A stretch of 64,000 nucleotides of DNA from assembly GCF_023656565.1 (NCBI RefSeq), contig NZ_JAMOKG010000002.1:1494030-1558029 (forward strand). Reading direction: 5' to 3'. Below, piece by piece: positions 1 to 64,000 of this stretch (positions are counted from its first letter, which is position 1; every line of letters begins with the position of its first letter). A model generated the notes under the pieces. It was not told where the DNA came from. It did no database searches and saw only the letters and a list, made by a program, of their open reading frames with translations. The position numbers and the translations under genes are program-made. The DNA is from Flavobacterium tyrosinilyticum. GTDB lineage: Bacteria; Bacteroidota; Bacteroidia; Flavobacteriales; Flavobacteriaceae.

Positions 1-320
1 CCATAAAATTCATCTACTTCAAAGATATGGTCTCCAGATTTTATTTCGAAGCGTGTTTTTTCAATTTTGCCCTTTTCGCATAATTTAAATAGCTCTTGTG
101 CTTCATCTAGCGGAATTTCATTTTCCCATTCAAAACGAGACATGCCGCCACTATGGCTTATTCCTTTTATGGTTATAAAGCCTTTTTGCCCTTTAATCCT
201 AATCCGAACTGTACGCTCAGGAGCAGAACTCAAATAACCCTGGGCAATATTATTCTGAGTAAAAGCTTGACTCTTGAAATCATTGGATTTTACAAGAAAC
301 TTTCTTTCTATTTCGACCAT
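1..320 (-). CDS. CYTH-domain protein (partial, C-terminus off window)
   Basis: The reverse strand reads open from an ATG at 318-320 to the window edge, giving 106 residues of the N-terminal part. It begins MVEIERKFLV and so carries the ExExK signature (E3, E5, K7) of the CYTH superfamily (triphosphate tunnel metalloenzymes and class IV adenylate cyclases). Later basic strands (RTVRIRIKG, GFITIKG, FEWENEIP) fit the tunnel fold. Bacterial members usually hydrolyse inorganic triphosphate or similar substrates with a divalent metal; the actual substrate cannot be read here. The full family is about 155 residues, so roughly one third is missing. It is divergent from the OmpA gene at 504. Confidence 0.85.
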   Translation of the reverse strand, partial: MVEIERKFLVKSNDFKSQAFTQNNIAQGYLSSAPERTVRIRIKGQKGFITIKGISHSGGMSRFEWENEIPLDEAQELFKLCEKGKIEKTRFEIKSGDHIFEVDEFY

Positions 321-503
321 TTTAACTGTAGATTATTTTTTATGCAAGTTACTCATTTTAATCAAGTCTTTGAACGTGTAAAAGTCGAAAAACAAGTCAA
401 TTTATTTTGCTTCACTTTAATACCTAAACATTAAAATAACTGATTATTAATGTGTTATGATTATTATTTTAATTAAATTTGATAGAATCTTAATCCGAAA
501 TAT

Positions 504-1415
504 ATGTCTAAAAAAGCACTTTACCTGTTAGGCATTGCAATAACCATCATTTTGGGTACTTTTTTATATCTAAAATTTTGCTGCAATTGCTGCGAAAAAA
601 CAACAACGGACATTACTTCAAAAACAGTTCCTCCTACTGTCACAGAGCCCAATTTTGTTCCGTTTGTATTAAATGGTCCCGGACTTAATTATCAGACAAA
701 TGATAATTTGAAGTTTCTTAAAAACAGTGCAAAGCTTATTATGCCTGTAAGCGACTCGGTCACAACTGGCATTGATAACTTAAAGAAATTCTTAGAAGCA
801 AATCCGAAACAGAAAATTACAATAACTGGTTACGCGACTTCGGACGAAACAAATTCTACTACTTTTGAAAATCTAGGTCTGGCAAGGGCCAATGATGTTA
901 AGAATTATTTTGTTTCTGAAGGACTGTCAGAAAATCAGTTTTCTACTAAGGGTATTATTATAGATAAGTGGAAAATGAGTGGCGATACACTTCTAGGGCC
1001 TGCGGAATATTTATTTGAGGCGATAGATTCTACTGCAACATCAAATGATGAGTGGAGCGCATTAAAAGCAAAAATAAATGCTGATCCGTTAATTCTCCAT
1101 TTCAATACAAATAAATCCAGCGAGAAATTGAGCAATATTGAGAAGCAAAAAGTTACTGACATCGCCAAATATGTCAAGAATGTAAAAGATGCGGTGATTG
1201 TAGTGGTCGGACATTCTGATAATGTTGGTAATCGCGATTCAAATATTGTTTTAGGACAAAAAAGAGCCGATTTCTCAAAAAATTATCTCTCTAAAAACGG
1301 AATTGATAATGCGAGAATTGAAACACAATCTAAAGGTCCTGACGAGCCTATTGGCGATAATAATACTGAAGAGGGAAAAGCTTCAAACAGAAGAACTGTA
1401 ATTACCATTAAATAA
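504..1415 (+). CDS. OmpA-family protein with two OmpA-like domains
   Basis: The 303-residue protein starts with a hydrophobic segment (about 5-25) followed by a Cys-rich stretch (FCCNCC), which looks more like a membrane anchor than a cleaved signal. A degenerate OmpA-like domain lies at about 70-150 (ITITGYATSDETN, LGLARANDVKNYF). A canonical one follows at about 195-303, with VVVGHSDNVGN, GQKRADFSKNYL and the closing NRRTVITIK. OmpA-like domains bind peptidoglycan, so the likely role is tethering the envelope to the wall. It lies 17 bp upstream of the helix-hairpin-helix gene and is probably co-transcribed with it. The start is the first ATG and gives a sensible N-terminus. Confidence 0.85.
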   Translation: MSKKALYLLGIAITIILGTFLYLKFCCNCCEKTTTDITSKTVPPTVTEPNFVPFVLNGPGLNYQTNDNLKFLKNSAKLIMPVSDSVTTGIDNLKKFLEANPKQKITITGYATSDETNSTTFENLGLARANDVKNYFVSEGLSENQFSTKGIIIDKWKMSGDTLLGPAEYLFEAIDSTATSNDEWSALKAKINADPLILHFNTNKSSEKLSNIEKQKVTDIAKYVKNVKDAVIVVVGHSDNVGNRDSNIVLGQKRADFSKNYLSKNGIDNARIETQSKGPDEPIGDNNTEEGKASNRRTVITIK

Positions 1416-1432
1416 CATAAAAATATACGATC

Positions 1433-1975
1433 ATGAATATACCTTGTATCTTAATACCTATTCTAGTAGGTTTAATTTGTGGAATCTTAGGTTATTTACT
1501 AGGAAAAATGAATTCGAAAAACGATGATTCGCTTTCAGCATCGCTTCAAGCTGATTTAGATGCCTGTAAAGCGAATACACGAAACTTAAATGCAAAAATC
1601 GCTACACTAGAAGCAGATTTGGCGGCAAAAACCAAAGCTTCGGTACAATCTTTTGCAACTGCACCTGCAGACATTGTTTTTGATGCTGGTTTGGCGGCAA
1701 ATGTCTTAGGCAAGAAAATTAAAGAAAATGATTTAAAAATTGTAGAAGGAATTGGTCCTAAAATAGAAGCTCTCTTTAATGCCTCAGGAATCAACACCTG
1801 GTACGAGCTTTCACAAGCTTCTACCGAAAAAATGCAGGCTATTCTAGATGCTGGCGGAGAAAATTACGCCATGCATAATCCGAGCACATGGGCTAAACAA
1901 GCACTCTTTGCTTATCAAGGCAAATGGCAGGATTTAAAAGAATGGCAAGAAAATCTTTTGGGCGGGAAAGAGTAA
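1433..1975 (+). CDS. Membrane-anchored helix-hairpin-helix protein
   Basis: The 180-residue product has one transmembrane segment at about 5-24 (ILIPILVGLICGILGYLLG), a predicted coiled coil at about 30-65, an Ala-rich linker, and a C-terminal domain from about 98. That domain opens with LKIVEGIGPKIEALFNASGI, the hairpin motif of the Rad51-N/HhH 'flap endonuclease-like' family (COG3743 type). No nuclease active site is visible. In known families this small fold binds DNA or proteins; here it would sit on the cytoplasmic face of a membrane or in the periplasm, depending on topology. Close spacing to the OmpA gene suggests a shared envelope role. The function is unknown. Confidence 0.75.
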   Translation: MNIPCILIPILVGLICGILGYLLGKMNSKNDDSLSASLQADLDACKANTRNLNAKIATLEADLAAKTKASVQSFATAPADIVFDAGLAANVLGKKIKENDLKIVEGIGPKIEALFNASGINTWYELSQASTEKMQAILDAGGENYAMHNPSTWAKQALFAYQGKWQDLKEWQENLLGGKE

Positions 1976-1980
1976 AAAAT

Positions 1981-2047
1981 AGGTTCAAAAGTACGGAGTG
2001 ACAAAGATAAAATCTATGAACCTTTGTCACTCTGTACCTATGAACCT
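1981..2047. terminator. Long imperfect hairpin between convergent genes
   Basis: Arms of about 26 nt (1981-2006 and 2021-2047) pair almost throughout: AGGTTC, AGTAC.GAGTGACAAAG and their complements. The hairpin sits between the HhH gene (+) and menC (-), where a bidirectional terminator is expected. Its right arm also encodes the last residues of MenC, including the stop codon. Confidence 0.6.
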
Positions 2048-3070
2048 TTCCCAATTCTTAGAAGAATTATACCAAAGCTGGCCATTTTTTACTTCAAGCG
2101 GACAATCTATATTATTAGTATACAAAGCTCCAGTTCCTAAACCTTGTGGCATATCTGAATTTAAAGTAAAGGTCCATTGTGCAATGGCATTCAATCCGAT
2201 ATTGCTTTCTAATGCCGAAGTAATCCACCAGCCAATATTGTACTTTTCTGCAAGAGTAATCCATTCTTGCGTACCACGAAAACCACCAATAAAGCTTGGT
2301 TTTAAAATGATGTATTGAGGCTTGATTTCCTGAAGTAATTTTTCTTTTTCTTCAAATGAAAATACCCCAATAAGTTCTTCATCCAACGCAATTGGAAATG
2401 GAGTCTGCTCACACAACTTAGCCATTTCTGACACATGGCCTTTCTTAATTGGCTGTTCTATACTATGAAGCTGAAATTGATTTAATTGATTCAATTTATT
2501 TAAAGCTTCTATTGAAGAAAAAGCACCATTAGCATCTACTCTGATTTCGATTTCTTCTGGAGAAAAATGACTTCTGATGTATCGCAATAATTCTAATTCT
2601 TTATTGAAATCAATAGCGCCAATTTTTAGTTTTATACAATTAAAACCGTCTGCCAATTTCTCTTCAATTTGCTGTTTCATAAAAGCAGCTTCCCCCATCC
2701 AAACTAATCCGTTTATAGGAATTGAAGCAGTGCTTTTTGTAAAATCTGAAGGAAATAAAATGTATGGATTCTCGCTTTTAAGAGACAAGAAAGCCATTTC
2801 TATTCCGAATTGAATAGAAGGAAATTCTAATAAGGCGTTCCAAAGTTCCGTTTTACCTAAATGAATATTATCGCAAGTCCATTTTAGTTTTTCTTCATAA
2901 TCCTCACGATCGTCTGCGCTTAAGCCGCGAAGTATGCCACACTCTCCTATTCCTTTTTTTCCATTTTCTTCCAGAATTATAAACCAAGTTTCTTTCTCGG
3001 TCATAATACCTCTTGAAGTTCCTGATGGACGCTTAAACTCTAATAAATATTTTTGATATGATGCTTTCAT
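2027..3070 (-). CDS. menC: o-Succinylbenzoate synthase MenC (enolase superfamily)
   Basis: MenC dehydrates SHCHC to o-succinylbenzoate in menaquinone synthesis, in the cytosol and with Mg2+. The 347-residue protein shows the enolase-superfamily series in order: the KxK motif (CIKLKIG), metal ligands in RVDANGAF, SIEQP and ALDEE, the second catalytic lysine in YIILKPSFIGG, and the barrel end WWITSALESNIGLNAIAQW. Length is typical. Menaquinone is the usual respiratory quinone of Bacteroidota. It is the most downstream gene of the minus-strand men region; menE, often adjacent in relatives, is not here. The last seven codons lie in a repeated hairpin sequence. Confidence 0.93.
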   Translation of the reverse strand: MKASYQKYLLEFKRPSGTSRGIMTEKETWFIILEENGKKGIGECGILRGLSADDREDYEEKLKWTCDNIHLGKTELWNALLEFPSIQFGIEMAFLSLKSENPYILFPSDFTKSTASIPINGLVWMGEAAFMKQQIEEKLADGFNCIKLKIGAIDFNKELELLRYIRSHFSPEEIEIRVDANGAFSSIEALNKLNQLNQFQLHSIEQPIKKGHVSEMAKLCEQTPFPIALDEELIGVFSFEEKEKLLQEIKPQYIILKPSFIGGFRGTQEWITLAEKYNIGWWITSALESNIGLNAIAQWTFTLNSDMPQGLGTGALYTNNIDCPLEVKNGQLWYNSSKNWERFIGTE

Positions 3071-3074
3071 TTTT

Positions 3075-3109
3075 AAGATGCTAAGACGCTAAGATGCTGA
3101 GTTGCTAAG
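3075..3109. repeat. CTAAG-type iterated intergenic repeat
   Basis: Iterated 10-11-bp units of the type AAGATGCTAAGACGCTAAG lie directly upstream of menC. Related runs occur at 22039-22076, 38965-39003 and 39106-39147. Confidence 0.6.
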
Positions 3110-3149
3110 CCTAAAAAAGACTTTAAAAAGCACTTCATAGCTCAGAAAC

Positions 3150-4388
3150 TTAATTATATAATTTTAAGATTTTTTCAAAATCTTTTGTTGGCAAACCTGC
3201 TTTTTCAAATGCTGCAAAGTCTAATTTTGTTTTGGCAATCCAGCTTAAGCTGTCTGTTACATTTTGTGTTTGGTATTTTTTGTAAATCGCTTTAGCGGCA
3301 CTATAATCATCGCTTACCAAATAAGTATGGGCTAAATTTAATTTCACCAATAATTCGGTGTCATCCAATTTTTCACCTTCTAAAAGGACTTTTAATGCTT
3401 TCGCATATTGTTTGGTCAAAATATAGCAATAGCCTAAAGAACTGTAATCTATTGCTGTTGCTTTGCCTTCGCTTACAATCGTGTTTAATTTTGGAATTGC
3501 CTCGTTGTATTTTTGAGCTTTAATTAAAGAAGCGACTTGCGTTCTCAAATCGTTGAATACATTTTTAGAAATATCCGCATCTTTGTAACAGCTGTTTCCG
3601 AAATCTTTGTACACTTTTGTCTTTTCTACGGCTAATAATTTTTGAAACTCATCATAACGATATTGCTTCATAATTTTATTTAAAATGCAAACGCAGAAAT
3701 CATCTGAATTGGCCATTTTTTGTGCCATTGTAGACGTTTTGCACAAACTTATAATTTCATTTTTATTGTCTTGATTCCAACCACGGCTTAGTTTAGTATC
3801 AACCCAAGGCACCACTTCTATAACAACTTTCTGACTCAAGATCCAATTTTTGCTTTCAAAGCCAAACCAAATAGTGCTAATATCTTCCTTTAAACAAGAA
3901 GATTTGTTCACAGATAAACGTTTGGCATCTTTGCTTACAGGTTCTGCCTGAGAATAGCAAGCATTGTCAATTTTTCCGTCTGCAATATATTTTTTAGCAT
4001 TTTCATTAGACGTAAAAATCGAATAAGTGCATTTGTCATCTCCCGAAATTTTTGACATCAGAAAAACAGCACCAGCCGAACCCTGACTTACTCCTGTTGG
4101 ATCTGGAATTGCTTTTAATAAAGAGACCAAACTATTGGCCATTTCTTGATTTTTGTCTAAAAGTGTGATTCTATATACAATTTCTGTAGTTCCAACCGGT
4201 AAATCTTCTGTTGGTATAGAAATTCTATCGCGCGCAGGAACCATGATTTCTTTGGTTGTAGCGCGTTCTTTATCCCAATAACCGTCTTTTTGTGCAAACG
4301 CATTACTGGAAATGGCGATAAATAGTAAGAATAGGATTGGTTTGAAAGTTGTATTTTGTGATGATGCTTTAGTTGCCACAGATTTCAC
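3150..4388 (-). CDS. Secreted TPR-containing protein of unknown function
   Basis: The 412-residue product has a signal peptide ending ISSNAFAQ at about residue 33. A middle region with several Cys pairs (CTYS, ACYS, SSCLKED, LCKTS, CVCILNK) may form periplasmic disulfides. A C-terminal part from about 280 contains TPR-like helices (YSSLGYCYILTKQYAKALKVL, VKLNLAHTYLVSDDYSAAKAIY). There is no ATG before the signal core; the start must be GTG at 4388 or 4379, inside an intergenic repeat. It lies between menC and the UPF0173 gene, but nothing visible ties it to quinone synthesis. I do not recognise a function. Confidence 0.7.
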   Translation of the reverse strand: MKSVATKASSQNTTFKPILFLLFIAISSNAFAQKDGYWDKERATTKEIMVPARDRISIPTEDLPVGTTEIVYRITLLDKNQEMANSLVSLLKAIPDPTGVSQGSAGAVFLMSKISGDDKCTYSIFTSNENAKKYIADGKIDNACYSQAEPVSKDAKRLSVNKSSCLKEDISTIWFGFESKNWILSQKVVIEVVPWVDTKLSRGWNQDNKNEIISLCKTSTMAQKMANSDDFCVCILNKIMKQYRYDEFQKLLAVEKTKVYKDFGNSCYKDADISKNVFNDLRTQVASLIKAQKYNEAIPKLNTIVSEGKATAIDYSSLGYCYILTKQYAKALKVLLEGEKLDDTELLVKLNLAHTYLVSDDYSAAKAIYKKYQTQNVTDSLSWIAKTKLDFAAFEKAGLPTKDFEKILKLYN

Positions 4389-4395
4389 AGATTAA
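4372..4395. repeat. Intergenic repeat (CACAGATTTCACAGATT) covering the start codon
   Basis: On the minus strand this reads AATCTGTGAAATCTGTGGC, a near-tandem 9-mer that I know as a frequent intergenic sequence in Flavobacterium genomes. It provides both possible GTG start codons of the TPR protein. Confidence 0.5.
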
Positions 4396-4467
4396 AATGA
4401 TTTTTATTAAAAAACTTTAATTCAATTAACATAGATTATGCCAAATAACTTTCTTATAGAGTTGAGT

Positions 4468-4554
4468 GCCCTAGCCCTGATAGAGGCGGTATCCTTTTTA
4501 AGGCAATTTTTCTTTGCCTTAAAAAGATATAGCCGAAAGCGGGATTAGCTCCTT
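4468..4554 (+). repeat. Structured Flavobacterium repeat element, copy A
   Basis: The element opens GCCCTAGCCCTGAT, continues to GCGGTATCC, has a variable central hairpin (CTTTTTAAGGCA / TTGCCTTAAAAAG) and ends in AGCCGAAAGCGGGATTAGCT. Copies occur at 34833-34914 (+) and 62769-62839 (-). The central stems differ in sequence but stay complementary. It ends exactly at the stop codon of the UPF0173 gene. It may correspond to the Rfam flavo-1 RNA; I cannot confirm this. Confidence 0.7.
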
Positions 4555-5230
4555 ATAATTCAATAGAATCTCCGATTGGTAAAAGCATTAAATCTTTTCC
4601 TTTATCGAAAAATTTACGGATTGCTTCTTCATGATTGATTTCGATATAGCCAAAAGTATCATAGTGATATCCTAAAACTTTGTCACATTCTACAAAATCT
4701 GAAGCAATAATAGCATCTTCAACATCCATTGTAAAGTTGTTTCCAATTGGAAGAATTGCTAAATCTAATTTTGTACGAAGCGGAATTAATTTCATATCGT
4801 AAGTCAAAGCGGTATCTCCGGCGATATAGATATTTTTATGTTCTCCTTCGATTACAAAACCTCCAGGATTTCCTCCGTAAGAACCGTCAGGAAAACTGCT
4901 TGAGTGAATTGCGTTTACATATTTTACTTTTCCGAAATCAAATTTCCAGCTTCCACCGTGATTCATTGGGTGAGAATTGAATCCTTTTTTTGCGTAATAG
5001 CTTGCAATTTCTGCATTAGAAACGATAACTGCCTTTGTATTTTGAGCAATAGCCTCAACATCTAAAACGTGATCGGCGTGCGCATGCGTCAATAAAATAT
5101 AATCGGCTTTTATTGTGCTAAGATTGATCGATGCTGCTTGTGGATTTCCGGTAATAAATGGATCCACAATGATATGTTTTCCTCCTACTTCAATTCCCAA
5201 TGAAGCATGTCCGTAGTATGTAATTTTCAT
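4553..5230 (-). CDS. UPF0173 metal-dependent hydrolase (metallo-beta-lactamase fold)
   Basis: The 225-residue length is normal for UPF0173. The metal-binding motif HAHADH occurs in ILLTHAHADHVLDVEAIAQ at about residues 49-54, with later ligands in NAIHSSSFPDG, YIAGDTALTYD and GYHYDTFG. The family consists of cytosolic metallo-beta-lactamase-fold hydrolases of uncertain substrate. It is 30 bp downstream of menA and on the same strand. In flavobacterial genomes this hydrolase often travels with menA and menC, so a link to the pathway is plausible but unproven. Confidence 0.9.
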   Translation of the reverse strand: MKITYYGHASLGIEVGGKHIIVDPFITGNPQAASINLSTIKADYILLTHAHADHVLDVEAIAQNTKAVIVSNAEIASYYAKKGFNSHPMNHGGSWKFDFGKVKYVNAIHSSSFPDGSYGGNPGGFVIEGEHKNIYIAGDTALTYDMKLIPLRTKLDLAILPIGNNFTMDVEDAIIASDFVECDKVLGYHYDTFGYIEINHEEAIRKFFDKGKDLMLLPIGDSIEL

Positions 5231-5260
5231 TTTTTTACCTTTTAAATTAGACGTTTATTT

Positions 5261-6223
5261 TTATCTACCTCCTAAAAAGAGGTTTACAATGATATCTGAA
5301 ATCAAAGAAATCATACACACTGTAAGCAGTATAGAAAGTAAGAACGTGCTTAGTGCCAGTTTCTTTAATTCTGGATCTAATAATTTTGGATCTTGATTTT
5401 TGTAAACCGTGATTAAATGTTTTGTCAACGGAATATAAGCCAATAAAAACAAGTATTGATCGAAGTTGTAATCGCTTAAAATAGCAAATGCAACTACTAA
5501 TACCATTGCAGTAATGATTAGAAAAAAGTGGTAGTTTTTAGCTTTTTTAGCTCCTATTTGCACTACAATTGTGTTTTTGCCTGATTTTTTGTCAGATTCC
5601 TGATCGCGCATATTGTTTAGGTTTAAAACCCCAACACTCAATAACCCGATTGCAACGGCTGGAAGAATCAAAAGCGGATCAACTTCTTTTGCGTACAAAA
5701 AGTTCACTCCTAAAGTACTCACTAATCCAAAGAAAATGAAAACGAATAAATCTCCAAATCCTCTATAACCGTAAGCAGAATTACCAACCGTATAGCGAAT
5801 TGCAGAAACAATAGCTGCTATTCCTAATAATAGAAAAAAGATTGAATATCCGAAATTGTCTTTTCCGAAAGCAAAATAAATTAATATGATGGCAGACAAT
5901 AAAGTTAAAAGCGAAGTAATAATAATGGCTTTTTTCATTGCCTGAGGCGTAATAACACCACTCTGAATAGCGCGTTGCGGCCCTACTCGATCTGCATTAT
6001 CAGTCCCTTTTACTCCATCGCCATAATCGTTTGCAAAATTGGATAAAACCTGTAATCCTAACGTTGTCAATAGAGCAAAACCAAAAACTTTCCAGCTGAA
6101 TACTTCTGTAGGAGTGTTAATCGTTTCTGTTGGATTTGACAATGCATAAATACTTCCAACTATAATTCCGGAAACTGATAAAGGTAATGTGCGCAGTCTA
6201 GCGGCTTCAATCCAATGTTTCAT
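5261..6223 (-). CDS. menA: 1,4-Dihydroxy-2-naphthoate polyprenyltransferase MenA
   Basis: This UbiA-superfamily membrane enzyme attaches the polyprenyl tail to 1,4-dihydroxy-2-naphthoate, giving demethylmenaquinone. The two Asp-rich motifs are present: NFANDYGDGVKGTDNAD near residue 65 and NNMRDQESDKKSG near 205. About eight hydrophobic helices follow the family pattern. I prefer the ATG at 6221-6223 (MKHWIEAARLRTLPLSVSG). The longer reading to 6256 adds eleven Lys/Thr-rich residues and runs into a palindrome. It lies between menB upstream and the hydrolase downstream on the same strand, probably in one transcript. Confidence 0.92.
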   Translation of the reverse strand: MKHWIEAARLRTLPLSVSGIIVGSIYALSNPTETINTPTEVFSWKVFGFALLTTLGLQVLSNFANDYGDGVKGTDNADRVGPQRAIQSGVITPQAMKKAIIITSLLTLLSAIILIYFAFGKDNFGYSIFFLLLGIAAIVSAIRYTVGNSAYGYRGFGDLFVFIFFGLVSTLGVNFLYAKEVDPLLILPAVAIGLLSVGVLNLNNMRDQESDKKSGKNTIVVQIGAKKAKNYHFFLIITAMVLVVAFAILSDYNFDQYLFLLAYIPLTKHLITVYKNQDPKLLDPELKKLALSTFLLSILLTVCMISLISDIIVNLFLGGR

Positions 6224-6241
6224 TATTTGTTTTGTTTTTTT

Positions 6242-6287
6242 AGTTTCAGTTTTCAAGTTTCAGGTTCCTAACTTGAAAACTGAAACT
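6242..6287. repeat. Perfect 18-bp inverted repeat between menB and menA
   Basis: AGTTTCAGTTTTCAAGTT at 6242-6259 is the exact reverse complement of 6270-6287, with a 10-nt loop. There is no U-tract typical of a strong terminator. Related TTTCAAGTTTCA runs occur at 39895-39920. Confidence 0.75.
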
Positions 6288-6308
6288 TGAAACTATTTTA
6301 TAACTTAT

Positions 6309-7142
6309 TTAAGGTAACCACTTATTTTCACCGAAGTTTGGTTTTCTTTTCTCTAAGAAAGCGTTTCTTCCTTCTTTTGCTTCTTCGGTCATGTAAGCTA
6401 AACGAGTTGCTTCTCCTGCAAAAACTTGTTGTCCGACCATTCCGTCGTCTGTCAAATTCATTGCGAATTTTAGCATTTTTATAGATGTTGGTGATTTTTG
6501 AAGAATTTCCTGTGCCCACTCGTAAGCAGTAGCTTCTAACTCGTCATGTGGAATTACTGCATTTACCATTCCCATTTCAAAAGCTTCTTGAGCAGAATAA
6601 TTTCTACCTAAAAAGAAGATTTCACGAGCTTTTTTCTGACCTACCATTTTAGCCAAATATGCCGATCCGTAACCGCCGTCAAAACTGGTTACGTCTGCAT
6701 CTGTTTGTTTAAAAATGGCGTGTTCTTTACTTGCAAGTGTCATGTCGCAAACTACGTGCAAACTATGTCCGCCACCTACAGCCCAACCTGGAACCACTGC
6801 AATAACTACTTTAGGCATAAAACGAATTAAGCGCTGTACTTCTAAAATATTCAAACGGTGCTGTCCGTCATCTCCAACGTATCCTTGGTGTCCACGTGCA
6901 TTTTGATCTCCACCGCTGCAGAAAGAATAAACTCCGTCTTTTGTTGAAGGCCCTTCGGCTGAAAGTAAAACTACACCAATCGAAGTATCTTCTTGTGCAT
7001 CATAAAAAGCTTGGTATAATTCTGAAGTAGTTTTAGGACGGAATGCATTTCTAACATTAGGTCTGTTAAAAGCTATTCTCGCTACTCCATTGCATTTTTT
7101 ATAAGTTATATCTTCAAATTCTCTGGCTGTAATCCAATCCAT
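6309..7142 (-). CDS. menB: 1,4-Dihydroxy-2-naphthoyl-CoA synthase MenB
   Basis: This crotonase-fold enzyme closes the ring of o-succinylbenzoyl-CoA to DHNA-CoA. The 277-residue reading from ATG 7140-7142 (MDWITAREFEDITYKK) matches the family. The longer frame to 7187 adds an implausible hydrophobic leader. Key signatures are FNRPNVRNAFRP, SFCSGGDQNARG (bicarbonate/oxyanion region), VPGWAVGGGHSLHVVCD, and TSFDGGYGSAYLA, whose Ser-Phe-Asp contains the catalytic Asp equivalent to Asp163 of the E. coli enzyme. It lies upstream of menA on the same strand and is followed there by the 18-bp palindrome. Confidence 0.95.
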   Translation of the reverse strand: MDWITAREFEDITYKKCNGVARIAFNRPNVRNAFRPKTTSELYQAFYDAQEDTSIGVVLLSAEGPSTKDGVYSFCSGGDQNARGHQGYVGDDGQHRLNILEVQRLIRFMPKVVIAVVPGWAVGGGHSLHVVCDMTLASKEHAIFKQTDADVTSFDGGYGSAYLAKMVGQKKAREIFFLGRNYSAQEAFEMGMVNAVIPHDELEATAYEWAQEILQKSPTSIKMLKFAMNLTDDGMVGQQVFAGEATRLAYMTEEAKEGRNAFLEKRKPNFGENKWLP

Positions 7143-7805
7143 TTTGATTTTTTGTTTAAAAATAATTATAGGGTAAAAATAAATCATTTTTACTACTTTA
7201 CCTACTCAATCGCTCTTAAGTCTTTGCTAAATTGACTTCTAATGTTAACAATTAGTATTTACTTACAAAAAATAACATTTTTTAACATTAGTTTAGAAAA
7301 ATAATAATTAATTTTACACCCTAGAAATCAATGAGATACAAAACATTTCAAAGATTTCAGATTGATTTTCTTTCACTGATTTATTAACCTAAAAAATGAT
7401 TTTTTTGAGAAAATTTAAAAAATTTGTCGCTCATTTTTTTAGGGTTTTAAGTAACAAACCTCTATTAAAGGAGCAAATGATTTATGTGTTTGTCGAAACT
7501 TCAAAAAGAAAAAAGTAACACCTAAGGTTAAATGTTAGAATTGTCTATTAATTAGTATAGGAATGATAACGAAAAGAGGAAAAAGTACTAATTCACAACT
7601 TTCTAAAAGTTATTTTATTAAACCAATGGATGAGCCGTGAAATTCTCTTTTTTGCTTTTAAGATAGGTGCATTGATTATTTAAAAGACATACCATCGATG
7701 GGACGATCTCTAAAATACGTAAAGCCATTGTCCTGAGATGAATTCGAATTATTTTATTTCTGTTTTTTTTTAATTACAATTTTTTTTAAAACTGAATAAA
7801 AAGCG

Positions 7806-7832
7806 AAAGGCTGCTCGTAATGAGCAGCCTTT
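7806..7832 (-). terminator. Duplicate terminator hairpin (outer copy)
   Basis: Perfect arms AAAGGCTGCTC / GAGCAGCCTTT with a 5-nt loop, flanked by T and A runs so it can act in both directions. The core is identical to the copy at 8004-8030. Confidence 0.8.
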
Positions 7833-8003
7833 TGTGTTATAATAATTTGGCTGACGCAAAATAAATTCCAAAAAGTAAAAATTCCAAATTCCAATGGATT
7901 GCGTTGAATCAATCTTGGAATTTGGAATTTAAAATATTGGGATTTAATTTATTAGATAAATTCCGTCTTCTTTATTTTCTTTTTTTAAAACTGAATAAAA
8001 GCG

Positions 8004-8030
8004 AAAGGCTGCTCGTAATGAGCAGCCTTT
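8004..8030 (-). terminator. Terminator hairpin downstream of the CvfB-like gene
   Basis: The arms AAAGGCTGCTC / GAGCAGCCTTT lie 100 bp past the stop codon of the S1 protein gene, followed on the minus strand by a T-rich tract. Confidence 0.8.
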
Positions 8031-8128
8031 CGTGTTATAATAATTTTGCTAGCGCAAAATAAATTCCAAATTTTTAAATTCCAAACTCCAAGTATCAATT
8101 GGAATTTGGAATTTATTAATTGGAATTT

Positions 8129-8983
8129 CTATTCTTTTACCAGATAAATTCCGTCTTCTTTAATTTCGATCAGTTTTTCTTTGTATAAGGAACCAATTGC
8201 TTTTTTGAATGACTTTTTACTCATTTTCAAAACTGTTTTAATGTCTTCTGGATGAGAATTATCGTTTAAACGAAGGAAACCTCTGCTGGCTCTCAATTCA
8301 CTTAAAATCTTATCTGCATTGGGTTCTATACTCTCAACGCCTTGAGGCTGAAGCGCAACATCAATTTTGTTGTCAGGACGAATGTTTTTGATATAACCGC
8401 GCATTCTGTCGCCGGTTCTTATGGAATCATCATAAACTTCATCTTTGTACAAAAGACCTTTATGTTGTTCGTTTATAATAACATTAATTCCCATATCGGT
8501 AATATGAGACACGATTAAATCTACTTCTTCTCCTTTTTCAACCGTCAACTTTTCATTACTCAAAAATTGATTGGTTTTACTTGAAGCCACCAAACGATTG
8601 GTCTGTGTGTCTAAATATAAATAAACCAAATAGCGTTTTCCTTTTTCCATCGGACGCGCTTGTTCTTTAAACGGAACCAAGATATCTTTTTCCATTCCCC
8701 AGTCCATAAACGCACCAACGTTATTGATGTAATTTACTCTCAAAAGAGCAAACTCATTAAGTAAAATGTACGGAACCAAAGTTGTCGCAACTGGTCGCTG
8801 TTCATGATCTAAGTAAACAAAAACGATTAATTCTTCGCCAATTTCAAATACTTTCGGTACATATTTATTGGGAAGCAAAACATCGTGAACGCCATCTGGA
8901 TCGTTTTCAGGATCTCCTAAAAACAAACCAACTTTGGTATCACGCAATATAGTTAGGGTATTGTATTTTCCTATTTCTAGCAT
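8129..8983 (-). CDS. CvfB/YitL-like S1 RNA-binding protein
   Basis: The 284-residue protein has the layout of the CvfB family: three S1-type domains and a C-terminal winged helix. S1 strands are seen at about 5-65, 70-135 (NNVGAFMDWGMEKDILVPF) and 145-210 (VSHITDMGINVIINEQHKGLLY). The winged helix lies at about 225-284 (KMSKKSFKKAIGSLYKEKLIEIKEDGIYLV). In Firmicutes CvfB binds RNA and affects virulence genes; its role in Bacteroidota is not known to me. The last codons are duplicated downstream. It is transcribed alone or with DUF2853 upstream; a separate promoter-like sequence and a terminator between them favour a single-gene unit. Confidence 0.88.
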   Translation of the reverse strand: MLEIGKYNTLTILRDTKVGLFLGDPENDPDGVHDVLLPNKYVPKVFEIGEELIVFVYLDHEQRPVATTLVPYILLNEFALLRVNYINNVGAFMDWGMEKDILVPFKEQARPMEKGKRYLVYLYLDTQTNRLVASSKTNQFLSNEKLTVEKGEEVDLIVSHITDMGINVIINEQHKGLLYKDEVYDDSIRTGDRMRGYIKNIRPDNKIDVALQPQGVESIEPNADKILSELRASRGFLRLNDNSHPEDIKTVLKMSKKSFKKAIGSLYKEKLIEIKEDGIYLVKE

Positions 8984-9028
8984 TTTCTAAATATTCTAAG
9001 TTGATTATACAACTAAGTTTGTGAGGTG

Positions 9029-9056
9029 CAAAGGTACGAAGTTTGGCATCGCACAA
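9029..9056 (-). promoter_or_regulatory. Putative promoter of the CvfB-like gene
   Basis: On the minus strand TACCTTTG (9029-9036) matches the Bacteroidota -7 consensus TAnnTTTG. A TTG lies 17 nt upstream at 9054-9056. The leader would be about 40 nt. Confidence 0.55.
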
Positions 9057-9098
9057 AGAAATTAATTTAACAAAACTTAATTTGTAGGCAAAAAACAG

Positions 9099-9135
9099 AA
9101 AATCCCTTTATAAACTAAAGCTATAAAGGGATTTT
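9099..9135 (-). terminator. Terminator of the DUF2853 gene
   Basis: Arms AATCCCTTTA / TAAAGGGATT with flanking A and T runs, 20 bp beyond the stop codon at 9155. Confidence 0.8.
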
Positions 9136-9154
9136 AAATGATATCAAACTTAAA

Positions 9155-9496
9155 TTATTTGAAGATGCTTTCTTTTTTAAAATGTACAGTCAGTAAATAA
9201 TAAACTACAGCTCTATATTTGTGTTTATTTGATTTCCCGTATTTTTCCATAACGGCATCAATTCCTTTGTCTAAATCTGGACCATTACTTAAGCCTAATT
9301 TCTTAATTAGAAAGTTGTTTTTTACGGTATCCAATTCTGATTGTTGCGAAGAAGCTACTGTAGAGGCATCATCATTATAAATTGATGGACCACAAGCAAT
9401 TGTAACTTTTGTTAATAAATCTACATTAGCCGTAATACCGCATTTCTCTTTTAAATCGGTAGTGTACTTTTTAATTAATTCTTCTCTCTTGCTCAT
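9155..9496 (-). CDS. DUF2853 family protein
   Basis: This small 113-residue, soluble, mostly helical protein is recognised as DUF2853 by its overall sequence. Helical segments include ELIKKYTTDLKEKCG and KNNFLIKKLGLS, then the signature end DLDKGIDAVMEKYGKSNKHKYRAVVYYLL. No signal peptide or membrane segment is seen. The family has no established function. It has its own promoter (9528-9558) and terminator (9099-9135), so it is probably transcribed alone. Its place between the men genes seems incidental. Confidence 0.85.
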   Translation of the reverse strand: MSKREELIKKYTTDLKEKCGITANVDLLTKVTIACGPSIYNDDASTVASSQQSELDTVKNNFLIKKLGLSNGPDLDKGIDAVMEKYGKSNKHKYRAVVYYLLTVHFKKESIFK

Positions 9497-9527
9497 TACT
9501 ATAAATTTAATTTGGTGAATAATGCGC

Positions 9528-9558
9528 CAAATCTATAGCTAAAGAAGCAATAAATCAA
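9528..9558 (-). promoter_or_regulatory. Promoter of the DUF2853 gene
   Basis: On the minus strand TTG (9556-9558), a 20-nt spacer and TAGATTTG (9528-9535) match the Bacteroidota -33/-7 consensus. The leader is about 25 nt. Confidence 0.7.
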
Positions 9559-9586
9559 AAATTTTAACAAAATTTTTCTTTCAAAA

Positions 9587-11248
9587 TTAATACAGATATT
9601 TAAAGTACTGTTTCAAAATCTGATCATTCTCCAATGTTGGCGTAAATACCTCCAGAATTGCAGGTACATTGTCTGAACTATATAAGGATTGTATTCCGCT
9701 TTCTAAAGATTCATTGTCTTTTGCTGCATAATAATTAAAATTATACATCTTAGCCAAATGCTCCGCTGTAAAATTATGAGAGGTTTCAAAATACGTATTG
9801 AAAACAGGCTTTTCTTGATGTCCTGGCAAAATTCTAAAGATTCCTCCTCCACCATTATTTATTAAAATAATCTTGAAGTTTTTTGGAATGTATGAATTCC
9901 ACAGAGCATTGCTATCGTACAAGAAACTAATATCTCCAGTTACAAAGACAGTTTGTTTTTTATTTCCAACCGCTGCACCAATCGCTGTAGAAGTACTCCC
10001 ATCGATTCCGCTTGTTCCGCGATTACAGAAAACTTCAATAGAACTTTCAATATCAATTAATTGCGCATAGCGAATTGCAGAACTGTTGCTAATTTGCAAT
10101 AAACTATTTTTAGGAAGTGATTCTATTACTTTTTCGAAAACTTTGAAATCAGAAAAATCAATTTTACTTAAATATTCTTTTCTTCTCTCTAATCTTGTTT
10201 GGTAAACGGCATCTACATTTTTAAAATAGTTGCTTTTTACAAAAGATGTTTTTGAAAGAAGGTCTTTAAAGAAATCATTTGGCTGCATCTCAAAATGTTT
10301 TGTCAATGCTCCAAATGTATCATAGGCTCTTAAAGTATCAATATGCCAATGCTGTTCTGGTTTGTATTTTCGTAAAAATCCTTTAATTCTTTTCGAGACA
10401 ACCATTCCTCCAAAAGTGATTAAAACCTCAGGGTTAAATTTCTTAAAATCAAAATCATCAAAAGGAGTAATTAAAGTATCTATTGAATTGATAAAACTAG
10501 GATGATGCAGATTTGATGTTGTTTCTGTCAACACCACAATTGACGGATCTGAAGCTAAATTTTCAATAACTTCTTGATCAATTGCATTTGCTTCGTTAAC
10601 TCCAACTAAGATTAATTTTCGCTTTGCAGTATTCCAAATAGAAACTATCTCGTCACTATTTTCTATTGCTACAGGAAAAGCTTCTGGCTCAGGATTTGTA
10701 ATTATGGGCTGTACAGAAAGCTCTTCTGTTGTTTCGTATAAAGGTTCTTCAAAAGGTGCATTAATATGAACTGGCCCTTTCTTTTGAATTGCGGTTTCAA
10801 TTGCTAAATTGATTTTTAAATCATTTTCTTCTGAAGCTTCTTCGGTCAAATTTGCATTAAAAACAGAATGATTAGAAAAAACATTTTCTTGACGAATCGT
10901 TTGTCCGTCACCAATATCAATTTTGCTCTGCGGACGATCGGCAGAAATTACAATTAAAGGAATTTGACTGTAAAACGCTTCCGCGAAAGCGGGATAATAA
11001 TTTAATAAAGCCGATCCTGAAGTACAGACAATTGCAGTTGGCTGTTTGGTTTGCTGTGCAATTCCTAAAGCAAAAAAAGCGGCACATCGCTCGTCTGCAA
11101 TGCTGTAGCAAGTAAAATTTGGGTTTTGAGCAAATCCGATAGTTAACGGTGCATTTCTAGATCCTGGAGAAATTATAATATTAACAATGCCTTTGGCAGA
11201 TAAAATTTCGATAATGCTTTGTGCAAGCGCTATTTTGGGGTAAATCAT
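9587..11248 (-). CDS. menD: SEPHCHC synthase MenD
   Basis: This thiamine-diphosphate enzyme joins isochorismate and 2-oxoglutarate, the committed step of menaquinone synthesis. The 553-residue protein begins with the TPP-dependent N-terminal domain: IIISPGSRNAPL, and the conserved Glu in SIADERCAAFFALGIAQ. It continues with a central domain and ends with the TPP-binding domain GTSGIDGSTSTAIGAA, GDISFLYDSNALWN and LINNGGGGIFRILPG (GD...NN motif). Length is normal. MenD usually follows menF in operons, but here the upstream neighbour is a divergent thioredoxin-fold gene, so menF must be elsewhere or absent. Confidence 0.95.
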   Translation of the reverse strand: MIYPKIALAQSIIEILSAKGIVNIIISPGSRNAPLTIGFAQNPNFTCYSIADERCAAFFALGIAQQTKQPTAIVCTSGSALLNYYPAFAEAFYSQIPLIVISADRPQSKIDIGDGQTIRQENVFSNHSVFNANLTEEASEENDLKINLAIETAIQKKGPVHINAPFEEPLYETTEELSVQPIITNPEPEAFPVAIENSDEIVSIWNTAKRKLILVGVNEANAIDQEVIENLASDPSIVVLTETTSNLHHPSFINSIDTLITPFDDFDFKKFNPEVLITFGGMVVSKRIKGFLRKYKPEQHWHIDTLRAYDTFGALTKHFEMQPNDFFKDLLSKTSFVKSNYFKNVDAVYQTRLERRKEYLSKIDFSDFKVFEKVIESLPKNSLLQISNSSAIRYAQLIDIESSIEVFCNRGTSGIDGSTSTAIGAAVGNKKQTVFVTGDISFLYDSNALWNSYIPKNFKIILINNGGGGIFRILPGHQEKPVFNTYFETSHNFTAEHLAKMYNFNYYAAKDNESLESGIQSLYSSDNVPAILEVFTPTLENDQILKQYFKYLY

Positions 11249-11383
11249 TCCGGTCGTGTATTACTTTTTTCAAAGAAAAATCCTTATTTAATCTTTCTTT
11301 CTCTTGCTTACAAAGTTACAAACTTCGCACTTGATTTATATTATAATTAGGAATATATTAAGGCTCTTTCTCAAAAAAGGGGA

Positions 11384-11391
11384 TATATTTG
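11384..11391 (+). promoter_or_regulatory. Putative -7 promoter element (TATATTTG)
   Basis: Matches TAnnTTTG, 35 bp upstream of the thioredoxin-fold gene start. No clear -33 TTG is present at the expected distance. Confidence 0.4.
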
Positions 11392-11425
11392 TAAAATCGA
11401 ATAATTAATAAAAGCCAGCCTTACT

Positions 11426-12601
11426 ATGCGTTTCTTATTTATACTTTTTTTATCTATTACTTTTCAAACCATAACTTCTCAGAATCAATTTGTTCCTGTT
11501 GATGTTCCGTACAAAACGGCTTTAGAAAATGCAAAAAAAGAAGGAAAACCACTTTTTGTAATGCTTTATGCCGATTGGTGTCCGCATTGTAATTTAATGA
11601 AAACCGAAGTTTTAAACGATCCAGCAGTTATTGATTTTTTAAATAAGAATTTTGTATGCACGTATAAAAATATTGAAAAAGAAGAAGGAATTGCTTTAAA
11701 GAACAAATTCAATACAAAATCACTTCCTACTTTTTTATTTCTTGACGGCAATGAAACGCTAATTTATGCTCTGAAAGGAGAAATGAAAAAAACAGAGTTT
11801 CAAAATGAATTGCTTTATGCTTTAAATCCGAAAATGCAATTACCATATTTAGAAAAGGAGTTTCTTGCTGATCCAAGCAATTCTGATAAATTCTTCACCT
11901 ATTTAAATACTTTAAAAAAAGGAAAAGACAGAACAGAGTTATCAATACCAACCCACATATATTTGAATACTCAATCTGATAATCAATTGGTTAGCGAATT
12001 AAACTGGAGAGTTATAGCCAACGGTGTTACCGATATTAAGTCTAGAGAATTTCAGTTTGTTTTAAACCATCAGAAAGAATTCGCTGCTGTAGCGTCTCAA
12101 AATCGTGTTGACCGCAAAATTGAAAGTATCGTAAACGAATTGCTTCGTCCTTTGGTTGATAATTTAGATACGGTAAACTATTACAAACAAAGAGAAATTG
12201 CCAAATCTATCCGATTGCAAAAAACGGATTCTTTGGTTTTTAAATATGATTTGACATTAGCGGAAAGAACTGAAAAATGGAATTTCTACAAAAAAGTTAC
12301 TCTTGAAGATACTCAGAAATTAGTTTGGAACGATGCAAGTTTTTTAAAGGATATTGGAAATACTTATTTTAAGCATATTAAAGATACTGAAAGTTTAAAA
12401 AAGGCTATTTCTTGGGTGGATCGCTCTTTAGAATTAAATGATTCCTACGACGGCAATTTACTTGAAGCCAAGCTTTACAATAAAATAAAGAATAAGAAAA
12501 AAGCTTTGGAATACGCCAAAAATGCCAAAGCCATTGCTAAAGAAATGGATTGGAACTCTAAAGAAGTAGACGTTCTATTGGCTGAACTGAATACCAAATA
12601 A
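11426..12601 (+). CDS. Secreted thioredoxin-fold protein with C-terminal helical region
   Basis: A 391-residue protein with a signal peptide (MRFLFILFLSITFQTITSQ). A thioredoxin-like domain spans about 25-130, containing the redox motif CPHC in MLYADWCPHCNLMKTEVLND and a cis-Pro segment (KSLPTFLFLDG). The C-terminal 250 residues are helical, with a TPR-like end (AISWVDRSLELNDSYDGNLLEAKLY). It probably acts in the periplasm as a thiol oxidoreductase for disulfide exchange; the partner is unknown. It is followed 17 bp later by an acetyltransferase gene on the same strand. Confidence 0.85.
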   Translation: MRFLFILFLSITFQTITSQNQFVPVDVPYKTALENAKKEGKPLFVMLYADWCPHCNLMKTEVLNDPAVIDFLNKNFVCTYKNIEKEEGIALKNKFNTKSLPTFLFLDGNETLIYALKGEMKKTEFQNELLYALNPKMQLPYLEKEFLADPSNSDKFFTYLNTLKKGKDRTELSIPTHIYLNTQSDNQLVSELNWRVIANGVTDIKSREFQFVLNHQKEFAAVASQNRVDRKIESIVNELLRPLVDNLDTVNYYKQREIAKSIRLQKTDSLVFKYDLTLAERTEKWNFYKKVTLEDTQKLVWNDASFLKDIGNTYFKHIKDTESLKKAISWVDRSLELNDSYDGNLLEAKLYNKIKNKKKALEYAKNAKAIAKEMDWNSKEVDVLLAELNTK

Positions 12602-12617
12602 ATCGCAATAATTACCA

Positions 12618-13115
12618 ATGAGCATTATTTTAAGACCTGCAACCACAAACGATTTACAAAAGATTCTAGAAATCGTAAATCACTCTATTTTACACACTAC
12701 TGCTAATTATAGTTACGAGATTCAAACTTTGGAAGTTCAAACCAAATGGTTTGAAGATAAAAAAGCGAAAAATCTTCCTGTAATTGTAGCCGATTTAGAT
12801 GGCGAAGTAGTCGGTTTTGGAAGTTATGGGCAGTTTAGAGAGAAAATAGGTTATCAATATACCGTAGAGCATTCTGTGTATGTAGTGGATAATATTATAG
12901 GAAAAGGAATTGGTTCTAAACTTTTGACAGAATTAATTCGTTTAGCAAAAGAACAAGGTTATCATGTTATGATTGGCGCAATTGATGCTGATAATGCGGG
13001 AAGCATTGCTTTTCATGAAAAATTTGGATTTGTAGCTACTGGCACTATTCGTGAAGTTGGATACAAATTTGATCATTGGCTGGACTTGGTTTTTATGCAG
13101 CTTATTTTAGTTTAA
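12618..13115 (+). CDS. GNAT N-acetyltransferase, phosphinothricin acetyltransferase type
   Basis: The 165-residue single-domain protein of the GNAT family carries the acetyl-CoA binding signature VVDNIIGKGIGSKLLTELIRLA (Q/RxxGxG/A type, here IGKGIGS). It also has the PAT-subfamily end AGSIAFHEKFGFVATGTIREVGYKFDHWLDLVFMQ. Relatives acetylate small amines such as phosphinothricin or methionine sulfoximine; the true substrate cannot be told from sequence. It probably shares a transcript with the thioredoxin-fold gene. Confidence 0.87.
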   Translation: MSIILRPATTNDLQKILEIVNHSILHTTANYSYEIQTLEVQTKWFEDKKAKNLPVIVADLDGEVVGFGSYGQFREKIGYQYTVEHSVYVVDNIIGKGIGSKLLTELIRLAKEQGYHVMIGAIDADNAGSIAFHEKFGFVATGTIREVGYKFDHWLDLVFMQLILV

Positions 13116-13200
13116 CCGCAAAGCACACAAAGCATTATGCTAAGTTCGCAAAGTATTTAAAAACTCTGTCCCTTTGTATCTCTGTCCCTTTGAAACTAAA

Positions 13201-13240
13201 AAAAACTCAAATTTGAAATTTTCAAATTTGAGTTTTTTTT
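13201..13240. terminator. Bidirectional terminator
   Basis: Long arms AAACTCAAATTTGAAA / TTTCAAATTTGAGTTT with A and T tracts on either side, between convergent genes. The stretch before it (13116-13198) contains a degenerate CGCAAAG/CCCTTTG intergenic repeat. Confidence 0.85.
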
Positions 13241-13244
13241 CTTT

Positions 13245-13832
13245 TTAGCTTTTAATCCAATTAATAACTTCAGGTTCTGTAACTAAAGTTTTTGGTTTAA
13301 TTACTTTTACTAGTTCACCTTTTTCGTTGATTAGATATTTTTGAAAATTCCATTCCACTTCAGAATCTTGCAAACCATTTCTTGATTTCTCCGTTAAGAA
13401 TTTATACACTTCACACATATCACTTCCTTTAACTGAAACTTTGTTCATCATCGGAAAAGTTACACCGTAATTTTGCTGGCAGAACGTTTCGATTTCTTTA
13501 GCCGTTCCAGGTTCTTGTGAAGCAAAATTATTTGCTGGAAATCCAACAATTACAAAACCTTTATCTTTATATTCTTTGTAAACCGCTTCTAAATCTTTGT
13601 ATTGTGGAGTTAAACCGCATTTTGAAGCTGTGTTAACAATCAAGATTTTTTTGCCTTTTAAAGACGCAAAGTCAAAAGTGTCTCCTGATAAATCTTCTAC
13701 TTTAAATTGATAAATTGTTTCTTTAGCCATGGCTTTATCTTTTTTAGATAATTTGTTTGTATTCGTTTGAGCATTTAATCCTGTTGCTGACAAAAGAGCT
13801 GCTCCAAATAGCATTAATATTATTTTTTTCAT
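13245..13832 (-). CDS. Glutathione peroxidase-family thiol peroxidase, exported
   Basis: I chose the ATG at 13830-13832 because it starts a proper signal peptide (MKKIILMLFGAALLSATGLNA); the longer frame to 13907 adds an unlikely leader. The mature part has the peroxidatic Cys in NTASKCGLTPQY (C72), the motif GFPANNFASQEPG, a second Cys in ETFCQQNYGVTFPMM that could be the resolving Cys, and WNFQKYLI with the conserved Trp and Asn. The usual Gln of FPCNQF is Asn here, a variant common in bacteria. Such enzymes normally use thioredoxin. It probably removes peroxides in the periplasm. Confidence 0.9.
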   Translation of the reverse strand: MKKIILMLFGAALLSATGLNAQTNTNKLSKKDKAMAKETIYQFKVEDLSGDTFDFASLKGKKILIVNTASKCGLTPQYKDLEAVYKEYKDKGFVIVGFPANNFASQEPGTAKEIETFCQQNYGVTFPMMNKVSVKGSDMCEVYKFLTEKSRNGLQDSEVEWNFQKYLINEKGELVKVIKPKTLVTEPEVINWIKS

Positions 13833-14596
13833 CTGATAATTTTTTATAAAATTAGCTAAAATCCATTTCACAAAAACTATTTTAAGTCTATAATTTTTGC
13901 CAATCAAAAGTTAAATAAAAAATTGAAGCCTAACGTTAATCAGACGTTAGGCTTCCCCCCATACAAACAAATCAAACCATGAATTAATTATTATGTAATC
14001 TTTTATAAATTATAGTTGATGACACTCGGTTATGTCGAAAATTTCTTCAACCCCTATATGTCAAACGTCTTTTAAAAAAAATCTCTTATTGGCTTGTATG
14101 ATGTAAACTTAAATCCTAAAATTATCGAGAGACATATTAAAAAAATCTTCTTTTGGAAGTCCGAGTGCATCAACTATTTAATATTTTTAAACTATTTCGT
14201 TATCAATTCTTATTACTAGTAAAGCTTGTTAAAGCATCTTTCAAAAATTCACTTTCAGAAAAACTGATTAGTGTCAAAACTGTTGTTAATCCAACTATTA
14301 ATATTCTGACTATTATTTTGCTATCCATATGTCTATAATGCTATTATAACAACAGTTTTTCGATTTTCTATGAATCTATTAAGATTTTTCTGGTCTTATA
14401 AATACATTTACGTAATTGGATTGTTTTTGGTTTTAAAAAAAATCAAAAAAAATGCATTTTTTTCTTGAAGCCTTAATTTTCTTAGGTTTTCCGCTATTAA
14501 AAAAAATATAAAAGTGAGAGAAAAATAATTTAACTTTATAACAGGTTAACATATAATGCTTCAATTTCTAATGTTTAAACTTAAAATTTCTAATTT
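13833..14596. other. Gene-poor interval between gpx and the sigma factor
   Basis: It contains a strong hairpin at 13926-13954 (AAGCCTAACGT / ACGTTAGGCTT), then A+T-rich sequence. A 41-codon minus-strand frame at 14203-14328 begins MDSKIIVRILIVGLTTVLTL and could be a tiny membrane peptide. It overlaps an equally weak 61-codon TTG-initiated plus-strand frame. Neither is convincing. The last 150 bp should hold the sigma-factor promoter, but no clear consensus is seen. Confidence 0.4.
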
Positions 14597-15127
14597 ATGA
14601 GTCAAGAAGAACTGCTAGTCTTAATTTACAAAAAGGACGAAAAAGCTTTTACCCATTTGTATGATATGTATTCAAAAAGCTTATTTTCTGTCATTCATGT
14701 CCTAATCAAAAATCGAGAAGAAGCAGAAGATGTTCTGCAAGATGTTTTTGTCAAAATCTGGAAAAACATCGATTCTTATAACGAAAGTAAAGGTCGCTTT
14801 TACACCTGGATCATTAATATTGCCAGAAACACGTCGATCGATAAACTTCGTTCTAAAGACTATAATAACACACAAAAAAACCTTTCCTCAGATAATTTCG
14901 TAAATCTGTTAGATGAGAGTAATAAATTAAGCCACAAACTCGATGCAATTGGAATTCAAGAATTCGTAAAGAAACTGAAACCAAAATGTATCGAAATAAT
15001 TAACCTATTATTCTTTAAAGGATATACCCAACAAGAAGCTTCAGAAGAATTGGCAATGCCACTTGGGACTATCAAGACACAAAACAGAAACTGTATTAAC
15101 GATTTACGTAATTATTTGAAAGTATAA
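14597..15127 (+). CDS. ECF-type RNA polymerase sigma factor
   Basis: The 176-residue sigma-70 family protein has region 2 at about 10-80 (EAFTHLYDMYSKSLF, EEAEDVLQDVFVKIWKNI, FYTWIINIARNTSIDKLR) and region 4 at about 115-170 (IQEFVKKLKPKCIEIINLL, GYTQQEASEELAMPLGTIKTQ, a helix-turn-helix). The arrangement and partner resemble the SigK/RskA pair. The next gene starts within its stop codon, so the two are co-translated, as is usual for an ECF factor with its anti-sigma. Confidence 0.93.
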   Translation: MSQEELLVLIYKKDEKAFTHLYDMYSKSLFSVIHVLIKNREEAEDVLQDVFVKIWKNIDSYNESKGRFYTWIINIARNTSIDKLRSKDYNNTQKNLSSDNFVNLLDESNKLSHKLDAIGIQEFVKKLKPKCIEIINLLFFKGYTQQEASEELAMPLGTIKTQNRNCINDLRNYLKV

Positions 15128-15915
15128 TGGAAGCACAAGAATATATAGAATCAGGAATTTTAGAGCTATACGTTTATGGCTTACTGAGCGAAAAAGAAAA
15201 TTTAGAAATAGCAGAACTAGCAAAAAAATCACCAGAAGTTGATCAAGAAATCATTTCGATAGAAAAAGCTATAATTGCCCTTTCGTCGAGCTTCTCTCCT
15301 TTCCATTCTGTGGAAAATTTTGAAAAAATTAAAGCTCGTCTGGAACTTAAACACGGGAAAGTAGTCGAACTGAAACCAACTTCAAACTGGTCTCAATATG
15401 TAGGCTGGGCCGCTGCAGTACTATTATTACTAGGTTTGGGATATCAGACTTTAGAATTAACAAAAACTAAAGAAGCAATCTCGACTGTTGGAAATGAAAA
15501 AAATAAAATTCAACGCGAATACGCTTTCTTAGATCAGCAGAATAAGCAAACAGAGAAAAATCTAAGCATTGTGAGAGATATTAAAAATACTGGAGTAACT
15601 CTTGGCGGTCAAGCCGTTTCTCCAGCTTCTTTTGCAAAAGTATACTGGAATAAGCAGACTAAAACGACTTATATTGATGCTGCAGGTTTACCAGATCCTC
15701 CAAAAGGAATGGTTTATCAGGTTTGGTCTTTAAAGTTAAGTCCTGTTCTTACTCCGACAAGTATTGGTTTACTGGATGATTTTGAAGGAAATAAACAAAA
15801 AATCTTTGCTGTAAGCCAAACCAATTCGGCTGAGGCTTTCGGAATTACTCTGGAGCCAGCTGGCGGAAGTCCAACTCCAACAATGGAACAGCTTTATACT
15901 TTAGGAAAAGTTTAA
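15127..15915 (+). CDS. RskA-type anti-sigma factor
   Basis: A 262-residue, single-pass membrane protein. The N-terminal cytoplasmic region (about 1-80, with SGILELYVYGLLSEKENLEIAEL) should bind the sigma factor. A transmembrane helix lies at about 95-115 (YVGWAAAVLLLLGLGYQ), followed by a coiled linker (GNEKNKIQREYAFLDQQ). The C-terminal RskA domain (about 175-262) has AKVYWNKQTKTTYIDAAGLP, VYQVWSLKLSP, and the conserved GSPTPTMEQLYTLGKV. It would hold the sigma factor at the inner membrane until an envelope signal. It overlaps the sigma gene by one nucleotide. Confidence 0.92.
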   Translation: MEAQEYIESGILELYVYGLLSEKENLEIAELAKKSPEVDQEIISIEKAIIALSSSFSPFHSVENFEKIKARLELKHGKVVELKPTSNWSQYVGWAAAVLLLLGLGYQTLELTKTKEAISTVGNEKNKIQREYAFLDQQNKQTEKNLSIVRDIKNTGVTLGGQAVSPASFAKVYWNKQTKTTYIDAAGLPDPPKGMVYQVWSLKLSPVLTPTSIGLLDDFEGNKQKIFAVSQTNSAEAFGITLEPAGGSPTPTMEQLYTLGKV

Positions 15916-15937
15916 AACTTATTTTTTATAAAAAGCT

Positions 15938-15969
15938 AAAACGCATATTCAGAGTAATATGCGTTTTTT
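15938..15969 (+). terminator. Terminator after the sigma/anti-sigma operon
   Basis: Arms AAAACGCATATT / AATATGCGTTTT followed by a T run. It overlaps the longest reading of the next gene, which supports the later start at 16001. Confidence 0.8.
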
Positions 15970-16000
15970 TATTACTTTTAAATTCACCAAAAACCAATTT

Positions 16001-16393
16001 ATGAGTGCAAATTTACTTTTGAGAATTGCTGTGGCTATTATCCTTTTAACCCATTCCGTTTTCGGAATGTTTAATAATGGTATTCATGATTTTGGAAATC
16101 TTTTTCTAAATCAAATTGGTTTTGCTCCTTATGGCGTATTTCTAGCTTGGAGTATCAAATTATCTCATGTTGTAGCGGCGGTACTTTTATTAGCAAACAA
16201 ATACATTAAACTTGCCGGTTTTATAACCATTTTTGTTCTTATAATGGGAATCATTCTAGTACATTTTAAAGAAGGCTGGTTTGTAGTAGGCGGAGGAAGA
16301 AATGGTGTTGAATATAATTTTCTGCTCATAATAGTATTCTTAGCCATTATGTATCCTAATGGAATCATAATAAATCAAAAAAGTAATTCATAA
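16001..16393 (+). CDS. DoxX-like four-helix membrane protein
   Basis: The 130-residue product from ATG 16001 (MSANLLLRIAVAIILLTHSVFGMF) has about four transmembrane segments, the size and pattern of DoxX-family proteins. The start at 15959 would lie inside the preceding terminator and add a basic leader, so it was not chosen. DoxX-like proteins are linked to quinol or thiol redox processes in some organisms, but the function of this branch is not known. It lies 18 bp upstream of the DUF3667 gene, possibly in one transcript. Confidence 0.75.
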   Translation: MSANLLLRIAVAIILLTHSVFGMFNNGIHDFGNLFLNQIGFAPYGVFLAWSIKLSHVVAAVLLLANKYIKLAGFITIFVLIMGIILVHFKEGWFVVGGGRNGVEYNFLLIIVFLAIMYPNGIIINQKSNS

Positions 16394-16411
16394 ACCAAAT
16401 ATGGAACTGAA

Positions 16412-17146
16412 ATGGAAATAATGTGTAAAAATTGCCATCAAATCTTTACAGGTCATTATTGCAATAATTGTGGTCAGCCTGCAGAAACACACAAGATAAA
16501 TATCCATTTTTTGTGGCACGACATTCAGCATGGTTTATTGCATTTTGATAAAGGTATTTTGTATTCCCTGAAGCAATTGTTTACAAGACCAGGCCATTCT
16601 ATACGCGAATTTATAGAAGGGAAAAGAGTTCGTCATTTCAAGCCTTTATCTTTGGTTGTGGTTCTTGCAACGCTTTATGGGGTTTTATACCATTATTTTC
16701 ACCTTAATACTTTTGATTCGGCAAAGAGTTCAAACATAGATTATAATTATTTAAACGAATGGTTCGCTACCCATTTCTCATGGATAACAGTGGCCGCTAT
16801 TCCTATTTATACCATTGGCACCTATCTCGTATTTAGAAAACAAGGTTACAATTTTGCGGAACTTTTTGTACTTAATACTTTCAAAGCTGCGCAAAGAATT
16901 TCTGTACAGCTATTAACACTACCAGCGTTGATTTTTTTCAATCATACTTCACACATACAGCAGTATAGTAATACAATGTACTTTATTGGTATTGTTTTGA
17001 TTTTTTGGACCAACATTCAGTTCTTTAATAAAATGTCTAAAACAAAAGCATTTTTCTTGTCCATATTAAGTCATCTTATCTTTTTGGTTTGCTTTTTAAT
17101 GATAACTGCGATTGTACTTCTTCTCTCGGGTAAATTTTCAGATTAG
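16412..17146 (+). CDS. DUF3667 zinc-ribbon membrane protein
   Basis: The 244-residue protein has an N-terminal zinc ribbon with four cysteines (CKNCHQIFTGHYCNNCGQP, residues about 5-23), then the DUF3667 region (LWHDIQHGLLHFDKGILYSLKQLFTRPGHSIREFI). The C-terminal half has about five hydrophobic helices. This is a common Bacteroidota family of unknown function. A hairpin terminator follows directly. Confidence 0.88.
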   Translation: MEIMCKNCHQIFTGHYCNNCGQPAETHKINIHFLWHDIQHGLLHFDKGILYSLKQLFTRPGHSIREFIEGKRVRHFKPLSLVVVLATLYGVLYHYFHLNTFDSAKSSNIDYNYLNEWFATHFSWITVAAIPIYTIGTYLVFRKQGYNFAELFVLNTFKAAQRISVQLLTLPALIFFNHTSHIQQYSNTMYFIGIVLIFWTNIQFFNKMSKTKAFFLSILSHLIFLVCFLMITAIVLLLSGKFSD

Positions 17147-17150
17147 ACAT

Positions 17151-17184
17151 AAAAAAAGGTTCAACAAATGTTGAACCTTTTTTA
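17151..17184. terminator. Bidirectional terminator
   Basis: Arms AAAAAAGGTTCAACA / TGTTGAACCTTTTTT between the convergent DUF3667 gene and ccsBA. Confidence 0.85.
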
Positions 17185-17209
17185 TGAATTAATAATTATT
17201 GCAAATTAT

Positions 17210-20200
17210 TTATTTCTTCACTTTTTTAGTTTTATAATATTTACGATACTTTGGATATGTTACCGCTCCAATTATAGAGATTGTAATCAAACAATAATAA
17301 ATCCAGCTTAATGAATGTGCTTCTCCGCTTGCGTAAGAGTGTAAACCTACTAAGTGAAAGTTTACTCCATAGTACGTAAACAAGATTGAAACAAAAGCAT
17401 ACATACTCATTAAGTTAAAGAACCATTTTCCTCTTAAAGCAGGTACAAAACGAGCGTGAATTACAAAAGCATAAATCATAATCGAGATTAAAGCCCAAGT
17501 TTCTTTTGGATCCCATCCCCAGTAACGTCCCCAACTTTCGTTTGCCCATTGTCCTCCTAAGAAGTTTCCAATGGTAAGCATGATAAGGCCAATAGTTAAA
17601 GCCATTTCGTTGATATAAGTAATCTCTTTAATGTTCAGTTCCATTCGAGCTTTGTTTTTCTCGGTTGTAAACAAAATCAATAATAATGATACAAAACCTA
17701 AAATCATTCCTAATGCAGTCGGACCATAACTACCTACAATAACTGCAACGTGAATCATTAACCAGTATGAATTAAGAACTGGCTGTAAGTTTGCAATTTC
17801 AGGATCAATCCAGTTTAAGTAGGCTGCCATTAAAATCATAGCAGTAACAAAAGCTGATGAAGCAACGGTTAATTTCGATTTTCTATCAAAAGCCAATCCG
17901 AAGAACATAGTTGACCAAGACACATACACAATAGATTCGTAAGCATTACTCCAAGGAGCGTGACCAGAAATATACCAGCGCGCTATTAATCCTAATGTAT
18001 GAAGCACAAACAATAATCCAATTATGATATGGAATGCATTTATTGTTATACGAAGCCATTTTTTCTCAAAGAAAATATTGACAATAATAAAAATGAACAT
18101 AAAACTTGCCGCTGTAATATACCAATACGGTAATTTTTGAAAAACATCGTATTTGTTATAGGCAATCTCCGCATCAATTTTTTGCTCGCTTGGTCTTACT
18201 TTTGAACCAAATTTCTTTTGAAAGCCATTGATGCTTTCTACTAAATTATCTGCTGTATCAAAGTTTTTCTCGATAGAACCATTATTTAGTGCACTAAAAT
18301 ATAAAGGCAGAATTTGTTTTACATAGGTAGAATCCATTCCTTTAAAACCAGCACTTTCACGCTCTAAATAAGAAACCCATTTATGGTTTGGATCATTCGG
18401 AATTGGGAAAATTCTTAAAATACTTCCGCTTAAAGCAGACTCCATTAAGTTTACCTTTTTATCGGTTTCAACAAAATCTTTTTCAAAACTATTTGGATTA
18501 GCCGCTTTATAAGCAGCATCTAAATACGGAGATAATTTATAATTTCCTTGCTCATCAAAGAATTTTACAAACGGTGCGTACTTATCTTTAGAATCGATAC
18601 CAATGATTTTACGGATACTATCATTTTTTGTATTGATATAAATAATAGGAACTTGAATCCAAACCTGCGCGTATTGCGTCATAGATAAAAATACCTGATC
18701 AGAGTTCATTCCGTTGTATTTATCATCGTGACTTACTTTACGAAGCAATTCAGAAGAAAACGTATTAATAGGTTTCATTCTTCCTCCTGCATCCTGAATA
18801 ATCAGACGTCCAAATTTTGCAGCATGTGCCTCTGGAGCTTTATAGATATTTAATAAAGAATCTAATTGCTTTTTGCTTGGTGGAGCCGTAACGTGATTCG
18901 CATGGTCGTTAGGATCTGCAGAATGCTCGTGATCGTGATTATGATCATGTGAGTGAACATGAGGTGTCTGTTGTGCAAAACTGCTTAAGCTCAACATTAA
19001 AACTAAAATTGTAATCAGTTTTTCTTTTTTCTTTTTAACTGCTTCAAGTTTACGTTTCAAATCACCAAAGCGAGAATTTTTAGTAAACATAATAGCCATT
19101 AAGCCAATATACAATAGATAATAACCAAAATAAGTAATGTTTGTCCCCCAGAAATCATGGTTTACAGATAGAACAGTTCCTTTTTCGTCTGGATCAAATG
19201 AAGATTGGAAGAAACGGAATCCTTTATAATCTAAAACGTGGTTCATAAAAATATCAGCATCAAAAGTTTCTGTAGAATCCTGAACAGTTACTTTACTTTT
19301 GTATGAAGAATAACTTTTCTCTGTTCCAGGATATTTCTCTGCAATAAAATCGTTCAAACGAACTTTAAATGGCAAAATATAAGCTTTACTTCCGTAGAAT
19401 AAAGAATACTCTATGTTGCCAATTTTTACTGTTTTAGCTTCTCCAACTTGTCCTTTAGAACCAAAAAGCATCACTTCTTTTTCTTGTCCTTCTGCTTTTA
19501 CTTTAACTACTAAAGCGTCAGAATGAGATTTTGCTTTAAAATCATTATTCGATTCATAATCCACTTTTCCTTTCAATGGAGGTTCTGGAAATACAATTCT
19601 AATATCGCCAATGCTATATAAAGAACGCATCATTAAAGGCTGTACATTATCTTTTGTAACTTTTCCTTTAAATTGATCAGCCATTCGCATAAACTCACCT
19701 TCAAAAGGAGTTTGGATTGTATATTCTTTTCCAGTTGTATTGATGTTAATGGCACCGTCTGTCTGCTTATTTAAAGCAAATAAAACATTGTGAATGTTCT
19801 GAACTTCACCTTCTTTTAGGTAATGTTCTTCACGTCCACCCGCTCCGGCTTCAACTAATTTAAGGTATAAAGTTCCGTTTGGATCTGGTTTAACCACTTC
19901 TTTAGCTCCCATGATATAGTTTGAATAGGTAACTTCAAAAGGAGTTTCGTCAAATTTTCCTGAAATGCTAAAATCATTATTGGTAACAGGAGACAATAAA
20001 AGATTTTTTTCAAAAACCCTTCTTTTCATCTCCCCTTTATATTCACCATCAGCAAAAATGGTTAAAAAGGTTTTATCTGAATATACTTGGTTTTCTGCCG
20101 CGCCTTCGCGAATTGGCATCATTCCTTCGTAACTAATATATCTTGTAATAAAAGCTCCTAAAAGGATAAAAACAAAAGCAAGGTGCAATAAAAGAGTGGT

Positions 20201-20431
20201 CCATTTTTCTTTTTTATGCAATTGGTATTTTTTGATATTTCCGAAGAAATTAAGCATAAAGATGGCCATAATTGCCTCAAACCACCAAGTATTGTAAATT
20301 AGAATTCTAGCCGTATCGGTATTGTATTTACTTTCGATAAAAGTTCCAATACCCATTGCAATTGCGAATGTTAAAAAAAGAACGGCCATTAATCGTGTAG
20401 AAAACAAAAAAGAGAATATTTTTTTATCCAT
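17210..20431 (-). CDS. ccsA: Fused cytochrome c assembly protein CcsBA (ResB + CcsA)
   Basis: This 1073-residue system II cytochrome c synthase moves heme across the inner membrane and attaches it to apocytochromes. The N-terminal ResB-like part (about 1-460) has membrane segments near 12, 45, 75 and 440 around a large periplasmic domain. A linker follows with a second signal-like helix (LITILVLMLSLSSFAQQ, about 475-491) and a His-rich run (HVHSHDHNHDHEH). The C-terminal part (about 790-1073) is CcsA, with the heme-binding WWD-type motif WGWDPKETWALIS and conserved His in HARF and GLHSYASG. It is transcribed alone; -7 candidate TACTTTTG lies at 20463-20470. Confidence 0.93.
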   Translation of the reverse strand: MDKKIFSFLFSTRLMAVLFLTFAIAMGIGTFIESKYNTDTARILIYNTWWFEAIMAIFMLNFFGNIKKYQLHKKEKWTTLLLHLAFVFILLGAFITRYISYEGMMPIREGAAENQVYSDKTFLTIFADGEYKGEMKRRVFEKNLLLSPVTNNDFSISGKFDETPFEVTYSNYIMGAKEVVKPDPNGTLYLKLVEAGAGGREEHYLKEGEVQNIHNVLFALNKQTDGAININTTGKEYTIQTPFEGEFMRMADQFKGKVTKDNVQPLMMRSLYSIGDIRIVFPEPPLKGKVDYESNNDFKAKSHSDALVVKVKAEGQEKEVMLFGSKGQVGEAKTVKIGNIEYSLFYGSKAYILPFKVRLNDFIAEKYPGTEKSYSSYKSKVTVQDSTETFDADIFMNHVLDYKGFRFFQSSFDPDEKGTVLSVNHDFWGTNITYFGYYLLYIGLMAIMFTKNSRFGDLKRKLEAVKKKKEKLITILVLMLSLSSFAQQTPHVHSHDHNHDHEHSADPNDHANHVTAPPSKKQLDSLLNIYKAPEAHAAKFGRLIIQDAGGRMKPINTFSSELLRKVSHDDKYNGMNSDQVFLSMTQYAQVWIQVPIIYINTKNDSIRKIIGIDSKDKYAPFVKFFDEQGNYKLSPYLDAAYKAANPNSFEKDFVETDKKVNLMESALSGSILRIFPIPNDPNHKWVSYLERESAGFKGMDSTYVKQILPLYFSALNNGSIEKNFDTADNLVESINGFQKKFGSKVRPSEQKIDAEIAYNKYDVFQKLPYWYITAASFMFIFIIVNIFFEKKWLRITINAFHIIIGLLFVLHTLGLIARWYISGHAPWSNAYESIVYVSWSTMFFGLAFDRKSKLTVASSAFVTAMILMAAYLNWIDPEIANLQPVLNSYWLMIHVAVIVGSYGPTALGMILGFVSLLLILFTTEKNKARMELNIKEITYINEMALTIGLIMLTIGNFLGGQWANESWGRYWGWDPKETWALISIMIYAFVIHARFVPALRGKWFFNLMSMYAFVSILFTYYGVNFHLVGLHSYASGEAHSLSWIYYCLITISIIGAVTYPKYRKYYKTKKVKK

Positions 20432-20462
20432 TTCTTAGGAATTACATTGTATAAAAGTGCGA

Positions 20463-20470
20463 CAAAAGTA
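20463..20470 (-). promoter_or_regulatory. Putative -7 element of ccsBA (TACTTTTG)
   Basis: Matches TAnnTTTG on the minus strand, 32 bp before the ATG. No -33 TTG is seen at the usual distance. Confidence 0.45.
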
Positions 20471-20705
20471 CTTAAAAATGTTGATTAGCAGGCTTTGCCT
20501 TTTGTTAATAAAAACCAAAAATAAGGACTATTTTTTAAATGAATTGGTAATATGGAAAGTTTAAACCTACAAAACAGATATGCTTTTTTTGAATAATTGT
20601 TTTTAGCTAAAAAGTGTTAGAAATATAACCAAAACCAGAAAACAATAAAAACTTCAAAAAAGCATTATCAATATTCAATAGTCTCCTGCATTAAAAAAAT
20701 AATAC

Positions 20706-20713
20706 TAATTTTG
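20706..20713 (+). promoter_or_regulatory. -7 element (TAATTTTG) directly before the DUF2520 start
   Basis: Matches TAnnTTTG and ends only 5 nt before the ATG at 20719, so the predicted transcript would be leaderless or nearly so. Confidence 0.5.
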
Positions 20714-20718
20714 CTTCC

Positions 20719-21480
20719 ATGATTCAGATAACAATAATCGGTTCCGGCAATGTTGCACAGCATTTGATAAAGGCTTTTTCTGCCAGCAAAATTGTTGAAA
20801 TTAAGCAGGTTTTTTCACGAAAGAAAGAAGCCTTACTTCATCTGATTGATTCTGAAAAGATTGTAACCGATTTTCAAGCATTAGAACCTACTGATTTGCA
20901 TATTATTTCAGTTTCAGATAATGCCATTACAGAAGTTTCAGAACAGCTTCCGTTTAACAATCAATTGGTGGTTCATACTTCTGGAACATCTTCCATTGAA
21001 CTTTTAGATCCTAAAAACAGACGTGGTGTTTTTTATCCGCTTCAGACATTTTCTAAAAATAAAGAATTAGATTATTCGGTTATTCCCTTCTGTCTAGAAG
21101 CAGAAAACACAGCCGATTTCAAACTTTTAGAAACCATTGCAAAAAGTGTTTCAACTGCGGTTTATTCTATAAGTTCAGAACAGCGCAAGGCACTTCATGT
21201 TGCTGCAGTATTTGTGAGCAATTTTACGAATCACTTGTACCAAATGGGACACGAAATCTGCGAAGAAAACCAAGTTCCTTTTGCTGTTTTAAAGCCTTTA
21301 ATTCAAGAAACAGCAGATAAAATCAATACACTCGATCCTATTGATGCACAAACAGGTCCAGCGATACGTCACGATTCTAACACAACCGACGCGCATACGG
21401 CCTTTTTACAAGACGAAAACAAAAAAAATATTTATAAAATCCTAACACAATCTATACAGCATAATGGGAAAAAGTTATAA
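20719..21480 (+). CDS. Rossmann-like / DUF2520 NAD(P)-binding protein
   Basis: The 253-residue protein has an N-terminal dinucleotide-binding fold (MIQITIIGSGNVAQHLIKAF, GxGxxA-type) and the C-terminal DUF2520 helical domain (HVAAVFVSNFTNHLYQMG, LIQETADKI, QTGPAIRHDSNTTDAHTAFL). It resembles F420-dependent oxidoreductase and pyrroline-5-carboxylate reductase folds, but no substrate is established. It is the first gene of a plus-strand housekeeping run and overlaps the next gene by 17 nt. Confidence 0.88.
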   Translation: MIQITIIGSGNVAQHLIKAFSASKIVEIKQVFSRKKEALLHLIDSEKIVTDFQALEPTDLHIISVSDNAITEVSEQLPFNNQLVVHTSGTSSIELLDPKNRRGVFYPLQTFSKNKELDYSVIPFCLEAENTADFKLLETIAKSVSTAVYSISSEQRKALHVAAVFVSNFTNHLYQMGHEICEENQVPFAVLKPLIQETADKINTLDPIDAQTGPAIRHDSNTTDAHTAFLQDENKKNIYKILTQSIQHNGKKL

Positions 21481-21991
21481 AGAAATAATGAATGACATCA
21501 CAACGTTTGTTTTTGATGTAGATGGCGTACTTACAGATGGTTCTGTTTTTGTAACCAATGAAGGCGAAATGTTAAGAACAATGAACATTCGTGATGGTTA
21601 TGCAATGAAAGCAGCTATTGAAAGCGGTTACCATGTATGCATTATTTCTGGAGGCAGCAATGAAGGCGTTCGTGTTCGTCTTCGCAATCTGGGCGTTAAT
21701 GATATTCATTTAGGAACTCCTGATAAAGTAAAAACTTTTAAAGCTTACTGCGAAAGCCACAACATTAAACCAGAAAACGTGTTGTATATGGGAGATGATA
21801 TCCCTGATTTTCATGTAATGAAATTAGTTGGACTTCCAACTTGTCCGCAAGATGCTAGTCCAGAAATTAAAACGCTATGCCGATATATTTCACACGTAAA
21901 AGGTGGACGCGGCGCGGCGAGAGACGTTATCGAACAAGTGATGAAAGTGCAAGGGAAATGGATGGATTATTTTAACGGAAAACACGATTAA
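21464..21991 (+). CDS. KdsC-like HAD phosphatase
   Basis: The 175-residue protein of the C0-type HAD family is similar to 3-deoxy-D-manno-octulosonate 8-phosphate phosphatase, which makes Kdo for lipopolysaccharide. Motif I is FVFDVDGVLTDG, motif II IISGGSNEGV, and motifs III/IV are PDKVKTF and YMGDDIPD. The conserved GGRGAARDVIE tail is present. The start at 21464 overlaps the previous gene; a later ATG at 21488 (MNDITTFVFDVDG) is equally plausible and closer to family length. Confidence 0.9.
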   Translation: MGKSYKEIMNDITTFVFDVDGVLTDGSVFVTNEGEMLRTMNIRDGYAMKAAIESGYHVCIISGGSNEGVRVRLRNLGVNDIHLGTPDKVKTFKAYCESHNIKPENVLYMGDDIPDFHVMKLVGLPTCPQDASPEIKTLCRYISHVKGGRGAARDVIEQVMKVQGKWMDYFNGKHD

Positions 21992-22038
21992 GTAACCAGT
22001 CGCAGTTTTCACTTCCCATTATCCATTTTGAAAAAAAA

Positions 22039-22076
22039 CTTAGTACCTTAGAATCTTAGCCTCTCAGAACCTTAGA
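22039..22076. repeat. CTTAG-type iterated repeat upstream of the UbiA gene
   Basis: Runs of CTTAGTACCTTAGAATCTTAG and related units end within a few bases of the ATG at 22079, occupying the position where a translation signal and promoter would be expected. Confidence 0.6.
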
Positions 22077-22078
22077 AT

Positions 22079-23005
22079 ATGAAATTCCTAAAACTTATTC
22101 GTTATAAAAACCTTTTAATGCTTGCTTTTATGCAGCTGCTTTTTCGCTATGCCTTTTTAAAACAACAGCAAGTTCCGCTGGCATTAGCCGACTGGCAATA
22201 TGGATTGCTGGTTTTAAGCACTGTTTTATTGGCCGCTGCAGGTTATGTAATCAATAATATTTACGATGTAGGGACAGATAGCATTAACAAACCGCAAAAT
22301 GTAGTCGTTGGAAAAGGAATTACAGAAACTGCTGCTTATAATATTTATATAGGTTTAAATATTTCTGGTGTTGCAATTGGTTTTATTCTTTCGAATATTA
22401 TTATGAGGCCGACTTTTGCATCCCTTTTTATTCTAATAGCTTCGCTTCTATATTTTTATTCTACGAGTCTAAAACAAATTATGATTTTAGGCAATTTCGT
22501 GGTGGCATTGCTTTTGGCTGTAAGCGTTTTGATTATTGGTGTTTTTGATCTTTTTCCTGCTACAACAGGCGAAAATCAAGCCCAAATGGCAAGTCTTTTT
22601 TCTATTCTAATAGACTATGCCTTATTTGCTTTTATGATTAATTTTATTCGCGAAATTATAAAAGATATCGAAGATGTAAATGGCGATTACAATATGGGAA
22701 TGAATACTTTACCTGTTGCAATAGGAGTTAATAGAGCCGCCAAAATCGCTTTGGGCTTTGCCGTTGTTGCGTTTATTATGTGTGCGCTTTATTGCAATAC
22801 GTACTTCATGCAAAACAAGCTTTACATTTCAGTATTTTATGCTTTTGCCACTGTTTTAGCGCCTTTGCTTTATTTTATAGTAAAAATATTCAGTGCAAAA
22901 TCTCAAAAGGAATTTCATCATTTAAGCAACATCTTAAAACTTATCTTATTCTTCGGAATCCTATCAATCTTGGTTATTGCCTTAAATATTAAATACAATG
23001 CTTAA
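22079..23005 (+). CDS. UbiA-family prenyltransferase, GGGP-synthase-like
   Basis: The 308-residue membrane protein has about eight to nine helices. The first Asp-rich motif is NNIYDVGTDSINKPQN (about 60-75); the second is DIEDVNGDYNMGMNTLP (about 198-214). The closest type known to me is the geranylgeranylglycerol-phosphate geranylgeranyltransferase-like branch found in many Bacteroidota, where the product is uncertain. It is distinct from menA in this window. It overlaps the maf gene by 8 nt, so the two are translationally coupled. Confidence 0.87.
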   Translation: MKFLKLIRYKNLLMLAFMQLLFRYAFLKQQQVPLALADWQYGLLVLSTVLLAAAGYVINNIYDVGTDSINKPQNVVVGKGITETAAYNIYIGLNISGVAIGFILSNIIMRPTFASLFILIASLLYFYSTSLKQIMILGNFVVALLLAVSVLIIGVFDLFPATTGENQAQMASLFSILIDYALFAFMINFIREIIKDIEDVNGDYNMGMNTLPVAIGVNRAAKIALGFAVVAFIMCALYCNTYFMQNKLYISVFYAFATVLAPLLYFIVKIFSAKSQKEFHHLSNILKLILFFGILSILVIALNIKYNA

Positions 23006-23582
23006 AGAAAAACTAAAAAAATATATAATCATTTTAGCTTCGGGTTCTCCTCGCAGACAACAATTTTTTAAGGATTTAGATCTTGATTTTGAAATTCGCT
23101 TAAAAGACGTTGAAGAAATTTATCCGCCAGAATTGAAAGCGGTAGAAATTACCGATTATCTAGCCAAATTAAAGGCCAACGCTTTTGAAGGAGAATTGAA
23201 AGAAAATGAAATCTTGGTTACAAGCGATACCATTGTTTGGCACCAGAATAAAGCTTTAGGTAAACCTAAAAGTGCCGAAGAAGCATTTGAAATGATTAAA
23301 TCGATGTCTAATGCAACGCATGAAGTCATTACTTCTGTTTGTTTTAAAACAGTAGACTCCTCTACTCTTTTGCACGATATTACAAAAGTAACTTTCAACG
23401 ATTTGTCTGACGAAGCTATTTTATATTATATAGAAAACTACAAACCTTACGATAAAGCTGGCGCTTATGGCATTCAGGAATGGTTTGGTTTTATGGCAGT
23501 TGCAAAAGTAGAAGGCTCTTACACCAATGTAATGGGGCTTCCGACAGCCAAAGTTTACGATTTTTTGACTACATTAGTGTAA
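22998..23582 (+). CDS. maf: Maf-like nucleotide pyrophosphatase
   Basis: A 194-residue cytosolic protein of the Maf/HAM1-like fold that hydrolyses non-canonical or modified nucleoside triphosphates (dTTP/UTP or m7GTP types). Key motifs are the P-loop-like ILASGSPRRQQFF (SxSPRR), SDTIVWHQNKALGKP and the tail DKAGAYGIQEWFG. The normal length is 190-200. It overlaps the UbiA gene and is followed 10 bp later by the MscS gene. Confidence 0.93.
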   Translation: MLKEKLKKYIIILASGSPRRQQFFKDLDLDFEIRLKDVEEIYPPELKAVEITDYLAKLKANAFEGELKENEILVTSDTIVWHQNKALGKPKSAEEAFEMIKSMSNATHEVITSVCFKTVDSSTLLHDITKVTFNDLSDEAILYYIENYKPYDKAGAYGIQEWFGFMAVAKVEGSYTNVMGLPTAKVYDFLTTLV

Positions 23583-23592
23583 AAATTTATTT

Positions 23593-24123
23593 ATGTTTTC
23601 TTTTAAAGAGTATAGCCGAGAAATAATTGCAACAATTATTCTTATTGGAATTTTGATTGTATTGCGTATAGTAATTGCTAAACTAATAAAACAATTTGCG
23701 GCTACAAGCCAATTATTTGAACACCGTACCAATCTAGTTATTAAGTATATTAATATTTTAATGAATATACTTCTTGTAACCATTTTGATCATAATCTGGG
23801 GAGTTCAGACAGAAGATATTTTTATCACTATTTCTTCTATTGCAACTGTAATTGGTGTGGCCATGTTTGCGCAATGGTCTATTTTAAGCAATATTACTTC
23901 CGGAATGGTTTTATTCTTCTCTTTTCCTTTTAGAATTGGAGATACTATTAAAATTCATGATAAAGATTTTCCAATTGAAGCTGAAATTGAAGATATTAAT
24001 ACTTTCCACGTCAGTTTAAAAACAAAAGAAGGAGAAAAAATTATTTTCCCTAACAATTTATTGCTTCAAAAAGGAATTTCGATTATTCCTGCAAAATATG
24101 AAGAGCGAGAGTTTTTTGACTAA
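23593..24123 (+). CDS. Small MscS-type mechanosensitive channel
   Basis: The 176-residue membrane protein has helices at about 10-28, 53-72 and 78-108. The last is the pore-lining type with small residues (TVIGVAMFAQWSILSNITSGM). The MscS beta domain follows (FPFRIGDTIKIHDKDFPIEAEIEDINTFHVSL, then IIFPNNLLL). It lacks the large C-terminal cage domain of E. coli MscS. It should release solutes on osmotic downshock. It is the last gene tightly packed with UbiA-maf. Confidence 0.87.
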   Translation: MFSFKEYSREIIATIILIGILIVLRIVIAKLIKQFAATSQLFEHRTNLVIKYINILMNILLVTILIIIWGVQTEDIFITISSIATVIGVAMFAQWSILSNITSGMVLFFSFPFRIGDTIKIHDKDFPIEAEIEDINTFHVSLKTKEGEKIIFPNNLLLQKGISIIPAKYEEREFFD

Positions 24124-24225
24124 CATGTAATGGGAATTTTATAACGGGCACGAGAAAAGCTAGAACGTAAAAAGACAAATAAAGTGTAATATTTGTTTTA
24201 TAAATTCAGCTAAATAAAATAAAAA

Positions 24226-25326
24226 ATGACTCGGCCCATAACATTACCCTTTTATGCAAAACTTTCTTTTATTCTTGTAACTTTAATTTGTTTTGCATTC
24301 ATTTTTTGCCTCGGAAAAGATATTCTTACGCCCATTTTAATGGCATTTTTGTTTGCCGTTTTACTCCTTCCAATTTTTACTTTTCTAAAGACCAAACTTA
24401 AGTTTCCTAGGCACCTCGCTGCTATAGTCTGTCTTGCTATTTTCATTTCTATTGTCGTCGGAATTCTAGTTTTTATCTCCTACCAAGTCACTTACATGGC
24501 AAATGATTTTGATACTATAAAGAAAAATGCAAACTCTTTTATTGTCGAGATTCATAAGTTTATAAGAGAAAATTTTCAGGTAAGCATTGGGGAACAGAAA
24601 AAATATTTGGATTCTGTTACAAAAGATTCGGTCAAAACGGGTCAGGCTAAACTAGGTTCGTTTATAATTTCTATAAGTGATGTTCTTTTGGACAGTACCA
24701 TTATGATAATTTACACTTTTTTGTTTTTGATTTATAAAGAACATTTTAAACTGTTTTTTGCCAAATTAATCAAACAGGAAAATCATGGTATTCTGCAGGA
24801 TATTTTGTCTCAGATAAAAGTTTCAATCAACAATTACATCGTCAGTTTAATTATCGAAATGATTGTGGTTTCGGTATTGACGAGTTTAGGTTTGTGGATC
24901 ATTGGCGTGAAATATTTTGTTCTTCTCGGATTGATTACAGGAATTTTGAACTTGATTCCTTATATCGGAATTTTTGTTGCAGGAGTTATAACCGTTTTGG
25001 CATCATTAACTGGATCTGGAGAAATTTCAGTAATCCTCGGAATCCTGATTGTAAACGTTATTGTTCAGTTTATTGATAATAATCTCCTTGTGCCGTTAAT
25101 TATTAATTCTAAAGTAGAAATAAATGCTTTTGTTTCTATTATGGGAATTATTGTTGGAGGTGCCGCCGCTGGAATTGCCGGAATGTTCTTAGCCATTCCT
25201 CTTCTAGCTATTTTAAAAATTATTTTTGATCGAATTGATTCACTCTCTGCTTGGGGTTATCTTATGGGGAATCACGTTCCTCGGAAATTTGCTTGGAGAA
25301 AAAGAAAAACTACAACAGAAAATTAA
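24226..25326 (+). CDS. AI-2E family transporter
   Basis: The 366-residue protein has about eight membrane segments and the AI-2E/PerM family pattern: paired N-terminal helices, a soluble helical stretch (about 95-150, VEIHKFIRENFQVSIGEQKKYL), then GLITGILNLIPYIGIFVAGV and FIDNNLLVPLIINSKVEINAF, which are diagnostic. Members export varied small molecules or act as Na+/H+ antiporters; nothing here shows a link to autoinducer-2. It is separated by 102 bp from the MscS gene and may have its own promoter. Confidence 0.9.
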   Translation: MTRPITLPFYAKLSFILVTLICFAFIFCLGKDILTPILMAFLFAVLLLPIFTFLKTKLKFPRHLAAIVCLAIFISIVVGILVFISYQVTYMANDFDTIKKNANSFIVEIHKFIRENFQVSIGEQKKYLDSVTKDSVKTGQAKLGSFIISISDVLLDSTIMIIYTFLFLIYKEHFKLFFAKLIKQENHGILQDILSQIKVSINNYIVSLIIEMIVVSVLTSLGLWIIGVKYFVLLGLITGILNLIPYIGIFVAGVITVLASLTGSGEISVILGILIVNVIVQFIDNNLLVPLIINSKVEINAFVSIMGIIVGGAAAGIAGMFLAIPLLAILKIIFDRIDSLSAWGYLMGNHVPRKFAWRKRKTTTEN

Positions 25327-25404
25327 AAATAACGTTATGCTAGCATAGCATTTGTTTATTCCTTAAATTCATAAAACTTATAATTATTAGAAGAAAATTA
25401 CCGA

Positions 25405-27237
25405 ATGTCTCTAAACAAAAAAATACTGTTTTTTATTTTGCTGTGCTTTTGTTTACAAAGCGGGTTTGCGCAGGTAAATGAAAATAAAAAAGAGCCAAAA
25501 AAAGAGAAAGACACTACGGAAATCTACACTAAAATTAGAAATTATTCTAAGAAAAATAAATTTACGCAGACCATGCATAAATTATTCTTTAGATCTAAAA
25601 AGTCGAAGAAAAAAGAGGAATTGCTTGTTCCAATTGATTCAACAAATTATGAGGGAAAAATTATTCGAAAAATCAATATTGTTACTCTCGATCCTTTTGG
25701 GTATTCTGTAGCCGATACTACCCTAACTCCTAAAAATTGGGGAGAAAGAATGGGTAACAGACTGCACTTAAAAACAAAGAAAATAGCCATTTACAACTTG
25801 TTGCTTTTTAAGCGAAATACTCCATACAACACCTATAAAGTTCTAGAGTCTGAGCGTTTAATTCGTGCGCAACGATATGTTACAGCAGTTAGAATTTCCA
25901 ATGAGACAGTGGGTCAAGCTTCAGATTCTGTGGATGTTACCATTCGTGTTTTAGATTCCTGGAGTACAATTCCGAGGTTTTCTATTTCGAGCAATCAAGT
26001 TTCGGTAGGTTTTAAAGAAAAAGATTTTTTTGGAAGTGGACAACAGCTTGAATATCGTTTTACCAATCGTTTTGATGACGGTCAAAATGCCAATGAAGTA
26101 ACGTATACTGTTCCTAATATTAAGAATACTTATATAGGAACTGTTCTCCATTACAAAATGGATTTAGATAATAATTACATTAAAAGCATCGATATCGAAC
26201 GAGACTTCTACTCTCCCCTAACGAAATGGGCTGGTGGATTTTATATGGACGAAAGTTTTAGAAAAGATACGCTTCAGGCTCCAGATTCTACATTTGCTTA
26301 TCAGCCCAAAAAATATACCTCGCAAGATGTTTGGGCGGGCCGCGCTTTTAAAGTATTTGAAGACAATCACAAAGCCATAACCAACCTTGTTACTACTGCT
26401 CGTTTTTTGAATGTCAATTACAGCGAGTCGCCATCTGACCTTTACGATCCGAATCATTTTTATTCTTCTGAAAAGCTAATTCTGAGCGGAATTGGATTGA
26501 ATACACGAAAATTTATAAAGGACAGCTATATTTTTAGAAATGGACAGACAGAAGACGTACCGATAGGAAGAATATACGGTGCTACGTTTGGATATCAGTA
26601 TAAAAACACTTTTTGGCGGCCTTATGTTGGGGCTCAATTCTCTTTTGGAAATTATTACCGTTTAGGATTTTTAAGTATGAATTTTGAAGCAGGAACTTTT
26701 TTTCATCAATCCAAAACCTATCAAACTTCATTTCTATTTGAATCCAATTATTTTACGAAATTATTTAGCGTCGGAAATTGGAAAATTAGACAATTCGTAA
26801 ATCCGAAAGTGGTAATTGGAATAAACCGTGATGATATAATTGGAGATCAGTTAAATATAAATGAAGAAAATGGAATCGCAGGTTTTAATTCCTATCTATA
26901 CGGAACTAGTAAAGCCGTTTTATCATTGCAAACACAAACCTATTCTCCACACTCTTTACTGGGGTTTCGTTTAAATCCATTTTTCAATTATTCCATTGCG
27001 GTATTGGGCAGTCCAGAAATGGCAATGACAAAGAGCAAACCCTATTCTAAACTTACTGTGGGATTATTAATTAGTAATGACTATTTGGTTTTCAGTTCAT
27101 TCCAGCTATCGTTATCTTATTATCCAAGTATTCCGCAGCAAGGCGATAATGTTTTCAAAACAAATACTTTTGAAACTACCGATTACGGACTTCAAAGTTT
27201 TGAACTTGCAAAGCCTAGAGTTGTCAATTACAAATAA
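25405..27237 (+). CDS. Outer-membrane protein with POTRA-like domain and beta-barrel
   Basis: The 610-residue protein has a signal peptide (MSLNKKILFFILLCFCLQSGFAQ). A Lys-rich linker follows, then a POTRA-like segment at about 90-195 (YEGKIIRKINIVTLDPFGYS, LLLFKRNTPYNTYKVLESERLIRAQRYVTAVRI, VDVTIRVLDSWS). The remainder has alternating aromatic strands typical of a barrel (FGSGQQLEYRF, TFGYQYKNTFWRPYVGAQFSFGNYYRLGF). This resembles the BamA/TamA (Omp85) layout, but a canonical Omp85 C-terminal signature is not obvious. Its likely role is outer-membrane transport or assembly. The specific partner is unknown. Confidence 0.78.
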   Translation: MSLNKKILFFILLCFCLQSGFAQVNENKKEPKKEKDTTEIYTKIRNYSKKNKFTQTMHKLFFRSKKSKKKEELLVPIDSTNYEGKIIRKINIVTLDPFGYSVADTTLTPKNWGERMGNRLHLKTKKIAIYNLLLFKRNTPYNTYKVLESERLIRAQRYVTAVRISNETVGQASDSVDVTIRVLDSWSTIPRFSISSNQVSVGFKEKDFFGSGQQLEYRFTNRFDDGQNANEVTYTVPNIKNTYIGTVLHYKMDLDNNYIKSIDIERDFYSPLTKWAGGFYMDESFRKDTLQAPDSTFAYQPKKYTSQDVWAGRAFKVFEDNHKAITNLVTTARFLNVNYSESPSDLYDPNHFYSSEKLILSGIGLNTRKFIKDSYIFRNGQTEDVPIGRIYGATFGYQYKNTFWRPYVGAQFSFGNYYRLGFLSMNFEAGTFFHQSKTYQTSFLFESNYFTKLFSVGNWKIRQFVNPKVVIGINRDDIIGDQLNINEENGIAGFNSYLYGTSKAVLSLQTQTYSPHSLLGFRLNPFFNYSIAVLGSPEMAMTKSKPYSKLTVGLLISNDYLVFSSFQLSLSYYPSIPQQGDNVFKTNTFETTDYGLQSFELAKPRVVNYK

Positions 27238-27368
27238 TTTTTATTTTTCTTAAGAAACTTTTAAGCATAAATAAAACCACTATAAATCAATATTTTAAGA
27301 GCATATACGCTGTTAGATTACTCGTTGAAATGCAGTTTTACTCGACAAAATACATCTTCTTTTATTTT

Positions 27369-27386
27369 TTGGCACAGTATATGAAT
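27369..27386 (+). promoter_or_regulatory. Candidate sigma-54 (-24/-12) promoter
   Basis: TTGGCACAGTATATGAAT has the GG (27371-27372) and GCAC of the -24 box and the correct 10-nt gap to the -12 box, where GA stands in place of GC. It is about 40 bp before the next gene. Confidence 0.4.
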
Positions 27387-27424
27387 ATCCCTATTCAAGA
27401 TTAACATTATAAAATTAAAAAGAG

Positions 27425-27946
27425 ATGAAAACGATAAAATTAGCAATCGCCGGATTATTTCTAATGGTTGCAAACGCCACACAAGCTCAAGTATCGGTTA
27501 ACGTAAATATTGGTGCTCCACCAGCTTGGGGACCAGTGGGATATACAGAAATGGAATATTACTATCTTCCAGATGTTGAGGCTTACTACGATGTTCGTGC
27601 TTCTCAATTCATCTATTTCGGAGGAGGAAAATGGGTAAGAGCAACCTACTTACCTAGACAATATAGAAACTATGATTTGTATGGAGGTTACAAAGTAGTT
27701 TTGACAGATTATCACGGTAGAACGCCTTATACTTATTTTGACCGTCATAGAGTGAAATATTACAAAGGATACCACGGAGCTCCACAAAGACCATACAAAC
27801 CAAGACCTGTATATGGTTACAGTGAGCGTCGTCATTACGATCGTAAAGATTACAAACACTACGACAAACACAATAAACATGATAAACACCATGACAGACA
27901 TGATCATGATGATCACGATCGCGGGCATGGACATGGTAGAAGATAA
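27425..27946 (+). CDS. Secreted small protein with His-rich tail
   Basis: The 173-residue product has a clear signal peptide (MKTIKLAIAGLFLMVANATQAQ). A Tyr/Pro/Gly-rich middle (about 35-125: EYYYLPDVEAYYDVRASQF, YLPRQYRNYDLYGGYK) is found in a Bacteroidota family of unknown function. The tail from about 130 is very rich in His, Asp and Lys (KHYDKHNKHDKHHDRHDHDD) and likely binds metals. It would be periplasmic or surface located. The gene stands alone with a terminator behind it. Confidence 0.8.
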   Translation: MKTIKLAIAGLFLMVANATQAQVSVNVNIGAPPAWGPVGYTEMEYYYLPDVEAYYDVRASQFIYFGGGKWVRATYLPRQYRNYDLYGGYKVVLTDYHGRTPYTYFDRHRVKYYKGYHGAPQRPYKPRPVYGYSERRHYDRKDYKHYDKHNKHDKHHDRHDHDDHDRGHGHGRR

Positions 27947-27975
27947 TAATGCTAAATTGCTAGCAATCAACACAA

Positions 27976-28010
27976 GAGAGTATCAAAAAATTGATACTCT
28001 CTTTTTTTTA
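27976..28010 (+). terminator. Terminator of the His-rich protein gene
   Basis: Arms GAGAGTATCAA / TTGATACTCTC followed by a run of eight T. Confidence 0.85.
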
Positions 28011-28116
28011 TGATTTGTTTAATGGGATCTTTTGTTAAAATGTTGTAAATTCAATATAAATAACTGTATTACAACAAGTTTCGCTTAAAAATCTGATCTG
28101 TAATATATTTATAATA

Positions 28117-28124
28117 TATATTTG
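28117..28124 (+). promoter_or_regulatory. -7 promoter element (TATATTTG)
   Basis: Perfect TAnnTTTG about 30 bp upstream of the lipoprotein ATG at 28155. It covers the TTG at 28122 that would be the longer start, which argues against that start. Confidence 0.5.
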
Positions 28125-28154
28125 CGCCGAATTTTAAATCCAAAAAAGAAATTT

Positions 28155-29780
28155 ATGAAAAAGAATGTTTATTTGCTTTCATTTTTAGCAATGTCACTAT
28201 TAATAGGTTGTGACGATAACAATGACAACAATAACGATGGACAATCGTCAAATAACATTACCATTACCTCAGATCAATCTACATTAAACCAAAGACTTGA
28301 CTTAACTAATTCTGGGGTAATCTCGATCGAAAATGGTGCTTTGGCAGGAAAATCTGCAGAGACTACCAACACTTCTTTTCCTCTTGTTCAAATTGCCGAA
28401 GTAAAACCGCCAGTTGATGCAAACGGAAGAACGTTGCAAGCCAGTCACGTTACTGTAAACGGAAATTACGCCTATGTTTCTTACATTATGAGAGGCGATG
28501 CTTATTCTGGAGCTATTGATGTGATTGATGTTTCAGATCCTTACAAGCCAAAATTGGTCACTTCTGCCCTAATTCCAAGTACTGATATTACCTCTCTGAC
28601 TTTTTCTGGATCAAATTTAATTATCGGAGCTGCTAAAGATGTTGACAAAGACACGCAACTAGCAGGAAATCCGGCAATTGTAGTTAACATGGAGTTGAGT
28701 TCAGGATTGCTTACAGATAAATTGAAAACAAATTACTTAGAAAGTAGAGTTACAACAGACGTAGCAGCCAATGCTTCTAATTATTTTGCTGTAACGGGAG
28801 ACAACGGAAGTTTGTTTAAAGTAAACAGTTCTACAAAAGTAATTGCAGGAAAAGCCGCTATGGCCGATTTGCGTTCTATTGCTTTAACAAGTGATAAAGT
28901 TGTTACTTTAAGCGGAACCAAAGGAGTTAACATATACAATCAATCGACTCTGGCGTTGCAAAAGAGCTTTACAACTTCTGTAGACGTTAGCGGGGCAAAA
29001 AGAACAATGGATATTGACGGAACAAAACTTTTTGTTTCTGAAGGTCCAAACGGTCTTGGCGTATACGACATCAACAGTGGTTCAAAATTACAAACTATCG
29101 GAATCACAACCGCAGGTGAAGACAATGTAACCAATGCTGTTTCTTTTAATGATGGTTATGCTTTTGTTGCAAACGGAGCATTAGGACTTAATGTCTATCA
29201 ATCTGCAACACAGCTTAATTTATTAGGTTCAGTTGGAATTGCAGGTTCTTCAAACTATGTAAAATCAAGTGGAAATTACATTTATGTAGCAAGCGGAACT
29301 GGAGGTTTGAAAATCATTAAAATGGAAAAACCAAATACTACTTTTGCGAGCTGTCTAACTTATGGTTTGTACAATCAAGGGAGAGATTTGATTTTAAATT
29401 CTAATGAAATAAAATCGTACCAAGGAGCAACAGCTATTAATTCGGCAATCATTAATTCTGGTGCAGTTTTAACACATTGTGGTTCTATTACTGTTCTTAG
29501 CAACTTAACACTAAATAACGGTGGTACTTTTAACATGAGAGGAAGTTTATCTCAAGGTAAATATCAGCAATCAAATCCAACAGAATTAATTATAAACAGT
29601 AATGCTACACTACAAGTTGAAGGATCTGTTGTAATTTGGGGAGATTTAAGATTGAATAGTGGCGCTAAAATCAATTTTATTGGTAATACTTCTTCTATCA
29701 CTATTTATGGAAAAGTTACAAAAGGTACTGGCGTAACTATTACAGGAAACTACGTTGATACAGAAAACAAATTGAAATAA
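28155..29780 (+). CDS. Lipoprotein with LVIVD-type beta-propeller repeats
   Basis: I chose ATG 28155 because it yields a lipoprotein signal (MKKNVYLLSFLAMSLLIGC, lipobox LLIGC, lipidated Cys at about 19). The Asp/Asn-rich segment that follows may favour surface export of lipoproteins in Bacteroidota. Repeated blade-like segments (GAIDVIDVSDPYKPKLV, GLGVYDINSGSKLQTIG, GLNVYQSATQLNLLGSVGI, GLKIIKMEKP) indicate an LVIVD beta-propeller to about residue 400. The C-terminal 120 residues contain repetitive strands (NLTLNNGGTFNMRGSLSQGK). No catalytic motif is visible. A binding or adhesion role is likely. Confidence 0.82.
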   Translation: MKKNVYLLSFLAMSLLIGCDDNNDNNNDGQSSNNITITSDQSTLNQRLDLTNSGVISIENGALAGKSAETTNTSFPLVQIAEVKPPVDANGRTLQASHVTVNGNYAYVSYIMRGDAYSGAIDVIDVSDPYKPKLVTSALIPSTDITSLTFSGSNLIIGAAKDVDKDTQLAGNPAIVVNMELSSGLLTDKLKTNYLESRVTTDVAANASNYFAVTGDNGSLFKVNSSTKVIAGKAAMADLRSIALTSDKVVTLSGTKGVNIYNQSTLALQKSFTTSVDVSGAKRTMDIDGTKLFVSEGPNGLGVYDINSGSKLQTIGITTAGEDNVTNAVSFNDGYAFVANGALGLNVYQSATQLNLLGSVGIAGSSNYVKSSGNYIYVASGTGGLKIIKMEKPNTTFASCLTYGLYNQGRDLILNSNEIKSYQGATAINSAIINSGAVLTHCGSITVLSNLTLNNGGTFNMRGSLSQGKYQQSNPTELIINSNATLQVEGSVVIWGDLRLNSGAKINFIGNTSSITIYGKVTKGTGVTITGNYVDTENKLK

Positions 29781-29814
29781 GCAGTAAAACGGCATAAAAT
29801 ATATATATTTTCAA

Positions 29815-29848
29815 GAAGCTGTCAGAACCAATCTGGCAGCTTTTTTTG
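29815..29848 (+). terminator. Terminator of the LVIVD lipoprotein gene
   Basis: Arms AAGCTGTCAG / CTGGCAGCTT followed by a T run. Confidence 0.8.
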
Positions 29849-29923
29849 TTTTATCATCTTAAAGAAAGGTATAATTATTGAGCGTTAACATTTCATTTAA
29901 ATAATCTTCCATAAAATAATTAC

Positions 29924-29931
29924 TATTTTTG
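29924..29931 (+). promoter_or_regulatory. -7 promoter element (TATTTTTG) of the PIG-L operon
   Basis: Matches TAnnTTTG, 31 bp before the ATG at 29963. The -33 box is unclear. Confidence 0.45.
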
Positions 29932-29962
29932 GAATAATTTCAAAAAACACCTAACACTCACC

Positions 29963-32494
29963 ATGCGAAAAATACAGATTCAAATCTTTATTCTATTTTT
30001 TATAGGTTTTCAGATTTCATTTGCACAGCAGCCGCAAAAACCAAATTCAGTTGAAATTTACAATCAAATTAAAAAACTAAACTTTTTAGGTTCTGTATTA
30101 TACGTTGCCGCGCATCCAGATGATGAAAACACTAGAATGATTTCGTATTTAGCCAATGAAATGAATGCCAGAACGGGTTATTTATCACTTACTCGTGGAG
30201 ATGGCGGACAAAACTTAATTGGCCCGCAATTGCGTGAATTATTGGGTGTTATTAGAACTCAAGAATTAATTGAAGCTCGAAAAATAGATGGTGGCGAGCA
30301 ATTTTTTTCTAGAGCAAACGATTTTGGTTTTTCAAAAAATCCATCTGAAACTTTAGATATTTGGGACAAAGACAAAGTGCTTGCCGATGTGGTTTGGACC
30401 ATTAGAAAATTTCAGCCAGACGTTATTATTAATAGATTTGATCATCGTTCGCCTGGTACAACACACGGACATCATACCTCTTCTGCCATGCTGAGTGTTG
30501 AAAGCTTCAAATTAACAAACGATCCAAAAGTTTATCCCGAACAATTAAAATATGTTTCTCCTTGGCAGGTAAAGCGTCAATTCTTTAATCCTTCTTGGTG
30601 GTTTTACGGAAGCCAAGAAAAATTTGATGCTGCCAATAAATCTAAATTTACGAAGCTAGAAACAGGCGTTTACTACACAGGAATCGGAAAATCAAATCAG
30701 GAAATCGCTGCTTTAAGCCGAAGCCGTCATCAGTCACAAGGTTTTGGAAGTACTGGTGTTCGTGGTGAAGAAACCGAATATTTAGAGCTAATTAATGGCG
30801 AAACCCCAAAAGAACGTGATAATTTATTTGATGGTTTAGACACAAGCTGGAACCGTGTTAAAAACGGAAAACCAGTTGGAGATTTGATTTCTTCCATCAT
30901 TTCAAAATACGATTTTAGCCATCCTTCTGCCAGTATTCCAGATTTAGTCAAAGCCTACGCAATGATTCAAACTTTAGAAGATACCCATTGGAAAGAGATT
31001 AAACTTGCTGCTATAAAAAACATTATCGCATCTTGTTCTGGTTTATATCTTGAAGCGGTTGCCAACGAACAAGAAGCAACTCCAGGAAGTACGATAAAAT
31101 TAACTCTAGAAGCTATTAATAGATGTTCTATCGGAATGCAATTAATTAGTGTGACTACGCTTCCAGACCATCAAACAACAGCCCAAAACGTTGTATTGAA
31201 GAATAATAATGATCAGAAGATCAATCTGCAATTGCAGCTTCCAAACAATATAGAATACACCCAACCTTATTGGCTAAAAGAAAAAGCAACAGTTGGAATG
31301 TATACCGTTTCTAATCAAGAAATTATTGGTACACCAGATATTATTAGAGACACAAAAGTGGTCTTTAACATCAAAATCAATGATGTGGAAATTCCGTTTG
31401 AGCGCACTGTTGTGTACAAGTACAATGATGGCGTAAAAGGCGAAATGTACAATTTTCTTGATATCGTTCCAGAAGTTACAACTTCAATTTTAGAAAAAGT
31501 TTTAATTTTTGGAAATACTAAAAGCAAAATGGTTGCGGTAAAAGTTCGCGCTGGAAAAGATGATATAAAAGGTAATCTGCAATTAGAGTTGCCTAAAAGC
31601 TGGTCTGTTTCTCCAAAAGAAATTCCGTTTGTTTTAGACAAAAAAGGCAACGAGCAAATCTTCTATTTTGAAGTAACACCTCCAGTAAATCCAGAGGAAG
31701 CGACAGTAAAAAGTGTCGCAATTGTAGACAAAAAACGATTTGATAAAGACCAAACTATTATTGATTTTAGCCATATTACCAAACAAATGGTTTTAAAACC
31801 AGCTGAATCAAAATGCATTAGAATTGATTTGAAAATCTCTGGCGACGCTATTGCTTACATTATGGGCGCTGGAGACGAAGTTCCGGAAAGTTTGACTCAA
31901 ATGGGATATAAAGTTTCGATCTTAAAACCCGAAGAAATTACGCCAGAAAAATTAGATTCTTTCAGTACTGTAATTACCGGAATTCGTGCTTATAATACCG
32001 TAAATGCTTTGGCAAACAAGCAAAATATACTTTTCAATTTTGTAAAAAGCGGTAAAAACATGATTGTACAGTACAATACAAACGGAAAATTAGTGACAGA
32101 TAAAATTGCTCCTTATCCGTTGAAATTATCAAACGATCGTGTAACAGAAGAAAATGCTAAAATTACATTCTTAGCACCCAATCATCCTGTTTTAAATACG
32201 CCTAATAAAATATCTGAAAAAGATTTTCAAGGATGGACACAAGAACAAGGTCTATATTATCCAAACGAATATGATCCTGCCTTCACCCCTATTATTTCGT
32301 CGCACGATAAAGGAGAATCTCCAAAAGACGGAGCTTTACTTGTCGCACCTTACGGAAAAGGATATTACATTTACACTGGTTTGAGTTTCTTTAGAGAATT
32401 GCCAGAAGGTGTTTCTGGAGCCTATCGATTATTATCAAATATTATTTCTCTAAAACAACCAATTGAAGCTCCTAAACAAGATTTAAAGCAATAA
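29963..32494 (+). CDS. Secreted PIG-L family deacetylase, multidomain
   Basis: The 843-residue protein has a signal peptide (MRKIQIQIFILFFIGFQISFAQ). The PIG-L/LmbE zinc deacetylase domain at about 40-290 carries the metal motif AAHPDDEN (residues 50-56) and the distal HGHHTSS (about 169-175), plus GDGGQNLIGPQLRELLG. The remaining 550 residues contain a beta-sandwich-like middle and a C-terminal ThuA/glutamine amidotransferase-like region (ISGDAIAYIMGAGDEVPESL, FVKSGKNMIVQYNTNGK). It probably removes acetyl groups from N-acetylated sugars outside the cytoplasm. It is followed at once by a small membrane peptide and a symporter, suggesting uptake of its product. Confidence 0.87.
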   Translation: MRKIQIQIFILFFIGFQISFAQQPQKPNSVEIYNQIKKLNFLGSVLYVAAHPDDENTRMISYLANEMNARTGYLSLTRGDGGQNLIGPQLRELLGVIRTQELIEARKIDGGEQFFSRANDFGFSKNPSETLDIWDKDKVLADVVWTIRKFQPDVIINRFDHRSPGTTHGHHTSSAMLSVESFKLTNDPKVYPEQLKYVSPWQVKRQFFNPSWWFYGSQEKFDAANKSKFTKLETGVYYTGIGKSNQEIAALSRSRHQSQGFGSTGVRGEETEYLELINGETPKERDNLFDGLDTSWNRVKNGKPVGDLISSIISKYDFSHPSASIPDLVKAYAMIQTLEDTHWKEIKLAAIKNIIASCSGLYLEAVANEQEATPGSTIKLTLEAINRCSIGMQLISVTTLPDHQTTAQNVVLKNNNDQKINLQLQLPNNIEYTQPYWLKEKATVGMYTVSNQEIIGTPDIIRDTKVVFNIKINDVEIPFERTVVYKYNDGVKGEMYNFLDIVPEVTTSILEKVLIFGNTKSKMVAVKVRAGKDDIKGNLQLELPKSWSVSPKEIPFVLDKKGNEQIFYFEVTPPVNPEEATVKSVAIVDKKRFDKDQTIIDFSHITKQMVLKPAESKCIRIDLKISGDAIAYIMGAGDEVPESLTQMGYKVSILKPEEITPEKLDSFSTVITGIRAYNTVNALANKQNILFNFVKSGKNMIVQYNTNGKLVTDKIAPYPLKLSNDRVTEENAKITFLAPNHPVLNTPNKISEKDFQGWTQEQGLYYPNEYDPAFTPIISSHDKGESPKDGALLVAPYGKGYYIYTGLSFFRELPEGVSGAYRLLSNIISLKQPIEAPKQDLKQ

Positions 32495-32496
32495 AT

Positions 32497-32604
32497 ATGG
32501 AAGCTAAAAAAACAAAAAAATGGAAAAAAAGCTACACTTATGTTTTAGTAGCAAATGCAATCTATATTGCTATCTTTTTCTTAATCATGCAATTATACTC
32601 ATAA
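32497..32604 (+). CDS. 35-residue single-pass membrane peptide upstream of the symporter
   Basis: ATG at 32497, stop at 32602-32604. It begins with ten mostly basic residues (MEAKKTKKWKKS) and continues into one hydrophobic helix (YVLVANAIYIAIFFLIMQL), so a topology with the N-terminus inside is expected. It starts 2 bp after the deacetylase stop and ends 3 bp before the symporter start, so it is tightly embedded in the operon. Other sodium:solute symporters have small membrane partners (YhdT with PanF, YjcH with ActP), which makes a similar subunit role plausible here. That role is an inference. Confidence 0.75.
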   Translation: MEAKKTKKWKKSYTYVLVANAIYIAIFFLIMQLYS

Positions 32605-32607
32605 CCT

Positions 32608-34332
32608 ATGCAGCTATTTGACTGGATCGTACTTATTGTTACACTTTTATTTATTGTTGGATACGGCTCTTGGAAAACCCGAGGAAGTAAAAACGTAGAA
32701 GATTTTATTTTAGGAAACAACGAAACACCTTGGTATACTGTAGGTCTTTCTGTAATGGCGACACAAGCGAGTGCAATTACATTTTTATCGACTCCAGGAC
32801 AGGCTTATCATGACGGAATGGGGTTTGTGCAATTCTATTTTGGTTTGCCCATTGCGATGATTGTTATTTGTTTGACTTTTATTCCGCTATATCATAAAAG
32901 CAAAGTTTATACGGCTTATGAATTTTTAGAAAAAAGATTTGATGTAAAAACCCGTTCGCTTGCTGCAATTTTGTTTTTAGTGCAAAGAGGTTTAGGAACT
33001 GGTTTAACTATCTATGCTCCAGCAATTATTTTGTCTGCACTTTTAGGATGGAATTTAACTGTAATGAATATCATTATCGGAGTTTTAGTAATCATATATA
33101 CCTTTTCTGGAGGAACAAAGGCGGTAAACGTTACGCAAAAACAGCAGATGTTTGTCATTATGTCTGGAATGTTTATCACGTTTTTCTTGATTCTGCATTA
33201 TCTTCCAAACGATATGACTTTTAATAGTGCGCTACATATTGCTGGAGCAAATGACAAAATGAATATTGTTGACTTTTCTTTTAATCCCGAAGAAAAATAT
33301 ACTTTTTGGAGTGGTATTACAGGAGGTTTCTTTTTGGCACTTGCCTATTTTGGTACAGACCAATCACAAGTGGGACGTTATTTATCTGGAAAATCAGTTC
33401 GCGAAAGTCAAATGGGATTAATTATGAACGGACTTCTAAAAGTGCCAATGCAGTTCTTTATTCTTCTTACAGGAGTTATGGTTTTTGTGTTTTTTCAATT
33501 CAATCCGGTTCCTTTAAATTTTAATCCGAATAATAAAATTGCAATTGAGAAGTCGGCTTATAAACAAGAATATCATGTTTTAGAAGAAAAGCTAGTTAAG
33601 CTTTCTGAAGATAAAAAGGTTATTAATTTATTGTATATCGATCAGCTGAATCAAGATTATGACAATCCGATTTTGCGTAAAGAATTGGTTGCGCTATCGA
33701 ATAAAGAAAAAGATCTTCGCGATAAAGCAAAGGAAATAATTTCAAGAGCCGATAGTAATTCAGAAACCAACGATAAAGATTATGTGTTTTTTCATTTTAT
33801 TCTGCATTATTTGCCAAAAGGTCTAATCGGATTGTTATTGGCCGTTATTATTTCGGCTGCCATGTCTTCTACTGCTTCTGGATTAACTGCACTGGCTTCT
33901 ACAACAGCAATAGATATTTACAAACGAAATCAGAAAGAAGAAAAGTCGGAGAAACATTATTTGCATGTTACCAAGTTTTTTACTCTTTTTTGGGGAGTTA
34001 TAGCAATACTTTTTGCCTGCGTTGGAACTTTGTTTGAAAATTTAATTCAGCTTGTAAATATTATTGGTTCTATTTTCTACGGAACTGTTTTAGGAATCTT
34101 CCTTGTAGCTTTTTATACCAAAAGAGTTCAGGCAAAACCAATGTTTATCAGTGCTCTCATAAGCCAGCTTACGATTTTTGTGATTTATTATTTTATGGTT
34201 TACAGACAGGAGAAACTGGGTTATTTATGGCTTAATTTTATTGGAGCTATTTTGACTATTGTATTGGCGCTTTTACTTCAGTTTTTGTTCTTTAAAGGAA
34301 AATCGGATGATAATGAGTTAATGCTTGAATAA
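32608..34332 (+). CDS. Sodium:solute symporter family protein
   Basis: The 574-residue, roughly 13-helix protein of the SSS family has signatures SVMATQASAITFLSTPGQAYHDG, FSGGTKAVNVTQKQQMFV, LAYFGTDQSQVGRYLSGKS and AVIISAAMSSTASGLTALAS, the last with the small/hydroxyl residues of the Na+ site. A charged insert of about 85 residues (roughly 310-395, KQEYHVLEEKLVKLSEDKK) separates two membrane segments and is unusual in length. The substrate is unknown; the gene order suggests a sugar or sugar-derived acid made available by the secreted deacetylase. Confidence 0.9.
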   Translation: MQLFDWIVLIVTLLFIVGYGSWKTRGSKNVEDFILGNNETPWYTVGLSVMATQASAITFLSTPGQAYHDGMGFVQFYFGLPIAMIVICLTFIPLYHKSKVYTAYEFLEKRFDVKTRSLAAILFLVQRGLGTGLTIYAPAIILSALLGWNLTVMNIIIGVLVIIYTFSGGTKAVNVTQKQQMFVIMSGMFITFFLILHYLPNDMTFNSALHIAGANDKMNIVDFSFNPEEKYTFWSGITGGFFLALAYFGTDQSQVGRYLSGKSVRESQMGLIMNGLLKVPMQFFILLTGVMVFVFFQFNPVPLNFNPNNKIAIEKSAYKQEYHVLEEKLVKLSEDKKVINLLYIDQLNQDYDNPILRKELVALSNKEKDLRDKAKEIISRADSNSETNDKDYVFFHFILHYLPKGLIGLLLAVIISAAMSSTASGLTALASTTAIDIYKRNQKEEKSEKHYLHVTKFFTLFWGVIAILFACVGTLFENLIQLVNIIGSIFYGTVLGIFLVAFYTKRVQAKPMFISALISQLTIFVIYYFMVYRQEKLGYLWLNFIGAILTIVLALLLQFLFFKGKSDDNELMLE

Positions 34333-34335
34333 AAG

Positions 34336-34824
34336 ATGATTCGAAAACTGTTTTTAGTGCTATTATTTTTTTCATTCTTTCAGATAGAAAGTCAGAATCT
34401 TGATACTTCTAATATAGTTGTAGACACTTCAAGTTCGTCTCAATTGTACACAAAATGTTTTGAGAATTTAAATCAAGGAAATGAAATTTTCTTGAAATAT
34501 CCAGGATTTCAAAGTTCAAAGTTTTGTTCATTAATCACTTGTTCTTTCCTTCTTTCATACAAAGAAGCTGATTTACAAATTGCTGGCGAGCAAAGATTAA
34601 TTGGCATTGCCACTCAATTATTTAAAGAAGGAAATCCAGTTTATTTAATTAGCGGTTTAGATAGTTCTTTTGAAGCAGCTAAGAAAAATGAAAACTTAGA
34701 AGATGACAATCACATTGTTTATATTAGCTATTCCGAGTGTATCAGTCCAGCATTTTTAAGAAAAGCGGCAGAAATTGTAAACCAACAGACTGATAGATTA
34801 ACTAAACAAAAATATCTCAAATAA
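34336..34824 (+). CDS. Small secreted protein of unknown function
   Basis: The 162-residue protein has a signal peptide (MIRKLFLVLLFFSFFQIESQ). The rest is a soluble domain with three Cys in the middle (YTKCFENLNQ, KFCSLITCSFLL) and a helical tail. It starts 3 bp after the symporter stop, so it is almost certainly in the deacetylase-symporter operon. I do not recognise the family. It could be a periplasmic accessory protein of the uptake system. Confidence 0.65.
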   Translation: MIRKLFLVLLFFSFFQIESQNLDTSNIVVDTSSSSQLYTKCFENLNQGNEIFLKYPGFQSSKFCSLITCSFLLSYKEADLQIAGEQRLIGIATQLFKEGNPVYLISGLDSSFEAAKKNENLEDDNHIVYISYSECISPAFLRKAAEIVNQQTDRLTKQKYLK

Positions 34825-34832
34825 AGCCTGAT

Positions 34833-34914
34833 GCCCTAGCCCTGATGGTAGCGGCATCCTTTTGTGGCGGGGTTCGCCACAAAAGATACAGCGGACAGCA
34901 GGAAATAGCTGCTT
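34833..34914 (+). repeat. Structured Flavobacterium repeat element, copy B
   Basis: Same layout as the copy at 4468: GCCCTAGCCCTGATGGTAGC, then a stem CTTTTGTGGCG / CGCCACAAAAG, then GATACAGCGGACAGCAGGAA. The stem sequence differs from copy A, but pairing is fully kept. Confidence 0.7.
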
Positions 34915-35028
34915 AAAATTCGGATAACTATTTTCTTCCATTACAATTCTTCATTTATTGTAAGTAAAAAAGACTATTTTAGTAAGTTGTAAAACTGACC
35001 AAAAACTAACCAATTTTAAGCTGAAAAA

Positions 35029-35631
35029 ATGAAGATTTCAGACAATTTAGAAAAACTATTGCCATTTGGCTATCTCTTTTTGATTGTAATGGGAATACTA
35101 AAAGACAGTATTTATTATTATCAATTCGGAATTAATATTTTAAGGTATTCTACTATTATGGACGTTTTAATTAGTCCGATTGCTGAATTTACCTCAAACC
35201 CAATTATTCTTGGAGCCATCATTATACTTTTTTTGGTTCATTTTTATCTTCCTTCTTTTTTAGCGAAGAATAAAGATTTGGCCTTTGTAAAAAGATCTTT
35301 TGAACTAAAATCGACTGATGCATTATCTCCAGAAGAAACTAAAAGCTACTACAATGGTATTGCCATAAAATCACTTATACTTTTTCTGTTGTCTTTTTTT
35401 CTTGGCTATGGTATGGCAGGAGGTTATTTTACTAAGAAAAAGCTAAAAGAAAACAAATTGGATTACAGCTATCAAATGGATTTTAACGAAGGTGAATCTA
35501 AAAACGTTTTTGTTATTGGAAACAATAGTTTGTACTACTTTTATTTTGTCAAAGGAGATAAAAAAGTAAAAATTACTCCGCTAGCCGCGATAAAAAACAT
35601 TGAACTCGTTGAGAACAGAATGATTGATTAA
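35029..35631 (+). CDS. Three-helix membrane protein of unknown function
   Basis: A 200-residue protein with hydrophobic segments at about 12-30, 55-80 and 112-132, and a C-terminal soluble part of mixed strands (YQMDFNEGESKNVFVIGNNSLYYFYFV, KITPLAAIKNIELV). No motif is recognised. The next gene's preferred start lies 25 bp beyond its stop, so the two may be co-transcribed. Confidence 0.65.
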   Translation: MKISDNLEKLLPFGYLFLIVMGILKDSIYYYQFGINILRYSTIMDVLISPIAEFTSNPIILGAIIILFLVHFYLPSFLAKNKDLAFVKRSFELKSTDALSPEETKSYYNGIAIKSLILFLLSFFLGYGMAGGYFTKKKLKENKLDYSYQMDFNEGESKNVFVIGNNSLYYFYFVKGDKKVKITPLAAIKNIELVENRMID

Positions 35632-35656
35632 TTATTGTTATCTAAAAAAAAGCTTT

Positions 35657-36286
35657 ATGAAAGATCACAGAAAATACAGCAATAAAACCAAAGCTGCTTT
35701 TATATTACTAGTTGTGATGCTTATCATTCTGCTTGGTAACTTTAATACGTTGCGAAATTCTAAAAACGTAAATGATAATATCAATGCTATTTACAAAGAC
35801 CGATTGGTTGTGGCTCATTATATTTTTCAATATTCTAAAGAACTTCATTTTATAAAAGCTGAAGCTGAAAAATTAGATTTAAGCGATAATATCAAGAAAG
35901 ATGAAATTATTCACACCTTAGACATTATTCATAATATTGATGATTTGTATGCCAAGACGGTTTTAACAAATAAAGAAAAACAGTATTTTGATGCTTTTTT
36001 ACTTTCATGCAAAGAAATCAATAAACAGGTTGAAAATAAAGATTGGAAGAAAATAGCCAATTCGAGTGCGCAAGCATTAAAAACTCTCGAATCTCTTTCG
36101 CAAATTCAGATTGAAGAAGGAAAAGCAAAACTTGCTGTCGCAAATGCTATGTACAGCAGAAACAATGTACTTGGCCAACTTCAAATCGCATTGCTGATTA
36201 TTTTAGGAGGCATTACTTTTTATTTATTAATTATAAAGAAAATAAAAAGGACGGTAAAAATTCCTGAACCGCCCTCTATGAATTAA
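35657..36286 (+). CDS. MCP four-helix-bundle sensory-type membrane protein
   Basis: From ATG 35657 (MKDHRKYSNKTKAAFILLV) the 209-residue product has a transmembrane helix at about 12-30. A 130-residue periplasmic helical domain of the 4HB_MCP type follows (NVNDNINAIYKDRLVVAHYIFQ, IHTLDIIHNIDDLYAKTVLT). A second transmembrane helix lies at about 175-195, with a short basic tail. No methyl-accepting or kinase domain follows, so it is a sensor module without an output domain. The longer start at 35624 overlaps the previous gene and is less likely. Confidence 0.72.
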   Translation: MKDHRKYSNKTKAAFILLVVMLIILLGNFNTLRNSKNVNDNINAIYKDRLVVAHYIFQYSKELHFIKAEAEKLDLSDNIKKDEIIHTLDIIHNIDDLYAKTVLTNKEKQYFDAFLLSCKEINKQVENKDWKKIANSSAQALKTLESLSQIQIEEGKAKLAVANAMYSRNNVLGQLQIALLIILGGITFYLLIIKKIKRTVKIPEPPSMN

Positions 36287-36291
36287 ATTTC

Positions 36292-36702
36292 TTAAAGTTT
36301 TCTTTCTTCTTCTTTTATTGAAAGATCATTGATACTTGCAAAACGTTTTTGCATCAAACCATTTGCATCAAACTCCCAGTTCTCATTTCCATAGGCTCTA
36401 AACCAGTTTCCTTCAAGATCTTGATATTCATACTCAAATCGAACTGCAATTCTATTTTCGGTATGCGCCCAATATTCTTTTTTAAGTTTATAATTTTTCT
36501 CCTTTTTCCATTTTTGCGTTAGGAACTGTACAATTTCTTCTCTTCCGTTTACAAATTGATTTCTGTTCCTCCACTCACTGTCAATCGTATAGGCTTTTGA
36601 AACTCTTTCCGGATCCTGACTGTTCCAAGCATCTTCTGCTAATTGAATTTTCTCTATTGCTGTTTCATACGTGAAAGGCGGCAATGGCAATTTCTGTTCC
36701 AT
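36292..36702 (-). CDS. DUF1348 (SnoaL/NTF2-like) protein
   Basis: The 136-residue protein with an NTF2-like fold is recognised by [74 protein letters not shown] and [14 protein letters not shown]. The family is widespread and mostly uncharacterised. It starts 5 bp after the TetR regulator stop, so it is the likely regulated partner in a two-gene operon. Confidence 0.9.
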
Positions 36703-36707
36703 AATAA

Positions 36708-37229
36708 TTAGATTAAAGTTTGGATAATTTTCTTAGTTTGCTCAATAAGTTGATTGGATTTAAAAAGTTGACTTTCTATAATGCAACTCTCAAAAAGTAG
36801 ATATACGTGATCTGATAAAAGAGTATCATTTAAAATTTCGCTAAAATAGACGCGTAAATCAGCTTTATGGTTTTGAATTACGTCTAAAATTTTAATATTA
36901 TCGGATTGAATTTCTGATAGAATATTTAGAAAACTGCAACCTCTAAAATTTTCCTTTTTATTCATATAAATTAGGAAATCAAAAGAAGCTAAAATTTTTA
37001 GTTTGCTATCCTCTTCTTTGGATGTAAACTTTTGTAATTCTTCGAACCAAAAGAAATGACGCTGATTTAAAAATGCCACGCACAAATCCTCCTTAGATTT
37101 AAAATGCTGATAAAAACTTGCCTTTGCAACTTTTGCCTCTTCAATAATTTGATTGATGCCAGTAGCATTATAACCCTGTGTGTGAAATAAAGTAAATGTT
37201 TTTTCTAATATTCTTTCTTTTGGCAGCAT
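36708..37229 (-). CDS. TetR/AcrR-family transcriptional regulator
   Basis: The 173-residue regulator has an N-terminal helix-turn-helix at about 8-52 ([43 protein letters not shown]) and a C-terminal ligand domain that is poorly conserved, as usual. It probably represses its own operon with the DUF1348 gene; a palindromic operator lies just upstream. The inducer is unknown. Confidence 0.9.
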
Positions 37230-37249
37230 AACATCTTAATTTATATCTG

Positions 37250-37289
37250 CAAATATAAAAAACATTTTCAAACAAACAGACAAGTCTGT
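37250..37289 (-). promoter_or_regulatory. tetR promoter with palindromic operator
   Basis: On the minus strand TATATTTG (37250-37257) matches the -7 consensus. The palindrome ACAGAC-AA-GTCTGT (37276-37289) lies where the -33 box is expected, which fits autorepression by the adjacent TetR protein. Confidence 0.6.
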
Positions 37290-37309
37290 CTATTTTATTT
37301 TGAAGACAA

Positions 37310-37341
37310 AAAAAATCCAAAACTCGTCAGTTTTGGATTTT
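37310..37341 (-). terminator. Terminator of the DUF2911 gene
   Basis: Arms AAATCCAAAACT / AGTTTTGGATTT with A/T runs, 40 bp beyond the stop codon. Confidence 0.75.
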
Positions 37342-37381
37342 GATATTTTAAAAATTGGAATTTAAGAATTCTAAAGAATTA

Positions 37382-38224
37382 TTATCTGCTCCACTCAGCG
37401 ATACTGTCTTTATTCAATTTTACGTAATCGGCGTTGTTTGCCGCTTCAGCAGATGCTAAAGAAGCTTTTGCTGTTTCGATTGCTCCTTTTTTATCTCCTT
37501 GTTTAGCTTGAATTTGAGACTTCAATCTTGTTACGTAATAGGGTTTATCTGAACTCATATCCAACGCTTTGTCTACATAATTTCTAGCCGTTTCAATATT
37601 TCCGTTTGATTGGAATAAGTATTGAGATGCTGCAAAATAATCGTTCCATGTTGGACCAGCCAACGTTTTATCGATACTAGCTGTAGCAATTTTAGCTGTT
37701 GGAACTTCAAATTTTAAAGATACATGAGAATTTTCCCAAGCGATATCTAAATATCCAAAATTAGGATCTAATCCGTTGATTCCTATTGTAAAAGTTTCAA
37801 TTGGAGTTGGCAAAGCATCTTCTTTAACTGTAGTTTTTAAAGCTACGTACGAATCGCTCCAGTTTTCTGGCAATCCCCAGTTATCAGTAGAAAGATAGAA
37901 AATGATATCCCAACTTTCGATTCTAGGAACTGTATAAATTGCATATTTTCCTTTTTTTAACGTTTTTCCGTCTATAATAACGTCATCGCTAAAATTAATA
38001 ATTGTATTTTCATTAGCTCCAGTTCTCCATAATTTTCCAAACGGAACTAAATTTCCGAACACAGCTCTTCCTCTTGCTCCTGGTCTTGAATACGTAACTT
38101 CAACATCAGTTAAACCAACAGTTTGTTTGATATATCCTTTTGGACTTGCCTGCGGAGTTTTTACTTGCGCTTCTGATGCTAATGGCGCTAAGATCAAGGC
38201 TAAAGCAATAAGTAGTTTCTTCAT
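37382..38224 (-). CDS. DUF2911 family secreted protein
   Basis: The 280-residue protein has a signal peptide (MKKLLIALALILAPLASEAQ). The DUF2911 domain spans about 25-185 (PKGYIKQTVGLTDVEVTYSRPGARGR, FGKLWRTGANENTIINFSDDV, LKKGKYAIYTVP). The C-terminal part is TPR-like (IETARNYVDKALDMSSDKPYYVTRLKSQIQAKQGDKKGAIETA). The family is common in Bacteroidota and its function is unknown. A TAAATTTG sequence at 38248-38255 (minus) is a plausible -7 box. Confidence 0.88.
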   Translation of the reverse strand: MKKLLIALALILAPLASEAQVKTPQASPKGYIKQTVGLTDVEVTYSRPGARGRAVFGNLVPFGKLWRTGANENTIINFSDDVIIDGKTLKKGKYAIYTVPRIESWDIIFYLSTDNWGLPENWSDSYVALKTTVKEDALPTPIETFTIGINGLDPNFGYLDIAWENSHVSLKFEVPTAKIATASIDKTLAGPTWNDYFAASQYLFQSNGNIETARNYVDKALDMSSDKPYYVTRLKSQIQAKQGDKKGAIETAKASLASAEAANNADYVKLNKDSIAEWSR

Positions 38225-38294
38225 TATTTTAAGTTTTATTTTTTATCCAAATTTACAAATTCAATTAGGGAACAAATGTTAAATTTAATATAAT

Positions 38295-38957
38295 TCAGTC
38301 CTTTAGCTGTGATATTTTTTTAGCATTCAATTCGTTAAAATGTTCTATAACTAAATCAGCTTCAGATAAATCTTGAAGATGAGAATGCTCGCTATTGTAT
38401 CCTATACAATAAATTCCTGCGCCTTTTGCTGCTTTTATTCCATTTGTGCTATCTTCAATAATAACGCATTCTTCTTTTGGTGCAACAGAAAGAGAAGCCG
38501 CATGAATAAATATCGCTGGATTAGGTTTTGATTGTGGAAAATCTTCTCCGCTCACAATATGCGTAAAATACTGGTGTAAATTGAATCTTGTAAAAACACG
38601 ATCGATAGTGACTTTTGAAGCCGAAGAAGCTAAAATTAATTGCATTCCGCTGTTGTACAAATCTTTAATCAAATCTTCGACACCATCCAAAAGATGCAAA
38701 TCTTCCTTAGTATCAAAAGCTTCATTAAAAATAGTTCTTTTTCGCTGAATCAAATCTTCTACTTCCTGCTCTACAGTAGGGAAATAACTTTTTAAAGTTT
38801 GAAATGTATTTCGAGTCGAAAATCCAGTAAACGTGGTGTACATTTCTTCTGGAACTTCGATATTCAATTCTGAAAATTGTAAATAGTAGGCATAACGATG
38901 AACTGGCTCCGTGTCAACGATTACGCCATCCATATCAAAAATTACTGTTTTAATCAT
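38295..38957 (-). CDS. HAD hydrolase, beta-phosphoglucomutase-like
   Basis: The 220-residue protein shows all HAD motifs: FDMDGVIVDTEP (catalytic Asp pair), ILASSASK (motif II Ser), KPNPAIF (motif III Lys) and VIIEDSTNGIKAAKGAG (motif IV acids). A helical cap of the subclass I type lies at about 15-85. It could be a phosphoglucomutase or a sugar phosphatase. The substrate is not evident, and the neighbours give no clue. Confidence 0.88.
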   Translation of the reverse strand: MIKTVIFDMDGVIVDTEPVHRYAYYLQFSELNIEVPEEMYTTFTGFSTRNTFQTLKSYFPTVEQEVEDLIQRKRTIFNEAFDTKEDLHLLDGVEDLIKDLYNSGMQLILASSASKVTIDRVFTRFNLHQYFTHIVSGEDFPQSKPNPAIFIHAASLSVAPKEECVIIEDSTNGIKAAKGAGIYCIGYNSEHSHLQDLSEADLVIEHFNELNAKKISQLKD

Positions 38958-38964
38958 TTTTTTT

Positions 38965-39147
38965 AAGGTTCTGAGGTTCTGAGATACTAAGATTCTAAGG
39001 TTTCTCTCTATTTATATTTAACTTTGACAAAGTTTTGAACTTTGTCAAAGTTGTTTTAAGTTCTATTTATAAGTTCAAGAAATTAAGATTCAACATTCTA
39101 GCTACAAGAACCTTAGCACCTTAGAATCTTAGTATCTTAGAAACTTA
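38965..39147. repeat. Nested inverted-repeat block built of CTTAG units
   Basis: The left run AAGGTTCTGAGGTTCTGAG... (38965-39003) and the right run (39106-39147) are made of the same units in opposite orientation. Between them lies a second palindrome (AACTTTGACAAAGTT / AACTTTGTCAAAGTT, near 39021-39053). It fills the whole space between the HAD and tcdA genes. Confidence 0.75.
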
Positions 39148-39858
39148 TTTTTTAAGCAGATGTCTAATCACTGTTTCGGCAGCGTGCAAGCCAAATAATC
39201 CTGGCATATAGCTGTTTGTTCCGTAAAATGACTTTTTAAAGTTTTTACCGTCTGTTAATTTTAAGCTTTTTTCGTCTTGAATTTCAGAAGAGAAAACCAC
39301 TTTCAGTTTATTGATTTTTACTTCTTTTAAACGCTTACGGACTGTTTTGGAGAAATAGCAGTTAATCGTTTTTGAAATATCTGCTACTTTTACTTTAGAA
39401 GCCAACATTTTTCCTCCCGCTCCCATGCTGCTAATGATTTTTACTCTTTTGCGTTTGGCAGCAATAATCAGGTTTAATTTTGGAGTAATACTGTCAATAC
39501 AATCTAAAACATAATCAAACTCTGGAGAAACAATCTCAAAAGCACGCTCTGGCGAAAGGAATTCCTGAACACGAGTTAAATTCAATTCCGGATTAATATC
39601 CATCAATCGATCGCCAACAATTTTAATTTTTGGCTGTCCAACTGTAGAATGCAAAGCTGGTAATTGACGGTTAATATTCGTAATATCCACAACGTCTCCG
39701 TCTACAATTGTCATGTTACCCACTCCTGCTCTTGCTAAAAATTCAGCCGCAAAAGATCCAACTCCTCCTAGCCCAACGACTAAAACATTAGATTTTTGTA
39801 AATTTTCTAATCCTTCTTTAGTAAACAAAAGCTCTGCTCTTTCTGTCCATTCTGCCAT
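39145..39858 (-). CDS. tcdA: tRNA threonylcarbamoyladenosine dehydratase (TcdA/CsdL-like)
   Basis: An E1-like/ThiF-family enzyme that converts t6A37 of tRNA to its cyclic form using ATP. From ATG 39856-39858 it is 237 residues. It has the nucleotide-binding VLVVGLGGVGSFAAEFLARAG, VDGDVVDITNINRQLPA (the NxxRQ motif), DCIDSITPKLNLI and SSMGAGGKMLASKVKVADIS with the tail PGLFGLHAAETVIRHLL. The longer frame to 39903 adds a Lys-rich leader made from a TTTCAAGTT repeat and is unlikely. Confidence 0.92.
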   Translation of the reverse strand: MAEWTERAELLFTKEGLENLQKSNVLVVGLGGVGSFAAEFLARAGVGNMTIVDGDVVDITNINRQLPALHSTVGQPKIKIVGDRLMDINPELNLTRVQEFLSPERAFEIVSPEFDYVLDCIDSITPKLNLIIAAKRKRVKIISSMGAGGKMLASKVKVADISKTINCYFSKTVRKRLKEVKINKLKVVFSSEIQDEKSLKLTDGKNFKKSFYGTNSYMPGLFGLHAAETVIRHLLKK

Positions 39859-39928
39859 ATATTCTTTAATTTTATTTTTTGTTTCAAGTTTATGATGTTT
39901 CAAGTTTCAAGTTTCAAGTTTTTTTCGT

Positions 39929-39990
39929 TGTCAGGGTGAGCGAAGTCGAAGACCTAATTGGAACGCCCTTCGACTTCGCTCAGGGTGACA
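39929..39990. repeat. 23-bp palindromic intergenic repeat (GAGCGAAGTCGAAG type)
   Basis: The left arm TGTCAGGGTGAGCGAAGTCG.. and right arm ..CGACTTCGCTCAGGGTGACA pair except for a central GGG/CCC inversion. After it, TATTCTATATTCTATATTCT is a short tandem repeat before the TatD gene end. This palindrome type is known to me from many bacterial genomes. Confidence 0.75.
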
Positions 39991-40043
39991 AACTTTGAAC
40001 ACAAAAAACTCTTTATTCTATATTCTATATTCTATATTCTTTT

Positions 40044-40691
40044 TTATTGTCTAAATAACCTTTTATAATTACTTAAAATAATGTCTTGTAATTCTTTTAA
40101 TTCTAATTCTTTATATTCAGAAGCTAACTCATAAACTTGCTGAATCGTTTCTTCAATTGTATCGGTTTCGAGAAAAAAACGATCATTTGGAACATTCTGA
40201 AAAACCGTTTTTAAATCTGGATTTTTCAATAAATATTTTCCAAACGAAAGATAAAATCCAGCTGCAATTAATTGCTCTGCCAGTTGATTATTTTTTGAAA
40301 AACCATGAATAATCATTGGAACTCCTATCTTCATTTTTTTCTTGATTGCCATTACTTCCTGAAAAGCCGCAACGCAATGAATTACTACAGGTTTATTGAA
40401 TTTTTCTGCTAATTCCAATTGTTTTTCAAAAACTGAAATCTGCAAATCAAACGGAACTTCAATTCTTTTATCCAAACCACATTCGCCAATTGCCAAACAG
40501 TTTGGAGTTTGCAGTTTTTCTTCTATAATTCTCAAATCTTCATCAATAAGATTTTCGTCAATATACCAAGGATGAATTCCGATAGAATAAAACGAAATCG
40601 TCTCATCAAAATCTTTTGGATACTGATTAACCAATTCTACAACATTAGATTGATTGGTAAATTGATGTGTATGAAAATTAAAATATTCCAT
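40044..40691 (-). CDS. TatD-family metal-dependent hydrolase
   Basis: A 215-residue TIM-barrel protein. It starts with NFHTHQF (HxH metal motif), with AIGECGLDKR (Glu ligand), VVIHCVAAFQEV (His), MIIHGFSKN (His) and FLETDTIE (Asp ligand) in family order. TatD proteins are DNases with 3'-5' exonuclease or deoxyribonuclease activity and may serve in DNA repair. Length is a little short compared with about 255, which is frequent in Bacteroidota. Its ATG overlaps the stop of the DUF1684 gene by one base. Confidence 0.9.
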   Translation of the reverse strand: MEYFNFHTHQFTNQSNVVELVNQYPKDFDETISFYSIGIHPWYIDENLIDEDLRIIEEKLQTPNCLAIGECGLDKRIEVPFDLQISVFEKQLELAEKFNKPVVIHCVAAFQEVMAIKKKMKIGVPMIIHGFSKNNQLAEQLIAAGFYLSFGKYLLKNPDLKTVFQNVPNDRFFLETDTIEETIQQVYELASEYKELELKELQDIILSNYKRLFRQ

Positions 40692-41290
40692 TAATGAAAC
40701 GCTTTTACTCCTGCTTTAATTTCAATTTTCAAATCGTTTTCCTGTGGTACAAGCGGACAAGAATATTTGTAATTATAAGCGCAATACGGGTTATAAGCTT
40801 GATTAAAATCGATTGCTATTGTGTTTCCTTTCGGAATTTCTAAATCAATATAACGGCCTCCAATGTAGCTTTGCTTTCCACTTGTTAAATCTGAAAAAGG
40901 TAAGAAAAGATGATTTTTATATTTTTCTTGAACAATAAGTTCTAAACTTTGGTAAACGGCAAGTTTAAAAGCTTTTCCGTTTATTTTAAAGTTTAAAGTA
41001 CCGTATTTAATATACTTTGGAGTATAATTTCCTGAAGTTTTCATTTCAAAAACTTTTCCGCCTTTGGCCTTTTCCAAAGTAGCAGTTACAAAATAAGTTT
41101 CAGAAATGGGAAAAAATTCTAAGCTTTTAAAGGTTTTCAAATCTTCAGCCATCAACGGACTCGTCTTAGGATCAGCAAACTCGGTATTGATTTTCTTTTG
41201 AAATTTTTGAACATCGGTCTTATTGAACTTTTTTTGTGCAAAGCCAAAATTAAATACCAACAATAAAGCAAGGGCGTTTATAGTTTTCAT
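40691..41290 (-). CDS. DUF1684 family secreted protein
   Basis: From ATG 41288-41290 the 199-residue protein starts with a signal peptide (MKTINALALLLVFNFGFAQ). The DUF1684 domain follows with LEFFPISETYFVTATLE, YGTLNFKINGKAFKLAVYQS, LFLPFSDLTSGKQSYIGGRYIDL and the diagnostic DFNQAYNPYCAYNYKYSCPLVP, containing two Cys. The function is unknown. It overlaps the TatD gene (TAATG), so both are in one transcript. Confidence 0.88.
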   Translation of the reverse strand: MKTINALALLLVFNFGFAQKKFNKTDVQKFQKKINTEFADPKTSPLMAEDLKTFKSLEFFPISETYFVTATLEKAKGGKVFEMKTSGNYTPKYIKYGTLNFKINGKAFKLAVYQSLELIVQEKYKNHLFLPFSDLTSGKQSYIGGRYIDLEIPKGNTIAIDFNQAYNPYCAYNYKYSCPLVPQENDLKIEIKAGVKAFH

Positions 41291-41359
41291 CTTAGAAATT
41301 TTCTGCAAAAATAGTTCAAAAGTAACAAAACACCAACCACTTAACGAGACAAAGTTTCC

Positions 41360-41367
41360 TAACTTTG
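41360..41367 (+). promoter_or_regulatory. -7 promoter element (TAACTTTG) of the MFS gene
   Basis: Matches TAnnTTTG, 22 bp before the ATG at 41390. Confidence 0.45.
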
Positions 41368-41389
41368 TGACGATAATTTATCAAACAAA

Positions 41390-42607
41390 ATGCTAAAAAC
41401 TGCCTTAACTCACTACATTAACAACTTTCGAGGTTTTACCAGAGAAGTTTGGATTCTTGCTATCATCACTTTTATTAACCGCGCTGGAACAATGGTTCTT
41501 CCTTTTTTATCCAAATATTTAAAAGAAGATCTTCATTTTTCGTATAATCAAGTAGGTTGGATTATGGTGGCTTTTGGTCTTGGATCTATGTTGGGTTCTT
41601 GGCTTGGCGGTAAATTATCAGATAAGATCGGGTTCTATAAAATCATGATTTTTAGTTTATTCACTAGTGGTGTTTCTCTATTTTTTGTTCAATATATTAC
41701 CACTTTCTGGGCTCTTTGTGCCGCCATGTTTGTTCTTATGACGATTGCAGATATGTTTCGTCCTGCTATGTTTGTGTCTCTAGGCGCTTATGCCAAACCA
41801 GAAAATCGTACTCGTGCACTTACACTTGTGCGCCTTGCTGTAAATCTTGGTTTTGCAGCTGGACCTGCGCTTGGAGGTTTGATTATTATGGGAATGGGAT
41901 ATTCCGGTTTGTTTTGGGTTGACGGAGCTTCTTGTATTATTTCGATTTCAATTTTTGCTTTATTGGTAAAAGAAAAGAAAAAAGCAACGCATGATGATAA
42001 AATGGAAAGTGCTACTGATGTAAAATCGGTCTTTCACGATAAAATTTTCTGGGTTTTCTTGTTTGTAAGTTTCATTACAGCAATGATTTTCTTCCAGCTA
42101 TTTACCACTTTGCCTTTATATCATAATGAAAAATTTGGCTTAAGCGAATTCCAAACCGGTTTGCTAATGACCTTAAATGGACTTTTAATCTTTACTCTAG
42201 AAATGCCAACAGTTGGATTTTTAGAGCGAAAAGCTTTTCCGAAGATTAGAATTATTATCGTTGGATCGTTTGTTATGGCGAGCAGTTTCTTTTTACTTCT
42301 AGTTAATTTCTGGGCCGGAATTTTGGTTGTGAGCATGGTTTGCATTTCGATTGGAGAAGTGCTTACTTTCCCTTTTTCTAATGCTTTCGCTTTGAGCCGC
42401 GCACCACGTGGACAAGAAGGCCGATACATGGCTCTTTATACAATGAGTTTTAGCCTTGCTCATATTATCAGTTCTAAGCTTGGATTTGAAATTATTACCC
42501 GATTCGGTTATCAAATTAACTGGCTTTTTATGGCCTGCATCGGAGTTGTTGCAACGGGATGCTGCATTTGGATTAAGAACGCTTTAACCAACGAGAAGAT
42601 TTCGTAA
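41390..42607 (+). CDS. MFS transporter (DHA1-like multidrug type)
   Basis: The 405-residue, 12-helix permease has the MFS loop 2-3 motif (GSWLGGKLSDKIGFYKIM), RPAMFVSLGAYAKPENRTRAL in the loop 4-5 area and GFAAGPALGGLIIMGMG (motif C-like, antiporter) in helix 5. It resembles MdtH/YfkF-type drug exporters in layout, but the substrate is unknown. The final 60 bp of the coding sequence plus the following bases are present again at 43814-43894, flanking a two-gene insert. Confidence 0.88.
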   Translation: MLKTALTHYINNFRGFTREVWILAIITFINRAGTMVLPFLSKYLKEDLHFSYNQVGWIMVAFGLGSMLGSWLGGKLSDKIGFYKIMIFSLFTSGVSLFFVQYITTFWALCAAMFVLMTIADMFRPAMFVSLGAYAKPENRTRALTLVRLAVNLGFAAGPALGGLIIMGMGYSGLFWVDGASCIISISIFALLVKEKKKATHDDKMESATDVKSVFHDKIFWVFLFVSFITAMIFFQLFTTLPLYHNEKFGLSEFQTGLLMTLNGLLIFTLEMPTVGFLERKAFPKIRIIIVGSFVMASSFFLLLVNFWAGILVVSMVCISIGEVLTFPFSNAFALSRAPRGQEGRYMALYTMSFSLAHIISSKLGFEIITRFGYQINWLFMACIGVVATGCCIWIKNALTNEKIS

Positions 42608-42627
42608 AAAAACTTTTAACTTTTTAG
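42546..42627 (+). repeat. Direct repeat, copy 1 (3' end of the MFS gene)
   Basis: An ~82-bp segment containing the last codons and stop of the MFS gene and CTTTTAACTTTTTA. It matches 43814-43894 with a 3-nt gap and a few substitutions. Confidence 0.85.
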
Positions 42628-42667
42628 ATTCTAACAAAAGTAAGCGTTTTCTTAATTTAAAATAAAA

Positions 42668-42698
42668 GAGAGTCATACAATTCTATATGACTCTCAAT
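42668..42698. terminator. Bidirectional terminator
   Basis: Arms GAGAGTCATA / TATGACTCTC between the convergent MFS gene and the first small secreted protein gene. Confidence 0.8.
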
Positions 42699-42726
42699 TT
42701 AATAACATTATTTGGGTTTCATTTTT

Positions 42727-43122
42727 TTATTCAATTTCAAAACTTGATTTTACTTGAATATAACTCTTCTTAGCATCGTCACTTTTAACTAAAAAAATAG
42801 TATAACCTTTGAGATAATCCCAAAGCTCATAATCCCTTAATTTTAATCTTCTGTTTTCATTATAGAATTTAGACGACCTAATAAATTCTTTAAGATTAAT
42901 TTCTTTTGATTTTGTATTGCAAACATTTATCTTTTGAACTTCAGTAAAGTAAAAGCCACCAATACGAGCACCACTTCCATCTTTTATATAATAATTTGGA
43001 TTTTCAGGATATATAGTAATATAATTACTATCATAAGCAAAAAAAAGTGTGTCTTTTACTTTTTCCTGACCTTGAGAATTTATTCCTAGAATACAAGTCA
43101 CTAATAAAATGAATATTTTCAT
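42727..43122 (-). CDS. Small secreted protein, paralog 1
   Basis: From ATG 43120-43122 the 131-residue product has a signal peptide (MKIFILLVTCILGINSQGQ), then KVKDTLFFAYDSNYITI, YYIKDGSGARIGGFYF, EFIRSSKFYNENRRLKL and YTIFLVKSD.....YIQVKSSFEIE. These segments align along the whole length with the next gene, so the two are tandem paralogs. The function is unknown. The pair sits between direct repeats and is A+T-rich, as expected of an acquired module. Confidence 0.65.
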   Translation of the reverse strand: MKIFILLVTCILGINSQGQEKVKDTLFFAYDSNYITIYPENPNYYIKDGSGARIGGFYFTEVQKINVCNTKSKEINLKEFIRSSKFYNENRRLKLRDYELWDYLKGYTIFLVKSDDAKKSYIQVKSSFEIE

Positions 43123-43159
43123 AATTTGTTTTCCAAATTTCAAGCTTTATATTAAATAT

Positions 43160-43582
43160 TTAGTCAAAAATCACAATTGAAATATCAACTTTAATATATT
43201 CGGTTTTTTCATCACTTTCCCTTATCAAAATAATTTTATAATTTTTCATAAAATCGAGCAGTCCTTTTATATCTAATGTTATTTTCCCTTGATTTATAAA
43301 GAATTTTGAATTCCTTATAAAATACTTTAAATCCAATACTTCTGTAGGTTTTAAATTAAATAAAATTTCAGCTTCTTGAAAACAAAATTCGGTATGTCCA
43401 TTTCCGTCTTCAATAAAAAAAGTTTTTGGAATATTCTTGTTTTCAAACAGATAAGAATTATCTATTTTAAAATACAACGTATCTTTTTTTACTTTTTGCT
43501 GCGCTTGTACATTATTTAAAAGAAATAAATACATTATGAGTCTACATCCTATGAAAACAGAGCTTTTAAATTTTGACATCAT
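43160..43582 (-). CDS. Small secreted protein, paralog 2
   Basis: The 140-residue protein has a signal-like N-terminus (IMYLFLLNNVQAQ), then KVKKDTLYFKIDNSYLF, FFIEDGNGHTEFCFQEA, YFIRNSKFFINQGKITL and YKIILIRESDEKTEYIKV, the same order as paralog 1. It is upstream of paralog 1 with a 37-bp gap, suggesting one transcript. No catalytic motif is seen; conserved features are aromatic and strand-forming. It may be an immunity-like or adhesion-type protein, but nothing supports a choice. Confidence 0.65.
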   Translation of the reverse strand: MMSKFKSSVFIGCRLIMYLFLLNNVQAQQKVKKDTLYFKIDNSYLFENKNIPKTFFIEDGNGHTEFCFQEAEILFNLKPTEVLDLKYFIRNSKFFINQGKITLDIKGLLDFMKNYKIILIRESDEKTEYIKVDISIVIFD

Positions 43583-43813
43583 CGTTCAAATCAAATTAAG
43601 TTTGATATTATTTATTATCACATAGACTAAATGGTGCTAATGGTCAATTATAACCGAATGGTATTGCTCATCTGCATATCTTCAATAAACTTCTCTAAAA
43701 TATAATTCAAGTGAACGAATATAAAAGAAATGTGTTTAATTTAACAAATAAAATATTAAAAATATATTGATTAGAACTTTTACTACAATCACAGATAAAT
43801 CATTTCAAAAATG

Positions 43814-43894
43814 GTTATTGCAAAAGGATCCTGCATTTGGATTAACGCTTTGACCAACGAGAAGATTTCCTAAAAAAAACTTTTAACTTTTTAA
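43814..43894 (+). repeat. Direct repeat, copy 2 (MFS 3'-end remnant)
   Basis: It reads CTGCATTTGGATTAACGCTT, then TGACCAACGAGAAGATTTCC and CTTTTAACTTTTTA. It is a copy of the end of the MFS gene 1.27 kb away, with a 3-nt deletion. Confidence 0.85.
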
Positions 43895-43979
43895 AACCTT
43901 ATCATTCAATTTATTACCATTAAATTTGAATAGTATTTCTGCATTCAAAACTGAAAGCAAACTTAATTTTTAGTTAAAT

Positions 43980-44024
43980 AACTATTTTTATAGTTGCGTA
44001 ACTAAAAAAATAGTTGTAGGTTTG
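43980..44024 (+). promoter_or_regulatory. Promoter with two BlaI-type dyad operators
   Basis: TTG (43994-43996), a 20-nt spacer and TAGGTTTG (44017-44024) form a consensus promoter. Two similar dyads overlap it: AACTAT-TTTT-ATAGTT (43980-43995) and AACTAA-AAAA-ATAGTT (44000-44015), with centres 20 bp apart, about two helix turns. This fits repression by the BlaI proteins encoded next. Confidence 0.75.
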
Positions 44025-44041
44025 AATTAAAATTAGAGAAG

Positions 44042-44410
44042 ATGCAGAAGTTAACAAACAAAGAAGAAGAAATCATGATGATTTTATGGAAGCTGAAAAA
44101 AGCTTTCGTAAAAGAAATCCAAGCCGAAATAACAGAAGATCAGCCACATTACAACACATTATCGACTATTGTGCGTAATCTGGAAGAAAAAGGATATGTT
44201 GGACACAATGCTTTTGGAAACACACATCAATACTTTCCTATTATAGCAATTGAAGATTACAGAAAAGGATTTATGAAAACCGCTATCGATAATTACTTCA
44301 ACAGTTCTTATAAAAGTATGGTTTCCTTTTTTGCTAAAGAAGAAAAAATTTCAGCAGATGAATTGCGTGAGATTTTATCAATGATCGAAAATAAAAACGA
44401 AAAAAAATAA
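44042..44410 (+). CDS. BlaI/MecI-family repressor, copy 1
   Basis: The 122-residue winged-helix repressor has KLTNKEEEIMMILWKLKKAF, VKEIQAEITEDQPHYNTLST and IVRNLEEKGYVGHNAFGNTHQYFP (recognition helix and wing), and a C-terminal dimerisation region (ADELREILSMIENKNEKK) that includes the region where BlaR1-type proteases cut in relatives. It likely represses the operon starting at its own gene through the two dyads upstream. It is 7 bp before the M56 protease gene, and a second copy occurs at 46022. Confidence 0.93.
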   Translation: MQKLTNKEEEIMMILWKLKKAFVKEIQAEITEDQPHYNTLSTIVRNLEEKGYVGHNAFGNTHQYFPIIAIEDYRKGFMKTAIDNYFNSSYKSMVSFFAKEEKISADELREILSMIENKNEKK

Positions 44411-44417
44411 TCAGTTT

Positions 44418-45992
44418 ATGGAAGCAGTTTTCATTTACATCGCCAAATCAAGCAGTTTAATGCTAATGTTTTATTGTGCTTACTATTTTTTACTGCGCAA
44501 AGAAACATTTTTCAACAGTAACAGATGGTTTCTTTTATCTGGCTTGGTAGTCTCAGTAATTTTACCATTATTGACTTACACAAAAGTAATATGGATTGAT
44601 GCTGCTCCTAATTTCGATACCAATATCCAAACAACATTAATAAGTAACTCGGACAGCGAATCGGTAGAATTTAATTGGAATTATATTATTCTAGGCTTCT
44701 ATGGGATTGGTCTTATTGTTTTTCTTTTAAAATTGGCAATTGACTTTTATAGTTTGAACGCTATTATAAAAGGAAAAAAAATCAAACAGCAAGCCGATTT
44801 CAAATTTGTAGATATCAACGAAAATATCGCGCCTTTCTCCTATTTTGAATACATTGTGTACAACTCATCACTTTACACCGCATCAGAATTAGAAAGCATT
44901 TTGGAACATGAAAAAGTGCACAGCGATCAAAATCATACTTTTGATGTATTGATTTCGAGAATCTTCAGTATCATTTTCTGGTTCAATCCTATTGTATGGC
45001 TTTACAAAAAGGCAATCACTCAAAATTTGGAGTTTATTGCTGATAGTGAAGCTTCTAAAAAACTTTCAGACAAAAAAGCATATCAATACACGCTTTTAAA
45101 AATAACAACACACGAAAATTGTGTTGCAATCACCAATCATTTTTATCAATCATTAATCAAAAAACGAATTGTCATGTTAAACAAAAATCAATCAAAAATG
45201 AGGAATTCCTGGAAGTATTATCTTATGCTTCCTGCACTTGCAACATTTGTTTTATTATTTCAAGTTGAAGTAATTGCGAAAGAGAAACCACAAATTATAA
45301 AAGAAAACGATTCAAATATTGAATCTGTAGATGTTTTTAAAATCAGCAAAAATTCTACAGATGCCGAATTAAATGAAATCAAGAATAATTTGAAGAAAAA
45401 CCACAATGTGAAATTTGAAATGTCAGAAATTAAGAGAAATGACTCGGACCAACTGACATCTATTACGATCGATATAAAGAAAGGAAAACAACATTCAAAA
45501 TCCATTCAAAATTCGGATAAAGCAATAAATGAATTCGGAGTAATTATTATTACTTATAAAAATGGCGATAAAAAAATAGGAATTCAGACTGTAAATAATT
45601 CTAATGACAAAGAACCTAAAAAAGCAATTAGCAATAAACTAAAAACCGAAACCAATGTTAACACTAATTCTAATACTAGTACAAAAACTAACAGTAATAG
45701 TAGTGCAAATTCTAGCACTACTGTAATTGTAGATAACGACAATAATACGGTTATTACTACTTCTTCTGATGAAGGAACATCTGTTGCCGTTTCAAATGGT
45801 GTAAAAACGAATGTGAAATTAGGTTTTCCGCTTGTAATTTTAGATGGAAAAGATATGCCTTCTGATTTTGATATGAACAGCCTTCCTCCTAGCACGATTA
45901 AATCGGTAAGAGTTTTTAAAAGCTTAGATGCTGTAGCTTTATTTGGTGAAAAAGGCGAGCATGGTATTGTCGAAATTAAAACCAAAAAATAA
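44418..45992 (+). CDS. M56 (BlaR1-type) membrane metallopeptidase, copy 1
   Basis: The 524-residue protein has transmembrane helices at about 5-26, 35-55, 92-115 and 260-278. The cytoplasmic zinc-protease motif HEKVH (164-168) and LEFIADSEA (distal Glu) match BlaR1/MecR1. The penicillin-sensor domain of those proteins is absent. Instead the outer part has a small domain (KISKNSTDAELNEIKNN, about 295-360), an Asn/Ser/Thr-rich linker (about 405-450), and a C-terminal region resembling a TonB-receptor plug strand set (LPPSTIKSVRVFKSLDAVAL, GEHGIVEIKTKK). It should cleave or trigger cleavage of BlaI upon an unknown signal. Confidence 0.9.
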   Translation: MEAVFIYIAKSSSLMLMFYCAYYFLLRKETFFNSNRWFLLSGLVVSVILPLLTYTKVIWIDAAPNFDTNIQTTLISNSDSESVEFNWNYIILGFYGIGLIVFLLKLAIDFYSLNAIIKGKKIKQQADFKFVDINENIAPFSYFEYIVYNSSLYTASELESILEHEKVHSDQNHTFDVLISRIFSIIFWFNPIVWLYKKAITQNLEFIADSEASKKLSDKKAYQYTLLKITTHENCVAITNHFYQSLIKKRIVMLNKNQSKMRNSWKYYLMLPALATFVLLFQVEVIAKEKPQIIKENDSNIESVDVFKISKNSTDAELNEIKNNLKKNHNVKFEMSEIKRNDSDQLTSITIDIKKGKQHSKSIQNSDKAINEFGVIIITYKNGDKKIGIQTVNNSNDKEPKKAISNKLKTETNVNTNSNTSTKTNSNSSANSSTTVIVDNDNNTVITTSSDEGTSVAVSNGVKTNVKLGFPLVILDGKDMPSDFDMNSLPPSTIKSVRVFKSLDAVALFGEKGEHGIVEIKTKK

Positions 45993-46021
45993 AAAGTTTT
46001 AATCTTTTAAATCACTGAGAA

Positions 46022-46390
46022 ATGCAAAAACTGACCAATAAAGAAGAAGAAATCATGCATATTTTATGGAAGCTGAAAAAAGCTTTTGTAAAAGAAATTC
46101 AAGCAGAGATTTTAGAAGATCAGCCACATTATAATACTTTGTCTACCATTGTTCGTAATCTGGAAGAAAAGGGATATGTTGCACATAATGCTTTTGGAAA
46201 TACGCATCAATATTACCCAGCTGTAAGCATCGAAGACTATAGAAAAGGGTTCATGAGCACTGCAATTGACAATTATTTTAATAGCTCATACAAAAGCATG
46301 GTTTCTTTTTTTGCCAAAGAAGAAAAAATCTCGGCAGACGAATTGCGAGAAATATTAGACATGATCGAAAATCCAAAAGCAGGTAAGTAA
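46022..46390 (+). CDS. BlaI/MecI-family repressor, copy 2
   Basis: 122 residues, nearly identical in protein sequence to copy 1. It differs mainly in MHILWK for MMILWK, VAHNAFG for VGHNAFG, QYYPAVSIEDY for QYFPIIAIEDY, and the C-terminus NPKAGK. The synonymous codons are often different, so the duplication is not very recent. No separate operator or promoter lies in the 29 bp before it, so it is expressed from the same transcript as copy 1. Repressor heterodimers are likely. It is 11 bp before the second M56 gene. Confidence 0.93.
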   Translation: MQKLTNKEEEIMHILWKLKKAFVKEIQAEILEDQPHYNTLSTIVRNLEEKGYVAHNAFGNTHQYYPAVSIEDYRKGFMSTAIDNYFNSSYKSMVSFFAKEEKISADELREILDMIENPKAGK

Positions 46391-46401
46391 TCAAAATAGT
46401 T

Positions 46402-48270
46402 ATGGAAGCACTTTTCATTTTTATCTTAAAATCAAGCGGGTTATTAGCAATGTTTTATTTTGCTTACATCTTTTTACTTCGCAAAGAAACTTTTTTTAAC
46501 AGTAGCCGCTGGTTTTTAATTGCGGGATTAATCACTTCTGTGGTATTGCCTTTTGTAGTTTATACGAAAGTGATTTGGGTTGAAGCGCCTCCAGCGCCAG
46601 CGCCAGATCCAATAATTACAACTACAACAACTGATGTAGCAAATATTCCAACTTCAAATCATGAAGCTGCTGTTTATAACACTCAGTATAAGCCAACAAC
46701 TGTTTCTGTTATTGAAGAAGAAAATTTTGAAATCGATTGGACTTTGGTCGCGGCTGTAGTGTACGGAATTGGCTTCGTAGGTTTTATGATCAAATTTGCA
46801 CTTGATTTTTACAGTCTGAATTCTGTTTTAAAAGGAAAAAAGATTGAACTGCAGGAAGATTTTAAATTTATCGATGTTAATGAAAATATAGCTCCTTTCT
46901 CTTATTTCGATTACATTGTATATAACTCATCACTATATACTTCGTCGGAATTAGAAAGTATTTTGGAGCACGAAAAAGTGCACAGCGATCAAAAGCATAC
47001 CATTGACGTTTTGATTTCTAGAATCTTTTGCATTCTATTTTGGTTTAACCCAATTATCTGGCTTTATAAGAAAGCTATTCTGCAAAATCTTGAATTCATT
47101 GCAGATAGTGAAGCTTCTAAAAAAATTGCCGACAAAAAAGCGTATCAATACACACTTTTAAAAATCACAACACACGAAACTTGTGTTGCAATCACCAATC
47201 ATTTTTATCAATCATTAATCAAAAAACGAATTGTCATGTTAAACAAAAATCAATCAAACAAAAGAAATTACTGGAAGTATTCGGCAGTAATACCTGCTCT
47301 TGGTGCATTTGTTCTTTTATTTCAAATAAGAACCATTGCACAAGAAAAGAAACAAGCTGAAGTTGCAACAATCCAAAGAGACACTGTTAAGGATACAGAG
47401 CAAACAATCAAAATTACTAAAAACACGACTGATAAGGAATTAAATGAATTGCCAGGACAATTAAAGGCAAATCATAATTTGGATGTCGAAATTTCGGATG
47501 TAAAAAGAAATACCAAAGAAGAATTGACTGGGATTCAAATCAAAGTAAAATCAGATTCTGGTAAAAAACAAATGATCAGAATTGACGGAGACGAAGCTAT
47601 TAAAGACTGCGAATTGGCAATTGGAACAAACGAAAATGGATCAAAGGCTATTGTAATTAATACTGATGGAAATTTCAGAACACCAATGATTATCAAAAAC
47701 AATAAAGTTATTGTTCGCACTTTTGGAAATGGAGAATCTGATGTTGCAGCTCCTGCACCTCCAACCCCACCAGCATTTCCTTCAGGACCAATGCCTCCTG
47801 TTCCAGCAATTGATATGTCAAAAATGCCGAAACCTCCTGTTGCTCCAAAAAATCCAAAGGATAAAGTAGCAATGGCTAAGTTTGAAAAAGACATGGAAGC
47901 TTTTGGAAAACAAATGGAAGCGTTTGAACCTCAAATGAAAGAATACGAAAAGCAGGTTGAAGCTATCATGTCGCAAAGAGCAGAAGTTTACGAGAAAGAA
48001 ATGGCGAAATATGAAATTGCTATGGAAAAGTTCAGTGCAAACATGGAAAAGTTCAACTATGACTTTAATTTCAAATTCGGAGACGATTCTAAAGACTATG
48101 AAAACAGCATGAAACAATACGAGCAAGACATGAAACAGTATGAGCTTGATATGAAACAACATGCTAAAGATATGAAGCAACATGAAAAAAACATGAAACA
48201 GCATGAAAAAGACATGAAGCAACGTGAAAAAGAGATGAAAGAAATGGAAAAGCAGAATAAAAAAGCTTAA
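46402..48270 (+). CDS. M56 (BlaR1-type) membrane metallopeptidase, copy 2, with coiled-coil tail
   Basis: The 622-residue paralog of the previous M56 protein has the same helices, zinc motif HEKVH (190-194) and LEFIADSEA. A longer Pro/Ala/Thr loop lies at about 57-95. The shared outer domain is present (KITKNTTDKELNELPGQ). The end is different: a Pro-rich linker (PAPPTPPAFPSGPMPPVP), a Met/Glu/Lys-rich helix, and seven consecutive seven-residue repeats starting MKQ or MKE (residues about 570-618). The plug-like region of copy 1 is missing. The tail is likely an extended coiled coil outside the inner membrane. Confidence 0.9.
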   Translation: MEALFIFILKSSGLLAMFYFAYIFLLRKETFFNSSRWFLIAGLITSVVLPFVVYTKVIWVEAPPAPAPDPIITTTTTDVANIPTSNHEAAVYNTQYKPTTVSVIEEENFEIDWTLVAAVVYGIGFVGFMIKFALDFYSLNSVLKGKKIELQEDFKFIDVNENIAPFSYFDYIVYNSSLYTSSELESILEHEKVHSDQKHTIDVLISRIFCILFWFNPIIWLYKKAILQNLEFIADSEASKKIADKKAYQYTLLKITTHETCVAITNHFYQSLIKKRIVMLNKNQSNKRNYWKYSAVIPALGAFVLLFQIRTIAQEKKQAEVATIQRDTVKDTEQTIKITKNTTDKELNELPGQLKANHNLDVEISDVKRNTKEELTGIQIKVKSDSGKKQMIRIDGDEAIKDCELAIGTNENGSKAIVINTDGNFRTPMIIKNNKVIVRTFGNGESDVAAPAPPTPPAFPSGPMPPVPAIDMSKMPKPPVAPKNPKDKVAMAKFEKDMEAFGKQMEAFEPQMKEYEKQVEAIMSQRAEVYEKEMAKYEIAMEKFSANMEKFNYDFNFKFGDDSKDYENSMKQYEQDMKQYELDMKQHAKDMKQHEKNMKQHEKDMKQREKEMKEMEKQNKKA

Positions 48271-48275
48271 TCCTA

Positions 48276-49715
48276 ATGAGAGCCTTACTTACCGTCTCTT
48301 TACTATTGGTTCTTAATTTATCTTTTGGTCAAAAAAATGTTGACAAATCAACAGAACAAAAAATTGACAATTATATAAAAGAAGTAATAGCAATTAATGA
48401 AATTCCTGGTGTGGCATTGGCAGTAATAAAAGATGGTAAAATTGTTTATGAAAAATATTTTGGAAAAGCTTCTATAGAAGACAATAAAGCAGTGGATAAA
48501 AACACTGCTTTTAAAATTTTTTCAACTACCAAATTAATTACCAATGTTGGGGTATTTCAACTTATTGAACAAGGAAAATTATCACTCGAAGACCCTATTT
48601 CAAAATATTTAGAAAACACTCCAAAAGAATGGCAAGAAGTAAAAATTAAAAATTTGCTTTCTCATTCTTCCGGGCTTCCTGATGTTGTTAGGTTTCAAGA
48701 AATTTCAATAACGGCGTCAATTAACGAAAAAATAGCTTTACTGTCTCAAAAACCAATGGATTTTAAAACAGGAAATCAATATCGTTACAATCAAACTAAT
48801 TATTTGTTTCTGGCTAAAATTATCGAAAAAATTACAGGTTTGCCTTTTGAAGAATATATTTTACAAAATCAGTTTCCTTCTATAAAATCAGGTGTTTATT
48901 TTTCTTCGAATTTTGGCGAAACGGTACCCAATAGTGCTTCTAGATACAACTATGATGATCAAACAAAAAAGTACGTTAAAAGCACCTCAAACTTTGGAAC
49001 CGAAGCTCATTCTGCAAACGGTTTAAATATATCTTTGCCGAATTTTATTCTATGGAATGAAAATCTCGATAGAGGTATTTATCTTCAAAAAGAAACCAAA
49101 AATGATATTTGGAAACCGTTTCCGTTTGCCAACCACACAGATCGTTTTGCTTTCGGCTGGGAAATTGTACCGGTTAATAATGTCCTTTCATACGGCTTTA
49201 CTGGTGGCAATGAAACTGCTTTTAGAAAATTTATTGATCGTGATTTAACGATAATCTTTTTATCTAATGGACATAAATATTCGGGCTTATATGTACAAAG
49301 TCAAGTAATTAATCATGTGGCTTCGATTGTAGATAAAACACTTATAGATGAATTTTTATTAGCTGGAGAAAATATCAATCAGAATTTTTTAAAATTAGAT
49401 TTTACAAAAGCGCAACAGAATTATTTAGCCATAAAAAAGAATCATCCTGATTGGGACTTTGAATATCGACTGAATGTTATTGGCTATACATTAATGGATC
49501 ACGGAAGATTGCATGACGGAATAAAAGTCTTAGAGCTTAACGCAAAAGAGAATCCGAAATCTGGAAATGCATTTGACAGTTTGGCTGATGGTTATTTTAG
49601 AAATAATGAATTGGCACTTTCGAAAGAAAACTATCAAAAAGCATTATCTCTTTCTCCAGATAACAATAATGCAAAAGAAATGCTCGAGAAAATCAACAAA
49701 ATAGTAACGAAGTAA
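48276..49715 (+). CDS. Secreted serine hydrolase (class C beta-lactamase fold) with TPR tail
   Basis: The 479-residue protein has a signal peptide (MRALLTVSLLLVLNLSFG). The active-site SxxK is S83-T-T-K86 (FKIFSTTKLITNVGVFQ). At the YxN position the sequence is YNQTNY, so the usual Asn is Gln. The third motif is FTGG rather than HxG/KTG. TPR-like helices follow from about 395 (DWDFEYRLNVIGYTLMDHG, NAFDSLADGYFRNNELALSKENYQKAL). It may be a peptidase or esterase acting on peptidoglycan-like substrates. It is 5 bp after M56 copy 2, so it is in that operon. Confidence 0.87.
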   Translation: MRALLTVSLLLVLNLSFGQKNVDKSTEQKIDNYIKEVIAINEIPGVALAVIKDGKIVYEKYFGKASIEDNKAVDKNTAFKIFSTTKLITNVGVFQLIEQGKLSLEDPISKYLENTPKEWQEVKIKNLLSHSSGLPDVVRFQEISITASINEKIALLSQKPMDFKTGNQYRYNQTNYLFLAKIIEKITGLPFEEYILQNQFPSIKSGVYFSSNFGETVPNSASRYNYDDQTKKYVKSTSNFGTEAHSANGLNISLPNFILWNENLDRGIYLQKETKNDIWKPFPFANHTDRFAFGWEIVPVNNVLSYGFTGGNETAFRKFIDRDLTIIFLSNGHKYSGLYVQSQVINHVASIVDKTLIDEFLLAGENINQNFLKLDFTKAQQNYLAIKKNHPDWDFEYRLNVIGYTLMDHGRLHDGIKVLELNAKENPKSGNAFDSLADGYFRNNELALSKENYQKALSLSPDNNNAKEMLEKINKIVTK

Positions 49716-49757
49716 TCTACACTTTCTTTTAATAAATGAAAAAACATATTTACTAAA

Positions 49758-51191
49758 ATGAAAAAGCTCATTATATTCCTGTTTTTATGTTTTAGCTTTT
49801 CAATTCTAGCGCAGAAGAATACCGCTGAAAAAAGTATTTTTATTGCAATGGACAAAACAGCTTCTCTTTTAATTGGAAAATCAAAAGCCAATTCTATTTC
49901 AATTGGAGTGGTTAAGAATGGAAAAACCTATACCAGACATTACGGCGAAATTGATAAGGGAAAAGAAAACGTTGCGAACAACAACACTGTTTTTGAAGTT
50001 GCTTCTATAACGAAACTATTTACAGGTTTACTGACTGCACAAGCCGTTTTGGAAGGAAAATTGAATCCAGACGATGATATTAGAAAATATATTACAGGCT
50101 CTTATCCAAACTTAGAATATAACGGAACTCCGATCACTATTAAAGATTTAGTTTCTTTTAGAACTGGTTTTGATAAAGATCTTCCAGATACTGCCGAATT
50201 GAGAAAAAACAGAAACGACAGTAGTTATTTGGCTTTTAAAAAGATGGATGAAACGTATAGTCGTGAGAAGTTTTTTGAAGATCTTAAAACTATAAAATTA
50301 GACACTTTACCAGGAACAAAATTCAAGTACAGCAACGGAAGTCTTAATCTTACTGCTCATATTTTAGAAAACGTATATGGCAAAAGCTATGAAACACTTT
50401 TGAAAGAAAATATTTTTTCAAAACTTGACATGCAATCAAGCGGTATAAATTTAAGTCCAAATACTGTTATTGCAAACGGCTATAATCTAAAAGGCGTTCT
50501 AATGCCTAACATTTCAGACAACCTTTGGGGCGCCGCCGGAATGCTAAAAAGTACTTTAAGTGATTTGACTAAATTTATTGCTTATGAGCTTAATACAAAA
50601 AATAAAATTGTTCAAGAATCGCAACGAAATCTACTAAATAGTCCAACAACTTGGAACGGTTATTTCTGGGATTATATTCAAGTGGATGAAAATGGAAAAA
50701 ATTGCTGGAAACACGGCGGCGCTTTTGGAACTCAAAACATGCTGGTTGTTTATCCAGAACGTCAATTAGGAATTTCCATCATCGTAAATATAAGTGATGA
50801 AAATACCGGCAATGCACTAGGTGAAGCCATTACAAGACTCTCAAATGATTTATTGAGTGAAAACAAAAAACAAGCTGGCATTTACGGCTACAAGATCGTA
50901 AACGACAATGTTGTATTTGCTTATGAACATGATAAGAATTTAGATCCGATTTTGGTTAAGAGCGTTTCCATAGCGGGTTCTTTTGACCAATGGAATCCGA
51001 ATGATCAGAATTTTCAAATGATTCAGAAAAGTAAAAATACATTTGAATTATCGGTCCCAAAATCGAAATTTGAAAAGAATAAAACGCATCTTTTCAAATT
51101 TGTCATCAATAAAACGGGATGGATGGAAGCTCCAAAAAATGCCATAAATCGTGAAACCGAAGGCGACGAAAATCTGATTCTCAAAATTTAA
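49758..51191 (+). CDS. Secreted serine hydrolase with C-terminal CBM48/AMPK-like domain
   Basis: The 477-residue protein has a signal peptide (MKKLIIFLFLCFSFSILAQ). The class C beta-lactamase motifs are complete: S83-I-T-K86 (VASITKLFTG), YSN (FKYSNGSLNLTAH) and HGG (CWKHGGAFGTQNML). From about 385 an immunoglobulin-like domain of the glycogen-binding/AMPK-beta type follows (SVSIAGSFDQWNPNDQNFQM, KTHLFKFVINKTGWMEAP). It is more canonical than its upstream neighbour, with only local similarity to it. It is likely the last gene of the BlaI/M56 operon. Confidence 0.88.
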   Translation: MKKLIIFLFLCFSFSILAQKNTAEKSIFIAMDKTASLLIGKSKANSISIGVVKNGKTYTRHYGEIDKGKENVANNNTVFEVASITKLFTGLLTAQAVLEGKLNPDDDIRKYITGSYPNLEYNGTPITIKDLVSFRTGFDKDLPDTAELRKNRNDSSYLAFKKMDETYSREKFFEDLKTIKLDTLPGTKFKYSNGSLNLTAHILENVYGKSYETLLKENIFSKLDMQSSGINLSPNTVIANGYNLKGVLMPNISDNLWGAAGMLKSTLSDLTKFIAYELNTKNKIVQESQRNLLNSPTTWNGYFWDYIQVDENGKNCWKHGGAFGTQNMLVVYPERQLGISIIVNISDENTGNALGEAITRLSNDLLSENKKQAGIYGYKIVNDNVVFAYEHDKNLDPILVKSVSIAGSFDQWNPNDQNFQMIQKSKNTFELSVPKSKFEKNKTHLFKFVINKTGWMEAPKNAINRETEGDENLILKI

Positions 51192-51214
51192 ATACTTTTA
51201 CATTTTACTACCCA

Positions 51215-51249
51215 AAAGACTTTGCTTTAAACACAAAGTCTTTTTTTTA
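51215..51249 (+). terminator. Terminator of the BlaI/M56/hydrolase operon
   Basis: Arms AAAGACTTTG / CAAAGTCTTT followed by a T run, directly before the next small gene's -7 element. Confidence 0.8.
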
Positions 51250-51257
51250 TATCTTTG
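51250..51257 (+). promoter_or_regulatory. -7 promoter element (TATCTTTG) of a 47-residue gene
   Basis: Matches TAnnTTTG, 16 bp before the ATG at 51274. It is immediately downstream of the terminator. The nearest TTTG upstream is 25 nt away, longer than usual. Confidence 0.5.
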
Positions 51258-51273
51258 AACAAACAAATCTACT

Positions 51274-51417
51274 ATGTATAAATTATTAGCTAAACTAAAT
51301 AAACTACTTTTGCCAAGCTTTACCAAAAAAGGTCTAGATATTTCTAAGGCTACGAAATGGCAAATGGCTATTATTGGTTACCGCGCCTATGTTACAAAAA
51401 GAGCATTGGACAATTAA
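51274..51417 (+). CDS. 47-residue basic protein of unknown function
   Basis: ATG at 51274, stop at 51415-51417. The peptide is basic and helical (MYKLLAKLNKLLLPSFTKKG, then KATKWQMAIIGYRAYVTKRAL), without a signal peptide. It has its own -7 element and starts just after a terminator, which supports a real independent gene. I recall similar short proteins annotated as hypothetical in Flavobacterium, but no function. Confidence 0.65.
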   Translation: MYKLLAKLNKLLLPSFTKKGLDISKATKWQMAIIGYRAYVTKRALDN

Positions 51418-51477
51418 TTTAGAATACATTTTATTATCCGACAGCAATTATTTTTTATAATTCTGTCTTATTTTTTT

Positions 51478-52323
51478 ATGAAAAACCGAGAATTCAGCCT
51501 TCCTCCTGTTCCAGCAGTATTATTAGCTATTATTAGTGTTCAATGTGGGGCTGCAATTGCCAAAACACTATTTCCTACAATCGGCGCAGCTGGTACGGCA
51601 TCTATGCGTATTGGTATTTCGGCGTTAATTTTATTATTGGCTTACAGACCAAATCTAAAATCGATAACTCCGCAACAATGGAAAATTGTAATTCCATATG
51701 GCTTGTCGTTAGGAGCCATGAATTTAATTTTTTACCTCGCAATAGAAAAAATTCCAATTGGCCTGGCCGTAACTTTAGAGTTTGTTGGTCCTTTAATACT
51801 CGCAATCGCAGGTTCAAAACGTTTGGTTGATTATTGTTGGGTAATGCTGGCAGCAATTGGCATTTTATTAATTGCACCATGGACAAACGATCGCTTAGAT
51901 CCTATCGGAATTATATGCGCACTTCTCGCTGGAGCATTCTGGAGTGCTTATATTGTTTTAGGAGGTAAAATTTCGAAAATAATGAACGATGGAGATGCCG
52001 TTACAACCGGAATGCTGTTTGCGGCGATTTTAGTCTTGCCTTTTGGTTTTCTAGAAAGCGGATTAAACAATCTTACTCCAAAATTATTCGGAATGGGTGT
52101 TGCTCTTGCGCTTTTGTCTAGTGCAATTCCGTTTACTTTAGAAATGAAGGCTTTAGGAAAACTTCCACCCCGCACTTTTAGCATATTAATGAGTCTAGAA
52201 CCAGCAGCAGCTTCTATTTGCGCTTTTATATTTCTTCAAGAAAATTTAAACTTCTATGAAATTCTAGCTGTAGTTTGCGTTATAATTGCTTCTGCAGGAA
52301 GTACATTAACCGCTAAAAAATAA
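51478..52323 (+). CDS. EamA/DMT-superfamily exporter (RhtA-like)
   Basis: The 281-residue protein has ten membrane segments arranged as two EamA repeats. The signatures are GAAGTASMRIGISALILL, YGLSLGAMNLIFYLAIEKIPIGLAVTLEFVGPLILA (diagnostic of RhtA-type threonine/homoserine exporters) and ALLSSAIPFTLEMKALGKLPPRTFSILMSLEPAAASICAF. Amino-acid export is probable but the exact substrate is not shown. It is a single gene with a palindrome downstream. Confidence 0.9.
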   Translation: MKNREFSLPPVPAVLLAIISVQCGAAIAKTLFPTIGAAGTASMRIGISALILLLAYRPNLKSITPQQWKIVIPYGLSLGAMNLIFYLAIEKIPIGLAVTLEFVGPLILAIAGSKRLVDYCWVMLAAIGILLIAPWTNDRLDPIGIICALLAGAFWSAYIVLGGKISKIMNDGDAVTTGMLFAAILVLPFGFLESGLNNLTPKLFGMGVALALLSSAIPFTLEMKALGKLPPRTFSILMSLEPAAASICAFIFLQENLNFYEILAVVCVIIASAGSTLTAKK

Positions 52324-52346
52324 TTTTGGAAAAATCTCAAAATAAA

Positions 52347-52384
52347 AATTCCAAATCCCAATTTAAGCTTGGAATTTGGAATTT
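52347..52384. terminator. AATTCC-type palindrome acting as bidirectional terminator
   Basis: AAATTCCAAATCCCAA / TTGGAATTTGGAATTT with T and A tracts, between convergent genes. The same palindrome family lies at 7881-7930 and 8076-8114. Confidence 0.7.
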
Positions 52385-52408
52385 CTTTTTTTGGGAATTT
52401 GAAACTAA

Positions 52409-52963
52409 TTATTTTTTTGGAAGCAAAACAGCATCTATTACATGAATTACACCATTTGACTGATTAACATCTGCAATGGTTACTTTTGCTTTACTGCCAT
52501 TTTCGTCAGTAATATATAGGTCTTTGCCTTTCATCCATGCTGTAAGAGTTCCACCGCTTACTGTTTTAATTGTAGCTTTCCCTTTTCCGTCTTTTATTGC
52601 TTTTGCAATATCAGCAGAACTCCATTTTCCCGCTGCTACATGATAAGTCAGAATATTTTGAAGCATTTTTTTATTCTCTGGTTTTAATAACGTCTCTACA
52701 GTTCCTTTTGGCAATTTATCAAAAGCGGCATTAGTTGGAGCAAAAACAGTAAACGGACCTGCCCCTTTTAATGTTTCAACTAAATCGGCTGCCTTTACTG
52801 CGGCTACTAATGTGGTATGATCTTTTGAATTAACAGCATTTTCGATAATATTTTTATTCGGATACATCGCTGCTCCACCAACCATTACTGATTTTTGCGC
52901 ATTTGATGTAAATGCAAATCCTAAAGCTAAAACTGCAAGAGCTAAAAATTTTCTAGTTTTCAT
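52409..52963 (-). CDS. Secreted fasciclin (FAS1) domain protein
   Basis: The 184-residue protein has a signal peptide (MKTRKFLALAVLALGFAFTSNAQ) and a single FAS1 domain: IIENAVNSKDHTTLVAAVKAADLVETLKGAGPFTVFAPTNAAFDKL, then LTYHVAAGKW and ADVNQSNGVIHVIDAVLLP, the two conserved FAS1 boxes. FAS1 proteins mediate adhesion or protein contacts at the surface. It is a single gene. Confidence 0.93.
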   Translation of the reverse strand: MKTRKFLALAVLALGFAFTSNAQKSVMVGGAAMYPNKNIIENAVNSKDHTTLVAAVKAADLVETLKGAGPFTVFAPTNAAFDKLPKGTVETLLKPENKKMLQNILTYHVAAGKWSSADIAKAIKDGKGKATIKTVSGGTLTAWMKGKDLYITDENGSKAKVTIADVNQSNGVIHVIDAVLLPKK

Positions 52964-53175
52964 ATTTATTGTTTTTAAGTTATAAATTCATTTACGTCGA
53001 TATATTTGTTTTGGTTTTAATAAAAATGAAAATAATTAAAACTAATATTGGAAAATCATCAATTTACACTGAGAAACAAGCTTTTAATGCAAATAAAAGT
53101 TTTGATTATTTTTAATACCTTAATAGTTTTTGCTTTATTTTTATCGTTAAATTTAAATTCCAAAACCTATTTACT

Positions 53176-53704
53176 ATGAAAAATTTACCTCAAAAAGTTA
53201 GAAGTAGAAAAGTAAATTCTAGAGTAGATTTAACTGCAATGGTCAGCGTATCTTTTTTGCTGATCATTTTTTTTTATGGTCACAATAGAATTACGAAAAA
53301 ACAAAGCTATGGCTTTAAGTCTGCCAGATTATGGTAATATTGCATGTAAATGGACAGGTGGCTGTGGAGAAAACCGATCTTATACAATTTTACTGGGAGA
53401 TGATAATAAATTAGTTTCTTATATGGGATTACTAGAAGTGCCCAAAGTTGCTCCTAAAAAGTTTGGATATGGAAAGGATGGAATAAGACAAGAGCTTTTA
53501 AAGCAAAATAAAAACATGCTTAATTATTCTGCTCAATTAGGAAGACCAGGACGAGGAATGGTTGTTATTATTAAACCAAGTAAAAAAAGCAATTTTAAGA
53601 ATTTAGTTGATATTTTGGATGAAATGGCAATTGCAGATATAAGTACATATGCAATTGTAAATGATTTTACACCAGAAGAATCTAAATTATTAGCTTTAGA
53701 ATAA
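53176..53704 (+). pseudogene. exbD: ExbD/TolR-like gene split by a +1 frameshift
   Basis: The frame starting at ATG 53176 encodes the ExbD N-terminus (KVNSRVDLTAMVSVSFLLII) and then leaves frame in a run of nine T at 53267-53275. With eight T it would continue directly into the frame from 53276 (FFMVTIELRKNKAM...), which carries the rest of an ExbD periplasmic domain (GRGMVVIIKPSKKSNFKNLVDILDEM). The joined protein would be about 175 residues, near the family norm. ExbD works with ExbB and TonB in energy transfer, but no exbB is adjacent. It may be a true mutation, phase variation, slippage, or a sequencing error. Confidence 0.8.
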
Positions 53705-53707
53705 TTA

Positions 53708-53741
53708 AAAAAAAAAGAGGACGTTAACATCCTCTTTTTTT
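53708..53741 (+). terminator. Terminator after the exbD-like gene
   Basis: Arms AAAAGAGGA / TCCTCTTTT around CGTTAACA with A/T runs. It can also serve the convergent gene. Confidence 0.8.
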
Positions 53742-53794
53742 GTTTTAAATTTTATGCCTTTTAAAAGCATTCAACATTTCTTTATATTAATTAA

Positions 53795-56011
<2,217 letters not shown>

Positions 56012-56490
56012 TTTTTTTTAAATTTAATTAGCATTAATAAAACCCCCAACATTTCACAAGTTGTTAATTATGAATTGATTAATATTTTTTGTTGGATTTT
56101 TTACATTGCAAATTTCCTTCTAAACTGAATTTTGTTGTCCCCCTAAAAGTTTTTATTTTAATACTTTAAGACATTTCTATACACCTACTAACGTGTTAAA
56201 AAACAGTATTTTACAATAAATTAAAGATTTATTGAGTGAAATATATCTAAAGTATTTTTTAATTTTAATTTTAGTATCTAATGTATATAAAAAGCTTTGA
56301 AGTTAAGGAGAAGGTATTAATTATAAAAACAAGTCTAAATCTTGGTAAACTTTATATAAGGCAAAAGATATTACAATAGCTCTACTCATTAGAAATTAAT
56401 ACAACTCTTGCGATTGTTAAAAGTGAGGTTCAATAATATGGAAGAAAAAAAGCAGAAAAAAAAGTCCCACATTGCTGTGGGACTTTCTAT
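56012..56490. other. A+T-rich interval between two minus-strand surface genes
   Basis: No gene is visible. It should carry the promoter of the collagen-like gene, though no clear consensus is seen, and it holds the terminator of the LRR gene at 56463-56484. Confidence 0.6.
56463..56484 (-). terminator. Terminator of the LRR gene, repeated at 60727
   Basis: AGTCCCAC / GTGGGACT with loop ATTGCT and a preceding A run. The same sequence, including flanking A tract, lies after rpsA. Confidence 0.85.
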
Positions 56491-59400
56491 TTAAATCTTA
56501 ATGAATTTCATACTTGAACTTCCTTTATCTGATTTTACTCTTATAAAATAGTTACCCGTTTTTAGCTTAGAAATATCAATATTTGAAGTTGTTTTTGCGT
56601 TTGGAATGGCTATTATTAATTGCCCTAAAATATCATAAATCTCAAAAGATTGTATCGCTATATTGTCATTTTGAGCAATATTTAAAATTTGATCTGATGG
56701 ATTTGGATATAAAATTAAGTATCTCGAAAAATTAAAATCTTGAGTTGAAAGAGTACTAGTTTTAAATGTTGACGTCGCTTTATTGGTCAGAATTGGGAAA
56801 TTATAATCAAAATAAATATTTGCATCATTAGTAAACGAATCCCCAACTTTTAATGTAGGTTTTGTTTTTATTTTAAAAGCAATATATCCATCGTTATTAG
56901 TATCATCAAAAGGAAGATTAATATTTTCAAAAATAAATTCAACTTTATTTCCTTCCGAAATTTTAGTTACAAAAGAATGGCTTGAACTCGTTGGTATTAA
57001 GGTTGAAATATCAAATTTATTCAAATCTATCATATCTTTAACCACAATATTTTGTGCCGGATATGTTCCAGTATTTTCAAAACGAATCATGTAATGAACA
57101 TATTCTCCTATTAAACTTGGTGTAATTACAGAGCCCTCTAAACAAGTTTTGTCATTTGGATCATAAGAACCTACAACAACCTGGCTTAAGGTGAATGCAT
57201 TGTCCAATGGTAACTCATCTACTCCATCTGACTTTATTGTACCCGTAAAACTTAAGGTATCTCCATTATTGATCGCAGGTATTTCGGTTGGAGAATTTAC
57301 ATTGAAAGTGAAAACTATTTCTTTGCTTTCAAATGGTTTTAAGTTATTAAAATTCCATGTTAGTTTATTGTTTACCTGAGTTGAAGTTGCGGGCGTTGAC
57401 TGAATTAAATCCAAAACGCCGTCATTAAAAGCTAAATCGATCGATCCAGACTGCGCGACATTCCCTTTATTTTTATAAACAACTTTGTACTTCGTATCAA
57501 ATCCTGGTCTTGCTTCTTCTAAAGGAATTAGAACTATTTCTAAATCTTTACGAATCCCATTAGGCACCAAACAAAAATCTTGTAATATAGGTGTTGTTTG
57601 AGAATCAATTTTGACATTTAAACTTGAAGGAGAAATTGTAAAATAATCAGCACATTCTAATTTTGGTACAACCTCAAAATTACCCTCTTGAATTGGGAAA
57701 GTGTAAAACCCGGTATCATCAGATATTACAGCTCCTTCAGTTGAACTGCTTTTAATTTGAAATTTAAGATTTGGAACATTCAGATCAGAAATTTCGCAAC
57801 CATTATTATTAGCATCTAAACGGGTATTTCCTTTCATAAAAGCGTAAGTGCCATTTGGAGTAAAACTGCAATATGAATTTACGTGGCAGTTAAAATACCC
57901 TAAACGATATACCTCATTCTGAAAAGTTTTAACCCTGCTCTCATCAACACAAATGTATTTTAAATTAGGATTGCTACTTATATAAAAACTTATATAGACA
58001 TCTTTATTTAAATTGCTCAAAAACAAAGAAGTTAACTGTTCATTTTGAACACAATTAAAACTTGAAAGCTTTGTCAAATTATTTAAATCTAGTATGGTAA
58101 ATTTGTTTCTTAAACACGTTAAATAATTAATATTAGGACTTCCAGAAACATCCAACTCATCCAATAAGTTATCAGAACAATTAAGCTGTATCAGATTATT
58201 TAGATTGGTAACATTGATATTCTTAATTTCATTATATGAAAAATCAAGCTTTTCTAATTTTCTAAAATCTGAAGCATGTAAACTCGTTAATTTATTTTTA
58301 GTACATCGAAGTTCAATCAAATTGGCTAGTCCTTGAATATCTAGATTTGTAAGTTTGTTTTCACTACAATCTAAAAATTCTAAACTTTTTATATTTTTAA
58401 GATCTAAAGAACTAACTGAATTGTTAAACAGCTCAATTCTCTTTAGCAATGGCAAACTAGAAAAAGTAACCTCTGTCAAACTATTGGATCGTCCGACAAT
58501 TACCTCCTTGAGGTTTGGGTAATTTGAAATATCTAAGTTTGTTAAAGCTGTAGAGATTAACGATAGTTTAGCCAGCTTTGGACAATCTGCATATTTAAGA
58601 GAATGAAAACCATTATAAGCAACATAAATCTCTTCTATCTTGCTGCATCCTGTTACATCTAAAGTTTCCAAACTAGAATTATTATCATAATACACTCCTC
58701 TTATATCTATGCATCCGCTCAAATCTAATTTTTTTGTTCTTATCGTGTAAGCGTTTAATTTCTTACATCCAGATGCATTAACACTTTCTAACGGAATAGT
58801 ATTCAGTCCCGTAAAAGTGGTAAGGTTTGAAGAATTTGATACATCAACATGCGATACAGTACTGGTTCCTAAATACAGATCGGTTAAAGCGGGAAGAATT
58901 CTTAAATCGAGTACATTTAAAAAAGTTACATACTCAAAGAAAACAGAGCTTAATACTGGATTATTATTAAAAACCATTTTATCAATACTTGCAGAAGTTA
59001 CCTTAAATGAATTTAGCTTACTGCAATTTGTAACGTCTATATTATCTATTATTCTTGATTTAACTTCACAGGTCAATAAATTAGAGCAGTTTCCCAAATT
59101 CAAATTTACATTACCGTAAGGAGTGTACGTAACGTTTGTTAAATAAAAGTATTTTAGTCCTGTACAGTCACTTAAATTAATTAGCTCTAAAGGATTGCTA
59201 ATGGATAGATTTTCCAATAATACACAGCCAGAAGCATTTAGACTCTTTAAAACTGAATTACCCACGCCAAATTCAAATATTTTAAGTTTACTTAAATTAC
59301 TCACATCTAAACTGGCAAGTTTATTATTTGTACAGTCAAATTCTTCGAGATTGACAGCTTGCTTTATAGCAATATCGGTTAAAAGATTATTAGAACAGTT

Positions 59401-60630
59401 TAACTTTTTTAAACTGGTAACTCCTGTAGTATTAATAGTTGCGAGTTTATTACCGCTACATTGCAAACTTACAAGGTCACTAAACCCAGATAGATTTAGG
59501 CTAGTCAATAAATTTGCATTACAGCTAAGCTCCTGAATCTTTTTCCCTGAAAAAGATAAAGTGCTTAAGCGATTATTTCCAACAGCTACTTTTTCAAGAT
59601 TAATACAATTAGTTAAATCCAATTCTTTTAAAAGATTATTACTAACTGTCAATATTTTCAAATTTGAACAATCTAGCAAATTAAGCTTTTCCAAACTAGT
59701 TCTACCGTAAACTAGGCTTGTAAGAGCAGAACAATACGACAAATCCATCTCAACAGCTCCAAAATTTGCCATCTTAATATCTGTTAGGCTTTTACAATTC
59801 TTAAGGTTTAAAGTAAGAGCATATCCACCAACCTCCATCCCTGACAATTTGCTTAATTTAATACAATTTTCAGCATTCAGATTCGTAATCTGGCTATTAG
59901 CCACAGCCAATTCCTCTAAACTAGTACAGCCTGAAATAGTAGCACTCGTTAGTTTGTGATCCATTAGGCTTATATACTTTAAGCTTGTACAATTTGAAGT
60001 ATTAAGAATAGTTAAAGGATTGCCATAAAAGGTTGCGTTTACTAATTTACTTAAGTTTGAAATATCTAAATTTTGAATATAATTACTTTCTAAACTCAAA
60101 CTTTCAAGATCTTTAAAAGATTTAACATTGAGAACAGTTAATTTATTCTTAGCAATTGAAAGATTTTTTAATCCTGTTAGAAGTGTCAAATCTAATGAAG
60201 TAAGTAAATTGTTACTGCACTCTAAAATTTCAATTTTGGATAATCCCGTTAAATTTAAAGAAGTAATTGAGTTGTTTGCGCATCGGAGTGTTTTAAGATC
60301 TTTTAGTTCTGAAACGTTCAAACTAGATAAGTAACATGAGTTAACGTCTAGCTCTGTAAGATTGACAAACTTTAAAATTCCGGTAAGATCTCTAACGTTA
60401 GAAGAATTAATTTTTAAGGATACAATTGGAAGAAGCTCAGATTCTTCAATTTGATTGTTTTCATTAGCATCAACTTTTAAATAATTTCCATTAACATCTT
60501 TTGCAACGGAAAAATCTGTACCAGATTTGAGCAAAGATTCTCGAAAATAAAGATCTGGAAAGGTTACAACTTGGGCATTTAAACCATTAAAAAAGCAAAA
60601 AGATAAAATTAAAAAGTAGAATTTCTTCAT
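56491..60630 (-). CDS. Giant leucine-rich-repeat surface protein, T9SS substrate
   Basis: The start at ATG 60628-60630 gives a signal peptide (MKKFYFLILSFCFFNGLNAQ) and agrees with the promoter position. The 1379-residue protein has about 35-40 leucine-rich repeats of 20-23 residues from about 65 to 930 (pattern LxxLxCxxNxLTxLDVSxLxxL). A calcium-type loop (GNTRLDANNNGCEISD) follows. Then come a DUF11/DUF7619-type region with GSYDPNDKTCLEGSVITP and YMIRFENTGTYPAQNIVVKD, and a C-terminal type A T9SS sorting domain (LYPNPSDQILNI, IYDILGQLI, LKTGNYFIRVKSD). It should be secreted by T9SS and anchored at the surface as an adhesin or binding protein. Confidence 0.92.
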   Translation of the reverse strand: MKKFYFLILSFCFFNGLNAQVVTFPDLYFRESLLKSGTDFSVAKDVNGNYLKVDANENNQIEESELLPIVSLKINSSNVRDLTGILKFVNLTELDVNSCYLSSLNVSELKDLKTLRCANNSITSLNLTGLSKIEILECSNNLLTSLDLTLLTGLKNLSIAKNKLTVLNVKSFKDLESLSLESNYIQNLDISNLSKLVNATFYGNPLTILNTSNCTSLKYISLMDHKLTSATISGCTSLEELAVANSQITNLNAENCIKLSKLSGMEVGGYALTLNLKNCKSLTDIKMANFGAVEMDLSYCSALTSLVYGRTSLEKLNLLDCSNLKILTVSNNLLKELDLTNCINLEKVAVGNNRLSTLSFSGKKIQELSCNANLLTSLNLSGFSDLVSLQCSGNKLATINTTGVTSLKKLNCSNNLLTDIAIKQAVNLEEFDCTNNKLASLDVSNLSKLKIFEFGVGNSVLKSLNASGCVLLENLSISNPLELINLSDCTGLKYFYLTNVTYTPYGNVNLNLGNCSNLLTCEVKSRIIDNIDVTNCSKLNSFKVTSASIDKMVFNNNPVLSSVFFEYVTFLNVLDLRILPALTDLYLGTSTVSHVDVSNSSNLTTFTGLNTIPLESVNASGCKKLNAYTIRTKKLDLSGCIDIRGVYYDNNSSLETLDVTGCSKIEEIYVAYNGFHSLKYADCPKLAKLSLISTALTNLDISNYPNLKEVIVGRSNSLTEVTFSSLPLLKRIELFNNSVSSLDLKNIKSLEFLDCSENKLTNLDIQGLANLIELRCTKNKLTSLHASDFRKLEKLDFSYNEIKNINVTNLNNLIQLNCSDNLLDELDVSGSPNINYLTCLRNKFTILDLNNLTKLSSFNCVQNEQLTSLFLSNLNKDVYISFYISSNPNLKYICVDESRVKTFQNEVYRLGYFNCHVNSYCSFTPNGTYAFMKGNTRLDANNNGCEISDLNVPNLKFQIKSSSTEGAVISDDTGFYTFPIQEGNFEVVPKLECADYFTISPSSLNVKIDSQTTPILQDFCLVPNGIRKDLEIVLIPLEEARPGFDTKYKVVYKNKGNVAQSGSIDLAFNDGVLDLIQSTPATSTQVNNKLTWNFNNLKPFESKEIVFTFNVNSPTEIPAINNGDTLSFTGTIKSDGVDELPLDNAFTLSQVVVGSYDPNDKTCLEGSVITPSLIGEYVHYMIRFENTGTYPAQNIVVKDMIDLNKFDISTLIPTSSSHSFVTKISEGNKVEFIFENINLPFDDTNNDGYIAFKIKTKPTLKVGDSFTNDANIYFDYNFPILTNKATSTFKTSTLSTQDFNFSRYLILYPNPSDQILNIAQNDNIAIQSFEIYDILGQLIIAIPNAKTTSNIDISKLKTGNYFIRVKSDKGSSSMKFIKI

Positions 60631-60646
60631 ATGTGGTATTTTCATA

Positions 60647-60676
60647 CAAAAGTAACTTTTTAACAGAATAACACAA
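60647..60676 (-). promoter_or_regulatory. Promoter of the LRR gene
   Basis: On the minus strand TTG (60674-60676), a 19-nt spacer and TACTTTTG (60647-60654) match the -33/-7 consensus. The transcript would begin near 60640, after the alternative ATG at 60645. Confidence 0.7.
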
Positions 60677-60726
60677 CTTTATTTGTTAAAATCTTCTAAA
60701 CAATATAAAGTTAAGACATAAAAAAA

Positions 60727-60747
60727 AGTCCCACATTGCTGTGGGAC
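60727..60747 (-). terminator. Terminator of rpsA
   Basis: AGTCCCAC-ATTGCT-GTGGGAC with flanking A tract, 25 bp beyond the rpsA stop and nearly identical to 56463-56484. Confidence 0.85.
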
Positions 60748-60772
60748 CTCTTATTTATAAAAAAGCTAAGAA

Positions 60773-62551
60773 TTATTTTTTCTCAGTTTTTTCCATTTTA
60801 GCTTTTAATGCAGCTAATACATCATTGTTATCTCCTAAAGTTGCAGCTGGTGCATTTGTAGAAGATGCAGATGAAGTATTTTCAGTTGCAGCTTTCACGT
60901 TTTTCTCTTCTTCTTCTCTGAAGATAGCAGTGTGAGAAGCAACTACTCTTTTGAATTCTTTGTTGAATTCAATTACTTTGAAATCAGCAGTATCACCTTT
61001 TTTCAATTTCTTTCCGTCTTCTTTTTCAAGGTGACGAGTAGGAATGAAAGCAACGATATCATCTCCGAATTCTACAGTAGCTCCTTTGTCAACGATTTCA
61101 GAAATCTCACCGTTGTGGATAGTTCCTACAGCGAAAGAATCTTCGTATTGATCCCAAGGATTAGCAGTAGTTTGTTTGTGACCTAAAGATAATTTACGTC
61201 CTTCAACATCTAATTCTAATACAACAACATCAAGTTTTTCACCAACGTTTACAAACTCAGATGGGTGTTTGATTTTCTTAGTCCAAGATAAGTCAGAGAT
61301 GTAGATTAATCCATCAATTCCTTCTTCTAGTTCTACGAAAATACCAAAGTTTGTAAAGTTTCTAACGATACCTGTATGTTTAGAACCTACTGGGTATTTA
61401 GAAGTAATGTCAGTCCATGGATCTTGAGTCAATTGTTTGATACCTAATGACATCTTACGATCATCTCTGTCAAGAGTTAAGATAACTGCTTCAACAACAT
61501 CTCCAACTTTCACGAAGTCCTGAGCAGAACGTAAGTGAGTTGACCATGACATTTCAGAAACGTGGATTAAACCTTCAACACCTTCAGCAACTTCGATGAA
61601 AGCACCGTAATCAGCGATTACAACTACTTTACCTTTAACTTTGTCACCAACAGTTAAGTTAGCATCTAAAGCATCCCATGGGTGAGCGTTTAATTGTTTC
61701 AATCCTAATTGAATTCTTGTTTTCTCATCATCGAAATCAAGGATTACAACGTTTAATTTTTGGTCTAATTCAAGAACTTCACTTGGGTGGTTAATTCTAC
61801 TCCAAGAAAGGTCAGTAATGTGAATTAATCCGTCAACACCACCTAAGTCAATGAACACACCATAAGAAGTGATGTTTTTAACAACACCTTCTAATACTTG
61901 TCCTTTTTGTAATTGACCGATGATCTCTTTTTTCTGTACTTCAATATCAGCCTCGATAAGCGCTTTATGAGATACAACAACGTTTTTGAATTCGTGGTTG
62001 ATTTTTACCACTTTGAATTCCATCATTTTGTTTACATATACATCGTAGTCTCTAATTGGCTTAACGTCAATTTGAGATCCAGGTAAGAACGCTTCGATTC
62101 CGAAAACGTCAACAATCATACCTCCTTTAGTTCTACATTTAACAAAACCGTTAACGATTTCTCCAGTTTCATTAGCTGCAATAACTCTATCCCAAGATTT
62201 GATAGTACGTGCTTTTCTGTGAGATAATACTAATTGACCTGTTTTGTCCTCACGGATGTCAATTAATACTTCTACTTTGTCACCTACTTTTAAGTTTGGG
62301 TTGTAACGGAATTCATTTAAAGAAATAACACCTTCAGATTTAGCATTGATATCAACGATAACGTCTCTATCTGTAATTCTAACAACAACTCCTTCAACTA
62401 CTTCTTCTTGATCTGTAGCGATGAAAGTTTTAGATACTAGTTCTTCAAACTCTTGTAAGTTTTTTTCATCTACTGCATCAATTCCTTCTTGGAAGTTATG
62501 CCAGTTAAAATTTGCTAAAAACTCTTCTTGTGATTTTAATTGTTCAGACAT
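60773..62551 (-). CDS. rpsA: 30S ribosomal protein S1
   Basis: The 592-residue protein has six S1 domains (about 50-115, 130-200, 215-285, 300-370, 390-455 and 475-540). The later domains show the typical GVFIDLGGVDGLIHITDLSW and GAFIEVAEGVEGLIHVSEMSW signatures. An acidic N-terminal extension and an Ala/Ser/Thr-rich C-terminal tail are present. S1 binds mRNA on the 30S subunit; in Bacteroidota, which lack Shine-Dalgarno use, it may be especially important. It is transcribed alone from a consensus promoter with a 115-nt leader. Confidence 0.97.
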   Translation of the reverse strand: MSEQLKSQEEFLANFNWHNFQEGIDAVDEKNLQEFEELVSKTFIATDQEEVVEGVVVRITDRDVIVDINAKSEGVISLNEFRYNPNLKVGDKVEVLIDIREDKTGQLVLSHRKARTIKSWDRVIAANETGEIVNGFVKCRTKGGMIVDVFGIEAFLPGSQIDVKPIRDYDVYVNKMMEFKVVKINHEFKNVVVSHKALIEADIEVQKKEIIGQLQKGQVLEGVVKNITSYGVFIDLGGVDGLIHITDLSWSRINHPSEVLELDQKLNVVILDFDDEKTRIQLGLKQLNAHPWDALDANLTVGDKVKGKVVVIADYGAFIEVAEGVEGLIHVSEMSWSTHLRSAQDFVKVGDVVEAVILTLDRDDRKMSLGIKQLTQDPWTDITSKYPVGSKHTGIVRNFTNFGIFVELEEGIDGLIYISDLSWTKKIKHPSEFVNVGEKLDVVVLELDVEGRKLSLGHKQTTANPWDQYEDSFAVGTIHNGEISEIVDKGATVEFGDDIVAFIPTRHLEKEDGKKLKKGDTADFKVIEFNKEFKRVVASHTAIFREEEEKNVKAATENTSSASSTNAPAATLGDNNDVLAALKAKMEKTEKK

Positions 62552-62670
62552 GCTGATAAAAAAATTTGTATTCTGTTTTTCTCGAGTTTCTCTATGCGAT
62601 AGAAAATACAGAAGTTGTTTTACATAAATGGTTGATTCCTAATGGAAACTCTTCTCTGCCAAAAGGACTG

Positions 62671-62700
62671 CAAAATTAATACATTTTTCTGAATTAACAA
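62671..62700 (-). promoter_or_regulatory. Promoter of rpsA
   Basis: On the minus strand TTG (62698-62700), a 19-nt spacer and TAATTTTG (62671-62678) match the Bacteroidota consensus. Confidence 0.75.
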
Positions 62701-62768
62701 AACAAAACCGATATGATTATCAGTCAATTGTTTAAGAAGCAGAACAATTTATGTTTTTAAGACGTTTA

Positions 62769-62839
62769 GTCCCGCTATCCGTTGCAATCTTTTGTGCCGA
62801 ACCCCGTCACAAAAGGATTTCCACTTCTATCGGGGCTAA
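62769..62839 (-). repeat. Structured Flavobacterium repeat element, copy C
   Basis: Reverse orientation relative to copies A and B. Read on the minus strand it has TAGCCCCGATAGAAGTGG, ATCC, a stem CTTTTGTG.C / G.CACAAAAG and AACGGATAGCGGGACTAA. Confidence 0.7.
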
Positions 62840-62932
62840 GTTAGAACTTTTTGTTTTTCATAAGATCTTTAGAAACGAAACGTGACAGGTTTAAAAACAT
62901 TAATTATACTCCAAAAGAACAAAATACTTCTA

Positions 62933-63427
62933 TTATTCTTCCCAAAACTCTTTCTGGATTTCTTTATATTCACTTCTATTAAAAGAATATTTATTTCCTG
63001 AAAACGGACTAAGTTGTTCTAACATATAATTCTTTACTGATATATCCATTCTAATACATCGGCCTGCTAAATATTCTACCTTTTCATTATCATGCTTGTG
63101 TTTGAATAACATTTCCCTAATTTTAGGATAATTTTGCTCTATTAGCGCCTTAAAAGCAAAACAGCGAATCATTGGCTTTTCACATTCAGTCAACAAAACT
63201 AAATCATTAGTCTCAACTTCATTCACAAATTTTATAAAGCTTACTTGATCTTTCAGCAAATAAGTTAAATAAGGATTTTCTATCCTAAAATCATAATAGA
63301 CTCTACTAAAATCATCATTTTTAAGAATTCTATCTAGCTTTGTTGTTGGTGAAAAATTCTCAATTTTCTTTTCACAACTTAAAAGGGCAAACAATATAAA
63401 TACACACAAAATTTTACAACATTTCAT
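62933..63427 (-). CDS. Small lipoprotein of unknown function
   Basis: The 164-residue product has a lipoprotein signal (CVFILFALLSCEKK; lipidated Cys about 18). The mature part has several Cys (TECEKPMIRCFAF, GRCIRMD) and mixed helix/strand character, with no motif I recognise. Its start is 4 bp beyond the stop of the next upstream gene on the same strand, so they are probably co-transcribed. Confidence 0.68.
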   Translation of the reverse strand: MKCCKILCVFILFALLSCEKKIENFSPTTKLDRILKNDDFSRVYYDFRIENPYLTYLLKDQVSFIKFVNEVETNDLVLLTECEKPMIRCFAFKALIEQNYPKIREMLFKHKHDNEKVEYLAGRCIRMDISVKNYMLEQLSPFSGNKYSFNRSEYKEIQKEFWEE

Positions 63428-63430
63428 TTT

Positions 63431-63784
63431 TCAATAATGTTTTTTAATCCAAAACACTCCTCCCAAAACCGAAAACGGCGCAAAAACAAAAATCGCCAAC
63501 AATTGCGTGCACGAACTGCCACTTGAATTAAACAGTGAGAAAATAGCAAAAGCAACCATGATAATAAAAAGTATAAAATTAACTTTTAAATTTCTAGCTT
63601 TCAAAATAAACTGAGTAACAAATCCACTTAAAAAAGAAAAGACCGCTCCATAAACAAAAGTCAAAATCATAAATAGTCCTGAAGCTTTAGAATGTGGTTT
63701 AACTCCCGAGACTTGAAATAACAGCAAAGAAGTAATTACAAAAATTGCATAACCTGCTATTACTGCTAAAATTTGTCTAATCAT
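63431..63784 (-). CDS. Four-helix membrane protein of unknown function
   Basis: From ATG 63782-63784 (MIRQILAVIAGYAIFVITSL) the 117-residue product has about four membrane segments. The longer frame to 63847 would run through the preceding terminator and is unlikely. Glycines in the helices and a short loop with SGVKPHSKASG are the only notable features. It is a small hydrophobic protein of a kind common in Bacteroidota; function unknown. Confidence 0.7.
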   Translation of the reverse strand: MIRQILAVIAGYAIFVITSLLLFQVSGVKPHSKASGLFMILTFVYGAVFSFLSGFVTQFILKARNLKVNFILFIIMVAFAIFSLFNSSGSSCTQLLAIFVFAPFSVLGGVFWIKKHY

Positions 63785-63803
63785 AAATTCAATCTTTTTA
63801 AAC

Positions 63804-63842
63804 AACAAACCCGACAAATAAAAATTTATCGGGTTTGTTTTA
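63804..63842 (-). terminator. Terminator of the MFS nucleoside-transporter-like gene
   Basis: Arms AAACCCGACAAAT / ATTTATCGGGTTT with T run, just after the stop codon of the gene at 63851. Confidence 0.8.
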
Positions 63843-63850
63843 TGCATTTT

Positions 63851-64000
63851 TTAATGACTCAAATTCTCAATTTCCTTTGGATCATGTTTATGTTTAAACA
63901 AAATAGCAAAAGCGATTGCGATCACCAAAGCATAAGCTGCAAATGATAACCAGATTGTATGCCAATCTTTCATTAAAATTGGATTTGCAAAAATTCCGTC
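63851..64000 (-). CDS. MFS nucleoside permease-like transporter (partial, C-terminus only)
   Basis: The reverse strand is open from the window edge to a TAA at 63851-63853, giving the last 49 residues. They contain DWHTIWLSFAAYALVIAIAFAILFKHKHDP: the last transmembrane helix and charged tail typical of NupG/nucleoside:H+ symporter-type MFS proteins in Bacteroidota. The rest of the gene lies outside the window, so the family call rests on this end alone. Confidence 0.6.
   Translation of the reverse strand, partial: DGIFANPILMKDWHTIWLSFAAYALVIAIAFAILFKHKHDPKEIENLSH

Follow-up and report, generated by a model that had tools for sequence, protein, structure and literature searches.

A duplicated BlaI/M56 operon in Flavobacterium with a probable nested gene for a secreted tail in each m56 gene

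The window that we analysed, a stretch of 64,000 nucleotides of Flavobacterium tyrosinilyticum, contains what is probably a BlaI/M56 antirepressor module under its own control, which was duplicated a single time within one Flavobacterium clade and has a nested tail gene in each m56 gene. From each m56 gene two proteins would thus probably be made, the BlaR1-like protease and its tail in secreted form. For the family at large we consider it quite likely that the M56 (BlaR1-like) genes of Flavobacteriaceae are genes within genes, in which an internal leader, conserved together with its start codon, yields an independent secreted tail, or a lipoprotein where the fourth transmembrane helix (TM4) ends in a lipobox, with the operon's own tail as its main product; after duplication the copies would have split the modules (half plug versus coiled coil), with the Q-rule glutamine retained in copy 2 and lost from most first copies. 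The features of the operon are as follows.

43960..44015, + strand: BlaI operator array, three dyads AACTA-N6-TAGTT with a 20-bp period, the first with one mismatch (sequence and conservation)
43994..44024, + strand: promoter-like -33 TTG (43994-43996) and -7 TAGGTTTG (44017-44024), overlapping the operators (read from sequence)
44042..44410, + strand: BlaI1 repressor (Pfam PF03965, E 1.1e-29; MecI structure, E 2.1e-9)
44418..45992, + strand: M56_1, BlaR1-like membrane metalloprotease (HEKVH) with half-plug tail (Peptidase_M56, E 1.1e-14)
45129..45188, + strand: putative internal leader/translation-initiation element in M56_1, -45 to +15 of ATG 45174 (synonymous constraint, leader use elsewhere, stand-alone genes, open structure)
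45174..45992, + strand: proposed nested tail gene 1 of 272 aa, whose proposed signal peptide has 35 aa, with the cut following A287 of M56_1 (TM4 site, leader, stand-alone genes)
45318..45590, + strand: folded beta-alpha-beta periplasmic domain, copy 1 (AlphaFold2, pLDDT reaching 95 in ten-residue blocks)
45831..45983, + strand: half TonB-plug module of M56_1 (Pfam Plug, AlphaFold2 model, weak structural matches)
46022..46390, + strand: BlaI2 repressor, without an operator of its own (Pfam Penicillinase_R, E 5.5e-31)
46402..48270, + strand: M56_2, BlaR1-like membrane metalloprotease (HEKVH) with Pro-rich and coiled-coil tail (Peptidase_M56, E 2.2e-13)
47191..47250, + strand: putative internal leader/translation-initiation element in M56_2, -45 to +15 of ATG 47236 (synonymous constraint, open structure)
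47236..48270, + strand: proposed nested tail gene 2 of 344 aa, whose proposed signal peptide has 35 aa, with the A-Q site following A313 of M56_2 (TM4 site, leader)
47392..47664, + strand: folded periplasmic domain, copy 2, common to both tails (AlphaFold2 model)
48109..48255, + strand: seven coiled-coil heptads of M56_2 (read from sequence; helix in model)
48276..49715, + strand: PF00144 serine hydrolase 1, signal-peptide-like start (Beta-lactamase PF00144, E 4.3e-47)
49758..51191, + strand: PF00144 serine hydrolase 2, signal-peptide-like start (PF00144, E 2e-46; best NCBIfam match AmpH, below cut-off)
51215..51243, + strand: possible terminator, a 10-bp stem followed by a T run (read by eye)

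The alternating BlaI-M56-BlaI-M56 order followed by two hydrolases, as given in a preliminary description of this DNA, is confirmed by ORF coordinates and Pfam matches, and the short gaps reported there are 5 nt from M56_2 to hydrolase 1 and 42 nt from hydrolase 1 to hydrolase 2. The search for tandem loci that it had proposed finds this order kept across many Flavobacterium species. The possible terminator is absent from the output of the hairpin scan, whose limit of 8 its loop exceeds.

The two dyads placed at the promoter in that description are both perfect (43980-43995 and 44000-44015), and a further dyad with one mismatch, at 43960-43975, had escaped it. The promoter consensus of Bacteroidetes is TTG/TAnnTTTG. 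Each of 30 chosen loci has at least two perfect dyads, non-adjacent in one locus (L059) and farther upstream in two (L056, L060). By sequence and conservation the operators appear to lie at BlaI's own promoter. With at most one mismatch, the tandem operator pattern is found in 73 of the 101 genomes of the genus (reversed control 0), and in the own genome at this promoter only. In none of 51 tandem loci does the motif ACTA-N6-TAGT occur within 120 nt upstream of the second BlaI, in line with the claim of a single operator-bearing promoter before the first pair. A regulon beyond the operon was considered and rejected: allowing three mismatches adds one tandem match in the own genome versus two in the reversed control, and the third exact single operator of that genome sits within an ORF. 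One-mismatch single sites are too common for such a regulon to be judged by them (8 in the window versus a shuffle mean of 4.77, a number reached in 13 of 100 shuffles). The operon seems to control mainly itself.

Both repressors carry the Penicillinase_R winged-helix domain over their length (103.6 and 107.7 bits, cut-off 22.6). They are near-identical (108 of 117 aligned residues) and should share one operator. The two BlaI copies are more alike within a genome (0.925) than across genomes (0.895), a difference reached in 0 of 2000 shuffles and confounded by shared ancestry. The MecI-type cleavage site has Asn at P1 and Phe at P1' (PMC9834060); aligned to MecI, the BlaI proteins keep the Phe at P1' but have Phe instead of Asn at P1.

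Both M56 proteins have the zinc-protease domain with HExxH typical of BlaR1 and MecR1. Neither has a penicillin-binding sensor, as the preliminary description had stated: Pfam gives no transpeptidase or class D beta-lactamase domain at E 0.1. An invariant M56 Phe lies two alignment columns from the BlaR1 autocleavage site Ser283-Phe284. Both the four-helix arrangement and the term TM4 are carried over from BlaR1 rather than from a dedicated prediction program. The plug-like end of M56_1 corresponds to half a TonB plug. Its Pfam Plug score is 18.9 bits, under the cut-off of 23.9, and the family has matches among aligned plug-type M56 proteins (13 of 21, best E 2.7e-13). Structural matches are weak (8aa4, Z 2.6, 60 residues, 28% identity, 2.7 A; CirA model 9a36, Z 3.2, 61 residues, 36%, 3.1 A), and Foldseek gives none for the half plug at E 0.001. 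The module is common to SusC/RagA-type TonB-dependent receptors, but these have the complete plug and barrel, whereas M56_1 has only the half plug, without a barrel and on an inner-membrane protease. The Pro-rich linker and seven heptads ascribed to M56_2 hold up, the latter as MKQ-type heptads read from the sequence, and its end is modelled as two long helices.

Three features had been overlooked before: the element of synonymous constraint, the signal-peptidase-like site that follows TM4 and the folded domain that the two tails have in common. For the folded domain we claim no family, since its best structural comparison (Z 3.9) shows no clear relative. The proposed comparison of C-termini bears out that the ends differ between the copies. 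It looks as if a composite ancestral tail had been divided between them: single-copy relatives often have the plug-like and coiled-coil modules together in one protein. Three loci (L142, L140, L172) have broken M56 genes, and L140 and L142 are still counted as single-copy loci in the tail and hydrolase tallies.

The proposed nested genes begin within about 60 nt of each M56 gene that are conserved at synonymous sites around an in-frame ATG just before TM4. Across 145 M56 genes, codon identity at codons 239-250 is 0.97, compared with 0.50 expected, and among the windows listed that lie wholly outside codons 214-276 the excess over expectation is at most 0.16. In 51 M56 genes from outside the genus, a comparison that left out genes without the SL-K-R-M protein motif, the same nucleotides are mostly kept while the flanks drift. 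Nucleotides -20 to -5 are invariant or identical in 144 of 145 genes; the six positions -15 to -10 are all A, as is -6. According to PMC6847099, start sites in F. johnsoniae are A-rich at -14 to -11, have A at -6 and low structure, and favour A at -3. The internal ATG has all of these except the last, with G at -3 in 136 of 145 genes; mean unpaired probability is 0.685 there (70 genes) versus 0.482 elsewhere in the same genes. Gene conversion as the source of the near-identical DNA block of the two M56 genes was rejected because third-position identity is alike within and between genomes (0.909 and 0.906; control block 0.629 and 0.620; 42 loci). By eye, we saw no conserved stop or start that would indicate an overlapping antisense or alternative-frame gene or a slippery-site frameshift, and no TAnnTTTG of a vegetative promoter before the internal ATG.

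The leader also occurs outside M56 genes. With at most one mismatch, its 20-mer has 129 occurrences from 100 Flavobacteriaceae genomes, plus 3 viral, all of which were read; the motif is present in 77 of the 100 genomes. Every occurrence inside an M56 gene has an in-frame ATG. Of the 18 occurrences outside M56 genes, none falls inside a long open reading frame. In 16, an ATG lies in the span that reaches from 2 nt upstream to 9 nt downstream of the 20-mer's end; at random positions, a span of this kind has one in 672 of 2640 cases (25%). The two without are L349, with its mismatch within the A run, and L333, in the own genome. Of the 16 frames that open with such an ATG, five are short over the stretch read (28, 42, 44, 49 and 54 aa, the fourth cut by its end), and of six matches to a shorter 13-mer in the own genome three fall inside other ORFs. 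In two genomes (L041, L113) a stand-alone tail gene past the M56_1 stop codon has this leader and begins at its ATG.

At the end of TM4, the pattern [VTIASLG]xA[QK] is found in 140 of 161 proteins (Q in 95), compared with 17 of 468 other transmembrane segments of the same proteins (Q in 5) and 55 of 1001 internal segments of other proteins (Q in 5); N-terminal signal-like segments show it in 116 of 197. The Q-rule for Bacteroidetes signal peptidase I substrates (PMC5837995) is a small residue, any residue and A, with the cut before Q, after a hydrophobic segment. Second copies conform to it in all 51 coil-type proteins, the single plug-type one having K. First copies, of which 52 were compared, have K in 45, H in 2 and Q in 5 after the cleavage alanine, and the copy in the window has K. 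Among M56 proteins of other Flavobacteriaceae, 41 of 48 have a relaxed lipobox at the TM4 end, versus 0 of 135 other transmembrane segments in the same proteins. Lipobox and leader can part, since one locus (L261) keeps the lipobox without the leader. The conserved signal-peptidase-like site together with the probable internal start suggests that the tails are secreted as products in their own right as well, a possibility that the earlier model had not foreseen. Running against a nested start are the G at -3, the K of copy 1, the parting of lipobox and leader, the two leaders without ATG, the short frames and the 13-mers inside ORFs.

The likeliest alternative, though an unlikely one, is the two-sensor switch of the preliminary description, in which M56_1 and M56_2 act at full length as sensors of two envelope signals and together release the promoter for expression of two hydrolases, with nothing nested. 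The tandem locus and its complementary tails are kept in many species, and the hydrolases follow closely in 32 of 53 tandem loci, most gaps being under 115 nt. They are nevertheless absent from the other 21, and are therefore optional cargo of the operon; only 4 of 51 single-M56 loci have them. These counts, like the presence of the tandem operator (at up to one mismatch) at this promoter only, do not support the hydrolases as a fixed output, and the two-sensor switch leaves the synonymous constraint and the TM4 cleavage site without a role. A beta-lactam-responsive BlaI/BlaR1 system with AmpC-like enzymes would fit the joint presence of BlaI, M56 and PF00144 genes, but is very improbable, given the lack of a penicillin-binding domain and hydrolase scores far under the class C and AmpH cut-offs (best 110.7 bits versus the curated NCBIfam cut-off of 266 for AmpH).

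Next in likelihood after the two-sensor switch, and likewise doubtful, is a leader that serves not as a start but as a regulatory RNA or DNA site (for an RNA-binding protein, a small RNA or a transcription pause) shared with the leaders of other genes, the ATG merely resulting from a conserved KKRIxML. Conservation of the methionine persists where that of the nucleotides does not (L223, L261), the constraint extends to about -45, and the G at -3 would also suit such a site; the ATG directly after 16 of 18 non-M56 leaders and the two stand-alone genes argue against it, as does the absence of an Rfam family at E 1. A little less likely again is a full-length M56 protein whose tail signal peptidase trims for turnover. 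In favour of it are the site after TM4, be it A-Q or A-K, and the precedent of S. aureus BlaR1, in which signal peptidase cleaves the corresponding loop (PMC9834060); trimming would explain neither the synonymous constraint nor the lipobox variants, which would lipidate the tail.

Under the nested-gene reading, two probably interchangeable BlaI proteins would repress one promoter through the operator array, as its position and conservation suggest, and each M56, a membrane zinc protease, would be expected by analogy with BlaR1 to cleave BlaI once its periplasmic tail reports a change in the envelope. The leader and start codon just before TM4 (45174 and 47236) would give the tail alone, with TM4 as the signal peptide of the nested product; copy 1 would yield the half-plug tail and copy 2 the Pro-rich coiled-coil tail, and the shared folded domain would be part of each. 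The free tail would most likely be the operon's envelope product, and may compete or assemble with the tethered tail and so feed back on the protease. If the tail is the main product, regulator and envelope effector would therefore share one reading frame.

S. aureus BlaI/BlaR1 and MecI/MecR1 (PMC9834060) share with this operon a Penicillinase_R repressor, an M56 protease that has HExxH and an outer domain at its C-terminus, operators at the promoter of the system itself and a signal-peptidase site past the last helix. The operon studied here differs in having no penicillin-binding sensor, in its duplication, in tails made of TonB-system or coiled-coil parts, in the probable nested leader and start, and in its own promoter as the sole tandem-operator target seen. 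Other Bacteroidota M56 proteins (TonB_C, Plug, CarboxypepD_reg and Amidase_3 tails) are likewise linked to BlaI but have different tails; those of Flavobacteriaceae have the same internal leader and a processing site at TM4, with a lipobox replacing A-Q in most that were examined.

BlaR1-type receptors are described (PMC9834060) as a single polypeptide in which sensing is fused to proteolysis, and we found no paper in the open-licence literature on M56 tails, or on an internal start or lipobox in such proteins. The M56 genes would offer a clean case of synonymous constraint revealing nested genes in a phylum that lacks Shine-Dalgarno sites. Of the 129 leader occurrences, 114 are in M56 genes. 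If the proposal is true, a nested start conserved throughout a bacterial family would imply that cells also produce the outer domain on its own, and this would change how the induction, feedback and annotation of M56 genes are read.

The preliminary description placed six genes here (BlaI1, M56_1, BlaI2, M56_2 and two PF00144 hydrolases, 44042-51191), and an ORF and domain scan recovered all of them at the coordinates it gave. The locus is common to genomes assigned to the genus of the window genome (5.29 Mb), and among the 79 nearest loci with a name, 78 are labelled Flavobacterium or Flavobacteriaceae and one is a Bacteroidota bin. The gene order common to the loci is MFS, BlaI, M56, BlaI, M56, then mostly EamA and fasciclin. 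The hydrolases, previously proposed as what the operon controls, are not a fixed output: one or two occur in just 32 of the 53 loci with at least two long M56 genes, and one in 4 of the 51 single-M56 loci, counts in which some strains are represented by two genomes each. Two small minus-strand proteins (42727-43582) lie between MFS and BlaI in the window and are unmatched there in the other loci compared; at 53795-56011 the window encodes a collagen-like protein in which 12 protein letters (not shown) are repeated many times.

Both dyads (AACTA-N6-TAGTT) claimed before the first BlaI gene are present (43980-43995 and 44000-44015); 43960-43975 holds a further dyad, which has one mismatch. At least two perfect dyads are found 5' of the first BlaI in all 30 hand-chosen loci, mostly with a 20-bp period; those of locus L059 are non-adjacent, and those of L056 and L060 lie farther upstream. 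The tandem pattern, with one mismatch at most, is present in 73 of the 101 genus genomes (reversed control, 0), and in the window's own genome at this promoter only; three mismatches add one tandem match there versus two in the control. Two tandem matches that fitted no listed BlaI are at contig edges. A search of 51 tandem loci found no dyad before the second BlaI. At the sequence level the operator array is shown; BlaI would bind it and would itself be cleaved.

BlaI1 and BlaI2 are alike at 108 of 117 residues and agree at only 55% of third codon positions, which marks the duplication as old and the proteins as held constant. Two BlaI genes 2.0-2.7 kb apart were counted in at least 17 of 101 genus genomes (rows read by eye). 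A quickly built tree of 145 distinct M56 N-terminal regions places every first copy (47) and every second copy (47) in a single group of 106 rows (support 93), which also takes in 11 single copies and one third copy. BlaI residues 72, 76 and 106 (genes within 44042-46390) tend to match between both copies of one genome, a pattern expected from mixed dimers, from conversion or from common descent. Outside Flavobacterium, locus L270 (G316:C24:10500-20500) carries three M56 genes in tandem and L271-L274 carry doublets; tandem arrangements of M56 genes are thus recurrent in the family. Frame changes, real or due to sequencing error, interrupt copy-1 M56 genes in L140:6001-7577 and L142:3975-5593. 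The window genome has a second BlaI/M56 pair (L053:3088-4679) with a short tail and a TonB_C-like end (label by eye).

The two M56 genes share an unusually similar 100-nt stretch, where third positions agree at 0.91 within and between genomes (control block, 0.62-0.63). Codon by codon across 145 genes, identity peaks at codons 239-250 (0.97 observed versus 0.50 expected), with L246 as TTA and I247 as ATC in every gene. Beyond the genus, 51 M56 genes that share the protein motif were compared, and most keep the same nucleotides; L223 and L261 are exceptions, and L232, L237 and L249 show partial loss. This synonymous constraint reaches from about -45 to +15 relative to an in-frame ATG (45174 in M56_1; 47236 in M56_2), with six A at -15 to -10, A at -6 and little structure. 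Such A positions and low structure likewise mark F. johnsoniae start sites (PMC6847099), but 136 of the 145 genes have G at -3, where those sites favour A. Translation probably also initiates at the internal ATG.

The 20-mer core of this leader, with at most one mismatch, occurs at 129 places in 77 of 100 Flavobacteriaceae genomes (control, 0) and exactly in three viral contigs; all 132 occurrences were read individually. Inside M56 genes lie 114 of the 129, every one with an in-frame ATG, and 15 lie elsewhere. An ATG falls between 2 nt before and 9 nt after the 20-mer end in 13 of these 15 and in all three viral leaders, compared with 672 of 2640 random places in the same stretches; in L349 the A run is broken and the span lacks an ATG, and in L333, from the window's own genome, the ATG is farther down. 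At none of the 18 non-M56 leaders does an open frame extend 60 codons in both directions. Eleven of the 16 linked ATGs open frames of at least 117 aa, several starting signal-peptide-like, and the frames of the remaining five are short over the visible stretch (28, 42, 44, 49 and 54 aa). In L041 and L113, the only leaders outside a long frame among scanned loci L035-L074, L111-L189 and L220-L289, a separate protease-less gene starts at the leader's ATG shortly 3' of the M56_1 stop codon; in L070 a tail-like, secreted-looking protein adjoins its M56. By sequence, then, the leader appears before other ATGs, and stand-alone tail genes exist; we found no published record of the findings reported here in searches of open-licence papers. 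A conserved gene starting MAKQxGIIKLKG is present in L319, L352 and L292:4267-4998, preceded by the 20-mer in L319 and L352.

The end of TM4, the last helix before the tail, carries a candidate cleavage motif, rare after other helices. Of 134 distinct fragments, 133 have an alanine after TM4, and in 123 V or T stands two positions ahead of it. The residue after the alanine, in rows that still include some near-copies, is Q in every coil-type second copy (51 of 51) and in 49 of the 52 single copies; in 52 first copies it is K (45), Q (5) or H (2), and the sole plug-type second copy has K. PMC5837995 describes a Q-rule for signal peptidase I of Bacteroidetes, and in S. aureus BlaR1 signal peptidase cuts in the corresponding loop (PMC9834060). 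At the TM4 end of 48 M56 proteins from other Flavobacteriaceae (four further proteins had no called helix), 41 have a relaxed lipobox, three an A|Q-like site and four neither. We infer that the tail, with TM4 as its candidate signal peptide, is secreted and has a function.

Structure models give both tails the same beta-alpha-beta domain, followed in copy 1 by a disordered linker and half plug and in copy 2 by a pair of long helices behind a linker. Alignment of the half plug to the CirA and SusC plugs is weak, and Foldseek gave it no match at E 0.001. Domains in 19 scanned M56 proteins (16 from outside the genus) were TonB_C (10), Plug (7), Amidase_3 (2) and CarbopepD_reg_2 (2); the tails of BlaI-linked M56 proteins at L225:3123-4787 and L235:2976-4442 read as a peptidoglycan amidase (Amidase_3, by eye). 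Tails were classed by simple coil and proline rules and a half-plug profile, which misses degenerate repeats and, being built from copy-1 ends, is biased to find plugs in first copies: the 47 first copies comprise 46 with plug alone and one with plug and a marginal coil, and among the 47 second copies 46 have coil alone and one, from a three-copy locus, has plug. The tails are complementary. Of 50 single copies, 15 have plug and coil, 15 plug and 20 coil. Tail modules may possibly have been gained by shuffling, instead of by the splitting of an ancestral composite tail. The composite tails of the single-copy relatives nevertheless suggest such an ancestor, whose tail the duplicates would have divided between them.
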